Assembly: GCA_030680795.1 (NCBI GenBank)
Contig: JAUXUL010000024.1
Coordinates: 1 to 48,612 of the forward strand
Source of the DNA: Anaerolineales bacterium
GTDB lineage: Bacteria; Chloroflexota; Anaerolineae; Anaerolineales; Villigracilaceae
Reading direction: 5' to 3'
DNA: 48,612 nt
Part shown: piece after piece, positions 1 through 48,612 of the stretch
Layout: each line of letters opens with the position of its first letter
Numbering within the stretch: the stretch's first letter is position 1
Translations under genes and position numbers: made by a program
The notes under the pieces: model-generated
The model's database searches: none
What the model saw: the letters and a program-made list of their open reading frames with translations, nothing else
What the model was told of the DNA's origin: nothing

Positions 1-991
1 AGAAGGAAAATCCTATTCTGAGATCACCCGTGCGACTGGGGGGAAGATTTACAAATCCATAAATTGCTGGCCAACTTTTTTCAATAACAAGACTTATCTT
101 GGAATTGGAAAATGCGGCGATCTAGAGGTTCCTGATCATCATGAAGCCGCGATCACACAAAAAGAGTGGCAAAAGGTGCAATCTTTGATCGCAGCCAGTC
201 CATGGCATGGGAAAACAGGACACCCCGACCATCCCAGGCGAAAGGGTAACCCATCACTACTCTCGGGCATGTCTGTTTGCGTGCGCTGTGGGGCGGCCAT
301 CATTCATCACACAGGGCACAAGGATCATCAGTGGCCGTATTATGTGTGTGGCGAGAAAGACAGGAAAAAGGGCTTCAATGATTGCAAGGCGAGAAGAGTA
401 GGGGCAAAAAAGGCGGATGAAGCAATTCTGGATACAGTTTTGAACCGTGTCCTGACACCAACTTATTTTGAAGAACTAATGGCAGAGCTTCGCTCACGCA
501 TGGAAGATTCGGGAAGTTTGGAAACTGAGATTTTAGAGAAGCAAATAGCCTTGCGGGCCATTGATCGGGGAATTCAAAATCTGCTTGATCTGGCGGAATC
601 ATTTGGGGCTGGGGCGGCTTTGGGGAGATTGAAACAACGAGAAGCTGAGCGCGTTGTGGTGGAAGCAGAACTTAAGCAATTGGAAGCAAAGAAAGATATT
701 TCCAAAGTGGAAATATCTCCAGAAGCTTTATCCTTGGCTTTAGACACTTGGAGAAATCAGGTATTGGAAAGGTTGGAAAAAGGCGATATTCCTGCAATGA
801 AGATTGTACTCCGTCGTTTTGTTTCCAAAATTGAATTGGGGTACAAGCAAGCGCGGATTGAGTATACATATCCGCTGGATACTACAACACCGTATAAAGT
901 GTACTCAGGTGGGGGCACCAGAAGAAAAAAAGAGTCGTCAGAAGATGACTCTTTCTGCTTAAAGCCAAAGTCCCCACAGGGGGCCACTTGA
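1..991 (+). CDS. Large serine recombinase, C-terminal part (5' end outside window)
   Basis: The reading frame is open from base 2, so the gene starts before the window. What remains is the end of the recombinase domain (tyrosine/lysine-rich segment with TFFNNKTYLGIGKCGD, where large serine recombinases contact DNA). A zinc ribbon follows, with cysteine pairs CVRC and YYVCG...FNDC, and then a roughly 100-residue coiled-coil and basic C-terminal part. Family knowledge: large serine integrases/transposases (TnpX/phiC31-like) catalyse site-specific integration and excision. The catalytic N-terminal Ser domain is not visible. No attachment site or other element gene is seen downstream, so this is either the edge of a mobile element or a remnant. 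The last 20 codons run through a hairpin (935-957), suggesting the C-terminus is a recent read-through tail. Confidence 0.85.
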   Translation, partial: EGKSYSEITRATGGKIYKSINCWPTFFNNKTYLGIGKCGDLEVPDHHEAAITQKEWQKVQSLIAASPWHGKTGHPDHPRRKGNPSLLSGMSVCVRCGAAIIHHTGHKDHQWPYYVCGEKDRKKGFNDCKARRVGAKKADEAILDTVLNRVLTPTYFEELMAELRSRMEDSGSLETEILEKQIALRAIDRGIQNLLDLAESFGAGAALGRLKQREAERVVVEAELKQLEAKKDISKVEISPEALSLALDTWRNQVLERLEKGDIPAMKIVLRRFVSKIELGYKQARIEYTYPLDTTTPYKVYSGGGTRRKKESSEDDSFCLKPKSPQGAT

Positions 992-1177
992 AAGTCGAAT
1001 TCACGTTTATATACATGGCTTTTGCAAAGTCCATTATTTGTAAATCTAAGGGAGCGTGTTCGCCGCGACCGAAGAGACTCGTAGCCATCGTAGAGACCCT
1101 TCGTTCCGCTCAGTGTGACATCTTGCAGTTTTGTCAAGCAACTTTGCATAAGCAACACATTTATACTAAGAACAGCA

Positions 1178-1205
1178 TTGACATAATAATCATGTTGCGT
1201 ATAAT
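1178..1205 (+). promoter_or_regulatory. Sigma-70-type promoter of the serS T-box leader
   Basis: A perfect TTGACA (1178-1183) and a perfect TATAAT (1200-1205) are separated by 16 bp. The expected transcription start is near 1212, just before the first recognisable T-box elements, giving a leader of about 360 nt in front of serS. This is the only fully consensus promoter I see in the window. Confidence 0.8.
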
Positions 1206-1211
1206 CGCACT

Positions 1212-1483
1212 TAATCAGACTAGCGCGAAGACAAGTAATCATGCAACCGTTCAGAGAGTCGTCGGTGAATGCGAGACGATCAGCCAAATGATGAAATCCC
1301 CTTTGCCAGCGTTGTTCTCGCAGAGGCAATTGCCATAAGAGAATCGGGAAACGCCCGTTAGCGCGTACTCCGAGATTGCCCTCACCCTGCCCTCTCCCAG
1401 AGGGAGAGGGAAAGAGCAATGAAAGCAGGTGGCACCACGAAACGCCCCTTCGTCCTGCAAATGGACCGGGGGCGTATTTTATT
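1212..1483 (+). promoter_or_regulatory. T-box riboswitch controlling serS
   Basis: Stem I landmarks are present: GACAAGTA near 1231, AGAGAG near 1254, and an apical stem TCGTC/GACGA enclosing GGTGAATGCGA (about 1259-1280). GAAATCC at 1294-1299 follows, offering TCC (serine) as the specifier codon. The T-box core AGGTGGCACCACG lies at 1427-1439. Its bulge reads TGGC, which would pair with a tRNA ending in GCCA, and bacterial tRNA-Ser has G as discriminator base. The competing terminator is at 1442-1483: ACGCCCC pairs with GGGGCGT and GTCC with GGAC, followed by TATTTTATT. Uncharged tRNA-Ser is expected to stabilise the antiterminator and raise serS expression. A spacer repeat (about 1379-1411) sits between stem I and the T-box. 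Confidence 0.85.
1379..1411. repeat. Spacer repeat of the CCCTCACCCT/AGAGGGAGAGGG type
   Basis: CCCTCACCCTGCCCTCTCCC is followed by AGAGGGAGAGGG and forms a hairpin. A related copy lies at 6403-6481. Here it is embedded in the T-box leader between stem I and the antiterminator, apparently tolerated as an extra stem. Confidence 0.5.
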
Positions 1484-1571
1484 ATTTGAACGACAGAAAA
1501 TAGATCACAGACCACGAATAACGGTCAATTGTCTATGGTCTATCGTCCATAATGCGCACGGAGGTGCAATC

Positions 1572-2849
1572 ATGTTGGATATTAATTTCATTCGCGAAAC
1601 ACCGGATATCGTCCGCAAGGCGTTGAAAGATCGTCAAATGGATTCTTCACCAATTGATTCAATTCTTCAGTTGGATGAAAAGCGCCGCGCTTTGCTCGGG
1701 CAGGTGGAGGCGCTCAAGGCGGATCGGAACGCTGTCTCAAAGGAAATGGTGCGAATTAAAGACGCAGCAGCCCGGCAAGTCATTATAGAAAGGATGCGCC
1801 TAGTCGGAGATAAGATCGTAGTGTTCGATAAGCAGGTCGCTAAAGTCGAATCTGAATTGAATGCGCTCACAGCCTCGATCCCAAACATCCCCGATGCGCG
1901 TGTGCCTTATGGAAAAGATGACAGCGAGAACGTGGTCATCAAGACGGTGGGAGAGCCGCGTAAATTTGATTTCAAACCGCTGCCTCACTGGGACCTCGGG
2001 CCTGCCCTTGGCATCATTGACTTTGAACGCGGCACGAAGTTGAGCGGCTCGCGCTTTTACGTTTTGCAGGGAGCGGGTGCCCGCCTGCAGCGAGCTTTGA
2101 TCGCCTGGATGCTTGACCTGCATACCAGCAGCGGGCAGGGGTATCAGGAGGAATATTTGCCGTTCATGGTAAAGACTGCGGCGGTCTATGCCGCTGGTCA
2201 ACTGCCAAAGTTTGCGGATAATTTATACAAGGATCACGAGGAAGACCTGTATTTTGTGCCGACTGCGGAAATCCCATTGACAGGTTTGCACATGGATGAA
2301 ATCCTCGATGAAGCCGCCTTGCCAAAGTTATATACCGCTTACACGCCCTGTTTCCGCCGCGAAAAGATGAGCGCCGGGCGCGACGTGCGCGGCATCAAAC
2401 GCGGGCATCAATTTGATAAAGTTGAGATGTATATTTATTGCAAGCCCGAAGACTCGGAAGCCATGCATCAAAAAATGTTGAGGGATGCGGAGGAAACCTG
2501 TGCTTTGCTGGGAATTTCCTACCGCGTAAAGCAGTTATGCACGGGTGACATCGGCTTCGGCGCCACGCTCACGTATGACCTTGAACTGTGGGCGCCCGGC
2601 TGCGACGAGTGGCTTGAGGTTTCGTCGGTTTCAAATGACACCGATTTCCAGGCGCGCCGCGCGAGCATCAAATATCGTCCTGCGGATGGCGGCAAGGCAA
2701 AATTCCTGCACACGTTGAACGGCTCAGGGCTGGGCTTGCCGCGCACGCTGATCGCAGTCATGGAGAATTATCAACAAGCCGACGGCTCGATTGTTGTCCC
2801 TGAAGTTCTGCGCCCGTGGATGGGCGGGATTGATCTGATCAAGGCATAG
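1572..2849 (+). CDS. serS: Seryl-tRNA synthetase
   Basis: A class II aminoacyl-tRNA synthetase of 425 residues that charges tRNA-Ser in the cytoplasm. The N-terminus ([18 protein letters not shown]) begins the tRNA-binding coiled-coil arm (residues about 1-110). Motif 2 is [11 protein letters not shown]...GHQFDKVE (about 260-285) and motif 3 is [18 protein letters not shown] (about 383-400). The C-terminus [10 protein letters not shown] is typical. Length matches the family. The open frame extends upstream into the T-box leader, but the ATG at 1572 follows a strong Shine-Dalgarno (ACGGAGGTG, 7 nt away) and matches the family N-terminus. Regulated by the upstream T-box. Stand-alone transcript or followed by the DUF456 gene 44 bp downstream. 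Confidence 0.97.
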
Positions 2850-2893
2850 GTCTAATTGCCAATTTGACCTACGCACACATTCAAGGAGATTAA

Positions 2894-3415
2894 ATGGACC
2901 CTGTTTTCTGGGAATTATTTGCACAAGTAGCCTTGGAAACTTTAACCCTGTTCGTATTGCTTGCGGGTTTGGCGGGATTATTAATTCCCGTTTTCCCCGG
3001 GCTGACGATCATGTGGATTGGAACCTTGATTTATGCCCTCGTTCAATCTGCCAGTGACAGCATAACCTGGGTGGGCTGGGCGCTTTTCACGATCATCACA
3101 CTGCTAATGATTGGCGGCAATATCGCGGATAGTTTTATTATTGCCAAACATGTGCGCGAGAAAAATGTGCCCTGGAGTTCGATCATTTGGGCATTTGCGG
3201 CGGGTATTCTCGTGAGCATCCTCTTCACCCCATTGGGGGGTATGGCCGCCGCACCCGCTGGATTATTCCTCGCTGAATGGCGGCGTTTGAGAGATAGACC
3301 GGCCGCCTTTGCCAATACCAAAGCCTGGATGACCGGCTGGGGTTGGGCCATTGCGGCAAAGCTTGGAATTGGGGTTATTATGATCGTGCTTTGGATGCTA
3401 TGGGCCTGGTTGTAG
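2894..3415 (+). CDS. DUF456 family membrane protein
   Basis: A 173-residue integral membrane protein with about four hydrophobic segments (residues about 15-45, 47-75, 100-125, 150-172). The pattern LLIPVFPGLTIMWIG and the glycine-rich loop GILVSILFTPLGGMAAAPAG are typical of DUF456 proteins, whose function is unknown. AAGGAGAT lies 6 nt before the ATG. It follows serS in the same direction and could be co-transcribed, but the family has no known link to translation. An inverted repeat (3437-3480) follows. Confidence 0.85.
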   Translation: MDPVFWELFAQVALETLTLFVLLAGLAGLLIPVFPGLTIMWIGTLIYALVQSASDSITWVGWALFTIITLLMIGGNIADSFIIAKHVREKNVPWSSIIWAFAAGILVSILFTPLGGMAAAPAGLFLAEWRRLRDRPAAFANTKAWMTGWGWAIAAKLGIGVIMIVLWMLWAWL

Positions 3416-3436
3416 TCACATTTGCAACGTGACCCT

Positions 3437-3480
3437 TTAAAGCGTGACGGATTTTCAGACAAGGTTCTGTCACGCTTTAA
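3437..3480. terminator. Candidate bidirectional terminator hairpin between convergent genes
   Basis: TTAAAGCGTGAC (3437-3448) and GTCACGCTTTAA (3469-3480) are perfect 12-bp arms around a 20-nt loop. It lies exactly where the plus-strand DUF456 gene and the minus-strand M42 gene converge, and it includes the M42 stop codon. There is no long T run, so termination is an inference. Confidence 0.5.
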
Positions 3481-4487
3481 GCGTAACCTACGGGAATGGG
3501 GTTTTTTAACATGGCTGTCAGCAACTTCACCGAATTCTTCAAGTCGTTATAATCCACCATCTCCGAAGCGGAATGGACATATCGGCATGGAATGGACAGC
3601 GCCCCCGTCATTACCCCTGCGCGTGAAATTTGGATCTCGCGCGCGTCTGTGCTGCCCACCAACAAGACCTCGCGTTGATACGGAATTTTCGCTTTCTCGG
3701 CCGTCTTGACCATCCAATCCACAACACGCGGATCAGATAACATGCCCGGGTCGCGGAATTTAACGCATGGACCTTTGCCAAGTTCCATTACCATCTTCAT
3801 CGAAGCGGGTGTGTCGCCTGTGGCTGTGACGTCCACAGCAATGCCAATCTCAGGGTCAATGCCATAAGCCGCCGTACCCGCGCCGCGCCCGCCGACTTCC
3901 GCCTGCGTGGTGAAAACAAAATACAGATCATGCGGTGTGGACTTGATCCCGCGCAATGTTTCTATCAACACCGCCACACCCGCGCGGTTATCCATGGATT
4001 TGGCAACCAAACGATCTCCCATTTCCATGTAGGCTCTTTCAAACGCGGCGAATTCACCCACCTTGACGGGACAATCCTCTTTACGGGATGCGCCCACGTC
4101 AATATACATTTTATTGATCGGAAGGGCATTATCCAACTGTTCCAAACGGTCATATCCGACCACGCCTGTCACCCCGTTCATAAAGCGCACTCGCGCCCCA
4201 AGCGTGTACCTGCCAAAGGTCCCGCCGACATTGGTGAAGCGTACAAAACCTTTTTTATCAATATGGCTGGCGATGATTCCGATCTCGTCCATGTGCGCGG
4301 CCAGCAAAATTCGTTTCGGATTTTTGGAATCCTTGGCTGGTTTCTTGCGGACGATCAAATTGCCGAGCGCATCCACACGCACTTCGTCTGCGAACGGTTT
4401 TACTTCCTTTAATATCACCTTGCGCACGGCATCTTCATAACCCGACGGTCCGAAAGTTTCAGTGAGCGTTTTGAGTAATTGTTTCAT
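3477..4487 (-). CDS. M42 family peptidase homologue with catalytic Glu replaced by Ala
   Basis: A 336-residue member of the M42 (TET/DAPES-like) zinc aminopeptidases, which normally trim peptides as large oligomers in the cytosol. Metal ligands are recognisable: AAHMDEIG (His65, Asp67), MDNRAG (Asp166), Glu197, Asp219 (IAVDV) and a C-terminal His306 (YVHSASE). The signature usually reads QEEVG, but here it is TTQAEVGG: Ala196 occupies the place of the general-base Glu, while the metal-ligand Glu197 is kept. The two neighbouring paralogues keep EE. So metal binding is probably intact but hydrolysis is doubtful. It is last in a minus-strand run of three M42 genes plus an S51-like gene, 6 bp after the latter. 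Confidence 0.9.
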   Translation of the reverse strand: MKQLLKTLTETFGPSGYEDAVRKVILKEVKPFADEVRVDALGNLIVRKKPAKDSKNPKRILLAAHMDEIGIIASHIDKKGFVRFTNVGGTFGRYTLGARVRFMNGVTGVVGYDRLEQLDNALPINKMYIDVGASRKEDCPVKVGEFAAFERAYMEMGDRLVAKSMDNRAGVAVLIETLRGIKSTPHDLYFVFTTQAEVGGRGAGTAAYGIDPEIGIAVDVTATGDTPASMKMVMELGKGPCVKFRDPGMLSDPRVVDWMVKTAEKAKIPYQREVLLVGSTDAREIQISRAGVMTGALSIPCRYVHSASEMVDYNDLKNSVKLLTAMLKNPIPVGYA

Positions 4488-4493
4488 TGATTA

Positions 4494-5210
4494 TTATCCT
4501 AACGAAAATTTTTCACCAGACCCATACCGCTTGCTTTCATCTCTCGTGAAAACATGCGCATGAGATTTTCCCATCACAGTCCACTCTTCACCCACCTTGC
4601 CGACAATGGCTGTGTCTTCGGCGATCCCAATCATCATTTCGCCGACCCTTAATCGTTTGCGAAGAGTCGCCACAAGCGGTTTTCCAAACAATGGAATTGC
4701 ATCAAAGTGCGGCATCACGAAAGCAACAGGCAAAATCCCAAACGCAGAAATGGAACGCAAGCCCATTGCACGAAAATCGGGGATTTCCTTTGCAAGGATC
4801 ATTGCGCCCGCCGAACAACCCGCATACACCCCGCCTCGCTCCCAAACTTTTTGAGCAGACTTCCACACCAAACTGTCCTTCATGATCTGATGAAGATAAG
4901 CAGGACTGCCGCCTGAAAAATAGACGACATCCGCTTCTTCCACCGCCGATGCATTACTCTGCTCGTTGGCAGATTCTGCGTCGATGACCGCAACAGTTTG
5001 AACGTCCGCGCCGAGGCGGGTGAAATGTTCCAGGCCCATTTTGGACCAGCGCGTTACGCTTGCCTCACCTTCGCGCCCTGCGGCAGTCGGCAGGCAGACG
5101 ACGCGCGGCTTGCGCCCGTCTGCGCCGCAGTTTGCAAGCAGATATTGATCCACATCATCCATTATCGAAAGATACTCGCCAGAACCGAGTAAAGCAATTA
5201 ATCCATTCAT
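4494..5210 (-). CDS. Peptidase S51-like / type 1 glutamine amidotransferase-like protein
   Basis: A 238-residue protein. It starts MNGLIALLGSGEYLS, has VYFSGGSPAYLHQIM (about residue 105) and then YAGCSAGAMILAKE (about 133-146), where Ser in GCSAG is the nucleophile-elbow residue of the dipeptidase E/cyanophycinase (S51) superfamily. Family members hydrolyse alpha-aspartyl dipeptides or cyanophycin, but the substrate here is unknown. The frame opens 15 codons earlier, but those codons are translated spacer repeat. The ATG at 5210 has GAGGA upstream and fits the family start. Its position among M42 peptidases suggests a shared role in breaking down peptides. Confidence 0.8.
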   Translation of the reverse strand: MNGLIALLGSGEYLSIMDDVDQYLLANCGADGRKPRVVCLPTAAGREGEASVTRWSKMGLEHFTRLGADVQTVAVIDAESANEQSNASAVEEADVVYFSGGSPAYLHQIMKDSLVWKSAQKVWERGGVYAGCSAGAMILAKEIPDFRAMGLRSISAFGILPVAFVMPHFDAIPLFGKPLVATLRKRLRVGEMMIGIAEDTAIVGKVGEEWTVMGKSHAHVFTRDESKRYGSGEKFSLG

Positions 5211-5221
5211 AATAAGTTCCT

Positions 5222-5306
5222 CGTCATTGCGAGGGAGCGGTAGTGACCGAAGCAATCTTTCGCAAAGTTGGGGATTGCTTCGCCCCTATCGGGGCTCGCA
5301 ATGACG
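5222..5306. repeat. Interspersed inverted repeat, CGTCATTGCGAG family (copy 1)
   Basis: Outer arms CGTCATTGCGAG (5222-5233) and CTCGCAATGACG (5295-5306) are perfect. Inner arms CGAAGCAATC and GATTGCTTCG nest inside. Other copies are at 29509-29608 and 32834-32936. It sits between the S51-like gene and an M42 gene. Confidence 0.85.
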
Positions 5307-5321
5307 GCAAATTTTTAGTTG

Positions 5322-6380
5322 TTACCTTTTTACCAAATCATGTGTCATGTTTTTCAACGCAACTTGAAGCAAATTCAAGGTGTTCTTCCAATCCTCCACG
5401 CGCGCAACGCTGATGGGGGAGTGTGTGTAACGATGCGGCACAGAGACCGAGACCACAGGTACACCCGCGCGGGATCGTTGAATTGCGCCCGCATTCGTGC
5501 CGCCTCCGCCCGGCTGTCGGAATTGATACGGGATCCTGTTTTTGATGGCTGTGTCTTCAAGAAATTTTACGAGACGCGGGTCGTCCACCGTGGATGAATT
5601 CGCCATGTATATGGCAGGACCCAGCCCAAGCCTGGTGTTGTAGGTGTAGTTTTCACGGCCATCGAAATCGGGCAGGTCGCGCGCCGGTGTGGAATCAACG
5701 GCAATCGCCAGGTCGGGATTGAAATAATGTCCAGCAACTTTTGCGCCGCGTAAGCCAATTTCCTCCTGAACGCTGAAGGATAGGCAGAGCTCAATATTCT
5801 TCGGGGCATTTTTCAGCAATTCGATCAGGATCGCCACGCCAATGCGGTCGTCAATGGATTTGGACATAATGGAGGGGCCGACTCGTTTGAACTTTGTCGC
5901 AAAGGTGGCGCTGTCGCCAGTATTTGCTTTTCCTTCGGGACCGAGGTCAATTCTCAGCGCATCAACTTCAATGGGGGTTTTACGCTCTTCGTCAGTGGTC
6001 AGGTGAATGGGCTTTGCGCCGATCACGCCCAGGACATGCTCCTTGCCGACGATAACCTGCTTGCCAACCAGATAACGCGCGTCAATTCCGCCGACGGTTA
6101 AGAATTGAAAAAAACCTTCTTCGTCATCATGCACGATCATGAAACCGACTTCGTCCATGTGCGCGTCGAGCAAAACGCGCAGTGGTTTTTTGTTCATCCT
6201 TTTTTTGCCCGCTTTTTTAAGCGCAAGCACGCTTCCGAGCGCATCCACTTTCACTTCGTCTGCGTAAGGTTTGACTTCTTCCAACACAATGCGCCGCACC
6301 TCGCCCTCGTCCCCAGAGACGGACATGGCATTGCAAAGTTTTTCAAGCAGTTTGATTTGTGGTTGTCCAATGGAAAGCAT
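5322..6380 (-). CDS. M42 family peptidase (glutamyl aminopeptidase/endoglucanase-like)
   Basis: A 352-residue M42 zinc aminopeptidase. Ligands and catalytic residues are LDAHMDEVGF (His74, Asp76), SIDDRIGVA (Asp177), the intact pair SVQEEIGLRGAK (Glu206 catalytic, Glu207 ligand), IAVDSTPA (Asp229) and PHRYTHSP near the C-terminus. It should be active. A GTG four codons upstream is possible, but the ATG at 6380 fits the family better. The protein carries an insertion after Asp229 (ARDLPDFDGRENYTYNTR) not present in the paralogue at 3477. Middle gene of the minus-strand M42 group, separated from its neighbours by repeat-filled spacers. Confidence 0.92.
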   Translation of the reverse strand: MLSIGQPQIKLLEKLCNAMSVSGDEGEVRRIVLEEVKPYADEVKVDALGSVLALKKAGKKRMNKKPLRVLLDAHMDEVGFMIVHDDEEGFFQFLTVGGIDARYLVGKQVIVGKEHVLGVIGAKPIHLTTDEERKTPIEVDALRIDLGPEGKANTGDSATFATKFKRVGPSIMSKSIDDRIGVAILIELLKNAPKNIELCLSFSVQEEIGLRGAKVAGHYFNPDLAIAVDSTPARDLPDFDGRENYTYNTRLGLGPAIYMANSSTVDDPRLVKFLEDTAIKNRIPYQFRQPGGGGTNAGAIQRSRAGVPVVSVSVPHRYTHSPISVARVEDWKNTLNLLQVALKNMTHDLVKR

Positions 6381-6402
6381 GTTTATTCTCACTTTACGAA
6401 GT

Positions 6403-6481
6403 TACGCTCCCTCATCCCCAACCCTTTCCCCGAAGGGGAAGGGAGTCCCCTCTCCCTTCGCGAAAGGGACAGGGTGAGGGC
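6403..6481. repeat. Spacer repeat of the CCCTCACCCT type
   Basis: The block reads CCCTCATCCCCAACCCTTT..., two short hairpins (CCCC GAAG GGG; CTCCCTTCGCGAAAGGG), then CAGGGTGAGGG, so the outer ends are complementary. It relates to the copy at 1379-1411. It fills most of the gap between two M42 genes and touches the stop codon of the upstream one. Confidence 0.6.
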
Positions 6482-7569
6482 TATTCCCAGACGATCTTCT
6501 CGATAAAATCCCCTTCCAGCGAAGCGATGAATTCAGCCAGCAAACGCCCTGCGCGTTGAATATCCTTCACTGCCACCAACTCCACGGGCGTGTGCATGTA
6601 TCTTTGTGGAATGCTCAAAACCATGGTCGGCAGGCCCTCGGCGGCCAATTGCATGGCGTCGGCATCTGTGGAAGAATGTTCAGGCATCAATTCATTTGCA
6701 ACGGGAATTTCAATTCGTTCAGCAACTTCCTTGAAGCGCTTATACAAAAACGGGTGGATGCTTGGCCCAATGCCTAGTGTGACACCTTTGCCAATCGGGA
6801 AGGTTTGATAACTGCTTGCGCCTGTGGTTTTGCCAAAGGTCATATCCACTGCGACGGCGATGGTGGGTCTTAATTGAAATGTGGATGTGAACGCACCGCC
6901 AAAGGAAACCTCCTCTTGAACGGATGCCAGCGCCCACACATCCCAGACATGCGACTTGGCTTGCAGTTCCTCGAGACAGATCGTAAGCGCCGCGACGGAT
7001 GCGCGATTATCCAGCGTGTGACCGCTGACGCATCCACCTGACATTTCAACTGGTTCCGTGTTAAAAGCGACTCTGTCCCCGATCCTGACTCGCTTCGAGA
7101 CTTCGTTCGGCGTGAGGCCTGTATCCACCATGAGATGTTTCAAGGCAATTGCGCCGCCGCTCTGACCTTCAGGCAAAAGATTGGCTGGCGGCATGGCGAT
7201 CACACCATATAACTCTTCTGCGCTCCCTGAAGCGTGGACAATGACTGGTGTGCCAGGCAGGACTCGTGAATCCACATCGCCGATGTTGGTGACGTAGATA
7301 AATCCGTCCACGATGCGTGAGACCATCAGACCGATGGCGTCCATGTGCGTGGCGATCAATACGGAGGGGCGGAGGGATTTGTCAGCGGAGCGAACGCCCG
7401 TAGTTGGCGAACCCTTTTTCAGTCCATGAATTGAACCGAGGTTACTGCGGGTGAGTTCATCCACCAGCAGAGTCCACTTTTGTTCGATGAGATCCGCAAC
7501 TGGCGTTTCATGTCCCGATAAGCCGGCGACGGAGATGATTGATTTTAGGAATGGAAGGATGTCACTCAT
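6481..7569 (-). CDS. M42 family peptidase
   Basis: A 362-residue M42 aminopeptidase, the most divergent of the three. Visible residues are IATHMDAIG (His75, Asp77), HTLDNRASVA (Asp187), LASVQEEVSFGGA (Glu219 catalytic, Glu220 ligand), AVAVDMTFG (Asp242) and PQRYMHTPVE (His326). The residues around EE differ from the usual EEVGLRG, suggesting a different pocket. ATG at 7569 with a weak purine-rich upstream element. Probably the first gene of the minus-strand peptidase run. Confidence 0.9.
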   Translation of the reverse strand: MSDILPFLKSIISVAGLSGHETPVADLIEQKWTLLVDELTRSNLGSIHGLKKGSPTTGVRSADKSLRPSVLIATHMDAIGLMVSRIVDGFIYVTNIGDVDSRVLPGTPVIVHASGSAEELYGVIAMPPANLLPEGQSGGAIALKHLMVDTGLTPNEVSKRVRIGDRVAFNTEPVEMSGGCVSGHTLDNRASVAALTICLEELQAKSHVWDVWALASVQEEVSFGGAFTSTFQLRPTIAVAVDMTFGKTTGASSYQTFPIGKGVTLGIGPSIHPFLYKRFKEVAERIEIPVANELMPEHSSTDADAMQLAAEGLPTMVLSIPQRYMHTPVELVAVKDIQRAGRLLAEFIASLEGDFIEKIVWE

Positions 7570-7602
7570 TTTTTACCCTAAAGATTTTCACGCGATCATG
7601 AT

Positions 7603-7624
7603 GAAAGACCTTTCAAGGTCTTTC
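7603..7624. terminator. Perfect 22-bp palindrome, candidate terminator
   Basis: GAAAGACCTT and AAGGTCTTTC are separated by TC. It lies between the stop codon of the Thr/Pro-rich gene and the start of the M42 gene, both minus strand. There is no T run, so it may equally be an operator for the peptidase genes. Confidence 0.35.
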
Positions 7625-7628
7625 GAAG

Positions 7629-8060
7629 TTATCCGCCAAAGGCAGTTGGTGAGGGAGGGGGAGTATTGGACGGTAGTTGTGTGGGTGTAAAGGTCGGAGT
7701 GTTCGATGGCGTTGGCGTGTTGGATGGTGTTAAGGTTGGCGTATTGGATGGCGTGCTTGTGAGCGTTGGTGTGTCTGTCGCAGAGGGTGTAAAGGAAACA
7801 GTCGGCGTGGCGGTTGCAGTGAGAGTAGGTGTTTCAGTTAATGTCGGGGTGATGGTGCTTGTCACAATTGGTGTCAGGCTGGGATTTGGGGTGGGTGAGA
7901 TAAGGGTTTCAGTAATGGTTGGGGTTTGCGTAGCAGTTGCGCGTTTATCTGGAGCAAATGAAAGCGCAATAAATCCAGCACAATAGCAGGGAATGGTGGC
8001 AATAATGACCGCAAGGATCCTCATGCGGCGGCGTGCGCGGGGCGTATCAAACTCTAACAT
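7629..8060 (-). CDS. Membrane-anchored Thr/Pro-rich low-complexity protein
   Basis: About 143 residues. The basic N-terminus RARRRMR precedes one membrane helix ([22 protein letters not shown] as a hydrophobic stretch). The rest is a string of TPT/TPS/TET units ([17 protein letters not shown] and similar), a proline-rich extracellular spacer with a possible glycosylation role. No enzymatic domain is visible. A TATAAT (minus strand, 8070-8075) lies just before the ATG at 8060, which would give only a 3-nt leader. An earlier in-frame start at 8087 would place that -10 box inside the gene, so 8060 is preferred. The antisense strand also has a long valine/glycine frame, a by-product of the repeat. 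Confidence 0.6.
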
Positions 8061-8128
8061 AACGCTTCGATTATAATCCAACAGCATTCACAGGAATCCT
8101 TGGCCTCTTCCACAGGATACACTTCGTT

Positions 8129-10711
8129 ATGATCCCTCTTCATCTTCGTATTTCAGGTTTTCTCTCCTACCGTGATCCCGTTGAGTTGGACTTTAATTCA
8201 TTCGATCTTGCATGCATCTCTGGGAACAATGGTGCAGGAAAATCATCTTTATTGGATTCGATCACCTGGGTGCTGTTTGGGGAAGCGCGTGGAAAAAGCT
8301 CGGATATTATTAATATAAATCAGGAAGTGAAAGCCGCAGAAGTTGCGTTGACCTTTGCCTACGAAAACAACATCTATCGCGTGCAAAGAAGCCTGCCGCG
8401 CGGTAAAAGCGCTGTGCTCGAGTTTCAGGTTTTGGACGGAGGGGAGCAGAAGACGGAGGGCGGGAAGTGGAAGCCGCTGACCGAAAAGACAACCCGTGAT
8501 ACCCAGGCCCGGATCGAACAGACTTTAAGGCTCGATTACGAAACCTTTATCAATGCCTCCTTCTTTTTGCAGGGTAAAGCGGACCTATTCACGCAAAAAA
8601 AAGCCAGCGAACGTAAAGCCGTGTTGAGTACGATCCTTGGGCTGGAGATTTGGGATATGTACAAGGAACGCACGGCTGAAAGACGAAAATTGCTTGAAGC
8701 GGATGTCAACGAGCTGGATGGGCGCATAGCAGAAATTGATGCGGAACTGGCCGAGGAAGATGCGCGCAAATCCCGTTTGAAAGAACTCGAAAGCAACCTA
8801 AAACAATTGACCTCTGCGCGCGCCGCACAGGAAAAAACCCTTGAAAATCTCAAACAAACAGCGGCGGTTTTGATAGAACAAGGCAAAATGGTTGAGACCT
8901 TGTCCAAAACGCTTGAAAATTCGCGCGCATCCCTGGCAAGTTTTGAACCACGTCTTGCAGAAAAGTCGCGCGATCAAGTCAAATACGCCGACTTGATCAG
9001 CCGTGCAAAAGAAATCGAGTCCGCATATAAGGCCTGGCAAAAAGCGCGCACCGAAGTGGAAAACCTGGACAACCTCGCCGCGCAATTCCGCGAACATGAT
9101 GAAAAACGTCATCCCTTGTTGCGCGAGATCGAAGTGGAGAAGGCAAAACTGGAACAGGAACTCGGTGTGTTGAGTAGTCAGTTATCAGTGATCAGGGATC
9201 AGTTATCAGGGATCGGCGACCTGGAAAAGCAGATTGACACTGCGAAACAATTGTTAAATGAAATCGAAACCCAAATCGCAAAGCGCATTGAAATGGAAAC
9301 TCGACGCAATGAAGCGCGCGAAAAGCACGCGGGCTTGAAGGTTGAAAATGAAACACTCCGCCAGGAAATGGAAGAATACAAAACGCGGATCGATTCGCTT
9401 GAGAAAGCGGACAGCGCCGCCTGTCCCTTGTGCGGGCAGGAACTGAGCGAAGACCATCGCAAAACGACCTTGAAAGATTTGAGCAGGCAAGGCAAGCAGA
9501 AGGGTGATCAATTCCGCGCGAACAAAAAGGAAATCGAGGAAATCGAACAGCAAATCGCAAATACCGAATCGCAAATTGCAAAATTCGCCGGTGCAGAGAA
9601 TGAGCGTGTGAAATTCTCAAATTCAGTTTCTCAACTTGAGATACGGCTGGAAACGGTCAGAACACAAAACGCAGATTGGGAGAAAAAAGGCGCAAAGCGG
9701 ATAAAGGAAGTACACAAGGCGCTTGAAACCGAAAAGTACGCAGGCGACGCGCAAAAGGGACTCGCCATACTGGATAAGGACTTGGCGAAACTTGGCTATG
9801 ATGCGACTGTGCATGACATGCTGAGAAGGAATGAAAATGAGGGGCGAAGCGCAGAAGAAGAACATAGCAACCTGAAATCCGCACGTGAAGTGAGCAAACA
9901 AATCGAAGGAGAAATCGAAAACCTGAAGTCGGAAATCAAAAATCGCAAAACTGAAATTGCCAGCCAGGAAAAGGCCTATCACAAAGCCGCCTCTGCGCTT
10001 GAAAATGCCGAATCGCAATTACCAAACCTGGACGAGGCAGAGCGCGAATTGTTCCGTTTGCGTGAAAATGAAAACCAAAGCCGCAGCGAATTGGGCGGCG
10101 CCGAACAAAAAGTAAAAGCGCTTGAAACACTGCGCGGACGCAAAGCGGATTATGAAATCCAGCGCGAGGAAATGAGCCAAAAAATCGCGCACCACAAAAC
10201 GTTGGAACGCGCCTTCGGCAGAGATGGTGTGCCCGCGCTTCTGATTGAACAGGCTCTTCCGCAAATTGAACAAAAAGCCAACGACCTGCTCGACCGCTTG
10301 AGCGCTGGTCACATGTCCATTCGCTTTGTCACACAGGAAGCCTACAAAGATAAAAAACGTGACGACCTAAAGGAAACACTTGATATTCAGATCAGCGATT
10401 CGGCAGGTCCGCGTGATTATGAAATGTACTCAGGCGGCGAAGCCTTTCGAGTCAATTTTGCGATCCGTCTTGCGCTCTCGGAAATCCTCGCGCAACGCAA
10501 AGGTGCGCGTCTGCAAACCCTCGTCATTGATGAAGGCTTCGGCTCACAGGATGCGCAAGGACGGCAAAGACTTATCGAGGCTATCAACACTGTAAAAAAT
10601 GATTTTGCAAAAATTCTTGTCATCACCCATCTTGATGAACTTAAAGACTCATTCCCGAATCGCATCGAAGTTGAGAAAACAGATCGCGGAAGCTCATTAA
10701 AAATAGCCTGA
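8129..10711 (+). CDS. sbcC: SbcC-like SMC-family exonuclease ATPase subunit
   Basis: An 860-residue Rad50/SbcC-type ATPase. The Walker A SGNNGAGKSS is near residues 31-40 and is followed by long heptad-rich coiled coils. These are broken by a zinc hook CPLCGQEL (about 431-438). An ABC signature YSGGEAFRVN (about 766) and Walker B LVIDEGFGSQD (about 797) follow. Family role: with the SbcD nuclease it processes hairpins and DNA ends in the cytoplasm. No sbcD is in the window, so its partner must be elsewhere. The ATG at 8129 has no clear ribosome-binding site. The first coiled coil contains an in-frame 21-bp tandem duplication (9178-9219). Confidence 0.93.
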   Translation: MIPLHLRISGFLSYRDPVELDFNSFDLACISGNNGAGKSSLLDSITWVLFGEARGKSSDIININQEVKAAEVALTFAYENNIYRVQRSLPRGKSAVLEFQVLDGGEQKTEGGKWKPLTEKTTRDTQARIEQTLRLDYETFINASFFLQGKADLFTQKKASERKAVLSTILGLEIWDMYKERTAERRKLLEADVNELDGRIAEIDAELAEEDARKSRLKELESNLKQLTSARAAQEKTLENLKQTAAVLIEQGKMVETLSKTLENSRASLASFEPRLAEKSRDQVKYADLISRAKEIESAYKAWQKARTEVENLDNLAAQFREHDEKRHPLLREIEVEKAKLEQELGVLSSQLSVIRDQLSGIGDLEKQIDTAKQLLNEIETQIAKRIEMETRRNEAREKHAGLKVENETLRQEMEEYKTRIDSLEKADSAACPLCGQELSEDHRKTTLKDLSRQGKQKGDQFRANKKEIEEIEQQIANTESQIAKFAGAENERVKFSNSVSQLEIRLETVRTQNADWEKKGAKRIKEVHKALETEKYAGDAQKGLAILDKDLAKLGYDATVHDMLRRNENEGRSAEEEHSNLKSAREVSKQIEGEIENLKSEIKNRKTEIASQEKAYHKAASALENAESQLPNLDEAERELFRLRENENQSRSELGGAEQKVKALETLRGRKADYEIQREEMSQKIAHHKTLERAFGRDGVPALLIEQALPQIEQKANDLLDRLSAGHMSIRFVTQEAYKDKKRDDLKETLDIQISDSAGPRDYEMYSGGEAFRVNFAIRLALSEILAQRKGARLQTLVIDEGFGSQDAQGRQRLIEAINTVKNDFAKILVITHLDELKDSFPNRIEVEKTDRGSSLKIA
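9178..9219 (+). repeat. In-frame 21-bp tandem repeat inside sbcC
   Basis: Two copies of 21 bp (TCAGTTATCAGTGATCAGG.. and TCAGTTATCAGGGATCGGC..) with three differences encode seven codons each in the coiled coil (about residues 350-363). The wording matches the 'cagttatcag' type of spacer repeats rather than coding DNA around it. Confidence 0.8.
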
Positions 10712-10764
10712 AATCAAATGTCGCTTGTCAGATATTCTACCTTTGACTTTAGAAAAAATTTCCT

Positions 10765-11955
10765 ATGCCTTACTTCATCGCATCCAGCATATTATTTTTC
10801 CTCGGTCTCATCACCATTTATTGGATTCACAGCCAGTATCATCTTGATATCGTCGTCACGCCCGCGCCGCCTCCCGCCGCAGGCGCTGCGCTCATTTCCA
10901 TTTGCATCCCCGCGCGCAATGAAGAAAATAATATTCGCAGATGTGTGGAAGCCGCGCTTGATCAGGATTATCCAAACATCGAAGTCATTGTTTTGGACGA
11001 TCGCTCCACGGATGCGACTGCGGAGATTCTTCGCCATACTCGCCGTTTGAGGCTCGCGGCTCAGGATGACACGCTCAAAATAATCAGCGGCTCAGACTTA
11101 CCTGAAGGCTGGGCTGGCAAACCCCATGCATTGCATCAAGCCTCAGCAGTTGCCCAGGCCGCACAAGACGCGTGGCTGTGTTTTGTGGACGCAGACACTT
11201 TCCTGGCACCTCAAGCTATTTCCTCCTGCCATGCCAAAGCCCTCGAAACAGAAGCAGACCTTTTCACAGTCATGACCGAACAAATCCTGGGGTCGTTCTG
11301 GGAAAAAGTTGTCATGCCATTGGTGATGACTGCGCTCTCGGTTGGATTCTCACCGCGCAAAGTCAATGACCCATCCCGCCGCGATGCGATTGCCAATGGA
11401 CAGTTTATCATGATCAAACGCAGTATCTATGCTGCCGTCGGCGGGCATGAAAAAGTGAAGAGTCAAATCGTGGAAGATAAAGCCATTTCCGAGCAGGTCA
11501 AATGGAATGGACATCGCCTGATCGTGGCTGACGGGACGCAGGTCGTCAGCACCCGCATGTATACATCCCTTGAAGCCATGTGGGCAGGCTGGACGAAAAA
11601 TATTTACCTCGGTTTACGCGGCCGTACAGCTATGTTATTGCTTGGCGCATTTGGTGCAATGCTTGCATTAATTGCGGCGCTCTTCCTGCCTGTTTGGCCC
11701 CTACTTGGGTTGACTTGGTTTCTCAAAGGCGGTGGGTGGATGGCGCTGGCTGTGATCCTTGAATCGATCCTTGTCTGGGGATATTTGATCTATATCCGTG
11801 CGAAGGCGGCGCGTGGAATGAATATTTCCTCATGGTACGCGCTGACTACTCCGCTCGGAGCAGGTGTGTTCGCAGCGATGATGTTAACCTCGGCCTGGAG
11901 GGTGATTTCAGGAAAAGGTGTAATTTGGAAAGGGAGAACCTACCATCCAGAATAA
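10765..11955 (+). CDS. Family 2 glycosyltransferase, membrane-anchored
   Basis: A 396-residue GT-A fold enzyme. One N-terminal membrane helix (residues about 3-25) precedes the glycosyltransferase domain: ISICIPARNEENNIRRC (about 45-62), VIVLDDRSTDAT (about 76-87), FVDADTFLAP (metal-binding DxD, about 137) and QIVEDKAIS with a QVKW motif. Two to three membrane helices lie near the C-terminus. The closest general resemblance is to carotenoid/hopanoid-associated transferases (CruC/HpnB-like), but the substrate cannot be read from the sequence. Start chosen at the first ATG, since the hydrophobic anchor follows directly. Same strand as sbcC, 53 bp after it. Confidence 0.85.
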   Translation: MPYFIASSILFFLGLITIYWIHSQYHLDIVVTPAPPPAAGAALISICIPARNEENNIRRCVEAALDQDYPNIEVIVLDDRSTDATAEILRHTRRLRLAAQDDTLKIISGSDLPEGWAGKPHALHQASAVAQAAQDAWLCFVDADTFLAPQAISSCHAKALETEADLFTVMTEQILGSFWEKVVMPLVMTALSVGFSPRKVNDPSRRDAIANGQFIMIKRSIYAAVGGHEKVKSQIVEDKAISEQVKWNGHRLIVADGTQVVSTRMYTSLEAMWAGWTKNIYLGLRGRTAMLLLGAFGAMLALIAALFLPVWPLLGLTWFLKGGGWMALAVILESILVWGYLIYIRAKAARGMNISSWYALTTPLGAGVFAAMMLTSAWRVISGKGVIWKGRTYHPE

Positions 11956-12079
11956 GGATTGGGACTGATTCCTTACACTCTTAAGACTAGGACGCTGATT
12001 TATGCAGATGAACGCAGAAAAAAAACGGCGTTCACAGCCTTTTTAGCGTCCCATCCTTTTAAGGTAAAATTACTTCGAC

Positions 12080-12595
12080 ATGTTCAAACGCAGCACCACC
12101 CCCACCGACACCCCGCAACCCGTCCAAGCCGTCGAACGCATCACTTCCGTACTAGGCTCAGGCATAGTCTGGCACGGCAGCATCAACGGCTCAGGCGGCA
12201 TCCGCATTGAAGGCGCCTTCGAAGGCGAGATCGCCCTGCGCGGAATGCTCGTCGTCGGTGAGACGGGGCGTGTCACCTGCCAGAACGTACGCGCCAACAC
12301 CGTCATCGTGGCAGGCGCGGTGCGCGGCAACATCACCACCCAAAAATTGGAAATCCGCGCCTCGGGACGTGTCTGGGGAGACGTGGTTACCACTGCATTC
12401 GTGACCGAAGAGGGCGCTTTTCTGCGCGGCCAGATCAGGATGGAAGAAACGGTCGAGCTGGACCTTGAGCCTGCTCCCGAATCCTCATCTTCAGAGGACG
12501 CCCAGGCAGAGTCATTTGCACAGCTCCCTGAACCTGCACCTATCATTGAAGCGACTCAAAAAATAATGCGGAAGAAGAAAACCGTAAAAAGTTAA
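12080..12595 (+). CDS. Bactofilin family polymer-forming protein
   Basis: A 171-residue protein. The central bactofilin beta-helix (residues about 25-125) shows the repeating glycine pattern SINGSGGIRIEGAFEGEI, then LRGMLVVGETGRV, ANTVIVAGAVRGNI and IRASGRVWGDV. N- and C-terminal tails are disordered, and the C-terminus is basic (MRKKKTVKS). Bactofilins polymerise without nucleotide into membrane-associated filaments that position cell-envelope enzymes. An intrinsic terminator follows at 12601-12640, so the transcript ends here. Confidence 0.9.
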   Translation: MFKRSTTPTDTPQPVQAVERITSVLGSGIVWHGSINGSGGIRIEGAFEGEIALRGMLVVGETGRVTCQNVRANTVIVAGAVRGNITTQKLEIRASGRVWGDVVTTAFVTEEGAFLRGQIRMEETVELDLEPAPESSSSEDAQAESFAQLPEPAPIIEATQKIMRKKKTVKS

Positions 12596-12600
12596 TAAGT

Positions 12601-12640
12601 AGACCCTGTCAGTTATAAAAAACCGTCAGGGTCTTTTTAT
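12601..12640 (+). terminator. Intrinsic terminator after bactofilin
   Basis: AGACCCTG (12601-12608) pairs with CAGGGTCT (12627-12634), followed by TTTTTAT. The next gene starts 5 bp after it, so that gene needs its own promoter or read-through. Confidence 0.85.
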
Positions 12641-12644
12641 AAAC

Positions 12645-13862
12645 ATGAAATACGCCGAACTCAAAATCCAAACCCAGCGTGAAGCCCCCAACAACGCGCA
12701 GACGGAGGGATTCGCATTCCTCGTCCGTGCAGGATATTTGACTCGTGAAAATGAAATCCTGCCGCTTGGAAAGCAGGCGATTTCACATATACAAAATTTA
12801 TCATCCGACCCCTCTTTCCTCTTTCATCTCACCCTGCCCCTCCTCCACAACAAAACTGAAATCTACTTTTCACTTTCCACAGGTTCAACAGAAATCGTCC
12901 ATTGTTCCTCGTGCAATTACACTGAACGCCTCGAACTCGCACAATTCGAGAAAACGCCTTTTTCACAGGAAGAACAGCTTCCCATTGAAAAAGTATTGAC
13001 GCCCGATTGCAATACGATTGAGTCCCTCGCAAACTTCCTGAACATCCCTAAGGAGAAAACCGCCAAGGCCTTGATGTACACACGCACATCAGATAATCAA
13101 TTCATCTTCGTTGTCGTGCGCGGTGACATGACCCTGAGCGAAGCAAAACTTAAGAACATCATTGGCGAAGTCCGCATGGCAACAGCGGAGGAAATCACAA
13201 ACGCAGGCGCAGCAGCGGGATTCGCGTCACCCGTTGGATTGAAGAATGCGCTCATCGTCATGGACGACATCATCCCCCAATCACCAAATCTGGCGGCGGG
13301 CGCAAACGAGGACGGCTATCACTTGCTTAACACAAATTGCGGACGAGATTATTCTCCCGAAATTGCCGCGGACTTAATCCAAGCCAAAGCGGGTGAATCT
13401 TGCATACACTGTGCCAGCCCGCTTGCCACCCTCCCTACGCTCAACCTGGCTGCGCGCTCTGAATTTAATTTCGAGAATATCCTGCTCGCCCTCGCAGAGA
13501 CCCACCACGATGAAAAAGGATTGACCTTCCCCAAATCCGCCGCGCCCTTTGACGTGTACCTCATGCATATCCCTGGCAAGGCGGTCAACACAGTGGAAAA
13601 AGCCGAAGGGATTTACAACGCCTTGCAGAGCGCAGGCATTTCCGTCCTTTTCGATGACCGCGATGAACGTGCCGGTGTCAAATTCAACGATGCGGATCTG
13701 ATCGGCTGTCCGATCCGTGTGACAGTTGGAGAGAAAAATCTAAAGGACGGGAACATCGAAATCAAAGAAAGAACAGACAAAGCGAATCAACTTGTTCCAA
13801 TCGAAGATGCAACTTCATTCATAAAAGCCAGTATTCTCGCTCCCAATTTGGGAACAATGTGA
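12645..13862 (+). CDS. Prolyl-tRNA synthetase-like protein lacking the aminoacylation core (editing + anticodon-binding domains)
   Basis: 405 residues, against about 570 for bacterial ProRS. Residues 1-50 match the ProRS N-terminus (KIQTQREAPNNA...FLVRAGYL...LPLG). The class II motifs 1 and 2 that should follow are missing, and the sequence jumps to the cysteine pair HCSSC (87-90). Residues about 112-255 are a YbaK/INS-type editing domain (KEKTAKALMYT; AGFASPVGLKN), ending in CIHC (253-256). Motif 3 (GIGVSRL in ProRS) is replaced by FNFENILLAL. Residues about 300-400 are the anticodon-binding domain (PFDVYLMHIPG; DDRDERAGVKFNDADLIGCP). It cannot make prolyl-adenylate. A role in trans-editing of mischarged tRNA-Pro is an inference. 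Ends on the promoter of higB. Confidence 0.85.
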   Translation: MKYAELKIQTQREAPNNAQTEGFAFLVRAGYLTRENEILPLGKQAISHIQNLSSDPSFLFHLTLPLLHNKTEIYFSLSTGSTEIVHCSSCNYTERLELAQFEKTPFSQEEQLPIEKVLTPDCNTIESLANFLNIPKEKTAKALMYTRTSDNQFIFVVVRGDMTLSEAKLKNIIGEVRMATAEEITNAGAAAGFASPVGLKNALIVMDDIIPQSPNLAAGANEDGYHLLNTNCGRDYSPEIAADLIQAKAGESCIHCASPLATLPTLNLAARSEFNFENILLALAETHHDEKGLTFPKSAAPFDVYLMHIPGKAVNTVEKAEGIYNALQSAGISVLFDDRDERAGVKFNDADLIGCPIRVTVGEKNLKDGNIEIKERTDKANQLVPIEDATSFIKASILAPNLGTM

Positions 13863-13868
13863 TATAAT
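13863..13868 (+). promoter_or_regulatory. Extended -10 promoter element of higBA
   Basis: TGATATAAT forms an extended -10 (TGnTATAAT) overlapping the stop codon of the upstream gene. Counting from the final T as -7, +1 is the A of the higB ATG at 13875, so the mRNA would be leaderless. No good -35 is seen. Confidence 0.6.
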
Positions 13869-13874
13869 CCTTTT

Positions 13875-14168
13875 ATGCGCATTCTCTCCCGAAAGATATT
13901 ACGCGAATTCTGGGAAAAACATCCAGATGCGCAAAATCCCTTGCAAACATGGTACATAGATGTAAAGCATGCAAACTGGAAGAAGCCATCCGATATTAAA
14001 GCCATTTATCAAGCTGCCAGTTTTTTACAAAACAATCGCATCATCTTTAACATAAAAGGGAATACATATCGAATTGTAGTGGTAGTTCACTATAAAAAAG
14101 GTGATGTTTTTATTCGCTTCGTTGGCGCACACAGTGAATATGACCGCATAGATGCGAATAAAATTTAA
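13875..14168 (+). CDS. higB: HigB-type mRNA interferase toxin
   Basis: A 97-residue RelE-superfamily toxin of the HigB branch. Markers are LREFWEKHPDAQNPLQTWY, KNPSDI-like KKPSDIKAIYQ, FNIKGNTYRIVVVVHYKKG and IRFVGAHSEYDRI with the conserved histidine near the C-terminus. Known family members cut mRNA on the ribosome. It precedes its antitoxin by 12 bp, in the toxin-first order typical of higBA. There is no Shine-Dalgarno; the ATG coincides with the predicted transcription start. Confidence 0.9.
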   Translation: MRILSRKILREFWEKHPDAQNPLQTWYIDVKHANWKKPSDIKAIYQAASFLQNNRIIFNIKGNTYRIVVVVHYKKGDVFIRFVGAHSEYDRIDANKI

Positions 14169-14180
14169 TAAGGAGAACAA

Positions 14181-14594
14181 ATGGATATCAAGCCAATCAA
14201 GACAGAAAAGGAATATGAAGAGGCGCTAAAGGAAGTCGAGCGTCTATTTGATGCCGTCCCAAGCACACCCGAAAGCGACCGGTATGAAGTCCTTGCGATT
14301 CTCGTGGAAGCCTATGAAGATGAACATTATCCAATTCCCCTGCCGGACCCAATTGAAGCAATCTTGTATTACATGGAGAGTCGCGGATTATCACGCGCAG
14401 ACCTTGAACCTTTTATAGGCAGCCGGGCGCGCGTTTCTGAAATCTTAAACCGCAGACGGCCTTTAACTTTATCCATGATTCAACGCCTGCATGAAAATCT
14501 TGGCATTCCAGCAGAAGCGCTTGTTCAGTCTTATAAACTCACGGTCACAAATTCCAAATCATCCCACCGCCAACAAATGCCTGTTGCGGCTTAG
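14181..14594 (+). CDS. higA: HigA-type antitoxin
   Basis: A 137-residue protein. The N-terminal half (residues 1-65, ending DEHYPIPLPDP) is the HigA neutralising region. An XRE-type helix-turn-helix follows at about 66-120 (MESRGLSRADLEPFIGS, RARVSEILNRRRPLTLSMIQRL). It should bind HigB and repress the shared promoter at 13863. AAGGAG lies 6 nt before the ATG, in contrast to the leaderless toxin, so translation may favour the antitoxin. Confidence 0.9.
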   Translation: MDIKPIKTEKEYEEALKEVERLFDAVPSTPESDRYEVLAILVEAYEDEHYPIPLPDPIEAILYYMESRGLSRADLEPFIGSRARVSEILNRRRPLTLSMIQRLHENLGIPAEALVQSYKLTVTNSKSSHRQQMPVAA

Positions 14595-14673
14595 ATGATA
14601 GATGGAAAACGAACAACCCCTTTCATAATTCATCATTTCGACTTCGCTCAATACAAGCCTTCATCCTTTAACA

Positions 14674-15582
14674 ATGAACATCGGACATTTTCCTCCACCC
14701 AAACAACGCGGCTTGATCATTCACGGACTCATCCTCCTAGTACTGGTGATCATTGCCATTCTTAGCTTCGTAACCCTGACCCGCGCAGAGGTTGGCCCCG
14801 TTTTTTTGATTTCGCTGCTGGTCTCGCTGGCTGCGTTCCTGCCGATCCCATTGATTGTGTATCGCACTTACTCATTATGGCGGGCAGATTATCACATGGA
14901 CCGTGACAGTCTCGCCATCAACTGGGGCTTGCGTGTGGAAGATATCCCGCTCACAGACATCGAATGGATCCGCCCTGCCAATGACCTGACACACCCGCTT
15001 TCGCTGCCCTCGCTTCCATTGCCTGGCGGGTTATTGGGTGTGCGCCGTCACCCCGACCTGGGCGTGGTTGAATTTCTCGCGGCAGACGCGAAAAAACTTT
15101 TGCTGATCGCCACGGCGAAACGTGTCTTTGTGATCTCACCCGATAACCCCGCCGCACTTGCACAAACTTTTGCGCGCGCAACCGAATTGGGAAGCATCAC
15201 ACCCACTGAAGCAAAATCAGTGTATCCATCCTTCGTGGTCACACAGGCATGGGAAAGCGGGCTCGCGCGTTACCTTTGGCTCAGCGCATTATTTTTGAAT
15301 TTAGGCTTGTTCATCTGGGCAAGTCTCATCATCCCATCCACGCCGCAAGTTGCGCTCGGCCTGCAATTTGTTGGCAGCGCGCTTGAAACCGTGCCGTCCT
15401 CGCAGCTCATTATCTTCCCCGTTGCCAGCCTTCTGCTTTCAGTCGCAGGTTGGATCGCAGGCTTGTATTTCTATCGTTGGGAGCGTGAACGCGTGCTCGC
15501 CTTTATCGTTTGGGGTTCCAGCACACTCACCAGCTTGTTGTTTCTGCTCGCGGTGTTATTTATCATCACAACTCCCATATAA
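14674..15582 (+). CDS. Membrane protein with PH-like domain
   Basis: 302 residues with two N-terminal membrane helices (about 15-37 and 43-66). A soluble beta-rich segment (about 75-170: RDSLAINWGLRVEDIPLTDIEWIRP, VVEFLAADAKKLLLI, RVFVISPDNPAAL) resembles bacterial PH domains. Three more membrane helices lie at about 208-230, 245-270 and 275-300. Function unknown. The start is the ATG before the hydrophobic region; no clear ribosome-binding site is seen. Not obviously linked to the toxin-antitoxin pair upstream. Confidence 0.65.
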   Translation: MNIGHFPPPKQRGLIIHGLILLVLVIIAILSFVTLTRAEVGPVFLISLLVSLAAFLPIPLIVYRTYSLWRADYHMDRDSLAINWGLRVEDIPLTDIEWIRPANDLTHPLSLPSLPLPGGLLGVRRHPDLGVVEFLAADAKKLLLIATAKRVFVISPDNPAALAQTFARATELGSITPTEAKSVYPSFVVTQAWESGLARYLWLSALFLNLGLFIWASLIIPSTPQVALGLQFVGSALETVPSSQLIIFPVASLLLSVAGWIAGLYFYRWERERVLAFIVWGSSTLTSLLFLLAVLFIITTPI

Positions 15583-15936
15583 AAATCTAATCACCCCTCG
15601 ACTATGTTTGCAAAGCGGAATCTCTTCAGGTGAAATTAAATGATGGGGCACAGAAGCATGTTTGGGTCGGGACCGAGGCGGCTCTTCATCTGACTTTGGA
15701 GTCTTGAACGCGCACTTCCCTTGAAAAGATCATTGCAGGAAATTTATCATGGTTTTCAACCAATTGACTGTTACTTTGAACAGTTGCGCCATCTCAATTA
15801 AATGTGTAAGATAAGGATGCCGTGATACAGATTTTGGGGCTGCCTCTTTCTGGCGTTTTCCCGCCTTACAGTCAGCAAGCCTGATGGGTACCTGTGTACC
15901 TGTCAGGTTTTTTCGTCTCTTCATCAAGGAGTAAGA
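15583..15936. other. Gene-free spacer ahead of the aminotransferase gene
   Basis: 354 bp without a convincing gene. It ends in an intrinsic terminator (15880-15913). Just upstream TGTAAG (from about 15803) and CTTACA (to about 15871) could close a larger stem, so a structured leader or attenuator is possible but matches no riboswitch I recognise. On the minus strand one frame resembles a decayed transposase helix-turn-helix (IEMAQLFKVTVNWLKTMI) broken by stops. Confidence 0.4.
15880..15913 (+). terminator. Intrinsic terminator/attenuator upstream of the aminotransferase
   Basis: CCTGA and TCAGG form the outer stem, GGTAC-CTGT-GTACC the inner stem, and a run of six T follows. It sits 24 bp before the aminotransferase ATG with no gene immediately upstream, so it may attenuate that gene or end a small RNA. 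Confidence 0.7.
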
Positions 15937-17181
15937 ATGCAAACACCGTGGGAATATCGGTATGCGCACCGTATGCAAAAAATGGGGAGTTCTGTGATCC
16001 GTGAATTACTGAAGTTGACCGAACAGCCGGATCTTATCTCGTTTGGGGGAGGCTTGCCGGCGCCCGAGGTTTTCCCACTTGCGGAATTTCAAGAGGCCTG
16101 TAACTACGTGCTCAGTGACCATGGCGCGCAGGCTTTACAATACAGCACCACCGAGGGATACCGCCCCTTGCGTGAAATGATCGCTCGGCATACGGCACGG
16201 TACACAGTGCCGATCACACCTGAAAATATTTTGATCACATCCGGCTCGCAGCAGGCGCTGGATTTTATCGGCAGATTGTTCATTAATCGCGGCGATTATG
16301 TGGTGGTGGAGTCGCCTACCTATCTTGGCGCTTTGCAGGCCTGGAATGCCTATGGCGCGCAATATATTTCCGTCCCTTCGGATGAAAACGGCATGATCGT
16401 GGATAAACTGGAGGAAGCGCTTCGCATCGGACCGAAGTTCATTTACGTGCTCCCGAACTTTCAAAATCCGTCTGGTTCGACTCTCAGCCTCGAACGCCGC
16501 AAGAGATTGGTTCTCTTGGCAGACCAATATGGTGTGCCGATCATTGAAGACGATCCATATGGTCAGCTGCGTTATGACGGTGAGCATCTTCCGTCAGTCG
16601 TTTACCTGGATAATCATTTCCGTAACGATGGTAACGGCGAATACAGCGGCAATGTAATTTACTTAAGCACCTTCTCAAAATTGCTTGCGCCGGGCCTGCG
16701 CCTGGCCTGGGTGGTCGCGCCGCCGCAGGTCATCCGCAAACTGGTGATGACAAAACAAGCCGCAGATTTGCATACCTCGTCTTTTAATCAGCATGTGGCG
16801 TACGAAGTGGCAAAAGGCGGGTTTTTAGACGAACATGTCAAAGTGATCCGCGCCACGTATAAGGAACGCCGCGATGTGATGCTCGAAATGATGGATGAAA
16901 TGTTCCCGCCAGAGGTACGCTGGGCAAAGCCGCAAGGCGGCATGTTCCTGTGGGGAATACTGCCGGAACATGTGGATGCGGCTGAGGTGCTAACAGCTGC
17001 CATAGAACGCAAAGTGGCCTTTGTGCCGGGCGCGGCATTCCACCCCAATGGCGGCGGCGAGAATACCATGCGTCTCAATTTCTCATTTTCTGCACCGGAT
17101 ACCATCCGCGAGGGAATTACAAGGCTTGGCACAACATTGAAAGAGGTTTTGAAGAAGAATGGGCATAAAGTAAGTGCGTGA
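15937..17181 (+). CDS. PLP-dependent class I/II aminotransferase (LysN/ARO8-like)
   Basis: A 414-residue fold-type I aminotransferase. The N-terminus SFGGGLPAPEVFP is typical of the 2-aminoadipate/aromatic branch. Other motifs are TSGSQQALDFIGR (about 101-113), PNFQNPSGSTL (about 173-183), EDDPYGQLRY (about 204-213) and the PLP lysine in STFSKLLAPGLRLAW (Lys248). The substrate is uncertain, with aminoadipate, branched-chain and aromatic acids as candidates. AAGGAG lies 7 nt before the ATG. A terminator-like hairpin lies just upstream, suggesting attenuation. A strong terminator follows. Confidence 0.9.
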   Translation: MQTPWEYRYAHRMQKMGSSVIRELLKLTEQPDLISFGGGLPAPEVFPLAEFQEACNYVLSDHGAQALQYSTTEGYRPLREMIARHTARYTVPITPENILITSGSQQALDFIGRLFINRGDYVVVESPTYLGALQAWNAYGAQYISVPSDENGMIVDKLEEALRIGPKFIYVLPNFQNPSGSTLSLERRKRLVLLADQYGVPIIEDDPYGQLRYDGEHLPSVVYLDNHFRNDGNGEYSGNVIYLSTFSKLLAPGLRLAWVVAPPQVIRKLVMTKQAADLHTSSFNQHVAYEVAKGGFLDEHVKVIRATYKERRDVMLEMMDEMFPPEVRWAKPQGGMFLWGILPEHVDAAEVLTAAIERKVAFVPGAAFHPNGGGENTMRLNFSFSAPDTIREGITRLGTTLKEVLKKNGHKVSA

Positions 17182-17203
17182 GGCGTAATTCGTGATGTGT
17201 AAA

Positions 17204-17240
17204 AAAACAACCTGTTCTTTGAAAGAGCAGGTTGTTTTTT
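17204..17240. terminator. Bidirectional intrinsic terminator
   Basis: ACAACCTG and CAGGTTGT, with TTCTTTGAAAGAG between, are flanked by A and T tracts on the two sides. It serves the convergent aminotransferase (plus) and malic enzyme (minus) genes. Confidence 0.9.
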
Positions 17241-17266
17241 ATCGTCCATCGTCCACGGTCTATCGT

Positions 17267-18616
17267 CTATTCATCCACGTAAGGCACATAATCTGCGCGG
17301 GCAATGCCCTGCCTGATCGCCATCTCTGCCACGGCACGCGCCACAGCATGATGTACTTTTTTGTCCAATGGGTTTGGCACCAGTTCGCCGGGCGGGGTCA
17401 TTTCTGCGATTACCTTTGCGGCGGCTAAATACATTTCATGGGTGATATACGGCGCATAAGAATCGACTGCGCCGCGAAAGATGCCGGGGAATCCCAAAAC
17501 ATTATTCACTGATTTTCCATCTGCCGCAAAAGCCGCGCCGCGCTGCATGGCAGCTTCTGGGTCAATCTCTGCATTCGGGTTTGAAAGGGCAAGGATGATC
17601 TGTCCCTTGCGCACCATTTCAGGCTTGATGAGATTCGGCGCGCCGGTTGTTGCGACGACAATACCACATTTTTCCATGATCTCTATTAAGTTGGATTTGA
17701 TGCCCCCGGCTTTTTCAAAGCGCTCCAAAGCATCTGGACTCAAATCCGCGCCATAGACCGGGTTGCCGGTCAAACGCATCATCATTTGACCGATTGCATA
17801 ACCAGCCGCCCCAAGCCCAATCTGCCCGATGACCGCCTTTTTCAGGTCTGTGCCTGTCTCGCGCGAAGCGACCATCAACGCCGCAGTGCAAACCACCGCC
17901 GTACCATGCTGGTCATCATGCATGACGGGGATATCCAGCATGGCTTGCAATCTTTGCTCGATCTCAAAACAACGCGGCGCGGAAATATCTTCAAGTTGTA
18001 TGGCAGCAAAGGTCGGGGCAATCGCGGCAATTGCATTGACAATTTCATCCGGGTCTTTTGTATTCAACAAAATCGGAATACCCGAAAGACCTACGAGCGT
18101 TTCCATCAACATGGCTTTGCCTTCCATCACCGGCATACTCGCCAGAGGGCCAATATCCCCAAGTCCAAGCACCGCCGTGCCGTCCGTGACAATCGCAACC
18201 ATGTGGCTGATGCTGGTATACAATCGCGCCTGTGACGGGTCTTTGGCAATCCGCAGGCAGACCTCCGCCACGCCGGGTGTATACACGCGCCGCAGGGTCG
18301 TCAACGATTCGATTGGATAGCGCGAGCGGATGGCGATCTTGCCTTTTTGGTGAAGTTCCAATACTTCGTCGCGCACTTCGATCACTTTTGTGCCTTCGTT
18401 ATTCCGCATGGCTTCCAAAACCGCTTCGAGGCGCGTCTCATCCTCGGCATTGACGGTAATATCGCGCACTACGTTTTGCGAGGTTTCCGTTAAAAGCACA
18501 ATACTGCCGGTGCTCCCGCCCGCCTCAGCGATGGCGGTCAGCAGTTTTGCCAGAACCCCTTTTTTCTGTGAATTACGCACGCGCACGATGCGCATGATCT
18601 TACGTTCCCAAGCCAT
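17267..18616 (-). CDS. NAD(P)-dependent malic enzyme with N-terminal ACT domain
   Basis: 449 residues. Residues about 8-85 form an ACT-type regulatory domain (IMRIVRVRNSQKKGVLAKLL; GSIVLLTETSQNVVRDI). The malic enzyme domain follows with YTPGVAEVC, VMEGKAML (catalytic Lys), FAAIQLEDISAPRCFE, DDQHGTAVV (metal-binding Asp pair) and the nucleotide-binding GQIGLGAAGYAIG. It decarboxylates malate to pyruvate in the cytosol. The ACT domain suggests amino-acid feedback control; ACT-fused malic enzymes occur in several phyla. GGAGG precedes the ATG at 18616. Confidence 0.93.
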   Translation of the reverse strand: MAWERKIMRIVRVRNSQKKGVLAKLLTAIAEAGGSTGSIVLLTETSQNVVRDITVNAEDETRLEAVLEAMRNNEGTKVIEVRDEVLELHQKGKIAIRSRYPIESLTTLRRVYTPGVAEVCLRIAKDPSQARLYTSISHMVAIVTDGTAVLGLGDIGPLASMPVMEGKAMLMETLVGLSGIPILLNTKDPDEIVNAIAAIAPTFAAIQLEDISAPRCFEIEQRLQAMLDIPVMHDDQHGTAVVCTAALMVASRETGTDLKKAVIGQIGLGAAGYAIGQMMMRLTGNPVYGADLSPDALERFEKAGGIKSNLIEIMEKCGIVVATTGAPNLIKPEMVRKGQIILALSNPNAEIDPEAAMQRGAAFAADGKSVNNVLGFPGIFRGAVDSYAPYITHEMYLAAAKVIAEMTPPGELVPNPLDKKVHHAVARAVAEMAIRQGIARADYVPYVDE

Positions 18617-18733
18617 ATATGCCTCCTTTTGATTTCACATCCATTTTAACGCGAATACCGAGGACAAGTAAACAGGTAACCGAGTAAATAATTTTGAAGG
18701 AACATCCTGATACCCTTTGTACCTGTTTACCTG

Positions 18734-18739
18734 TATACT
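18734..18739 (+). promoter_or_regulatory. -10 element of the PBP-like gene (leaderless geometry)
   Basis: TATACT at 18734-18739 has six bases before the ATG at 18746, which puts +1 on the A of the start codon. The box lies inside a word-like repeat (GTACCTGTTTACCTGTATAC). No convincing -35. Confidence 0.5.
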
Positions 18740-18745
18740 TTACCC

Positions 18746-21295
18746 ATGCCATCCACACTCCCCATCCTACGCGCCCGCCGTGAACGCAGGCTTGAAGGAC
18801 AAAACAAAAGATCAGCGCAAACGCGCGGATTCATCCTCAGCGTGGGCATTCTTGTTTCGTTTCTTCTTGCGGCAATCATCATCATTGGCGCATTTGCTTA
18901 TTCGGATGTCACCCGCGAACTTCCATCCACTGAAATTCTGCCGCGTTTATTAAACCCGCCCGACGGCTTGCTGCTTCAACCCACCCGCATCTATGACCGT
19001 ACGGGCTTGCAATTGCTGGCCACCTTTGCAACAGATGACACAACGCGGGCGCGCCGTTACATTCCCGTCAATGAACAAAACCCTCAGCATATTCCTGAAA
19101 ACTTGATCAATGCCGTCATTGCCGTTGCTGATCCAGAGTTCTTCAGCCATTCGGGGTATGCCATCCAGGGATATGACGATCCCGAACTTCATCCCACCAT
19201 CGCGCAGAAACTTGTCAACGGTTTAATGCTTTACAACGAACCGCCTTCTTTGCGGCGCGCCATCCGCGAGCGCCTGCTTGCCGCGCAGATCACATCACAA
19301 TTTGGGCGCGCGCAAATTATCGAATGGTATATGAACAGCGCAAATTTTGGAAATCATGCCTACGGCGTGGAAGCCGCCGCCCAGCTTTATTTCAACAAGC
19401 CTGCCGACCAACTCACGCTGGCTGAGTCTGCGATACTTGCGGCGGTGAGCGAAACGCCCGCCCTCAATCCGCTGAATGCGCCGCAAGTGGCATTGCAACG
19501 CGGACGCGAAGTGATTTATATTTTGAATGAGCTTGGGCTGGCAAGTAATGAAGTGACAGTGCTGGCATTGGCAGAGATTCCCACGATTCAATCCTTCGAC
19601 GATGCTCACATTGTCCCGACGCTCTCTCGGGAGGACAAGCCCGCGCCTGCTCCTGCTTTCGTGAACATGGTCCTATCCCAATTAGACTCGCAGATCCCGC
19701 GGGAACGCATTGAACGCGGCGGATTAACCATCATCACCACACTGGATTATGACCTGCAAATGCAGGCCTCCTGCGTAACCGAAGTATATGCCGCCCGTCT
19801 GGCAGGTCTACCCGAGCCCGAAAGGGATTGTGACTCTGCGAGGTTGTTACCGTCCCTGCCGCCCGCAGTCACATTTATGGATTCATCCGCCAGCGCGTTG
19901 ATCCTTGACCCACATACGGGTCAGGTGCTGGCGCTGGTTGGCGAAACCATTCAAGGCGTGGAAACTCCTCTCGTGAGCGCACACAGGTCCGGATCCAGCT
20001 TGGATGCGTTTGTCTATTTGACAGGATTCACGCGAGGCTTGAGTCCCGGCTCATTGACGTGGGACATTCCCGGCGAGGGAGTCATCCAAAACTTTGACGG
20101 CGAATATCATGGACCACTGCGCTTAAAAATTGCTTTGGCGAATGATTATCAAGTACCTGTCGAAACCTTGAAGACGCAAATGGGAATTGAGAATGTGACG
20201 AAAATTGCAGCGTCATTTGGTATTGATGTGAATGCGGACGTAAGTATGCTTAAACTTGCGGGTGCGTATGGCGTGTTTGGGACTCAGGGCATATATTTCG
20301 GTCAGAACGTGGACGATGAATTTATGCCGGTGGCTGCATTGCGCGTGGAAAGTGTGGAGCGGGCCGTGATGCTGGATTGGTCTCTACCACAGGCGCAAAC
20401 GGTTGTGACGCCCGCAATGGCATATTTGATGACGCATGTTTTGAGTGATGAGCCTGCGCGCTGGGGATCGTTGGGCAGGCCGAACGCGCTTGAAATTGGT
20501 AGGCCCGCCGGCGTAAAGGTGGGACAAACCGTTGACGGAGGCGATGCCTGGGTGGTTGGGTTTACGCCATCTTATGTGGTGGTGACATGGACAGGCGTGC
20601 GCGGTGAAGGGGATAAGGTGACGCCGCGTTTCCCAGCTGTGTTGTGGAATGCCTTGATGCAAACTGTTTCTGAAGGCCAGCCGGCAGATGGCTGGACTGC
20701 GCCACCGGGTGTGACTGCCATGACGGTCTGCGATCCTTCGGGCATGCTGCCGACGCGTGAATGTCCGAATTTGGTGACGGAAGTTTTTCTGGAAGGCAGT
20801 GAGCCAATCCAGGCGGATAATATGTACCGCCAGTTTTCTGTCAACCGTGAAACGGGTCTGCTCGCGACGGTCTTCACACCGCCAGAGTTAATTGATACAC
20901 GTGTGTATATGCTTGTCCCTGAAAGTGCGCGGGATTGGGCGTTGAATGCTGGATTGGATGTGCCTCCAACCTCGTATGATGCGATCCAGTCGCCGCCGGT
21001 CAATGCCGTTGCGAATATTACCTCTCCGCAGTTGTTTGCAGATGTAAACGGCATGGTGCAGATCATCGGCACTGCTTCAGGAGACGAGTTTTCCTATTAT
21101 CGTGTGCAAGTTGGCAAAGGACTAAATCCACAGGAATGGATTCAACTTGGCGGGGATGTTACCACTCCCGTTGAACGCGGCGTACTGGTTGAATGGGATA
21201 CAAAAGGGTTAAGCGGTTTGTATGCTGTGCAATTGGTTGTCGTGCGGGAAGATCAAGTGGTGGATACAGCGGTGATTCAGGTGACGATCAAGTGA
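18746..21295 (+). CDS. Class A penicillin-binding protein homologue with degenerate catalytic motifs
   Basis: 849 residues: a basic N-terminus, one membrane helix (about 29-52), a GT51 transglycosylase-like domain (about 75-265), a transpeptidase-like domain (about 375-660) and C-terminal beta domains. GT51 motif 1, usually VEDRRFxxH, reads VADPEFFSH, so the catalytic Glu is Ala128. Motif 4 (IIEWYMNSANFGNHAYGVEAA) is well kept. In the transpeptidase, SxxK reads SSLD (Ser417, Asp420), SxN appears as DYQ and KTG reads KVG (591-593). Both reactions are therefore doubtful. It may be a scaffold for envelope synthesis. No Shine-Dalgarno; a -10 box sits exactly one promoter length before the ATG. 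Codon use is like its neighbours. Confidence 0.85.
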   Translation: MPSTLPILRARRERRLEGQNKRSAQTRGFILSVGILVSFLLAAIIIIGAFAYSDVTRELPSTEILPRLLNPPDGLLLQPTRIYDRTGLQLLATFATDDTTRARRYIPVNEQNPQHIPENLINAVIAVADPEFFSHSGYAIQGYDDPELHPTIAQKLVNGLMLYNEPPSLRRAIRERLLAAQITSQFGRAQIIEWYMNSANFGNHAYGVEAAAQLYFNKPADQLTLAESAILAAVSETPALNPLNAPQVALQRGREVIYILNELGLASNEVTVLALAEIPTIQSFDDAHIVPTLSREDKPAPAPAFVNMVLSQLDSQIPRERIERGGLTIITTLDYDLQMQASCVTEVYAARLAGLPEPERDCDSARLLPSLPPAVTFMDSSASALILDPHTGQVLALVGETIQGVETPLVSAHRSGSSLDAFVYLTGFTRGLSPGSLTWDIPGEGVIQNFDGEYHGPLRLKIALANDYQVPVETLKTQMGIENVTKIAASFGIDVNADVSMLKLAGAYGVFGTQGIYFGQNVDDEFMPVAALRVESVERAVMLDWSLPQAQTVVTPAMAYLMTHVLSDEPARWGSLGRPNALEIGRPAGVKVGQTVDGGDAWVVGFTPSYVVVTWTGVRGEGDKVTPRFPAVLWNALMQTVSEGQPADGWTAPPGVTAMTVCDPSGMLPTRECPNLVTEVFLEGSEPIQADNMYRQFSVNRETGLLATVFTPPELIDTRVYMLVPESARDWALNAGLDVPPTSYDAIQSPPVNAVANITSPQLFADVNGMVQIIGTASGDEFSYYRVQVGKGLNPQEWIQLGGDVTTPVERGVLVEWDTKGLSGLYAVQLVVVREDQVVDTAVIQVTIK

Positions 21296-21400
21296 GGGCG
21301 CTTTTGCGAAGACAAGGCAGCATGAGAAGAAAAAACCGGGGATGTGAGCGGAGCCGCACGCTCATTGTGGGGCGTAGTCGCAGGATATTTCCCTGCAAAT

Positions 21401-21441
21401 CGCCCTTCGACTACGCTGAAGAACGCTCCGCTCAGGGCGAA
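21401..21441. repeat. Spacer repeat, CGCCCTTCGACTACG type
   Basis: CGCCCTTCGACTACGCTGAA through CCGCTCAGGGCG has complementary ends (CGCCCT / AGGGCG). Similar CCCTTCGACAAGCTCAGGG words occur at 42226-42244. It fills the gap at the edge of the AT-rich island. Confidence 0.5.
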
Positions 21442-21465
21442 AAATCTTAATCTGACATTGTCAAA

Positions 21466-22290
21466 CTACACAGATTTGGAAGGATAATTGGTGATAAACA
21501 ATTCTTTTCCTTTGGCTGCATTATTTTGTTTGTAATTGTTCATTCCATATTGGAGTTCCCATTCATATAAATTTGCATAGGAAAAATTTTGCCGTATTGC
21601 CGCTGAATCATCGTAAGTAATAAGCCAATTGTGTCGGCAATTTTTCATCTCAGCAGCAAATTGAACGTGATCAAAACCCAGATGTAAGTCGCCATTTTTT
21701 CCATACAAGCGGGATTTTGTAGCTGCCAAATAGGGGGGGTCTAGAAAAACAAGCACATTATTTCCTGGTTCATGGATTACGTCTCTATAATCCAGATTGG
21801 TTATTTTGACATTTTGAAGCAAAGGTTCCAGTGGCAGCAGGCGGCTTATTGACGAATGTGTAAATCTTGAGTGATAAGCCAATTCTGAGTACCCTCCTGA
21901 ATCAACTGTACCAGAAAAAGTAATCCTATTTAAGACAAAAAAACGCAACGCTCTATCAAAATCTGATAAATGCTCATTTAAGCTGCCTCTGAATTCATCA
22001 AATAGCCCTCTCCCATTTTTTGTTTCATTTTTTATTTTTTTAAGCCTGCCAGCAAGCTCTCCCGTATTTGCTTGGGTAATTTTCCAGAAACAATACAGAT
22101 CAAAATTTAAGTCGTTGATCCAGACCTTAACCGCAGGAAATTTTTGTCTTATATATATAAATACAGAACCACCACCCACAAAAGGCTCCCGCAACTCCAA
22201 AAAGGATTCCGGTAATTGTTCCAGTATTTTTGGAATTGCTCTGGATTTTCCACCAGGGTATCGTAAGGGGCTTTTGATTATGCTCATCAT
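21466..22290 (-). CDS. D12-class N6-adenine DNA methyltransferase (Dam-like)
   Basis: 274 residues. It starts with motif X (SPLRYPGGKSRAIPKIL, residues 7-23), then the SAM-binding motif I EPFVGGGSVF (about 35-44) and the catalytic motif IV VFLDPPYLAA (Asp184-Tyr187). D12 enzymes such as Dam and M.DpnII methylate adenine, often in GATC; the target here is not proven. It follows a candidate restriction endonuclease gene by 113 bp on the same strand. DNA here is clearly richer in A+T than the flanks, suggesting transfer. Confidence 0.93.
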   Translation of the reverse strand: MMSIIKSPLRYPGGKSRAIPKILEQLPESFLELREPFVGGGSVFIYIRQKFPAVKVWINDLNFDLYCFWKITQANTGELAGRLKKIKNETKNGRGLFDEFRGSLNEHLSDFDRALRFFVLNRITFSGTVDSGGYSELAYHSRFTHSSISRLLPLEPLLQNVKITNLDYRDVIHEPGNNVLVFLDPPYLAATKSRLYGKNGDLHLGFDHVQFAAEMKNCRHNWLITYDDSAAIRQNFSYANLYEWELQYGMNNYKQNNAAKGKELFITNYPSKSV

Positions 22291-22327
22291 TAATTGCCTG
22301 TAATTTTAATTTCAAGTTGATGTTCTG

Positions 22328-22368
22328 TTTGGGTTTCTCGAAAAGACGCACTTTTTGAGAAACCCAAA
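22328..22368. repeat. Long hairpin between the restriction-candidate and methyltransferase genes
   Basis: TTTGGGTTTCTC (22328-22339) and GAGAAACCCAAA (22357-22368) are perfect 12-bp arms. AAAAG and CTTTT extend the stem inside, leaving a 5-nt loop. It may be a terminator, a processing site or an operator setting the order in which methyltransferase and nuclease appear. Confidence 0.75.
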
Positions 22369-22403
22369 GAAATATCTCTAAACTTATTAGAATCTTTCAC
22401 AAC

Positions 22404-22961
22404 TCAGCGGGCAGGTAGGCTTTCTGCATAAACCACCTTCTTGCCTCCTTTTAACCTGTCGAGTTTAGGTTCTCCAAACGTCAACTCTTTTATTTGATAT
22501 GGCGGATAAACTCCGCATTGACGAGTTGTCTCATTAAATTCAACAAAACACACCCAGGCATCCAAGTTGTTCAAAATCGGGTCTTTGCGATAAATTCCTG
22601 CCTGGAAAGTCCAGGATAATCCAAATTTTTTGGCTAATGAAGCCGCTTGTGTCTTAACTGCCAGCCCCCGACCATCAATGTACAAATCGCTGTCCCATGA
22701 TTTTTGTTTCTCTTTATAAATTTGGTAATCGGGTCCCTGGACCCGCCGGCCCAATTGCTCAAAAACAATTCTGACAGCTTCCTCTCCGATCTTGCTAACA
22801 AAATGATCTTTTTCAATTTTCTGCAGATTGAATTGATTCGTATCCCGATAGCCACCGCCCGGAGAGCCTATCGTAGGAGTAACTTGTTTGGCGAAGCTTT
22901 TCGCTTTAACTACCAAACCCGCATCGATAACTACTGTTTGAACTTTTACAAAATAACGCAT
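22404..22961 (-). CDS. Candidate type II restriction endonuclease (PD-(D/E)xK-like)
   Basis: 185 residues from the ATG at 22961, which has GAGG 8 nt upstream; the frame opens 13 codons earlier. I do not recognise a named family. The core SWDSDLYIDGRGLAVKTQ (about 88-105) resembles a PD-(D/E)xK nuclease strand-turn-strand: Asp90/Asp92 and Lys103 are present, but Ala101 is where an acidic residue is usual. A preceding helix IGEEAVRIVFEQLG (Glu60/Glu61) fits the fold. Placement directly upstream of a Dam-like methyltransferase supports a restriction role, but this is inference. Confidence 0.55.
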   Translation of the reverse strand: MRYFVKVQTVVIDAGLVVKAKSFAKQVTPTIGSPGGGYRDTNQFNLQKIEKDHFVSKIGEEAVRIVFEQLGRRVQGPDYQIYKEKQKSWDSDLYIDGRGLAVKTQAASLAKKFGLSWTFQAGIYRKDPILNNLDAWVCFVEFNETTRQCGVYPPYQIKELTFGEPKLDRLKGGKKVVYAESLPAR

Positions 22962-23224
22962 ACCGCGAACCTCAGGTTTAGTTGCTAATAAAGCATTCAA
23001 TCGAAAATAATACTCGAGCCGCCCTCAACGGCAGCTTGGGCAACCTTTTTTCAAAGACTTTCGGCGGGTTATTTCACATTTCCACGAGTATACCCGACCC
23101 ATGCTTTCACGGGTCCAGTGATATTAAGTCCCCACACTTTTATTACGCACAGACCTCTGAATTCTTTTAATCCCGAAATCGCGAATGTATGCCCGTCAGG
23201 GTAGACAGGCAGGCTTGGACTTAT

Positions 23225-23261
23225 CCTCCCGTGTGGACTCCCGCCCAGCCAAACGGCATCC
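23225..23261. repeat. Direct repeat flanking the hicAB cassette, left copy
   Basis: A 37-bp unit beginning CCTCCCGTGTGGACTCCCGC, 33 of 37 identical to the copy at 23984-24020. The two copies bracket hicAB in the same orientation. Confidence 0.8.
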
Positions 23262-23296
23262 GTTCATCTGTTTACAGTTGCCTGGAAGCAAATTCA

Positions 23297-23333
23297 AACA
23301 AAAAGGCGGTTGTTGCGCTGCCTTTTTGTTTTT
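23297..23333. terminator. Intrinsic terminator downstream of hicB
   Basis: AACAAAAAGGC (23297-23307) and GCCTTTTTGTT (23320-23330) are perfect 11-bp arms with T-rich ends on both strands. It ends the minus-strand hicAB transcript 9 bp after the hicB stop. Confidence 0.85.
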
Positions 23334-23341
23334 CCTGTAAA

Positions 23342-23677
23342 TTATGCCTCTTGCCTGTTTAGCTTGTCACTGGCAAGACGATTCAAACTAACCCTAGATT
23401 CTGCCGCTTCGATAGCCAGCCGCCGATGTAAATCTGGCGGTATCCGCACCATAAACTTCCCGCTGTATTTTTTGATTGCAATTGGTTCAGGCACAGGTTC
23501 TCCGCTTGCCTCCAAGTCTGAAACAACTTGAGCCACTGTCTGACGGATGCCTTTCAAGGCTTCTTCCGGCGATGGTTCCAGCCAACTCAGGCTTGGAAAC
23601 TCAGCACAAAGGCCGACATACTCATTGTCTTCCTCTGACCAGGTTACGCGGTAAGTATATCGGTCATTCTGTAACAT
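23342..23677 (-). CDS. hicB: HicB-type antitoxin
   Basis: 111 residues from the ATG at 23677 (GGAGG 9 nt upstream); the frame opens eight codons earlier. The N-terminal HicB fold is YTYRVTWSEEDNEYVGLCAEFPSLSWL...SPEEALKGI. The C-terminal DNA-binding ribbon-helix-helix is GKFMVRIPPDLHRRLAIEAAESRVSLNRLASDKL. It neutralises HicA and should repress the hicA promoter. It overlaps hicA by 14 bp. Confidence 0.93.
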   Translation of the reverse strand: MLQNDRYTYRVTWSEEDNEYVGLCAEFPSLSWLEPSPEEALKGIRQTVAQVVSDLEASGEPVPEPIAIKKYSGKFMVRIPPDLHRRLAIEAAESRVSLNRLASDKLNRQEA

Positions 23678-23924
23678 CACTTTGCGCCTCCAGGCGTTCA
23701 ATCGCTTTCAACACTTGTTTTACCTGATATGCCTTTGCCATTCCTTTGTCATTCTGGATATTGACTCGTGGGTCACCCTGCCAGGTCGTTTTGTAGATTC
23801 TGTGACTGCTGCTTTTTTGCCGTGCCTCACCAAAGAAGGCATCGCACACTTTGCAAAGGTCTCGAAAACGGATCCCCTTGGGATTGCGTCGCATTTCAGC
23901 AATGAGGTCTTCAACCTTTGACAT
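23664..23924 (-). CDS. hicA: HicA-type mRNA interferase toxin
   Basis: An 86-residue dsRBD-fold toxin. SSSHRIYKTTWQGDPRVNIQ carries the active-site His41, and AYQVKQVLKAIERL is the C-terminal helix typical of HicA. It cleaves mRNA independently of the ribosome in known systems. The start ATG has no Shine-Dalgarno and lies at the predicted +1 of a good promoter, so the mRNA is probably leaderless for the toxin but not for the antitoxin. Confidence 0.93.
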   Translation of the reverse strand: MSKVEDLIAEMRRNPKGIRFRDLCKVCDAFFGEARQKSSSHRIYKTTWQGDPRVNIQNDKGMAKAYQVKQVLKAIERLEAQSDVTE

Positions 23925-23930
23925 GGAGTT

Positions 23931-23958
23931 ATGATACCACTATTGATACCGATGTAAA
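23931..23958 (-). promoter_or_regulatory. Promoter of hicAB with possible operator
   Basis: On the minus strand TTTACA (23953-23958) and TATCAT (23931-23936) are separated by 16 bp. Six bases then separate the -10 from the hicA ATG, so +1 falls on the start codon. Two GGTATCA words, 12 bp apart, overlap the promoter and could be the HicB operator. Confidence 0.7.
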
Positions 23959-23983
23959 GTGAGCAATTGTATCCCCATTCCCC

Positions 23984-24020
23984 CCTCCCGCGTGGACTCT
24001 CGCCCAACCAAACGGCCTCC
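23984..24020. repeat. Direct repeat flanking the hicAB cassette, right copy
   Basis: Begins CCTCCCGCGTGGACTCTCGC and differs from the left copy (23225-23261) at four positions. It lies between hicA and the end of the caspase-like gene. Confidence 0.8.
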
Positions 24021-24045
24021 ATGAAAAGCCTAGCAAGGTTTTCGA

Positions 24046-25776
24046 TTAATACCACCCACGCTTTGATATCTGTTCTAAAGATTGAGACGAAATTTCTTCA
24101 AACACTTCACTTGAACCATCGAAAAATCCAGCTTTGAGAGGAGCCCAAGACGTTCCTGAAAGTTTTGCTTCATTGATTAGTCTATGTAAAGGACTGGCTT
24201 GATTGCCATGCTGAGTCTTCCAGCCAAATCTTCCAACTGGTCCCCATAATCTATGTCCTCCTTTGACTCGTTCGTATGCATGTTCTAGGGAAATGAGTAT
24301 TTCCAATCGATCAAAGGTCGCCTCGTAATCGCTGCCAAGAAAAAGCAAGTCATCGAGTAGCGGCTGAAAATATTTAAATAAATATTCACTTATAGGAACA
24401 AATTGTCTTTCGTGCCCAGGTAGTAATTTGAATGCGTCATGCAAATTACCAACTGAATTATACAAAGCTTGAATTATAGGTGTTTCAACATTTCCGCTTG
24501 ATGGGTCTGTTACTTTTGAGGAAAAATACCCATACAGGTTTTCATAATTATTGGCTGCAACAGCAGCTAACCCAGTCGAATATGTAAGAAGCAAAATTGG
24601 GTACCACCGTAATGCAATCCAAACAGTATTACCAGAAGTCACTTGAAGTCGACTAGCTAAACGCTTTGATGGCAAACTCATTATTTCTTTATGCTCAATT
24701 GTTCCCCAATAGCCCATAAGTGAAGTAATTGACAAAAGTTCAGACGCTACTATCTGATATTTTTCTAGGCGATCAGAAAATTCATCGACACTCCATTGGG
24801 TTTGAAGTGAGAATTCTTCATCCGATAATTTTGTCAGCGCGGCTCTAGTATTTTCAGCTACCAGATCGTGCAGCTTTATGCGACAAAGTGAGTTTGAAAG
24901 AAACTCTTTAGTTTTATCAATTGTATTCATGTGTTCGTTTTCTCCATCTTCCATTAATGGAGAAGATACAGCAATTAATATATCTTTATCTTCTTCCTTG
25001 TTTTCTTGTAGTTCTGAGAGAATTGGAGCGGAGAAGATAAAGTCGCCATCACCATCAAGATATCCAAAATGAGGGGTCTGATACGAGTCCCTATCTTGCG
25101 CAACTTTTTGATAAACATAGTTCATAACACCGTTCGCGGTAATTACTCCATATGTATCCGCTGCGTTTCCATCAAGTGCGTCAAGGAAATGTCCTGTGAA
25201 TACGGAATGATTAGGGCGTGGTCCTCCCAAGTCGGCGACTAACTCATCAGCTTTTCCCGCTGTAATAACTTGTCGTGAAGGTCTTAAAAGCATGTCTTTT
25301 AAAAAGCGCATAGCGCCAGGCTGCAAAGCTCTTGTAATTGCCGTCCCGCCATAACAAGCATCCATTACAAAAAGAATATGTTTTGCGGGGATTAAGTCAG
25401 CATTTCGAGTTAGTTCATCCCACCTTATTAAGCTACCTAATTCATCAGTACTTCCATCTTGTGGTACCAGAAAGCCTACATCAGACCTTCGTGACTTCGT
25501 GGTGAACCCATGTCCAGCAAAGAAAATAAAAATGCGGTCATTTTCATTGATGGCGTCTGATGTAAATGACATGAATTCCTTCAAGATTTTATTTCGGCTC
25601 GCATCCTTGTCAAAGAGCAAAGTGATATTCTCGTTCGGGAACGAGAAACGATCTTGGAGTATTTTGCCAACAGCTTCCGCGTCGCTGATCGCGTACCCAA
25701 GAGGTGAAGCATGCAAATAATTATTGATTCCAATCACCAAGGCATAACTTGTAGAGTAGGATGAGATAAGCGACAT
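24046..25776 (-). CDS. Caspase-like (peptidase C14) protein with unrecognised C-terminal half
   Basis: 576 residues from the ATG at 25776 (GAGGG 5 nt upstream); an earlier TTG is less likely. Residues about 8-255 are a caspase/metacaspase domain: YALVIGINNY at the start, the catalytic His in FIFFAGHGF (His89) and the catalytic Cys in VMDACYGG (Cys141), closing with YLDGDGDFIF. The remaining roughly 300 residues are helix-rich and match nothing I recognise. There is no signal peptide or membrane helix. Bacterial caspase-like proteins often act as proteolytic effectors in defence or cell-death modules. Neighbours (R-M genes, hicAB) and the AT-rich DNA support that reading, but the function is unproven. 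Confidence 0.85.
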   Translation of the reverse strand: MSLISSYSTSYALVIGINNYLHASPLGYAISDAEAVGKILQDRFSFPNENITLLFDKDASRNKILKEFMSFTSDAINENDRIFIFFAGHGFTTKSRRSDVGFLVPQDGSTDELGSLIRWDELTRNADLIPAKHILFVMDACYGGTAITRALQPGAMRFLKDMLLRPSRQVITAGKADELVADLGGPRPNHSVFTGHFLDALDGNAADTYGVITANGVMNYVYQKVAQDRDSYQTPHFGYLDGDGDFIFSAPILSELQENKEEDKDILIAVSSPLMEDGENEHMNTIDKTKEFLSNSLCRIKLHDLVAENTRAALTKLSDEEFSLQTQWSVDEFSDRLEKYQIVASELLSITSLMGYWGTIEHKEIMSLPSKRLASRLQVTSGNTVWIALRWYPILLLTYSTGLAAVAANNYENLYGYFSSKVTDPSSGNVETPIIQALYNSVGNLHDAFKLLPGHERQFVPISEYLFKYFQPLLDDLLFLGSDYEATFDRLEILISLEHAYERVKGGHRLWGPVGRFGWKTQHGNQASPLHRLINEAKLSGTSWAPLKAGFFDGSSEVFEEISSQSLEQISKRGWY

Positions 25777-25841
25777 ACTGACCCTCAAATCAATGATTAA
25801 CAGAAATTATCACAGTGATTTATTTTACACCCAGTGTTCTC

Positions 25842-27494
25842 TCACACTTCCATCTCCTCCTCTTCCCTCGCCACCTCCCCGCGTTCCATCTTCTTCTTCA
25901 AATGCTCAGGCCATTGACTTGTATCTTCGGATGGCAAAAATGTCAGGCTCGGGCCGTGCTGGGTGAGGATATCGTTCGTGCCGCAGTTAAGCACGGCTTT
26001 GGCTGCGTCGATGCCCGATTGCGTCACGCCTGCTACGCCGTGACTGAGCGTGCTCGCGCCGCACAGGTATAAACCGTCGAACTCGGTGCGCGGCGAGAAT
26101 GCCCACGGCCCCACCTGCGACGGGCTTTTCTCGATGCCGTATAAATTTCCGTGCGTGGCGTTGAGATAATGTTCGTTCGTCAGCGGCGTGCCGAGGCTGT
26201 AAAACACAATGTGCTTGCTCAACCCGGGAACGTGTTTTTCCAGTCCACGCACCATGCGCCACGCCAGGTCTTCCTTCATCGCGTCGTAGTCCGATGGGCG
26301 CGCGCCGTATTTGGTGTGCGCCCACTTCTCGAAAGCCTCATAGCCCACGAACGCAAACGACTCGCAGGTATGATGTCCCGAGTGCATCTTCGACGGGTCT
26401 TTCAACGTGGTCGTGGTCAGGAACATGCCAGACGGCGTATCGGCGTTCAGTGCCGCGTCGGTCAGACCGTCTGAGTAGATCTTATCCACGTCGGCGTGGT
26501 CGTAGTACCAGAAGTTGCCCGAGTCGAGTCCCGCGCCGCGCAGGTCCATGTCGGTAGCGAAAAATAAACTCAGGCAGGATGTCGAATACTTGGCCGAATC
26601 CACTTTGCGTTTTAATTTCGGCGAGAGCTGATCGCGCCCGATGAGTTGACCAAACGTGATCTCAGGGTCTGCGTTGGAGATGACTACATCCGCGCGGATT
26701 TCCTCGCCACTATCTAATTCCACGCCGATGACTTTTTTCGCTTCGACGAGAATCCGTTTCACGCGACACTGCAGCCTGATCTCGCCGCCCGCGCGTTTCA
26801 ACGCCCGGACGAATGCGCGCGGTAGCGTGAACGCGCCGCCAAGCGGATAGTAGCCGCCGTCGAGATAGTGATGGGTGATACCCGCGTGCATGAATGCCGA
26901 GACCTGCGAAGGCGGCAGTCCATGATCACCTGCCTGACCCGCCAGCACGCCGCGCAAAACGGGGTCGCTGACGTGCGCGTTGATCAGGTCCGCGCCGGTG
27001 GCACGCACCCATTTGAGGACGTTGCCCGCACCCTTCGCTGTTTTCAACGGGTTGCTCAAATTGCCGAGATTTCTGAGTCCCTCCGTCATGTTGACGAGGT
27101 CGGCGAAGTACGAATCGATACCCTTTGCCTCAAACGGGAAATGACTCTTGAGCCGTTCGATTAAATTTTCCTTGCCCTTGGGAAAGTCCACGCGCTTATC
27201 ACCAACGACGATGTGATCATAACCATCCGGGTTGAGTTCGCAGAACGTGAGGTCTTGCGAAACGCCAAGTCCTTCATAAATATTCCGCAAATGTCCACCC
27301 TCATGCAAGTCGCCGATGTAATGCACGCCAGGGCTGAAGCGATAGCCGCTCAACGTGAACGAATGAGTCCACCCGCCCGGGCAGTCGTGCTGTTCGAGCA
27401 CCAGCACTTTCTTCCCCGCCTGCGCCAATGCGACCGCGGCGGTCAATCCTCCCGCGCCTGAGCCAATGATGATTGCGTCGTAGGATATGGTCAT
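25842..27494 (-). CDS. FAD-dependent oxidoreductase, phytoene desaturase / retinol saturase-like
   Basis: 550 residues. The N-terminal dinucleotide-binding motif is YDAIIIGSGAGGLTAAVALA (about 5-24), with the FAD ribose contact LVLEQHDCPGGWTHSF (about 31-46) and GVHYIG. A second FAD contact near the C-terminus is GLYLCGASTLSHGVAGV. This layout fits the CrtI/RetSat family, which adds or removes hydrogens on polyene lipids using FAD. Exact substrate unknown; no other carotenoid gene is nearby. GC content returns to the level of the flanks, so the island ends before this gene. Confidence 0.87.
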   Translation of the reverse strand: MTISYDAIIIGSGAGGLTAAVALAQAGKKVLVLEQHDCPGGWTHSFTLSGYRFSPGVHYIGDLHEGGHLRNIYEGLGVSQDLTFCELNPDGYDHIVVGDKRVDFPKGKENLIERLKSHFPFEAKGIDSYFADLVNMTEGLRNLGNLSNPLKTAKGAGNVLKWVRATGADLINAHVSDPVLRGVLAGQAGDHGLPPSQVSAFMHAGITHHYLDGGYYPLGGAFTLPRAFVRALKRAGGEIRLQCRVKRILVEAKKVIGVELDSGEEIRADVVISNADPEITFGQLIGRDQLSPKLKRKVDSAKYSTSCLSLFFATDMDLRGAGLDSGNFWYYDHADVDKIYSDGLTDAALNADTPSGMFLTTTTLKDPSKMHSGHHTCESFAFVGYEAFEKWAHTKYGARPSDYDAMKEDLAWRMVRGLEKHVPGLSKHIVFYSLGTPLTNEHYLNATHGNLYGIEKSPSQVGPWAFSPRTEFDGLYLCGASTLSHGVAGVTQSGIDAAKAVLNCGTNDILTQHGPSLTFLPSEDTSQWPEHLKKKMERGEVAREEEEMEV

Positions 27495-27584
27495 GGTGAA
27501 CTCTTAAATACCATCTTACTCCTCAAATACTCGGACCCTGCTGCTTCAGAAAATCCCGCGTACTTTTAGCGCCGCTCTTCAACC

Positions 27585-28559
27585 CTATCTTGCCAGGACC
27601 TTCGCCATGTGATAGTACTCCATATTCACCTGGCGCTTATTGCTGATCACGTCCAAAAGCGGAATGTAATCCACACCTTTGCCTTTGAGCCCGGTCATGA
27701 CACCATGTTTACCTTCCGCAAGCGCTTCCACGGCTTTTACACCCATGCGCGAGGCCAGCAGACGGTCGTATGCAGTCGGTGAGCCGCCGCGTTGAATGTG
27801 ACCGAGAATGGTCATGCGTGTTTTGAAGCCCACATCCATGCTGTCAATTTTTTCGGCAAGATCAATTGTGCGGATACCGGATCCTTCAGCATTGATGATA
27901 ATGGCATGTGTCTTGCCGCGTTTATAGGCTTCTTCAACTGCCAAAGCTACTTCATCTGCGGTGATCGGCACTTCGGGGATCAGCGCCACTTCTGCGCCGC
28001 AGACAATGGCCGCCATCACCGCGAGGTAGCCGCAGTTGCGTCCCATCGTTTCGATCAGGAATGCGCGCTGATGGGATGAGGCCGTATCGCGCAATTTATC
28101 CACCGCTTCCATGATGGTGTTCATGGCGGTATCCGTGCCAATCGCAATGTTGGTGCCCCAGATGTCATTGTCAATACTGCCGGGCATGCCGATGACCTTC
28201 AGGCCTTTTTGTGAAAGCGCATACGCGCCGCGCATCGAACCTTCGCCGCCGATTACGATCAACGCATCCATGCCGGCCTCATTCATCTTGCGAATCGCGT
28301 CACGCTGGCCGGCAGGTTCCATAAAACGCTTGCTACGGCTGGTGAGCAGAACTGTTCCGCCGCGCTGCAAGATCCCGCCTACATCGCGCAGTCCCAGCGG
28401 GCGGAATTCGCCGTTGATCAAGCCTTCATAACCATGTTGAATGCCGATGACTTCCATGTTATTCGTCAACGCTGTGCGCACCACAGCACGGATGGCCGCA
28501 TTCATGCCGGGCGCATCGCCCCCGGAAGTAAGTACCCCGATCGTGAATTTCTCTGCCAT
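27585..28559 (-). CDS. pfkA: 6-phosphofructokinase
   Basis: 324 residues from the ATG at 28559 (the frame opens 27 codons earlier inside rnz). Motifs: TSGGDAPGMNAAIR (ATP P-loop equivalent, 11-24), GGEGSMRGA (104-112), PGSIDNDIWGT (126-136), ETMGRNCGYLA and GHIQRGGSPTAYDR. Gly107 and Gly127 point to the ATP-dependent rather than PPi-dependent type. The usual Mg-binding Asp of GGDGS is Glu106, and Thr of PGTIDND is Ser; whether this alters catalysis is open. Starts 1 bp after the rnz stop, so the two are probably one operon. Confidence 0.93.
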   Translation of the reverse strand: MAEKFTIGVLTSGGDAPGMNAAIRAVVRTALTNNMEVIGIQHGYEGLINGEFRPLGLRDVGGILQRGGTVLLTSRSKRFMEPAGQRDAIRKMNEAGMDALIVIGGEGSMRGAYALSQKGLKVIGMPGSIDNDIWGTNIAIGTDTAMNTIMEAVDKLRDTASSHQRAFLIETMGRNCGYLAVMAAIVCGAEVALIPEVPITADEVALAVEEAYKRGKTHAIIINAEGSGIRTIDLAEKIDSMDVGFKTRMTILGHIQRGGSPTAYDRLLASRMGVKAVEALAEGKHGVMTGLKGKGVDYIPLLDVISNKRQVNMEYYHMAKVLAR

Positions 28560-28560
28560 C

Positions 28561-29481
28561 TTAAATTTCTCTCTTGATCTGAAAGGTATCAAAATCGCGT
28601 GCCACAACCGTATTCGGAAAAACTGATTGCGCTTGCGCAATCACGTCCTTTCCGCGGTAGCGGCGCGAAATATGCGTAAGAATTAGTTTTTTGACCCTTG
28701 CTTTTATGGCGAGTTCCGCGCCCATGCGGGCAGTCAGGTGAGAGAATTGCTTTGCCATATCTGCTTCTTCATCTAAATATGTGGACTCAATCACCAGGGC
28801 ATCCGCATCCTTGCAGACCTCGATCAGGTTATCTGTCCTGCCAGCATCCCCCACAACGATGAGTTTACTGCCCTTTTCCCAGTCACCCAGCACATCGTCC
28901 GGCGTGATGCGTTTGCTGTTGGTCAGAATGATCTCCTTACCGGCCACCAGCTCACCGCGTTCTGGTCCGAATGGCACGCCGAGTTCGTCCGCTTTTTGTG
29001 AAAGAAAAGGCCGGCGTGCTTTCTCTTCAAACACATAACCCAGGCAATCCGGCCCGCGATGTGTAACGGGAAAAGCAGTTACGGTGAAATCGTCAGCTTC
29101 AAAGACAATACCGGGTTTGACCTCAATTATTTTTAAGGGCATGGGAGGCTGGTTGCCGCGCAGGACAACATCATAAAGAAGCGTTCGCACCCGCTCGAGC
29201 GTGCTCCGCCCGCCGAAGATATTTAGTTCATCAATGGATTCCCAGCGCAGGAGTGTGGAAAGCAAACCGCCCAGCCCAAGGATATGATCGAGATGTCCAT
29301 GGGTAAGTAAAATGCGTGTCAGACGTTTGAATCCAATGCCGGATTGAAGAATCTGTCTTTGCGTGCCTTCGCCGCAATCAATCAGAAACCGATACTCATT
29401 ATGAGAAACGATTTGCCCCGAAAGTCCGCGGTTTGCTGATGGCGCGGATGCAGAAGTGCCAAGAAAAAGGATTTCGAACAA
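28561..29481 (-). CDS. rnz: Ribonuclease Z
   Basis: A 306-residue metallo-beta-lactamase-fold tRNA 3' endonuclease. The zinc site LLTHGHLDHILGLGG gives His61, His63, Asp65 and His66, with further ligands VVGDAGRTDN and LTHISRRY. The N-terminus EILFLGTSASAPSANRG is characteristic. It removes 3' trailers from tRNA precursors, which fits a genome whose tRNA-Arg here lacks encoded CCA. The start codon is TTG with AAGGA 7 nt upstream. Confidence 0.93.
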   Translation of the reverse strand: MFEILFLGTSASAPSANRGLSGQIVSHNEYRFLIDCGEGTQRQILQSGIGFKRLTRILLTHGHLDHILGLGGLLSTLLRWESIDELNIFGGRSTLERVRTLLYDVVLRGNQPPMPLKIIEVKPGIVFEADDFTVTAFPVTHRGPDCLGYVFEEKARRPFLSQKADELGVPFGPERGELVAGKEIILTNSKRITPDDVLGDWEKGSKLIVVGDAGRTDNLIEVCKDADALVIESTYLDEEADMAKQFSHLTARMGAELAIKARVKKLILTHISRRYRGKDVIAQAQSVFPNTVVARDFDTFQIKREI

Positions 29482-29508
29482 GGTTGAGTCCTTACAATAA
29501 TACTAGCC

Positions 29509-29608
29509 AATGTCGCTGCGAGGCGCTCCTGGTTTTAGCCGAAGCAGTCTCCCAATAACAGGGGATTGCTTCGTCGGGGAGAGCAAGAACCTTCCTCGCA
29601 ACGACATT
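29509..29608. repeat. Interspersed inverted repeat, CATTGCGAGG family (divergent copy 2)
   Basis: AATGTCGCTGCGAGG (29509-29523) and CCTCGCAACGACATT (29594-29608) pair with one mismatch. Inner CGAAGCAGTC/GATTGCTTCG resembles copies 1 and 3. Compensatory-style changes suggest the stem is kept. Confidence 0.75.
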
Positions 29609-29754
29609 ATTAATATTGAGAATTTTTACCCTGCAATTGTACCTTATCGCTAGTCCAAAAATTTAGTATATTTTCCGCAAGAATACCAGGCATTATTGAC
29701 ACCTTATGTTTAACAGTGATGCGATACCCTGTAAAGAAAACAGACCATTTGTGC

Positions 29755-29760
29755 TATAAT
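29755..29760 (+). promoter_or_regulatory. Extended -10 promoter element of ftsK
   Basis: TGCTATAAT is an extended -10 (TGnTATAAT). +1 is expected near 29767, leaving a leader of about 77 nt before the ATG. Confidence 0.6.
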
Positions 29761-29843
29761 CATTTAACGGTATTTAACCACAAGAACAATCTCTAATCTC
29801 CACTTACCGATCTCCAATCTCCAATTACCAACTCCCGCAATTC

Positions 29844-32144
29844 ATGCCTCTCCTCAAACCCTCCACCCCTCCCAAAAAGAACACAAAACCTGCGGGTAAA
29901 ACCCTCCCACCCCAAAAAGGAGGACCGCCGCGCAATAAACGTGCGCCGCGCAATGCTGCGTATGCCCTGCGTGAACCTTCCTGGTGGGAAAACCTCTCCG
30001 CTGAACGCAAACTGGATGTCGTCGGCATTATCCTTGCATTTATTGGCATCATTATTTTTTTGGGGTTAATTTCCGCCAATCGTTCTGCCCTGATTGGCGG
30101 GGCAATATTTTTTCTTTCACAAATTTTCGGCTGGGGTGTTTACATCCTCCCGCTCGGCTTGCTCCTCTTTGGTCTGTGGCTTGTCTTTCGCAAGATCGAA
30201 CGCATCCCTCCGCTTACTCTTGAACGCACTGTCGGCAGTCTCATCCTTTTCCTCTGGCTTCTCACCGTCATACATTCCTTTGTCGCCACTGCTGAATCCG
30301 CCGAAGCTGTTGCCCTGGCAGGCGCGGGCGGCGGCGCACTCGGCGGACTCTTCCAACGCATCCTCTGGGCAGGGCTTGGCGGTGGTGGTACGTTCGTGGC
30401 ATTACTGGCCTGGCTCATCATCGGCATCGCAATTACATTGGATAAACCCGTATCGGAATTATTCTTCTGGCTCGCGCCGTTGACTGTAAAACTGCGAGAG
30501 TTGCTGAACAAACCCATCGCGCCCCCGCCCCCGCTCGAACCTGCTTCTGCTGCGACAGATGATTTCACCCCGATAGATGCCTCGGCACTGCCTCAAGTGA
30601 GGACATCCGCCATTCCCGCCCAACCTTTGCGGACAACAAGCGGCCCATCCGTCATCCACTGGACATTGCCCAGCGTCAGCGACATCCTTGACTCAGGCGA
30701 TGCCCCATCCATCAATGAAGAGTTCATCCAGCAGCGCGCGCGATTAATCGAAGAGACATTAGCCTCCTTCGGAGCGCCAGCCCAGGTAGTTGCGATCAGC
30801 CGCGGGCCGGCGATCACGCAGTTCGGAGTGGAACCTCTTTTTCTTGAGTCCAGAGGCGGGGTGCGGATGAAAGTGCGCGTGAGCAAGATCGCCTCCCTGT
30901 CTGATGATCTTGCGCTCGCATTAGCCGCGCCGCGCATCCGCATTCAAGCGCCGGTGCCCGGGCATAGTTACGTCGGCATCGAAGTTCCCAATGAAGAGAT
31001 GGCCATGGTGGCCCTGCGCGATATTTTGGAAAGTGAGATCTACACGCGCAACACCAAGCCTCTGAACTTTGGGTTAGGCCGCGATGTGGCGGGACTTCCC
31101 ATTATTGCCAGCCTCGAAGGTATGCCGCATTTGCTGATCGCAGGCACAACGGGTTCCGGTAAATCTGTGTGCGTGAATTCCATTCTCACCTGCATGCTGC
31201 TTTACAATACACCCGATGACCTGCGCTTGGTGTTGGTTGACCCCAAGCGCGTGGAGTTGACTGGCTATAACGGCATCCCTCATTTACTCGGGCCTGTGGT
31301 CGTTGAAATGGAGCGCGTGATCGGTGCATTGCAATGGATGACGCGCGAAATGGATAAACGTTATCATCTGTTCGGACAAGCCGGCTCGCGCAATATCACT
31401 GACTACAACGCCAAAATGAAATTGCAGGGACAGAAGAAACTGCCGTATCTCGTCATCATCATTGATGAGTTGGCAGATCTAATGATGATCGCTCCCGATG
31501 AAACTGAAAAGACCATTACGCGCCTTGCACAGTTATCACGCGCGACGGGCATTCACATGATTCTCGCTACGCAGCGTCCGTCAGTGGATGTGGTGACGGG
31601 TCTCATCAAAGCGAACTTTCCCGCGCGCATTGCCTTCGCTGTGGCATCCAACACCGACAGCCGTGTTATTCTCGACCAACCCGGCGCGGAAAGATTGCTT
31701 GGGCGCGGTGACATGTTGTATCAAGCGCCCGATGCGCCTTCCGCCGCCCGCTTGCAGGGAGTATTTGTTTCAGACCATGAAATTCAAAAATTGGTGGAAT
31801 ACTGGCGCGCACAGGCCGGCGGAGGCAGTTCCTATGCAGTTGCCGGCATGCCCGCGGATTCTGTCCCCGAAAATGTCCCGCTAAAGCAAACACCATTATG
31901 GGAAGAGATGAAGAAAGTGGATGGCGACCCGCTTTATCATGAAGCAGTCGCAATCGTCCGTAAGGAGGGACGCGCCTCCGTTTCCATGCTGCAGAGAAGA
32001 TTACGCATCGGCTACACCCGCTCATCCCGCATTGTGGATATGATGGAAGATAAAAAGATCGTTGGTCCCCCCGAAGGCGGCACGCAAATGCGCCAGGTGC
32101 TGGATTACGGTGCCACCGCACCGCCAAAGGATGATGGGATGTAA
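29844..32144 (+). CDS. ftsK: FtsK/SpoIIIE-type DNA translocase
   Basis: 766 residues. A basic Pro-rich tail (1-45) is followed by about four membrane helices (60-210), a short linker, the alpha/beta motor domain and a C-terminal gamma DNA-reading domain. Walker A is GTTGSGKSVCVN (about residue 433) and Walker B LVIIIDELADLMM. The gamma winged helix includes RRLRIGYTRSSRIVDMME (about 715-735). FtsK pumps chromosome ends through the septum and activates dimer resolution. The linker is short compared with E. coli FtsK, as in SpoIIIE-type proteins. Confidence 0.95.
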   Translation: MPLLKPSTPPKKNTKPAGKTLPPQKGGPPRNKRAPRNAAYALREPSWWENLSAERKLDVVGIILAFIGIIIFLGLISANRSALIGGAIFFLSQIFGWGVYILPLGLLLFGLWLVFRKIERIPPLTLERTVGSLILFLWLLTVIHSFVATAESAEAVALAGAGGGALGGLFQRILWAGLGGGGTFVALLAWLIIGIAITLDKPVSELFFWLAPLTVKLRELLNKPIAPPPPLEPASAATDDFTPIDASALPQVRTSAIPAQPLRTTSGPSVIHWTLPSVSDILDSGDAPSINEEFIQQRARLIEETLASFGAPAQVVAISRGPAITQFGVEPLFLESRGGVRMKVRVSKIASLSDDLALALAAPRIRIQAPVPGHSYVGIEVPNEEMAMVALRDILESEIYTRNTKPLNFGLGRDVAGLPIIASLEGMPHLLIAGTTGSGKSVCVNSILTCMLLYNTPDDLRLVLVDPKRVELTGYNGIPHLLGPVVVEMERVIGALQWMTREMDKRYHLFGQAGSRNITDYNAKMKLQGQKKLPYLVIIIDELADLMMIAPDETEKTITRLAQLSRATGIHMILATQRPSVDVVTGLIKANFPARIAFAVASNTDSRVILDQPGAERLLGRGDMLYQAPDAPSAARLQGVFVSDHEIQKLVEYWRAQAGGGSSYAVAGMPADSVPENVPLKQTPLWEEMKKVDGDPLYHEAVAIVRKEGRASVSMLQRRLRIGYTRSSRIVDMMEDKKIVGPPEGGTQMRQVLDYGATAPPKDDGM

Positions 32145-32150
32145 CTTATG

Positions 32151-32186
32151 AAAAGGATTGCTGTGAGATGCGGTCCTTTTTCGTTT
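32151..32186 (+). terminator. Candidate terminator after ftsK
   Basis: AAAAGGA (32151-32157) and TCCTTTT (32174-32180) form a 7-bp stem followed by TCGTTT. Modest stability. Confidence 0.5.
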
Positions 32187-32212
32187 CACAACTTACCTTG
32201 CACACTGTCATG

Positions 32213-32274
32213 CTGAGCGTAGCGAAGCATCTTGTATTTCAGCAATAGAGACCCTTCGCTCCGTTCAGGGAATC
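32213..32274. repeat. Spacer repeat, ATGCTGAGCG/GACCCTTCGCTCC type
   Basis: CATGCTGAGCGTAGCGAAGC is followed by GAGACCCTTCGCTCCGTTCA. A related fragment (GAGACCCTTCGTTCCGCTCA) lies at about 1095-1115 upstream of serS. Part of the spacer repeat population. Confidence 0.5.
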
Positions 32275-32324
32275 ACGATTGGGTGTGTAAAGCGAGTTAT
32301 TAATGCTTGGTTTATGATACATAG

Positions 32325-32330
32325 TATAAT
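32325..32330 (+). promoter_or_regulatory. -10 element of the mutase subunit gene
   Basis: TATAAT with +1 expected near 32337. The leader is about 20 nt and carries a strong ribosome-binding site (GGAGGAG) before the GTG start. Confidence 0.5.
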
Positions 32331-32357
32331 CTCGTTAACAATTCCCTCGGAGGAGAA

Positions 32358-32780
32358 GTGACCAAAAAGAAGACTAGTCCTGAGCAGGGTCGAAGGATCC
32401 GTGTATTGGTTGCCAAGCCCGGGCTGGATGGGCATGACCGCGGCGCGAAGGTTGTGGCGCGTGCATTGCGCGATGCCGGCATGGAAGTGATCTACACCGG
32501 CCTGCGCCAAACTCCCGAAATGATTGCCGAAGCTGCCTTGCAGGAGGATGTGGATGTGGTGGGGCTTTCCATTCTCTCAGGCGCGCACATGGCATTAACT
32601 CCGCGGGTGATGGAATTGCTCAGAGCCAACAAGCAGAGTCACGTGAAGGTTTTTATCGGAGGCATCATTCCTGATGAAGATTTGCAGCGCTTAATAAAGA
32701 TGGGAGTGGCTGGTGTTTTTGGTCCCGGCGCTTCCACCGAAGACATTGTTCGTGATGTTCAGAAGGCAATGGCAGGCTAG
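32358..32780 (+). CDS. Methylmalonyl-CoA mutase, B12-binding (small) subunit
   Basis: 140 residues. The cobalamin-binding domain has the base-off motif [12 protein letters not shown] (His26 as lower axial ligand), [10 protein letters not shown] and [11 protein letters not shown]...GVFGPGAS. These are the DxHxxG-SxL-GG signatures of mutases. As a stand-alone subunit it must pair with a separate catalytic TIM-barrel subunit, which is not in this window. The following meaB gene encodes its GTPase chaperone, so the pair likely serves propionyl-CoA/succinyl-CoA interconversion. Start is GTG at 32358 with an excellent ribosome-binding site. A palindrome GGCAGGCTAGCCTGCC covers the stop codon. Confidence 0.9.
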
Positions 32781-32793
32781 CCTGCCTTATACT

Positions 32794-32822
32794 ACACAGA
32801 GCAAAGGCTCTGTGTTTTGTTC
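32794..32822 (+). terminator. Intrinsic terminator after the mutase subunit
   Basis: ACACAGAGC (32794-32802) and GCTCTGTGT (32807-32815) with loop AAAG, followed by TTTGTTCTT. It separates the subunit gene from meaB. Confidence 0.8.
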
Positions 32823-32833
32823 TTAAGTACATT

Positions 32834-32936
32834 CGTCATTGCGAGGGCGCTCTTGTTCTTTGCCCGAAGCAATCTCTGTGACAATTGTGGAGATTGCTTC
32901 GCCACCCAAGAACAGGAGCGGCGGCTCGCAATGACG
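32834..32936. repeat. Interspersed inverted repeat, CGTCATTGCGAG family (copy 3)
   Basis: Perfect outer arms CGTCATTGCGAG (32834-32845) and CTCGCAATGACG (32925-32936). Middle arms TCTTGTTCTT/AAGAACAGGA and inner arms CGAAGCAATCTC/GAGATTGCTTCG make almost the whole 103 bp one cruciform. It lies between the mutase subunit and meaB. Confidence 0.9.
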
Positions 32937-32953
32937 AAACATAAAAATTTTTC

Positions 32954-33985
32954 ATGACCTACTCTCAAGCAGTTCTTAACGGTGATCGTCTTGCCCTGGC
33001 GCGCCTGCTTACGCAAGTGGAAAATAACACGCCTGAAGGACGCGCTGCATTAATTGAATTATTTCCTCATACGGGCAAAGCGCATCTGATTGGTGTGACG
33101 GGCGCGCCAGGTACCGGTAAATCTACATTGGTGAATCAACTGGCCTTGCTTTATCGCAAAGTGAAAGACTGGCGTGTGGCGATTGTGGCGGTGGATCCAT
33201 CCAGCCCATTCACGGGCGGCGCGGTGCTAGGCGACCGGGTGCGGATGCGCGATCTTTCCGGTGACTCCGAGGTGTTCATCCGTTCGATGGCAACGCGCGG
33301 ATCATTGGGAGGGCTGGCGCAGTCCACAGCCAATATGGTGCAGGTCTTTGACGCGGCTGGGTTTGACGTCGTCATCATTGAAACGGTCGGCGCGGGTCAA
33401 AGTGAAGTGGATGTCGCCCGCCTCGCGCACACCACTTTGGTTGTGGAAGCACCCGGTTTCGGTGATGATATTCAAGCCATTAAAGCAGGCATACTTGAGA
33501 TCGCGGATATTCTCGTGATCAACAAGGCAGATCGGCCCGGCGTGGATAATACCGAGAAGGTATTGAAGTCGATGTTGGAATTGGCGCACCCAACGGAACG
33601 AGTTTTCAGGCATCACGGTTCAACCATGCGGACGCCCTTCGATCAAACTAAGGGCGAGCCTGCTCCTAAACAAGATTCATCTTCTGCGCTGATGTGGATT
33701 CCTCCGATCCAGAGGACAGTTTCGATTGAAAGCAAAGGCATCGTGGAACTGGCAGAGGCGATTGCGCGGCATGTGGCGCACCTCCATCAGAATGGGGGCT
33801 GGGTCCTTCGTGAGCGAACCAGGCTCGAGGTCGAGTTGGAGGCGTTGATGCTTGAAGCGTTATGGAATCAGTTCCTCGAAAAAGTCCCGCAGGCACAATA
33901 TGAAAGCCTCCTTGATAAAATTGTCCAAAGAAATATTTCGCCGTGGGAAGCGGTGGAGAAGTTGTTGAAAGGCAGATCCAAATGA
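32954..33985 (+). CDS. meaB: Methylmalonyl-CoA mutase-associated GTPase MeaB (ArgK family)
   Basis: A 343-residue SIMIBI-class G protein. P-loop GVTGAPGTGKSTLVNQL (about 47-63), switch regions VAVDPSSPFTGGAVLGDRVRM and ETVGAGQSEVDVA, and base-recognition motif NKAD. MeaB gates cofactor loading and protects methylmalonyl-CoA mutase. Linkage to the B12 subunit gene supports this over the older ArgK name. There is no Shine-Dalgarno before the ATG; an AT-rich -10-like box lies right before it, so it may be leaderless. It overlaps the GNAT gene by 4 bp. Confidence 0.93.
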   Translation: MTYSQAVLNGDRLALARLLTQVENNTPEGRAALIELFPHTGKAHLIGVTGAPGTGKSTLVNQLALLYRKVKDWRVAIVAVDPSSPFTGGAVLGDRVRMRDLSGDSEVFIRSMATRGSLGGLAQSTANMVQVFDAAGFDVVIIETVGAGQSEVDVARLAHTTLVVEAPGFGDDIQAIKAGILEIADILVINKADRPGVDNTEKVLKSMLELAHPTERVFRHHGSTMRTPFDQTKGEPAPKQDSSSALMWIPPIQRTVSIESKGIVELAEAIARHVAHLHQNGGWVLRERTRLEVELEALMLEALWNQFLEKVPQAQYESLLDKIVQRNISPWEAVEKLLKGRSK

Positions 33986-34536
33986 GCATGATTTATGGTG
34001 AGCGGGTGCGTTTGCGGGCAGTGGAGCGCGAGGATGTAAAAAAGTTTTATGAATGGGTGAACGATCCCGAAGTGACCCGCGGGCTTGCCCTTTATCTGCC
34101 AATGTCCATGACGGATGAGGAGAATTGGTTCAATTCAATGAAACAGCGCGATCCAAAGGAAAAACCCCTTGCGATTGAAGTCCGCAAAGGAAAGGGTTGG
34201 AAGTTGATCGGCAATTGCGGCGTGTTTGGGATCGAGCATGTGAACAGTTCCGCCGAACTTGGAATTATGATTGGCGATAAATCTGAATGGGATAAGGGCT
34301 ATGGCTCCGAAGTGATGACCCTGCTCCTGCGCCATTGTTTTGAGACCTTGAACCTGAACCGCGCGTATGTACGAGTGTATACCGAGAATATCCGTGCCGT
34401 GCGTTCCTATGAAAAAGCCGGCTTTGTATTAGAGGGACGCTTGCGCGAGGCGGTCTATAAAATCGGTAAATATGAAGACGTCCTTTTTATGAGTGTTTTG
34501 CGCTCTGAATGGGTGTCTCGAAGGAAGGAGGAGTAG
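33982..34536 (+). CDS. GNAT family N-acetyltransferase (RimJ/RimL-like)
   Basis: 184 residues from the ATG that overlaps the meaB stop (ATGA). GNAT features: RVRLRAVEREDVKKFYEWVNDPEV at the N-terminus, AELGIMIGDKSEWDKGYGSEVM (acetyl-CoA loop, about 90-112) and NIRAVRSYEKAGFVLEGRLRE. It resembles the RimJ/RimL/SpeG branch that acetylates protein N-termini, amines or drugs; the substrate is unknown. Probably translated from the meaB message. Confidence 0.88.
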   Translation: MSMIYGERVRLRAVEREDVKKFYEWVNDPEVTRGLALYLPMSMTDEENWFNSMKQRDPKEKPLAIEVRKGKGWKLIGNCGVFGIEHVNSSAELGIMIGDKSEWDKGYGSEVMTLLLRHCFETLNLNRAYVRVYTENIRAVRSYEKAGFVLEGRLREAVYKIGKYEDVLFMSVLRSEWVSRRKEE

Positions 34537-34539
34537 AGT

Positions 34540-35529
34540 ATGCAGCATGTTCATCACGAGTTGAAAGTGTATGGGGGGATAAAACTTTTCGCAGGCAGCG
34601 GCGCGCCTGAGCTGTCTCAAAAGATCGCAGATTATCTCGAGCAGCCGTTAAGCGGACGCGAGGTGATCGAATTTCCAAACGAGAATATTTTTGTGAAGTT
34701 GAGCGGAAGCGTGCGCGGACAGGATGTATATGTGATCCAGGCCACGTCATCGCCTGTGCATCGCAACTTAATGGAATTACTGATCATGATCCAAACCCTG
34801 CGGCTGGATTCTGCGGCGCGTATTACGGCGGTTGTGCCATACTTGTGTTATGGCCGTTCAGATAAAAAAGACCAGCCGCGTGTGCCGATCACTGCCCGTT
34901 TGGTCGCAGATATGCTGGAAGTGGCTGGCGCAGACCGCTACATGACCCTTGATCCGCACGCCGGGCAGGTACAGGGATTCTTCTCCATCCCCGGTGATGT
35001 ATTAACCGCTTCACATTTACTCATCAGCCACATCAATGAAAATGTACGCGCAAACATGCATGACCCAGTGGTCGTTTCAGTGGACCTCGGCTTTGCAAAG
35101 AAGGGACGCAATTACGCGGCAGATATGGACATGCCGATTGCCTTCATTGAAAAACGCCGCCTTGGCAACGATGCAAAAGCCGAAGCGCTGACCCTGATCG
35201 GCGATGTGAAAGACCGCGATGTGATCATTGTGGATGATGAAGTGGATACAGGCAATTCGATTGCCCAGGCTGTCAATCTTGTGAAGCAGAAAGGCGCGCG
35301 CGAGGTTTATCTTGTATTCGTGCATGCCGTATTTTCAAGTGACGGCGCAGAGCGCCTGGCCTCCCTGCCGATTAAGCAGATCATCACAACGGATACCTCG
35401 CCTCTCTCGCCTGAAAAGATGGAGTACCTCAAAGGCCGCATCACTGTGCTTTCTGTGGCTTCTTTGTTGGGTGAAGTGATCAAACGCGCACATGAAGGCC
35501 GCTCTGTTGGAGAGATGTTCAACGAATAG
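34540..35529 (+). CDS. prs: Ribose-phosphate pyrophosphokinase
   Basis: 329 residues. N-terminal KLFAGSGAPELSQKIADYL and EFPNENIFVKLSGSVRGQDV; flexible-loop and dimer region YLCYGRSDKKDQPRVPITARLVADML; metal/ATP segment YMTLDPHAGQVQGFF; PRPP loop VIIVDDEVDTGNSIAQAV, where many homologues read DDMIDTAGT. It makes PRPP from ribose-5-phosphate and ATP for nucleotide, His and Trp synthesis. Starts 3 bp after the GNAT stop behind AAGGAGGAG, so it is likely in the same operon. Confidence 0.93.
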   Translation: MQHVHHELKVYGGIKLFAGSGAPELSQKIADYLEQPLSGREVIEFPNENIFVKLSGSVRGQDVYVIQATSSPVHRNLMELLIMIQTLRLDSAARITAVVPYLCYGRSDKKDQPRVPITARLVADMLEVAGADRYMTLDPHAGQVQGFFSIPGDVLTASHLLISHINENVRANMHDPVVVSVDLGFAKKGRNYAADMDMPIAFIEKRRLGNDAKAEALTLIGDVKDRDVIIVDDEVDTGNSIAQAVNLVKQKGAREVYLVFVHAVFSSDGAERLASLPIKQIITTDTSPLSPEKMEYLKGRITVLSVASLLGEVIKRAHEGRSVGEMFNE

Positions 35530-35609
35530 ATCAGTGCCAGGCGTCAGGTTTCAAGTATCAAGTTGTACTTTACATGACACCTTGTACCTGATACCTGACC
35601 CTAGATTCC

Positions 35610-36413
35610 ATGCCCGAACTTCCGGAAGTTGAAACCATCGTACGCGGAATAAGGCCAGAACTGATCGGCAATACCATCCTCTCTGCCGATTTGCTCTGGG
35701 CGCGCGCACTTGCAACACCATCTGCAAAACAATTCAAGCAGCAGGTGCAGGGGCAAAAGGTCAAGGATGTGACGCGCCGCGCAAAGTATCTAGATATTGC
35801 GCTAAAGGATTTCCATCTGCTCATTCATCTTCGCATGAGTGGCGATATAATCATCAGGCAAAGTAAAACCGGGCCGGAAAAACATGACAGGCTCCTGCTG
35901 CACCTTTCGAACAGGAAATATCTTGCCTTCAGTGACACTCGCAAGTTCGGCCGCGTATGGTTCACTAAAGATCCCGGGAGCGTGCTTGCAAGACTTGGCC
36001 CTGAACCTCTCGAAAGCGGATTCACATCCAAATGGCTTTTTGAAAATCTGCGTAAACGTAAACGCCAGCTAAAACCATTGCTGCTCGACCAAACATTTAT
36101 CGCCGGGCTTGGCAATATTTATACGGATGAATGTTTGCATATGGCGAAACTGCACCCGCTCGCGTTGTCGAATGACCTTTCGCAGAAGCAGGCTGAGGCT
36201 TTGTGTGAAGCGATCCAGTCTGTGCTTAAGGAAGGCATCCGCCGCAACGGCGCCAGCATAGATTGGGTCTATCGCGGAGGCGATTATCAAAATTATTTTC
36301 GCGTGTACGACCGCGCGGGCGGGGCCTGCCTCGCCTGCGGTACCGAAATACAAAGACTTACAGTTGGTCAGCGCGGTACGCATGTTTGTCCGAAATGTCA
36401 ACGGTTGAGGTAA
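35610..36413 (+). CDS. mutM: Formamidopyrimidine-DNA glycosylase
   Basis: 267 residues. The mature N-terminus PELPEVETIVRGI carries the catalytic Pro2 and Glu3. RRAKYL supplies the conserved Lys, and FIAGLGNIYTDECLHMAKLHP is the H2TH region. The C-terminal zinc finger is CLACGTEIQRL...THVCPKCQ. It excises 8-oxoguanine and FaPy lesions. Upstream (35530-35609) is a word-repeat spacer. The next gene begins 4 bp after its stop. Confidence 0.96.
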   Translation: MPELPEVETIVRGIRPELIGNTILSADLLWARALATPSAKQFKQQVQGQKVKDVTRRAKYLDIALKDFHLLIHLRMSGDIIIRQSKTGPEKHDRLLLHLSNRKYLAFSDTRKFGRVWFTKDPGSVLARLGPEPLESGFTSKWLFENLRKRKRQLKPLLLDQTFIAGLGNIYTDECLHMAKLHPLALSNDLSQKQAEALCEAIQSVLKEGIRRNGASIDWVYRGGDYQNYFRVYDRAGGACLACGTEIQRLTVGQRGTHVCPKCQRLR

Positions 36414-36417
36414 TACT

Positions 36418-37170
36418 ATGCCAGAAGGATTTACTCTTACCCCAATTCTTATTTCGCTTGGCGCATTGATCCTAGGCTGGGCGATCGGCTTTTTTGATTC
36501 CAACAATCGTTCTGGGAAGAAAATAAAAGAAGCCGAAGCCCGCGCAGGGCAAACTCAAAAAGAGGCGGAGAGAAAGATCGCGCAAGCTGAACAACAACTT
36601 GCACTCAATGCGCCGGCCGCACAGAATGACCCCGACCTGTTGCGGATCAAAAATGAAAATGGGCGGGCCATTCTTGAAATGGACGGGTTGCCTGTCAGCG
36701 GCGTATTATCCCCGGACAAGAGAAAGCGTTTGATAGATTTGCTCACGATTCTTCGCCCCTATCTCGAAGGCGGGCAGCCTCAACAACCTGCTCCCAAGTC
36801 TGCTCAGACTGCTCCTGTATCAGCTCCTGTCCAACGACCGGTCTCTCGTCCCTCGCCGCCTGCCCCTGTCCAACCGGTTAAGCCAACCCTGGGCGCGATC
36901 CTCTCTCCCGCAAAGAAAACTATAGAAGATAAACCATTAACATCCCTAAGCATTGTGGGACAGATCGACTTCATTTTGCAATCACGATTGATGAACACGC
37001 CGCTTGCCGGGGGGGGGATACGATTGCAGGAATCACTTCAAGGCGCTGTGGAAGTTTATGTAGGTTTGCAAAAATTCCCCAGCGTAGATGACGTTCCCGA
37101 TGAGACCATCAAAGCCGCCATCCGCGCCGCCATTGCGGAATGGGAAGAGAAGTACACGCCGGGGTTGTGA
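36418..37170 (+). CDS. Membrane-anchored protein of unknown function, coupled to mutM
   Basis: 250 residues. An N-terminal membrane helix (about 8-27) is followed by a charged coiled coil (about 30-65: KKIKEAEARAGQTQKEAERK). A short folded segment around LLRIKNENGRAILEMDG follows, then a Pro/Gln/Ala-rich linker (about 115-160). The C-terminal domain (about 175-250) contains IVGQIDFILQSRL...VEVYVGLQKF and EWEEKYTPG. I do not recognise the family. GAGG precedes the ATG, and 4-bp spacing from mutM suggests translational coupling. A poly-G run (37013-37019) lies inside the gene and could be slippage-prone. Confidence 0.75.
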   Translation: MPEGFTLTPILISLGALILGWAIGFFDSNNRSGKKIKEAEARAGQTQKEAERKIAQAEQQLALNAPAAQNDPDLLRIKNENGRAILEMDGLPVSGVLSPDKRKRLIDLLTILRPYLEGGQPQQPAPKSAQTAPVSAPVQRPVSRPSPPAPVQPVKPTLGAILSPAKKTIEDKPLTSLSIVGQIDFILQSRLMNTPLAGGGIRLQESLQGAVEVYVGLQKFPSVDDVPDETIKAAIRAAIAEWEEKYTPGL

Positions 37171-37309
37171 GATTTTAAGGCAAGGTTGTATTCTCCTGAT
37201 CGCAGCCGTATCTTAATTCTGGCGAGGGAGAGAAAATGCCCTTGCATCTTTTCGGGCTATGATTTCCCACCTTAGAGGCAGTTGAGTTCCCATCATATCA
37301 ACCCCCACT

Positions 37310-38155
37310 TTAATCCTTCTTATACCTTGCTGTTAACACGGGGCAATTAATATCATCAGCGATCTCGGCGGTTACATTTGGCATGTAGAGTTGACGTAAA
37401 GCGTGCGAACTGTAAAGCGAACCCATGCAGAGCAGGTCGTAATTCCCCTCTTTAACTTCAGCCAATATCTCCTCCACCACATTACCCTGGCGTGCTTTTA
37501 CGTTTGCGGTTAAACCGTCATTCTTGGCGATCTCCATTGCCAGGCGCAAACTACGTCCAACGGGAGTATTTGTTTCAGTGAGGTTTTGCCAATGTTCGCT
37601 CTCGGTCTTTGCTGTGGGGTAATTCATGTCCATGGGCGGGACGATATGAAGCAAAGTGATCTCGGCGCGGCTTTTCATTGCCATTTGCATGGCGATATGT
37701 TCCGCATTCACTTCGTACCCAAGTCCGCCAATGCAGATCAAAACCTTATGTAAGGGAAGTTTTGCAACAGGCACATAAAAGATCGGCTGTTCGATCTCTT
37801 CCATCATATGCCGAATGGAACGTCCGGCTAACAAACGGCGGATCTGCGGGCGTCCCAGGGGCCCGATCACGCTGATATATTCTCCCTGCTTCGCTTTGCG
37901 AGGGATGATGTCCTCCGCGTTTCCGTTCTGCACTTCGAGTTTGTATTCCAGATGGTTTTGTTGAAATAATTCCACAGCGCGCGCGAAGATATCCTCCAAT
38001 GGGTGGTGGTCATCTATCGCGGCAGGATTCAGTGTCTCGGTCACGCCGAGAAGCGTAACCTTCATTTCGAGGGTGGCGGCCAGCCAGGTCCCATATTCAA
38101 TGGCTGGCAATGTACCTTTATATCCATTTGTTGCGATCAATAATTCAGGCTGCAT
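37310..38155 (-). CDS. Tandem universal stress protein
   Basis: 281 residues with two Usp domains. The first (about 1-130) ends in the ATP-binding pattern G-2x-G-9x-G-R-S (GPLGRPQIRRLLAGRS). The second (about 138-281: HKVLICIGGLGYEVNAE...CMGSLYSSHAL) has a degenerate loop. Usp proteins bind ATP and act in stress adaptation. The start is the ATG at 38155; a GTG four codons upstream is possible. It follows the chromate transporter genes by 12 bp on the same strand, so they may form one operon. Confidence 0.88.
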   Translation of the reverse strand: MQPELLIATNGYKGTLPAIEYGTWLAATLEMKVTLLGVTETLNPAAIDDHHPLEDIFARAVELFQQNHLEYKLEVQNGNAEDIIPRKAKQGEYISVIGPLGRPQIRRLLAGRSIRHMMEEIEQPIFYVPVAKLPLHKVLICIGGLGYEVNAEHIAMQMAMKSRAEITLLHIVPPMDMNYPTAKTESEHWQNLTETNTPVGRSLRLAMEIAKNDGLTANVKARQGNVVEEILAEVKEGNYDLLCMGSLYSSHALRQLYMPNVTAEIADDINCPVLTARYKKD

Positions 38156-38167
38156 AATTAATCTCAC

Positions 38168-38704
38168 TTAACGAAATAGGATCACGCCCAGAATCCCTGC
38201 GCCAAGTAAGACCAGGGGAGACGGCAGGTCAAACCAAAAGGCAATGGCGCTTAATACGGCGATGAATAAAGTGCGCCTGCCGATTTTTTTTGTTTGACCG
38301 ACGCGGAAGAGTTCCCACGCTACGACAATGATCAAGGCCGCCACCGCCGGGCTCATGCCTGCTACAAATCCTTTGAGCCAGTCCTCCTGTTGAAATTGCT
38401 CCAGGATCGCAGAAACGACCAGCATCATCACGGTGGGCGGGAGGATTGCGCCAAGCAGCGCAGTGAATACGCCTGGCACCCCGCCGGCCGCAAAGCCGAC
38501 GAACATGGCAAGCTTCAATGCCTCACTACCGGGCAGTACATTTGAAAAGCCAACGGCTTCCACAAATTGCACCTCGGTCATGATCGTGCCGACTGCCTCC
38601 TTATATAACAAGCCTATGGAGGCCGGACCCGAGGGGGAAAGCAGGTTGACTTTGAGGAATAGCCATAATAATTTGAGCCAGACTGAAAATTTGATTCGAT
38701 TCAT
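38168..38704 (-). CDS. Chromate transporter, short-chain subunit B
   Basis: 178 residues, a single CHR domain with about six membrane helices. Signature: FLKVNLLSPSGPASIGLLYKE, then GFSNVLPGSEALKLAMFVGFAAGGVPG. Short-chain ChrA proteins occur as adjacent pairs that together equal one long ChrA. The start overlaps the upstream partner by 4 bp (ATGA), which supports a coupled heterodimer. Family role: chromate export, though native substrates may differ. Confidence 0.9.
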   Translation of the reverse strand: MNRIKFSVWLKLLWLFLKVNLLSPSGPASIGLLYKEAVGTIMTEVQFVEAVGFSNVLPGSEALKLAMFVGFAAGGVPGVFTALLGAILPPTVMMLVVSAILEQFQQEDWLKGFVAGMSPAVAALIIVVAWELFRVGQTKKIGRRTLFIAVLSAIAFWFDLPSPLVLLGAGILGVILFR

Positions 38705-39222
38705 TGTGATAGGAAAATAATGCCGATCATACCCGCCAGAATAATAACAATGCGCTCAGGGAGTTTGAACCACATGGCTATCAAACTGGCAATGCCAAGC
38801 AGCCAGCCAAACCAGCCGGTATCACCGCTGCCCTTATCAAAGATCTTCCAGGCTGTGAAGACCATCAATACGGAGATGGCCGGGGCGAGCCCTTCCACAA
38901 AATTGCTGATCCATGATTCGCGGCGCAGGCGGTGCAGGATCATGGTTACACCGAGAATGATAATGGTGGGAGGCAAAATGGATGCAGCCAGTGAGACGAA
39001 CCCTCCGGGAATCCCGCCGGCGGCATACCCGATATACATGGCGAGTTGCAGCGCGTCACTGCCCGGCAAAACAGATGAAAGTCCAACTGCTTGCACAAAT
39101 TGACCCTCCGTCACAAGTTTGCCAACTGCTTCGTGATAAAGCAGTCCCACAGAGGCGGGACCAGAGGTGCTAAGTAAATTTACTTTTAGGAATGTCCAGA
39201 AAAGTTGGGAAAGGATATCCAC
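38701..39222 (-). CDS. Chromate transporter, short-chain subunit A
   Basis: 173 residues, one CHR domain: FLKVNLLSTSGPASVGLLYHE, GLSSVLPGSDALQLAMYIGYAAGGIPGG. It is clearly a paralogue of its downstream partner (same motifs, about half identical by eye). First of the pair on the minus strand, 13 bp after the ogt stop, so ogt, both chr genes and the Usp gene read in one direction. Confidence 0.9.
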   Translation of the reverse strand: MDILSQLFWTFLKVNLLSTSGPASVGLLYHEAVGKLVTEGQFVQAVGLSSVLPGSDALQLAMYIGYAAGGIPGGFVSLAASILPPTIIILGVTMILHRLRRESWISNFVEGLAPAISVLMVFTAWKIFDKGSGDTGWFGWLLGIASLIAMWFKLPERIVIILAGMIGIIFLSQ

Positions 39223-39235
39223 GGCTTTAAGTCTA

Positions 39236-39760
39236 TCATGCTATCACAGCGCCTTCCATTTTCAAAAGCCATTCTTTCGTAGGCAAACCATCTCCACCGC
39301 CATAGCCGTGGAGTTTGCCATCTTTACCGATAACGCGGTGACATGGAATGACGAGCGGCATGGGGTTGGTGGCATTGGCTCGTCCGACGGCGCGATAGGC
39401 ATTGGGATGCCCGATCCGCATGGCGATATCAGCATAGGTGCGAGTCTCGCCGTAGGGAATGTCGAAAATGGCGTGTAGCGTGTTCCGTTGAAATGGACGC
39501 AGGAGTTCCCAGTCAATCGCAAAGGTGAAATCGCGGCGTTTGCCTTTAAGATATTCTCTCAATTCTTTTGCGTAAGGTTGGATCATTTTCTGGTTTGGTT
39601 CAATAGTCCGTTTAAAGCGGAATAAGTACGAATACAGCTTGAGTTGAGAATCTGCCCATTCAACGGCAAGCAGGCCAAAATTGGAGGCGGCGAGGCGAAA
39701 ATCCCCAAGAGGAGTGTGATTCAATTCGCCAAGATAAATTTTGGGAGAAGAGGATGTCAT
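39236..39760 (-). CDS. ogt: Methylated-DNA-protein-cysteine methyltransferase
   Basis: 174 residues. The C-terminal DNA-binding domain has IPYGETRTYADIAMRIG and the acceptor site NPMPLVIPCHRVIGKDG (Cys140), with LHGYGGG and KEWLLKMEG closing. It repairs O6-alkylguanine in a suicide reaction. GAAGGA lies about 7 nt before the ATG. Confidence 0.95.
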   Translation of the reverse strand: MTSSSPKIYLGELNHTPLGDFRLAASNFGLLAVEWADSQLKLYSYLFRFKRTIEPNQKMIQPYAKELREYLKGKRRDFTFAIDWELLRPFQRNTLHAIFDIPYGETRTYADIAMRIGHPNAYRAVGRANATNPMPLVIPCHRVIGKDGKLHGYGGGDGLPTKEWLLKMEGAVIA

Positions 39761-39916
39761 TTTTGCTGTCCTTCATCAGAAAAAATCGAAAAACGTTTCC
39801 AATCTGGTTAATTGTCGGACAATCGTAGGGTAGTCGTAGGCTTCCCGTCAAGTAGTTTGGAGACAAACATGATAAATTTACTGGCGTAAGGTGATTTCTC
39901 TTCTCCTCCTTTCAAA

Positions 39917-39945
39917 GAGAACCGCGGTCGGCGTCCGTGGTTCTC
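39917..39945. repeat. Hairpin in the ogt / tyrA-like divergent spacer
   Basis: GAGAACCGCGG (39917-39927) pairs with CCGTGGTTCTC (39935-39945) with one G-T pair and a 7-nt loop. It lies just upstream of the -10 box at 39969. Function unknown. Confidence 0.55.
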
Positions 39946-39968
39946 GTCATTTAAGGGGGCATCGGAAG

Positions 39969-39974
39969 TATAAT
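39969..39974 (+). promoter_or_regulatory. -10 element of the tyrA-like gene
   Basis: TATAAT with +1 expected at 39981. The leader is about 22 nt and contains GCGAGGG as ribosome-binding site before the ATG at 40003. Confidence 0.5.
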
Positions 39975-40002
39975 CTCGTCATCAAACTCTTGCGAGGGTA
40001 AT

Positions 40003-40989
40003 ATGCCTGTACAAATCACAATTATTGGTCTTGGACAAATTGGCGCGTCATTTGGATTGGCGCTTGCAGCTCATAAAGACAAGGTTACAACCGTCGGTCA
40101 CGATAAGGAATTCAGTATTGAGCGGCTTGCGCAAAAAGATGGAGTGGTGGACAAAACCAATCACAACCTTCCGAGTTCTGTGGAGGATGCGAACCTGGTG
40201 GTGCTTGCCCTGCCTGTGCATCAGGTGCGTGAAACTTTGGGGCACATTGCGCAGGATCTGAAAAAAGGCACAGTAGTGGTGGATACAATCCCGGTCAAAG
40301 CCGAGGTTGCAAAATGGGCGCAGGAAATTTTGCCCAATGGAGTTCACTACATAGGACTCGTCCCCGCGATCAGTCCTGATTATTTACACGAGACAAAAAC
40401 GGGGCTGGACTCAGCCAAAGCTGATCTGTTCTCGAAGAGCATTTTCCTGCTTTCAGCCCCTCATGGAACGCCCGGCGAAGCAATTCAATTGGTTTCAGGG
40501 CTTGTCAGTTTAACGGGTGGAAATGTCATGATCACCGACATTATTGAGTCAGACGGTTTGATGGCGTCTGCGCATCTCCTGCCGCAGTTGGTCTCTGCAT
40601 CCCTGTTGAATGCGACGATGGGTCAGCCTGGCTGGCGGGAAACCCGTAAAGCGGCCAGCCGTGCTTACTTTGCCGCTACATCTGCGATGACGGGGCAGGA
40701 TGATACCGAGGCATTGCAGATGCTGGTCTTGCAAAACCGCGAGAATGTTTTGCAAAAATTGGATGCGATGATCACCGCCCTGGTTGAACTGCGTTATGAT
40801 GTTGAAGATGCCAATGAAAAATCCTTGAAAGATCGTTTGAAAAATGCGCAGGATGGACGCCAAAACTGGCTGAACGAACGCTTTACTGCAAACTGGATGG
40901 AAATGAAACGTGAGCCGGTTGAAAAAATATCCGTGCGGGAAAGGTTGTTCGGCACGATGTTCAGCAAGCCTGATAATAAAGATAAATGA
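40003..40989 (+). CDS. TyrA-like prephenate dehydrogenase family protein, atypical
   Basis: 328 residues. The Rossmann domain begins IGLGQIGASFGLAL (8-21), with LVVLALPVHQVRETL (about 65-79) and VVVDTIPVKAEV (91-102, usual DVxSVK). The C-terminal helical domain runs from about 170 (GNVMITDIIESDGLMASAHLLPQ), where GxxxxxxxxxxHD-type residues are only partly kept. The catalytic HPMAG segment of true TyrA is replaced by HYIGLVPAIS (115-124). It is thus a family member with doubtful prephenate activity. Overlaps the next gene by 4 bp. Confidence 0.75.
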   Translation: MPVQITIIGLGQIGASFGLALAAHKDKVTTVGHDKEFSIERLAQKDGVVDKTNHNLPSSVEDANLVVLALPVHQVRETLGHIAQDLKKGTVVVDTIPVKAEVAKWAQEILPNGVHYIGLVPAISPDYLHETKTGLDSAKADLFSKSIFLLSAPHGTPGEAIQLVSGLVSLTGGNVMITDIIESDGLMASAHLLPQLVSASLLNATMGQPGWRETRKAASRAYFAATSAMTGQDDTEALQMLVLQNRENVLQKLDAMITALVELRYDVEDANEKSLKDRLKNAQDGRQNWLNERFTANWMEMKREPVEKISVRERLFGTMFSKPDNKDK

Positions 40990-41258
40990 CCTGCTATTGT
41001 TACATCCTCGAATGTGCGGATGGAACCTACTACACCGGCTGGACGACCGACCCCGAACGCCGCGTGAAACAACATAATCAAGGCCTCGGTGCGCGTTACA
41101 CAAAAACCCGTCGTCCGGTGAAATTGGTCTATCTCGAACCGCAGGCTGATAATGGGTCCGCAATGAAAAGAGAGAGTGACATCAAAAAAATGAAGCGCGT
41201 GCAGAAGAGCAGGTTGGTTGAAGGGTATGGAGGGGAAGAAAAAACAAGGATGAAGTGA
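40986..41258 (+). CDS. GIY-YIG domain protein (UPF0213/YhbQ-like)
   Basis: 90 residues. CYCYILECADGTYYTGWT (GIY-YIG strand pair, 3-20), then TDPERRVKQHNQGLGARYTK with the catalytic Arg, RRPVKLVYLE and a C-terminal MKRESDIKKMKRVQKSRLV. The YhbQ group is linked to nucleic-acid processing of uncertain nature. The ATG overlaps the tyrA-like stop (ATGA), so it is translated from the same message. Confidence 0.92.
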   Translation: MTCYCYILECADGTYYTGWTTDPERRVKQHNQGLGARYTKTRRPVKLVYLEPQADNGSAMKRESDIKKMKRVQKSRLVEGYGGEEKTRMK

Positions 41259-41289
41259 AATGTATAACGGTACACAGGTACACAGGTAC

Positions 41290-41325
41290 CATAAGACCCT
41301 GAGATTTTTCAGGGTCTTATGTTTT
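41290..41325. terminator. Bidirectional intrinsic terminator
   Basis: CATAAGACCCTGA (41290-41302) and TCAGGGTCTTATG (41309-41321) are perfect 13-bp arms with a short loop, then TTTT. It separates the convergent GIY-YIG and phosphoribosyltransferase genes. Confidence 0.9.
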
Positions 41326-41347
41326 ACGTGTCTACTTGTCTACCCAA

Positions 41348-41899
41348 TCACTCCGTAAACATAGGCAAATGTCCAAGTGAATGGATGTGCATCCATTGCG
41401 CGCGATCACCTTCGGTGAGTATCGCTGCCTCGCCTGCCACGCTCGCGCCGGCTTTGTTCAGGATCATGCGCATGCCCTGCAAAGTGGAACCTGTGCTGAT
41501 GACATCGTCCAGGATCAATACTTTTTTACCCTTAATCGACTCACGGTCTTTTTCATCCAAAATCAAAACCTGCGGCTGACCGGTGGTGATGGAAAGCGTT
41601 TCCGCTTGAATGGACTCGCCCATATACGGCTTGTACAACTTACGGAGAATGATGTAAGGTTTTTTCGTTTCCACTGAAAGCGCATACGCCAGCGGAATGG
41701 ACTTGGCTTCCGCCGTGACGAGCATGTCGTAATCAACATCCTTTAGTTTTTTGGCAAGTTCACGCGCACAAGCCTGAACCAGTTCTGTATCTCCCAGAAT
41801 GTTCAGGATGGCGATCCGCAAACCGGGCTTGATCTCAAAGAGGGGTAGTTCACGTTTGATGCCGGCGATCTCAATCGAATATATTTCGCGTTTGGACAT
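41348..41899 (-). CDS. Adenine/xanthine phosphoribosyltransferase-like protein
   Basis: 183 residues from the ATG at 41899 (AGAGGA upstream). A type I PRTase: MLVTAEAKSIPLAYALS, YIILRKLYKPYMGESIQ (flexible loop) and the PRPP loop VLILDDVISTGSTLQG. It resembles Apt/Xpt salvage enzymes that join a purine base to PRPP. The base preference cannot be read, so I leave the symbol open. Confidence 0.85.
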   Translation of the reverse strand: MSKREIYSIEIAGIKRELPLFEIKPGLRIAILNILGDTELVQACARELAKKLKDVDYDMLVTAEAKSIPLAYALSVETKKPYIILRKLYKPYMGESIQAETLSITTGQPQVLILDEKDRESIKGKKVLILDDVISTGSTLQGMRMILNKAGASVAGEAAILTEGDRAQWMHIHSLGHLPMFTE

Positions 41900-41969
41900 G
41901 GATTTCCTCTGCAAGGGAAAATAGTTTTTGCGCCTGTAAGTTTATCATAACTCCATAGAAAATTTGTGC

Positions 41970-41975
41970 TATACT
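41970..41975 (+). promoter_or_regulatory. Extended -10 element of the Cas4-like N-terminal gene
   Basis: TGCTATACT (TGn + TATACT). The six bases after the box bring +1 exactly to the A of the ATG at 41982, a leaderless arrangement. Confidence 0.55.
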
Positions 41976-41981
41976 GTGCCA

Positions 41982-42215
41982 ATGCCAATCATCCGCGCTT
42001 CTGAAATTGGAAGTTACCTATACTGCCGCCGCGCCTGGGGGTATCGCAAACAAGGTGTGGAGTCGGAGAATCAAGTTGAACTCGCCGCAGGAACGGAATT
42101 ACATCACCAACACGGACGCACAGTCCTCACATCGTCTCTCTCGCGGGCCTTTGGCCTGCTCCTGTTTCTTGCGGCAATTGTCCTGCTTGTGACATATTGC
42201 ACCGGGCAATCATGA
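41982..42215 (+). CDS. Cas4-like nuclease, N-terminal half with C-terminal membrane helix
   Basis: 77 residues. MPIIRASEIGSYLYCRRAW is the N-terminal signature of Cas4/RecB-type nucleases, with Cys15 where Cas4 places its first Fe-S cysteine. AAGTELHHQHGR (35-46) matches the G...H motif I. The rest of the nuclease is missing; the protein ends in one membrane helix (about 55-72). The missing part, with the metal-binding Asp/Glu/Lys and the other three cysteines, is encoded at 42953-43465. The ATG at 41982 coincides with the predicted transcription start; earlier in-frame starts would lie upstream of it. Confidence 0.7.
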   Translation: MPIIRASEIGSYLYCRRAWGYRKQGVESENQVELAAGTELHHQHGRTVLTSSLSRAFGLLLFLAAIVLLVTYCTGQS

Positions 42216-42225
42216 TCATGTTGAA

Positions 42226-42244
42226 CCCTTCGACAAGCTCAGGG
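42226..42244. repeat. Spacer repeat CCCTTCGACAAGCTCAGGG
   Basis: A short hairpin (CCCT/AGGG ends) of the same kind as the repeat at 21401-21441. It marks the left edge of the DNA separating the two Cas4-like halves. Confidence 0.5.
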
Positions 42245-42278
42245 CATCGCGTTTAAGGTTCAACGATAAGGGTAAACC

Positions 42279-42914
42279 ATGTCTGATTTATTAAAACGTC
42301 TGGCTTATTTACAAACACGTCGTGATAGAACGCCCAATCTCGATTTGGCGCGTGACCTTGTTGCACGAAATGATACAGCAGGCATTCGTGAAATTGCCGA
42401 AAATATGTGGAGTGAAAATAAAAATATTCACTGGGATTGTATTCACGTCATGTATGAGATTGGCGCCATTGAACCAAATCTCATCGCACAATACGCCGAA
42501 GATTTTATAAAACTATTAAAAAGCAGGCATAACAACATGGTCTGGGGCGCAATGACAGCGCTCGCGGAAATAGCCAGGGTCAACCCCGATTTTATTTTCA
42601 AGCATTTGAACGAGATCAAGAAAGCCAAAGAGGCAGGCTCGGTTATCACAATTGACAATTCAATTTCTGCTCTGGCGCACACCGCCGCCGCGAACGAGAA
42701 TTACAACAATGCCATCTTCCCTTATTTGCTCGAGCATTTATCAACCTGCCGTCCCAAGGAAGTGCCGCAACATGCAGAGCGGATATTACCTGCTGTGAAT
42801 GAATCCAATAAAGACGAATTCATCAAAGTCCTCAAAAAAAGAAATGATGACCTTTCCGGCGTGGCATTTACACGTCTGGGCAGAATCATAAGGCTGGCAG
42901 AAAAAATCACGTAA
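42279..42914 (+). CDS. HEAT/ARM-like helical repeat protein
   Basis: 211 residues, almost entirely alpha-helical, with paired helices about every 38-40 residues: DTAGIREIAENMW, HWDCIHVMYEIGAIEPNLIA, NNMVWGAMTALAEIARVNPD, ITIDNSISALAHTAAANE. The repeated pattern W/A-x-x-x-A-L-x-E-I-A fits HEAT/armadillo solenoids, which bind proteins or nucleic acid. No catalytic motif. AAGGG precedes the ATG. It sits between the two halves of a Cas4-like nuclease, either as a partner or as an insertion. Confidence 0.75.
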   Translation: MSDLLKRLAYLQTRRDRTPNLDLARDLVARNDTAGIREIAENMWSENKNIHWDCIHVMYEIGAIEPNLIAQYAEDFIKLLKSRHNNMVWGAMTALAEIARVNPDFIFKHLNEIKKAKEAGSVITIDNSISALAHTAAANENYNNAIFPYLLEHLSTCRPKEVPQHAERILPAVNESNKDEFIKVLKKRNDDLSGVAFTRLGRIIRLAEKIT

Positions 42915-42952
42915 CTACTACTTTCTACTTTTCATCCTTCATCCTTTTTCCC

Positions 42953-43465
42953 ATGCTCTACCTCGCCCTCGTCCTGCTCATCTTCGCCCTCTTCTTTTTC
43001 CGCCGATCCTCAACTCAGCGGAAGGAAGCAGGCTTGCCCGCTGGCCGCATCATCTACACGGATACGCACGGGTGGGGCAAAGTGGAAAAACCTCTTTTCT
43101 ACTCTGCATTGGAGTTGTCAGGCAAACCTGATTACCTTGTCCAGCAAAACGGAAAGATCGTTCCCGTGGAGGTCAAATCAGGCCGCGCGCCGGAAGCGCC
43201 CTACGATTCACATATTTATCAACTTGCGGCCTATTGCCTGCTGGTGGAGAAAACCTACAACATACGCCCGCCGCATGGGATCATCCATTACGAGAACCGT
43301 GATTTCGCCATTGATTACACGCGGGAGTTGGAATCTGCTTTGGTCGAATTACTGGCAGATTTGCGCGCGGATGACCTGAAGGGAGATTTCCCTCGTTCGC
43401 ATGAGCAGGCCTCTCGTTGTAAAAGATGCGGGTTTCGCAATGTCTGCGATCAGAGCCTGGTGTAG
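42953..43465 (+). CDS. Cas4-like nuclease, C-terminal half with N-terminal membrane helix
   Basis: 170 residues. Begins with a membrane helix (2-16) followed by RR, so the rest should be cytoplasmic. The PD-(D/E)xK core is SGKPDYLVQQNGKIVPVEVK (Asp60, Glu73, Lys75), then the RecB-family QxxxY motif (Gln90-Tyr94). The C-terminal CKRCGFRNVC gives Cys156, Cys159 and Cys165, three of the four cysteines of a Cas4 Fe-S cluster. The fourth is Cys15 of the gene at 41982. No cas1, cas2 or CRISPR array is present. No clear ribosome-binding site. Confidence 0.75.
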   Translation: MLYLALVLLIFALFFFRRSSTQRKEAGLPAGRIIYTDTHGWGKVEKPLFYSALELSGKPDYLVQQNGKIVPVEVKSGRAPEAPYDSHIYQLAAYCLLVEKTYNIRPPHGIIHYENRDFAIDYTRELESALVELLADLRADDLKGDFPRSHEQASRCKRCGFRNVCDQSLV

Positions 43466-43519
43466 GGGCACAGCCTGATGGATAATCGTTAAATTCGTTT
43501 CTAGTTTTGCTGTGCCCCT
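43464..43519. repeat. Inverted repeat between the Cas4-like gene and nadK
   Basis: AGGGGCACAGC (43464-43474) and GCTGTGCCCCT (43509-43519) are perfect 11-bp arms with a 34-nt loop. It starts in the stop codon and could end transcription or mark an inserted spacer element. Confidence 0.6.
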
Positions 43520-43534
43520 GCCATCCACAAAAGG

Positions 43535-43540
43535 TATAAT
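43535..43540 (+). promoter_or_regulatory. -10 element of nadK (leaderless geometry)
   Basis: TATAAT followed by six bases and then the ATG at 43547, so +1 is the start codon. No Shine-Dalgarno and no clear -35. Confidence 0.6.
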
Positions 43541-43546
43541 TTCGTC

Positions 43547-44410
43547 ATGTCTGTGTCCTTCATCCCCAAACGACCTTGTGTCACGGCATATCCGAAAATG
43601 CCTGAAGCCTTTGCAGAAGCAGAAGCCATGTCTGCCTTCCTTAATGAAAAAGGCATGGATGCACCCCATGGTTCTTTGTACGATGAAGAACTTCGCAAAC
43701 GCGTAAAAAAAGGCGAGTTTGATATGCTCATTGTTCTTGGTGGTGACGGCAGTGTCTTACGAGCCGGTCATTTATGTGCGCCAGCTGGCGTGCCGATTTT
43801 AGGTGTGAACCTTGGCAGGCTGGGGTTTCTCATTCAGGTTGACCGCAAGGAATGGCGCGGGTACTTTGAAAAATTATTAAATGGCGAAGCGTGGATCGAG
43901 AACCGCATGATGCTACGCGCCGAACATACCCGCGCTAGCGAGAGTCTTGGTCATTCAAACGCATTGAATGAAGTAGTGGTTGCACGCGGACAAAACCTGC
44001 GCCCCGTTCGGTTGACTGCTTTTGTGGACACTCGTCAACTGACCAGCTATGTGGCAGATGGGTTGATCGCATCCAGCGCCACAGGTTCAACTGCTTATGC
44101 TCTCGCAGCGGGCGGCCCAATTCTGCCGCCGGAGTTGCGTAATATTTTACTGGTGCCCATTGCGCCGCATCTTTCAGTGGATCGCGCTGTTGTTTTATCA
44201 GAAGGATCTTCTGTCAGCATTGTGGTTAAGAGTGAAAACGCCGTTCTCAGTGTGGATGGTCAACCACCGACACCGTTGATGGAAGATGACCGCGTCAATG
44301 TAACTGCCGCCGATGTGTCCGCGCAATTTGTCCGCTTTGGGGACCCGGGATATTTCTATCGCAATATCACTGCTCATATGAACGAAAACTCTTTAGGATT
44401 TCCACGATGA
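43547..44410 (+). CDS. nadK: NAD kinase
   Basis: 287 residues. MLIVLGGDGSVLRAGHL (GGDGS at 65-69) is the catalytic diacylglycerol-kinase-like motif. GVNLGRLGFL, NEVVVARG and DGLIASSATGSTAYALAAGGP follow. It phosphorylates NAD to NADP. The usual ATPTGSTAY reads SSATGSTAY. The gene heads an apparent operon with a B-box membrane protein (4-bp ATGA overlap) and recN (3-bp gap); nadK-recN linkage is common in bacteria. Confidence 0.95.
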   Translation: MSVSFIPKRPCVTAYPKMPEAFAEAEAMSAFLNEKGMDAPHGSLYDEELRKRVKKGEFDMLIVLGGDGSVLRAGHLCAPAGVPILGVNLGRLGFLIQVDRKEWRGYFEKLLNGEAWIENRMMLRAEHTRASESLGHSNALNEVVVARGQNLRPVRLTAFVDTRQLTSYVADGLIASSATGSTAYALAAGGPILPPELRNILLVPIAPHLSVDRAVVLSEGSSVSIVVKSENAVLSVDGQPPTPLMEDDRVNVTAADVSAQFVRFGDPGYFYRNITAHMNENSLGFPR

Positions 44411-44925
44411 CCGATATGACCATTACCTATTGCTATGCTCATCCCACCCGCGAGACCAGCCTGCGTTGCAAACGCTGTGACCGCCCAATGTGTGCATCCT
44501 GCGCTGTGCGGACACCTACCGGCTACGTATGCAGGGATTGCGTCCGTACCCATCAAAAGGCTTTTGATACTGCTATGTGGTACGACTATTTGACAGGCCT
44601 GGGCGTCACCATTATGCTTTCATTGATCACCAGTGCCCTGGTCGCTTTTATCGGGTCTTTCATCGGATTTTTCATGTTCTTCCTTGCGGCTGGCATCGGC
44701 GGCGGCGCAGGAACATTGATCTCAAACCTTACTTTAGCCGTCATTAATAAGCGTCGTTCAAAACCGTTGTTCATCGCCTGCGCAACAGGTGTGGCGCTTG
44801 GCGCTCTGCCGGTTGTGATCGTCCTGCTCTTGACGGGAAATATCTATGGCGTCATCGGTGTGGTCATTTACCTTGTGATCGCAACGCCGCTGGTCTATAC
44901 TCGCATCTCAGGGATTCGACTATAA
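44407..44925 (+). CDS. B-box-type zinc-binding membrane protein
   Basis: 172 residues. The N-terminal zinc module (9-48) reads CYAHPTRETSLRCKRCDRPM, then CASC and YVCRDCVRTH, a B-box-like Cys/His pattern seen in bacterial rhomboid-adjacent proteins. Three to four membrane helices follow (about 65-85, 88-112, 125-150, 150-168). No rhomboid serine protease motif is visible. Function unknown. Translation is coupled to nadK upstream and recN follows 3 bp later. Confidence 0.75.
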   Translation: MTDMTITYCYAHPTRETSLRCKRCDRPMCASCAVRTPTGYVCRDCVRTHQKAFDTAMWYDYLTGLGVTIMLSLITSALVAFIGSFIGFFMFFLAAGIGGGAGTLISNLTLAVINKRRSKPLFIACATGVALGALPVVIVLLLTGNIYGVIGVVIYLVIATPLVYTRISGIRL

Positions 44926-44928
44926 CCT

Positions 44929-46665
44929 ATGCTTACTGAACTCCACATTCAAAATTTTGCCATTATAGATAAACTGGATTTGCGTTTCGGCCCAAGTCTC
45001 ATCATTCTCACAGGTGAGACGGGCGCGGGGAAATCCATCATCCTCGATGCAGTGGTCATGCTCATCGGCGGCAAAGCGGATACGACCTTTATCCGCACTG
45101 ATTCAGAGGCCGCATTTGTTGAGGGTGTGTTCCAGCTTAAGGGCCCAGAAAAAGAGGCGGTACACGAAATCCTGACACGCGAAGAGTTGATGGACGATCC
45201 CAATTATGTGGTGCTCATGCGCGAAGTCCGCAAAGAGGGACGGAGTGTGGCGCGTGTGAATGGCCGTACGGTGAATGTTGGATTGTTGAAGGAACTCGGC
45301 GCATTGTTGATTGACATCCACGGGCAGGCAGAACATTTGTCTTTGCTCGATCTGCGCGCACACCTCGGCCTGCTCGATCGCTACGCGGAGGTTGCGAAAC
45401 CGCTGAATGAGTACCGCCAGACCTACCAGGCCTTGTTGAACTTGCGCCGCGAGCTGAGTGATCTGCAAAAAGCGCAAGCGGATGCAGAGCGCCGCACGGA
45501 AACCCTCACCTATCAGGCTGAGGAAATCGAAGCCGCAAAATTAAAGACCGGCGAAGACCAGGAACTTCGCAAGGAACGCGATAGACTAGCGAATGCCGAG
45601 TCGCTGGCGCAGAATGCACAGGAGGCTTTGGCAGTCCTGGATGAAGGCTCGCCTGAAACACCCGCCGCTACGGATTTGGTTGGCCAGGCCGCGCAGGCCC
45701 TGGCTGCGCTGGCAAAAATAGATGAAGGTCAGGCTGAGTTGGCCAATCAGGCGGAGGTCATGTTGGATACGATCTCTGACATCATCCACGGCTTGCGCGG
45801 TTACCTCGAAGAGATCGAATTCAACCCCAAAAGATTGGAGGATGTTGAAGAGCGTTTGGATCTGATCCATTCGCTCACGCGAAAATATGGCGGCAGTATC
45901 CCTGCGGTGATCGCCTATGGAGTGGACGCGCGCAAGCAATTGGAAACCATCACCGGCGCGGCGGATCGAATCGCTGCGCTGGAAATGCAGGAAGCCAAAC
46001 TGCTTGAAAAGCTTGCCAGGCAAGGCAATACCCTTTCTGAAAAACGCAAATCCGCCGCCGCTGAAATGGTCAAGGGAATTGAGGCTGAACTTAATGACCT
46101 AAAAATGGCATCTGCGAAATTTGGCGTGGACTTCCAAACCAAGCCTGACCCCAACGGCGCGCCGCTTGCAGATGGAACCCGCATCGCCTTTGACCAAAAC
46201 GGCTTCGACCGCGTGGAGTTTCTCGTGGCCCCGAATCCCGGCGAAGGACTCAAGCCGCTGGCAAAGATCGCATCAGGTGGTGAAACCTCGCGTTTGATGC
46301 TCGGTTTAAAGAATGTGATGGCCAATGCAGACGAAGTACCCGCCTTGATCTTCGATGAAATTGACCAGGGTATCGGCGGGCGTGTGGGTATGGTTGTCGG
46401 TCAGAAGTTATGGAATCTCTCGCGCACACATCAGGTCTTTTGCGTGACGCATCTTCCCCAGCTGGCAGCCTTTGGTGACCAGCATTATCAAGTGCAAAAA
46501 ATCGTGGATAATGGCCGAACGCTCACCCGCGTGGAACTGCTTGAAGGCGAACCACGCCTGTTGGAACTCTCGCAGATGCTTGGCGAGGTAGGCGAAGGTA
46601 CGCTCCGCTCTGCGCACGAATTATTGCAGACCGCCAGACAAATGATAAAAAACTCGAAAAAATAG
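44929..46665 (+). CDS. recN: DNA repair protein RecN
   Basis: A 578-residue SMC-like ATPase. It starts MLTELHIQNFAIIDKLDL, the family N-terminus. Walker A is LTGETGAGKSIILDAV (about 26-41), followed by a coiled-coil middle (about 150-390). Signature KIASGGETSRLMLGLK is near 446 and Walker B ALIFDEIDQGIGG near 472. It acts early in double-strand-break repair. A strong terminator follows, closing the nadK operon. Confidence 0.96.
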   Translation: MLTELHIQNFAIIDKLDLRFGPSLIILTGETGAGKSIILDAVVMLIGGKADTTFIRTDSEAAFVEGVFQLKGPEKEAVHEILTREELMDDPNYVVLMREVRKEGRSVARVNGRTVNVGLLKELGALLIDIHGQAEHLSLLDLRAHLGLLDRYAEVAKPLNEYRQTYQALLNLRRELSDLQKAQADAERRTETLTYQAEEIEAAKLKTGEDQELRKERDRLANAESLAQNAQEALAVLDEGSPETPAATDLVGQAAQALAALAKIDEGQAELANQAEVMLDTISDIIHGLRGYLEEIEFNPKRLEDVEERLDLIHSLTRKYGGSIPAVIAYGVDARKQLETITGAADRIAALEMQEAKLLEKLARQGNTLSEKRKSAAAEMVKGIEAELNDLKMASAKFGVDFQTKPDPNGAPLADGTRIAFDQNGFDRVEFLVAPNPGEGLKPLAKIASGGETSRLMLGLKNVMANADEVPALIFDEIDQGIGGRVGMVVGQKLWNLSRTHQVFCVTHLPQLAAFGDQHYQVQKIVDNGRTLTRVELLEGEPRLLELSQMLGEVGEGTLRSAHELLQTARQMIKNSKK

Positions 46666-46670
46666 GGACA

Positions 46671-46703
46671 AAAAAACGGAGGCTTTCAAGCCTCCGTTTT
46701 TTT
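46671..46703. terminator. Intrinsic terminator after recN
   Basis: CGGAGGCTT and AAGCCTCCG with a TC loop, flanked by six A and seven T. Works on both strands. Confidence 0.95.
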
Positions 46704-46725
46704 GTCGGTATTGATTTTGAACTTA

Positions 46726-46770
46726 AATGATGACCGCCAGGGTGAGGGGGGCACCCTGGCGGTCATCATT
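46726..46770. repeat. Perfect 19-bp inverted repeat
   Basis: AATGATGACCGCCAGGGTG (46726-46744) and CACCCTGGCGGTCATCATT (46752-46770) with a 7-nt G-rich loop. No T run follows. It is longer than any terminator in the window and lies between recN and a tRNA gene. Confidence 0.85.
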
Positions 46771-46860
46771 GGCAATATTACTACGACACCAAAAAAAAAT
46801 CAAGCCTTTTGAGGTTAGAAATTTCTTATAAAATTCAACATTCTCACTAAAATTTCTAAG

Positions 46861-46932
46861 TGCCCCGAGTAGGAATCGGACCTACATCTAAGCCTTAGGA
46901 GTGCTTTGTTCTATCCATTGAACTATCGGGGC
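46861..46932 (-). tRNA. tRNA-Arg (anticodon CCT)
   Basis: On the minus strand the acceptor GCCCCGA pairs with TCGGGGC, the D arm is GTTC...GAAC and the anticodon loop CTCCTAA gives anticodon CCT. The T arm is GTAGG-TCCGATT-CCTAC and the discriminator is A. CCA is not encoded. The anticodon stem AAGCA/GGCTT has an A-G mismatch at its last pair. It reads the rare AGG codon. Confidence 0.88.
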
Positions 46933-46993
46933 GGGCAATAAGATTATACACAAAAGGACGGAATCCATCCATTCTATGTTTGCCTAATAATAA

Positions 46994-47140
46994 TCAATAA
47001 CGCAATTTTGCCGTCCACACAATATCTTCTAAAGTTAACACTATCCAATGCACGGCGAGATAAAAGACCAGCTCTTCATAGACAGAATAGATTACGGCTT
47101 TGGCTTCATTTTTTACAAACACAAAGGGTGCAGCCGATAT
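46994..47140 (-). pseudogene. Possible gene fragment near the tRNA
   Basis: On the minus strand a short frame ending KNEAKAVIYSVYEELVFYLA... looks protein-like (amphipathic and aromatic), but it has no start, no homology I recognise and merges upstream with repeat-like DNA. It may be the tail of a lost gene. Low confidence. Confidence 0.2.
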
Positions 47141-47225
47141 CGAGCTGGTAGCTGAGCCTAAACCCTGTCGAAGTATGCACGAAGGGAAAGATTTCACTGA
47201 AACCCTCACGGACTTTGTAATTAAT

Positions 47226-48272
47226 TTATTTTTGCGCGGCGTAGGCATCTGCCATTTGCGAGAAGGTAGCCCATTGCACGTCGCCTGATGCAACCAGCGG
47301 ATCAATCACCTCGGTTAAAAAATATTCGATCACTTCAAACGGATGCTGCGGATCGCCGCGAAATTCCCCCGGATGAACGGTGAAGTGGAAGACATTCACC
47401 TTGTTTGGGTCGGCGGCTTTAAGCGAGGCATACAAACTTTCATTTAGAAATTCAAAGTAGGCTTCATCGCCGCCCGCGTCGTCACTGCGGCGCATGGATG
47501 CAAAGTTCGTTGCATCATATTGGCCTTCGGGCAAAAAGATGATCGCGCCGTTGGGATCATGCTGCGTAAATGCGGTGAGAGTTATGCCATCTGTTCCGCC
47601 GGCAGGCCGCCAGGGATTGACACCCACAAACTCAAGCGGTGTTTCCTGTATCTTTGGATTCTTCCAATCGCTGTTGACATCCAGCCCGGCGCATTGTGCG
47701 GCCTCATAAACATTCACAAACAAATTCCCGCCGCTCCAATAGCGAATGTCCGTTACGCCGCTCGCCTGCGTAATAAAAGAAATTTCCTGGTTCATCACAT
47801 CGCACCATTGTTGAACACTCAACGCGGCAGAGTTCTTTCCAAGATGCGCGTCCTCATGAAAGTGAAGCGCCATCTCATGTCCGCGCGAGGCAAGGTCGGT
47901 AAGAATGGTATTACCCGATTCAATTGCCACCGTTGTAAAAGGCGATTGCATTTGAATGGTCATGTACCCGCCATGCGTTTCGACGATCCGGGTGACCGCG
48001 AGAATATCTTTGACGTGATTATTGAAGAAGGCAGGCTGGTGATAATCGCCTTTGCCTCCGCTGAATCCCTGCGCGGTTTCACCCATTGGCTCGATGTGCA
48101 TGCCGATGGTGAAGAGCAGGACGACTTCGCCCGCGTCATTTTTAACTGGAGAACTGGTCGCGGCGTCGACAGGTTGATTCGTCGTTGGGACATTTTTTGC
48201 GGCAGGCGTGCTTATATTGCAGGCGAGCGAAAGAATGATGAGCGCAGTTAACGTGATCAGTGAACGTTTCAT
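47226..48272 (-). CDS. Lipoprotein resembling polysaccharide deacetylases
   Basis: 348 residues from the ATG at 48272 (GGAGG 6 nt upstream; an earlier ATG lies five codons before). The signal peptide MKRSLITLTALIILSLAC ends in a lipobox with Cys18, so it is anchored outside the membrane. A Thr/Pro/Asn linker is followed by a catalytic-like domain: VVLLFTIGMHIEP, MTIQMQSPFTTVAIE, GHEMALHFHEDAHLG (metal-binding His cluster) and FHFTVHPGEF. The order fits a NodB/polysaccharide-deacetylase-type (beta/alpha) barrel, but motifs are divergent, so sugar deacetylation is tentative. Confidence 0.65.
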   Translation of the reverse strand: MKRSLITLTALIILSLACNISTPAAKNVPTTNQPVDAATSSPVKNDAGEVVLLFTIGMHIEPMGETAQGFSGGKGDYHQPAFFNNHVKDILAVTRIVETHGGYMTIQMQSPFTTVAIESGNTILTDLASRGHEMALHFHEDAHLGKNSAALSVQQWCDVMNQEISFITQASGVTDIRYWSGGNLFVNVYEAAQCAGLDVNSDWKNPKIQETPLEFVGVNPWRPAGGTDGITLTAFTQHDPNGAIIFLPEGQYDATNFASMRRSDDAGGDEAYFEFLNESLYASLKAADPNKVNVFHFTVHPGEFRGDPQHPFEVIEYFLTEVIDPLVASGDVQWATFSQMADAYAAQK

Positions 48273-48396
48273 GGTGGCCTCCATCATGTAGAATATAAAA
48301 TCATTGTGAGCGCGTGATTTTGCAAGCGTAAAATCTTTGTAAAAAATAAGCCGGGCTTTATGTTCGTCGGACTAAAGTCCTGCATCAGGTCGTGAA

Positions 48397-48415
48397 AGTC
48401 GGCTTTTAGCCGACT
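48397..48415. terminator. Hairpin AGTCGGCT / AGCCGACT
   Basis: Perfect 8-bp arms with a TTT loop, next to a second small hairpin GGACT/AGTCC at 48369-48380. It could end a minus-strand gene entering from the right edge, or belong to the spacer repeats. Confidence 0.4.
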
Positions 48416-48474
48416 CATTGTGCCAGCCAGAAAGCGGCGCACTGAGCCCTGTTGAAGTGGCTTCCCTGTACTAT

Positions 48475-48612
48475 TCAGGTTAACCGAAGTTGCCTAACAG
48501 AAAGACCAGCGGCGTGAAAGAAACCAAGGAGCAAGTCTGGTCGACGGCGTAAGCGAGCAAAGCCGCGATTAAGCATGGAACGAATTTCCTCTTTAGCGCC
48601 TGGGCGAGCATT
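48475..48612 (-). CDS. Possible 3' end of a gene entering from the right edge
   Basis: A 45-codon open frame on the minus strand runs to the window edge and ends TGA at 48475. Its product is rich in Arg and Leu (EEIRSMLNRGFARLRRRPDL). It is too short to identify and could be chance, though a hairpin follows its stop. Confidence 0.25.
   Translation of the reverse strand, partial: NARPGAKEEIRSMLNRGFARLRRRPDLLLGFFHAAGLSVRQLRLT

Follow-up and report, generated by a model that had tools for sequence, protein, structure and literature searches.

Can one nuclease domain of the Cas4 family be divided between two membrane proteins? The question is raised by two short open reading frames (ORFs) on a contig of 48,612 nucleotides from an Anaerolineales bacterium, the whole of which is called the window here. 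An initial annotation had read these ORFs as the two parts of a single Cas4, each anchored in the membrane, and the computational analysis described below supports that reading; of the tests named there as able to refute it, neither of the two that were run, a search for a half carrying all four cluster cysteines and a structural model, counted against it. The two genes probably encode a two-chain, CRISPR-independent, membrane-tethered Cas4-family PD-(D/E)XK nuclease whose active site and Fe-S site are shared between the chains. The computed evidence is of several kinds: homology and complementary profile coverage, co-occurrence and separate coding of the halves, conserved residues, topology and the fold of a read-through model. 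The features of the locus are collected in Table 1.

Table 1. Features of the locus in window coordinates; counts in the last column refer to the 80 nearest named loci, several of which are cut by contig ends.
Feature	Position	Strand	Basis or remark
N-half of split Cas4-family nuclease, 77 aa	41982..42215	+	ORF, profile and alignment
N-half Cys15 (predicted Fe-S ligand)	codon 42024-42026	+	alignment
N-half motif-I His41	codon 42102-42104	+	alignment
Interspersed repeat copy, in gap between N-half and HEAT ORF	42226..42244	+	
HEAT/ARM-solenoid protein, 211 aa, between halves	42279..42914	+	predicted structure
C-half of split Cas4-family nuclease, 170 aa	42953..43465	+	ORF, Pfam/NCBIfam and alignment
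C-half Asp60	codon 43130-43132	+	
C-half Glu73	codon 43169-43171	+	
C-half Lys75	codon 43175-43177	+	
C-half Cys156	codon 43418-43420	+	
C-half Cys159	codon 43427-43429	+	
C-half Cys165	codon 43445-43447	+	
NAD kinase gene	43547..44410	+	downstream of C-half in 71/80 loci
B-box-like zinc finger with hydrophobic, membrane-like remainder	44407..44925	+	Pfam 23.6 bits, cut-off 24.1; 68/80 loci
RecN-like (SMC_N) repair protein	44929..46665	+	66/80 loci

Complementary Cas4 motifs on two reading frames

The N-half reads MPIIRASEIGSYLYCRRAW...AGTELHHQHG..., with Cys15, Gly37 and His41 in that order and then a membrane helix near the C-terminus. The C-half starts with a membrane helix, which is followed by Asp60, Glu73-Val-Lys75, Gln90..Tyr94, Cys156, Cys159 and Cys165. 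Both the coordinates and the residues bear out the initial annotation, which had assigned the Cas4 N-terminal motif with Cys15 and G...H and a C-terminal helix to the 77-aa ORF, and an N-terminal helix, Asp60, Glu73-x-Lys75, QxxxY and three C-terminal cysteines to the 170-aa ORF.

The C-half scores above cut-off with Pfam Cas_Cas4 (PF01930; 46.2 bits, cut-off 22.7) and with NCBIfam cas4 (TIGR00372; 81.7 bits, cut-off 65), where it occupies profile positions 34-178. Positions 2-48 of TIGR00372 are matched by the N-half at 19.6 bits (E 6.4e-4), which is under the whole-protein cut-off, and six PADLOC Cas4/Cas4d models match the N-half over the same part (E 1.7e-4 to 3.8e-3); a Pfam search of the N-half gave no match. 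When the halves of one relative (P0001) are read jointly, the TIGR00372 score is 95.6, and one PADLOC Cas4 model spans both halves in a single stretch, residues 5-249. From these profile matches, the proposal that the two ORFs are complementary parts of one Cas4 is well supported.

The residues that define the family are conserved on both sides of the split. Cys15, Arg17, Gly37 and His41 are invariant in 84 of 84 aligned N-halves, a set in which L043 and L060 stand in for L015 and L018, whose N-halves are cut, while Asp60, Glu73, Lys75, Gln90, Tyr94, Cys156, Cys159, Cys165 and a few more are invariant in 87 of 87 aligned C-halves. One deep lineage (L312) seems, by eye, to carry Arg instead of His41. 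The four Cas4 cysteines, one N-terminal and three C-terminal, are complete only when both chains are counted: the search for a half bearing all of them found the N-terminal cysteine on the N-half and the other three on the C-half throughout these two sets. An additional C-half cysteine, Cys95, which the earlier reading did not mention, lies beside the QxxxY motif in 85 of the 87 sequences, at a position that differs from that of the Cas4 N-terminal cluster cysteine; it has no role in the two-chain reading.

When a 45-row profile is set against the solved Cas4 proteins 8d3l and 4r5q, the Cys and the GxxxH of the N-half fall on their N-terminal Cys and motif-I His, and the C-half falls on their later motifs; the N-part alignments are not significant alone (11.9 bits, i-E 1.4; 5.8 bits, i-E 100). 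For Pcal_0546 (4r5q), the passages of PMC4176176 on its metal sites, whose numbering plus three gives the chain numbering of the profile alignment, name Cys64, Cys200, Cys203 and Cys209 as cluster ligands and Asp123 and Glu136 as metal-binding residues, with His94 as a proposed further ligand. Since the N-half Cys and His align with Cys64 and His94, the small protein would supply one ligand of the cluster and a proposed one of the metal, and the large protein the rest.

Predicted topology, fold and composite sites

A membrane helix, called by Kyte-Doolittle hydropathy (19-residue window, 1.6 or more), is present in all 83 N-halves shorter than 100 aa and in 86 of 87 C-halves, one 150-aa N-half of uncertain start being left out of the topology count. 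Mean K+R in the helix flanks is 3.17 before versus 0.18 after in the N-halves and 0.13 before versus 2.94 after in the C-halves. The positive-inside rule therefore holds for both helices, and both soluble parts are predicted to lie in the cytoplasm, where the initial annotation had put them on the same grounds. The cut in the chain is predicted to fall at the outer tip of a helix hairpin, between motifs I and II.

The fold was modelled with AlphaFold2 on a locus of the same genus (L009), its two ORFs being in one frame and the intervening TAG being read as Q, from an alignment of 45 rows (11 read-through, 17 C-half and 17 N-half). The resulting chain (pLDDT 94.0, pTM 0.89) has one helix at residues 31-79 and a second at 85-107. 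VIA-align matches it to 7mi4_A (Z 19.7, 181 residues, 2.9 Å), 8d3l_I (Z 18.5), AdnA 7sjr (Z 15.3), EXO5 7lw7 (Z 13.7) and SSO0001 4ic1_D (Z 13.6), and the matches cover model residues 1 to 250-252. The top Foldseek match is 8d3l_I (E 3.1e-6, TM 0.60, rmsd 6.6), with superpositions looser than those of VIA-align. The model suggests that the read-through pair has a Cas4 fold. A structural check had been proposed for the idea that the halves join; in it, the linked, naturally adjacent pair models as Cas4 over residues 1-252, a result to which the linkage of the pair as one chain may contribute by favouring docking, and the profile alignment puts the N-half Cys at the N-terminal cluster position of Cas4.

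These features are consistent with a mechanism in which each chain would enter the cytoplasmic membrane separately, the N-half anchored by its C-terminal helix and the C-half by its N-terminal helix; the two helices would then pair as an antiparallel hairpin, and the chains would fold jointly on the cytoplasmic side. The catalytic centre would then be composite, with His41 supplied by the N-half and Asp60, Glu73, Lys75 and QxxxY by the C-half. So would the Fe-S cluster, built from Cys15 of the N-half and Cys156/159/165 of the C-half; because its ligands would come from both chains, the cluster is proposed to staple them to each other. Neither half alone should be a full nuclease. We infer physical assembly of the chains, the Fe-S cluster and DNA cleavage from this arrangement, and by analogy with the family the most likely activity is that of a metal-dependent single-strand DNA exo/endonuclease. 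The cluster need not be essential, because Cys mutants of Pcal_0546 lost the cluster and kept cleavage, while SSO0001 was inactivated, according to the mutant data given in PMC4176176. The bridging cluster might go further and act as a joint, so that iron supply or redox state decides whether a cutting site exists; such a conditional membrane nuclease is a doubtful proposition.

How does this design compare with known systems? The split pair has in common with the solo-Cas4/Cas4 family (SSO0001, Pcal_0546, 8d3l, 7mi4) the RecB motifs I, II and III, QhXXY and the Cas4 fold. As in solo-Cas4, there is one N-terminal and there are three C-terminal cysteines, and coding is outside cas loci. Unlike solo-Cas4, the split pair has a break after motif I and before motif II that divides the domain over two genes, with a helix on each product and often a gene between. 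Hudaiberdiev et al. 2017 (PMC5704561) report, in the sections on these proteins, a monophyletic solo-Cas4 in many Chloroflexi, and the four-cysteine module is stated there for all Cas4 family members; the words 'split' and 'transmembrane' are absent from the main text of that paper. Its Chloroflexi solo-Cas4 may be the C-half of the split pair.

A nuclease fold like that of the L009 model is also found in AddB, AdnA, Dna2 and EXO5 (Z 10-15). Most of these nucleases have Fe-S cysteines; they are single-chain domains, mostly within larger soluble helicase-nucleases, and we know of no split or membrane-anchored member of this type. AddAB is referred to as an iron-staple nuclease in the part of PMC4176176 that deals with it. 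ACE1 (9iab, 9iac), by PDB title an Argonaute-associated Cas4 family protein, has the Cas4 fold (Z 11-12) and is a single chain in its PDB entries, unlike the split pair; the phrase of the title led to no paper in the open-licence literature. In the same open-licence literature, no description of a split Cas4 or of its membrane anchors was found, and the passages on Cas4 or Chloroflexi in PMC12669027 and PMC4158269 are unrelated to the split form.

Many Chloroflexota appear to build a Cas4-family nuclease from two membrane-anchored proteins, an unusual nuclease design. If the two-chain reading is right, a nuclease site and an Fe-S site would each be common to two membrane proteins over much of a phylum, and the two chains would be retained as a pair, in some genomes without linkage of their genes. 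They would constitute a natural split-nuclease system and a means of putting the 'iron staple' idea to a concrete test, in which a chain is removed and not one Cys. Furthermore, there would be a defined function to seek in the Chloroflexota solo-Cas4, of which half the protein would have been known until now.

Gene neighbourhood and cellular role

The split-pair locus lies outside cas loci, and its neighbours encode a phosphoribosyltransferase, NAD kinase and RecN. The NAD kinase and RecN genes downstream point to housekeeping and, weakly, to DNA repair; neither stands beside the C-half in any of 20 other, mostly more distant loci (L301-L320). The most likely role, proposed tentatively, is CRISPR-independent housekeeping repair or clearance, in which the nuclease may trim or degrade DNA ends on the cytoplasmic face of the membrane. 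Shine-Dalgarno-like motifs near the starts are at background (6/87 C-halves and 10/84 N-halves, background 9.4%), and promoter and terminator scans are at chance level.

Between the halves in the window lies an ORF that the initial annotation did not mention and that is predicted to encode a HEAT/ARM solenoid. Its model has a pLDDT of 90.1; the best structural matches are designed repeat proteins, generic HEAT/ARM proteins are among the 50 matches listed, the Pfam and NCBIfam matches are under cut-off and the PADLOC match is weak. A single copy of this gene separates the halves at 28 loci of the relatives set, that of the window included, and two copies do so in G009 and G049. Wherever the HEAT gene shares a locus with both halves in this set, it sits between them, and in other genera its relatives are found elsewhere in the genome (for example G057, G059 and G073).

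Outside the host's family, a match to a YkuD-type L,D-transpeptidase lies between the halves in 27 of 29 longer-gap loci, by a profile built from 4 of the 29, which therefore match by construction and were confirmed by Pfam. The 29 were checked out of 49 genomes with a gap up to 3 kb, and none is from the host's family. Loci with this insert bear 14 family labels, one of them (f79) outside the class. The N-terminus of the transpeptidase is hydrophobic, as read in several, and in G129 the gene is in two pieces. In G231 an M3 peptidase and another ORF lie between the halves, and the gene between those of G322 matches neither YkuD nor HEAT. An L,D-transpeptidase gene in this position in 14 families would fit the doubtful reading of a conditional membrane nuclease, as a device that links the cell-wall side to DNA clearance inside.

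A different role, next in likelihood and on balance rather unlikely, is the degradation or trimming at the membrane of DNA that enters by transformation or phage infection. It would suit the predicted topology, in which both soluble parts face the cytoplasm, and the host encodes ComEC, as do 223 of the 249 class genomes. However, ComEC is so nearly universal that its presence together with the split pair says little, and both halves are kept in 11 of 20 listed genomes that lack it (26 lack it in all); a ComEC-based link to natural transformation is not supported. In addition, the C-half has no match in phage records, and a scan of viral contigs gave 40 pattern matches and no confirmed relative. 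Among PHROGs, the matches of the C-half are confined to three families, two of them exonuclease or CRISPR-associated-like and the third of unknown function (E 1.7e-14 to 6.4e-6). The uptake or phage-entry role that had been floated for the pair is speculative.

Spread and separate coding of the halves

Among 101 genomes, that of the host and those of 100 relatives, 87 carry the C-half and 85 the N-half, and none has the N-half without the C-half. Across the class, a profile search of 249 genomes found both halves in 166, the C-half only in 4, the N-half only in 3 and neither in 76, so that 170 have a strong C-half and 169 a strong N-half. Presence was set at E <= 1e-25 for the C-half (14 weaker genomes dropped) and E <= 1e-7 for the N-half (2 dropped), and G197, with a C-half match of 7.1e-23 narrowly under the threshold, is counted as N only. 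The co-occurrence has a Fisher p of 6e-55 over these genomes, a value inflated by the shared ancestry that it ignores.

These counts bear on the reading that both halves are expressed and act apart, the C-half by itself or in a homodimer, and the N-half with another partner. The C-half passes the Cas4 cut-offs on its own, keeps the acidic nuclease residues and has four conserved cysteines (95, 156, 159 and 165), and there are the four class genomes with a strong C-half in which no N-half was found. Yet these are just 4 among all genomes with a strong C-half, draft assemblies may hide an N-half, and in the two such cases of the relatives set (G008 and G040) the C-half is cut off by a contig end. 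Moreover, it is the N-half that carries the invariant motif-I His and N-terminal cluster Cys, and Pfam and NCBIfam give it no domain besides the weak Cas4. Independent action of the halves is therefore improbable.

The two-chain reading is in keeping with how the halves are encoded. At 80 loci both ORFs lie on one stretch, and 28 of these have a HEAT gene between; in the others the ORFs overlap by ATGA (15) or otherwise (4), lie 0-30 bases apart (20) or are further apart (13). In two further genomes (G075 and G088) the halves are on different contigs, and no fused halves occur among the fetched loci of the 101 genomes. Over the wider sample, 175 genomes among the matches listed have both halves placed: by distance between match ends, 87 have them within 150 bases and 49 within 3 kb, in 6 they share a contig at a greater distance or on opposite strands, and in 33 they are on different contigs. 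Part of these 33 cases may be assembly breaks. A one-frame pair is found in 1 of the 175, G351, which is an ordinary soluble Cas4, and a test for fusion (open frames of equal length, spacing divisible by three) gave no other case. The homologue search that had been suggested for co-occurrence, adjacency and fusion thus favours the split pair: the halves co-occur, they are often adjacent, and among the genomes placed they are fused only in an ordinary Cas4.

On single contigs, the halves are 387 kb apart in G328, 434 kb in G320 and 2.8 Mb in G110 (0.5 Mb if that contig is circular), which excludes recoding into one chain in these genomes. By eye, these unlinked halves keep the Cys, the GxxxH and the C-half motifs. 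The split is also present in the deeper groups f74, f85, f94, f101, f102 and f115 (one genome each), with N-half ORFs of 149 aa in f85 and 133 aa in f101; the best 80 of 307 relatives were kept in the broad contig scan, and the other counts are of Chloroflexota. The split is old and general, with no recent breakage.

Could the two ORFs nonetheless be one gene, either broken or joined by programmed frameshifting or stop read-through? In 14 of the 52 insert-free loci they share a frame, interrupted by a stop. Against this, they are in different frames in the other 38, all three stop codons are used, and the ATGA overlaps, the loci with a HEAT gene between and the halves lying far apart or on other contigs do not fit a single gene; in addition, catalytic residues are invariant on both sides. 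A broken gene, an assembly artefact and recoding were rejected, and a one-gene explanation is hardly credible.

Equally remote is a CRISPR adaptation Cas4 turned membrane-bound, which would account for the family membership: a CRISPR role was rejected for the host genome (G000, 97% complete), which has 0 Cas1 matches, and over the 249 class genomes the split pair shows no association with Cas1 (both 101, split pair only 65, Cas1 only 43, neither 40; Fisher p 0.18). The initial annotation had likewise noted the lack of CRISPR context. Cas1 is found in 13 of the 14 genomes with weak C-half profile matches, so these matches look like ordinary CRISPR Cas4. Across the phylum, 251 sampled genomes gave C-half profile matches in 103 and N-half profile matches in 64; many of those to the C-half are weak and probably come from other Cas4 proteins.

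Genes between and beyond the proposed nuclease halves

Outside the window's family, a match to a YkuD-type L,D-transpeptidase lies between the N-half and C-half of the proposed split Cas4-family nuclease at 27 of the 29 loci checked (L153, L277, L279 and L319 among them), a count to be read with a profile built from four of those 29, which match by construction. These matches span 14 family labels. Two HEAT genes in tandem separate the halves in genomes G049 and G009 (loci L015, L018, L043 and L060). Downstream of the C-half, NAD kinase is found at 71 of the 80 nearest named loci, a B-box-like membrane protein at 68 and RecN at 66.

Features of the locus in the window
Feature	Position	Location
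TATACT box (by eye)	41970-41975	7-12 bases upstream of the N-half ATG
Interspersed repeat copy	42226-42244	between N-half and HEAT gene
Cys95 of C-half	43235-43237	adjoins QxxxY motif
NAD kinase, B-box-like membrane protein, RecN	43547-46665	downstream of C-half

Upstream and intergenic sequence

A genome-wide search of the source genome allowing at most one mismatch placed the repeat, CCCTTCGACAAGCTCAGGG, at 36 sites, and its reversed control at none. By eye, no ribosome-site motif was seen near the N-half start; with a TATACT box so near the ATG, the sequence reads as if the N-half message were leaderless. The promoter scan output does not include this box.

Sequence variation in the halves

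Cys95, an additional cysteine of the C-half, is kept in 85 of 87 C-halves in the alignment of relatives. The N-halves of L311 and L312, from the deeper groups f85 and f101, are longer, at 149 and 133 aa as ORFs. Inspection by eye placed their extra stretch, an apparent insertion, ahead of the GxxxH region, and read Arg at the GxxxH His position in the L312 N-half.
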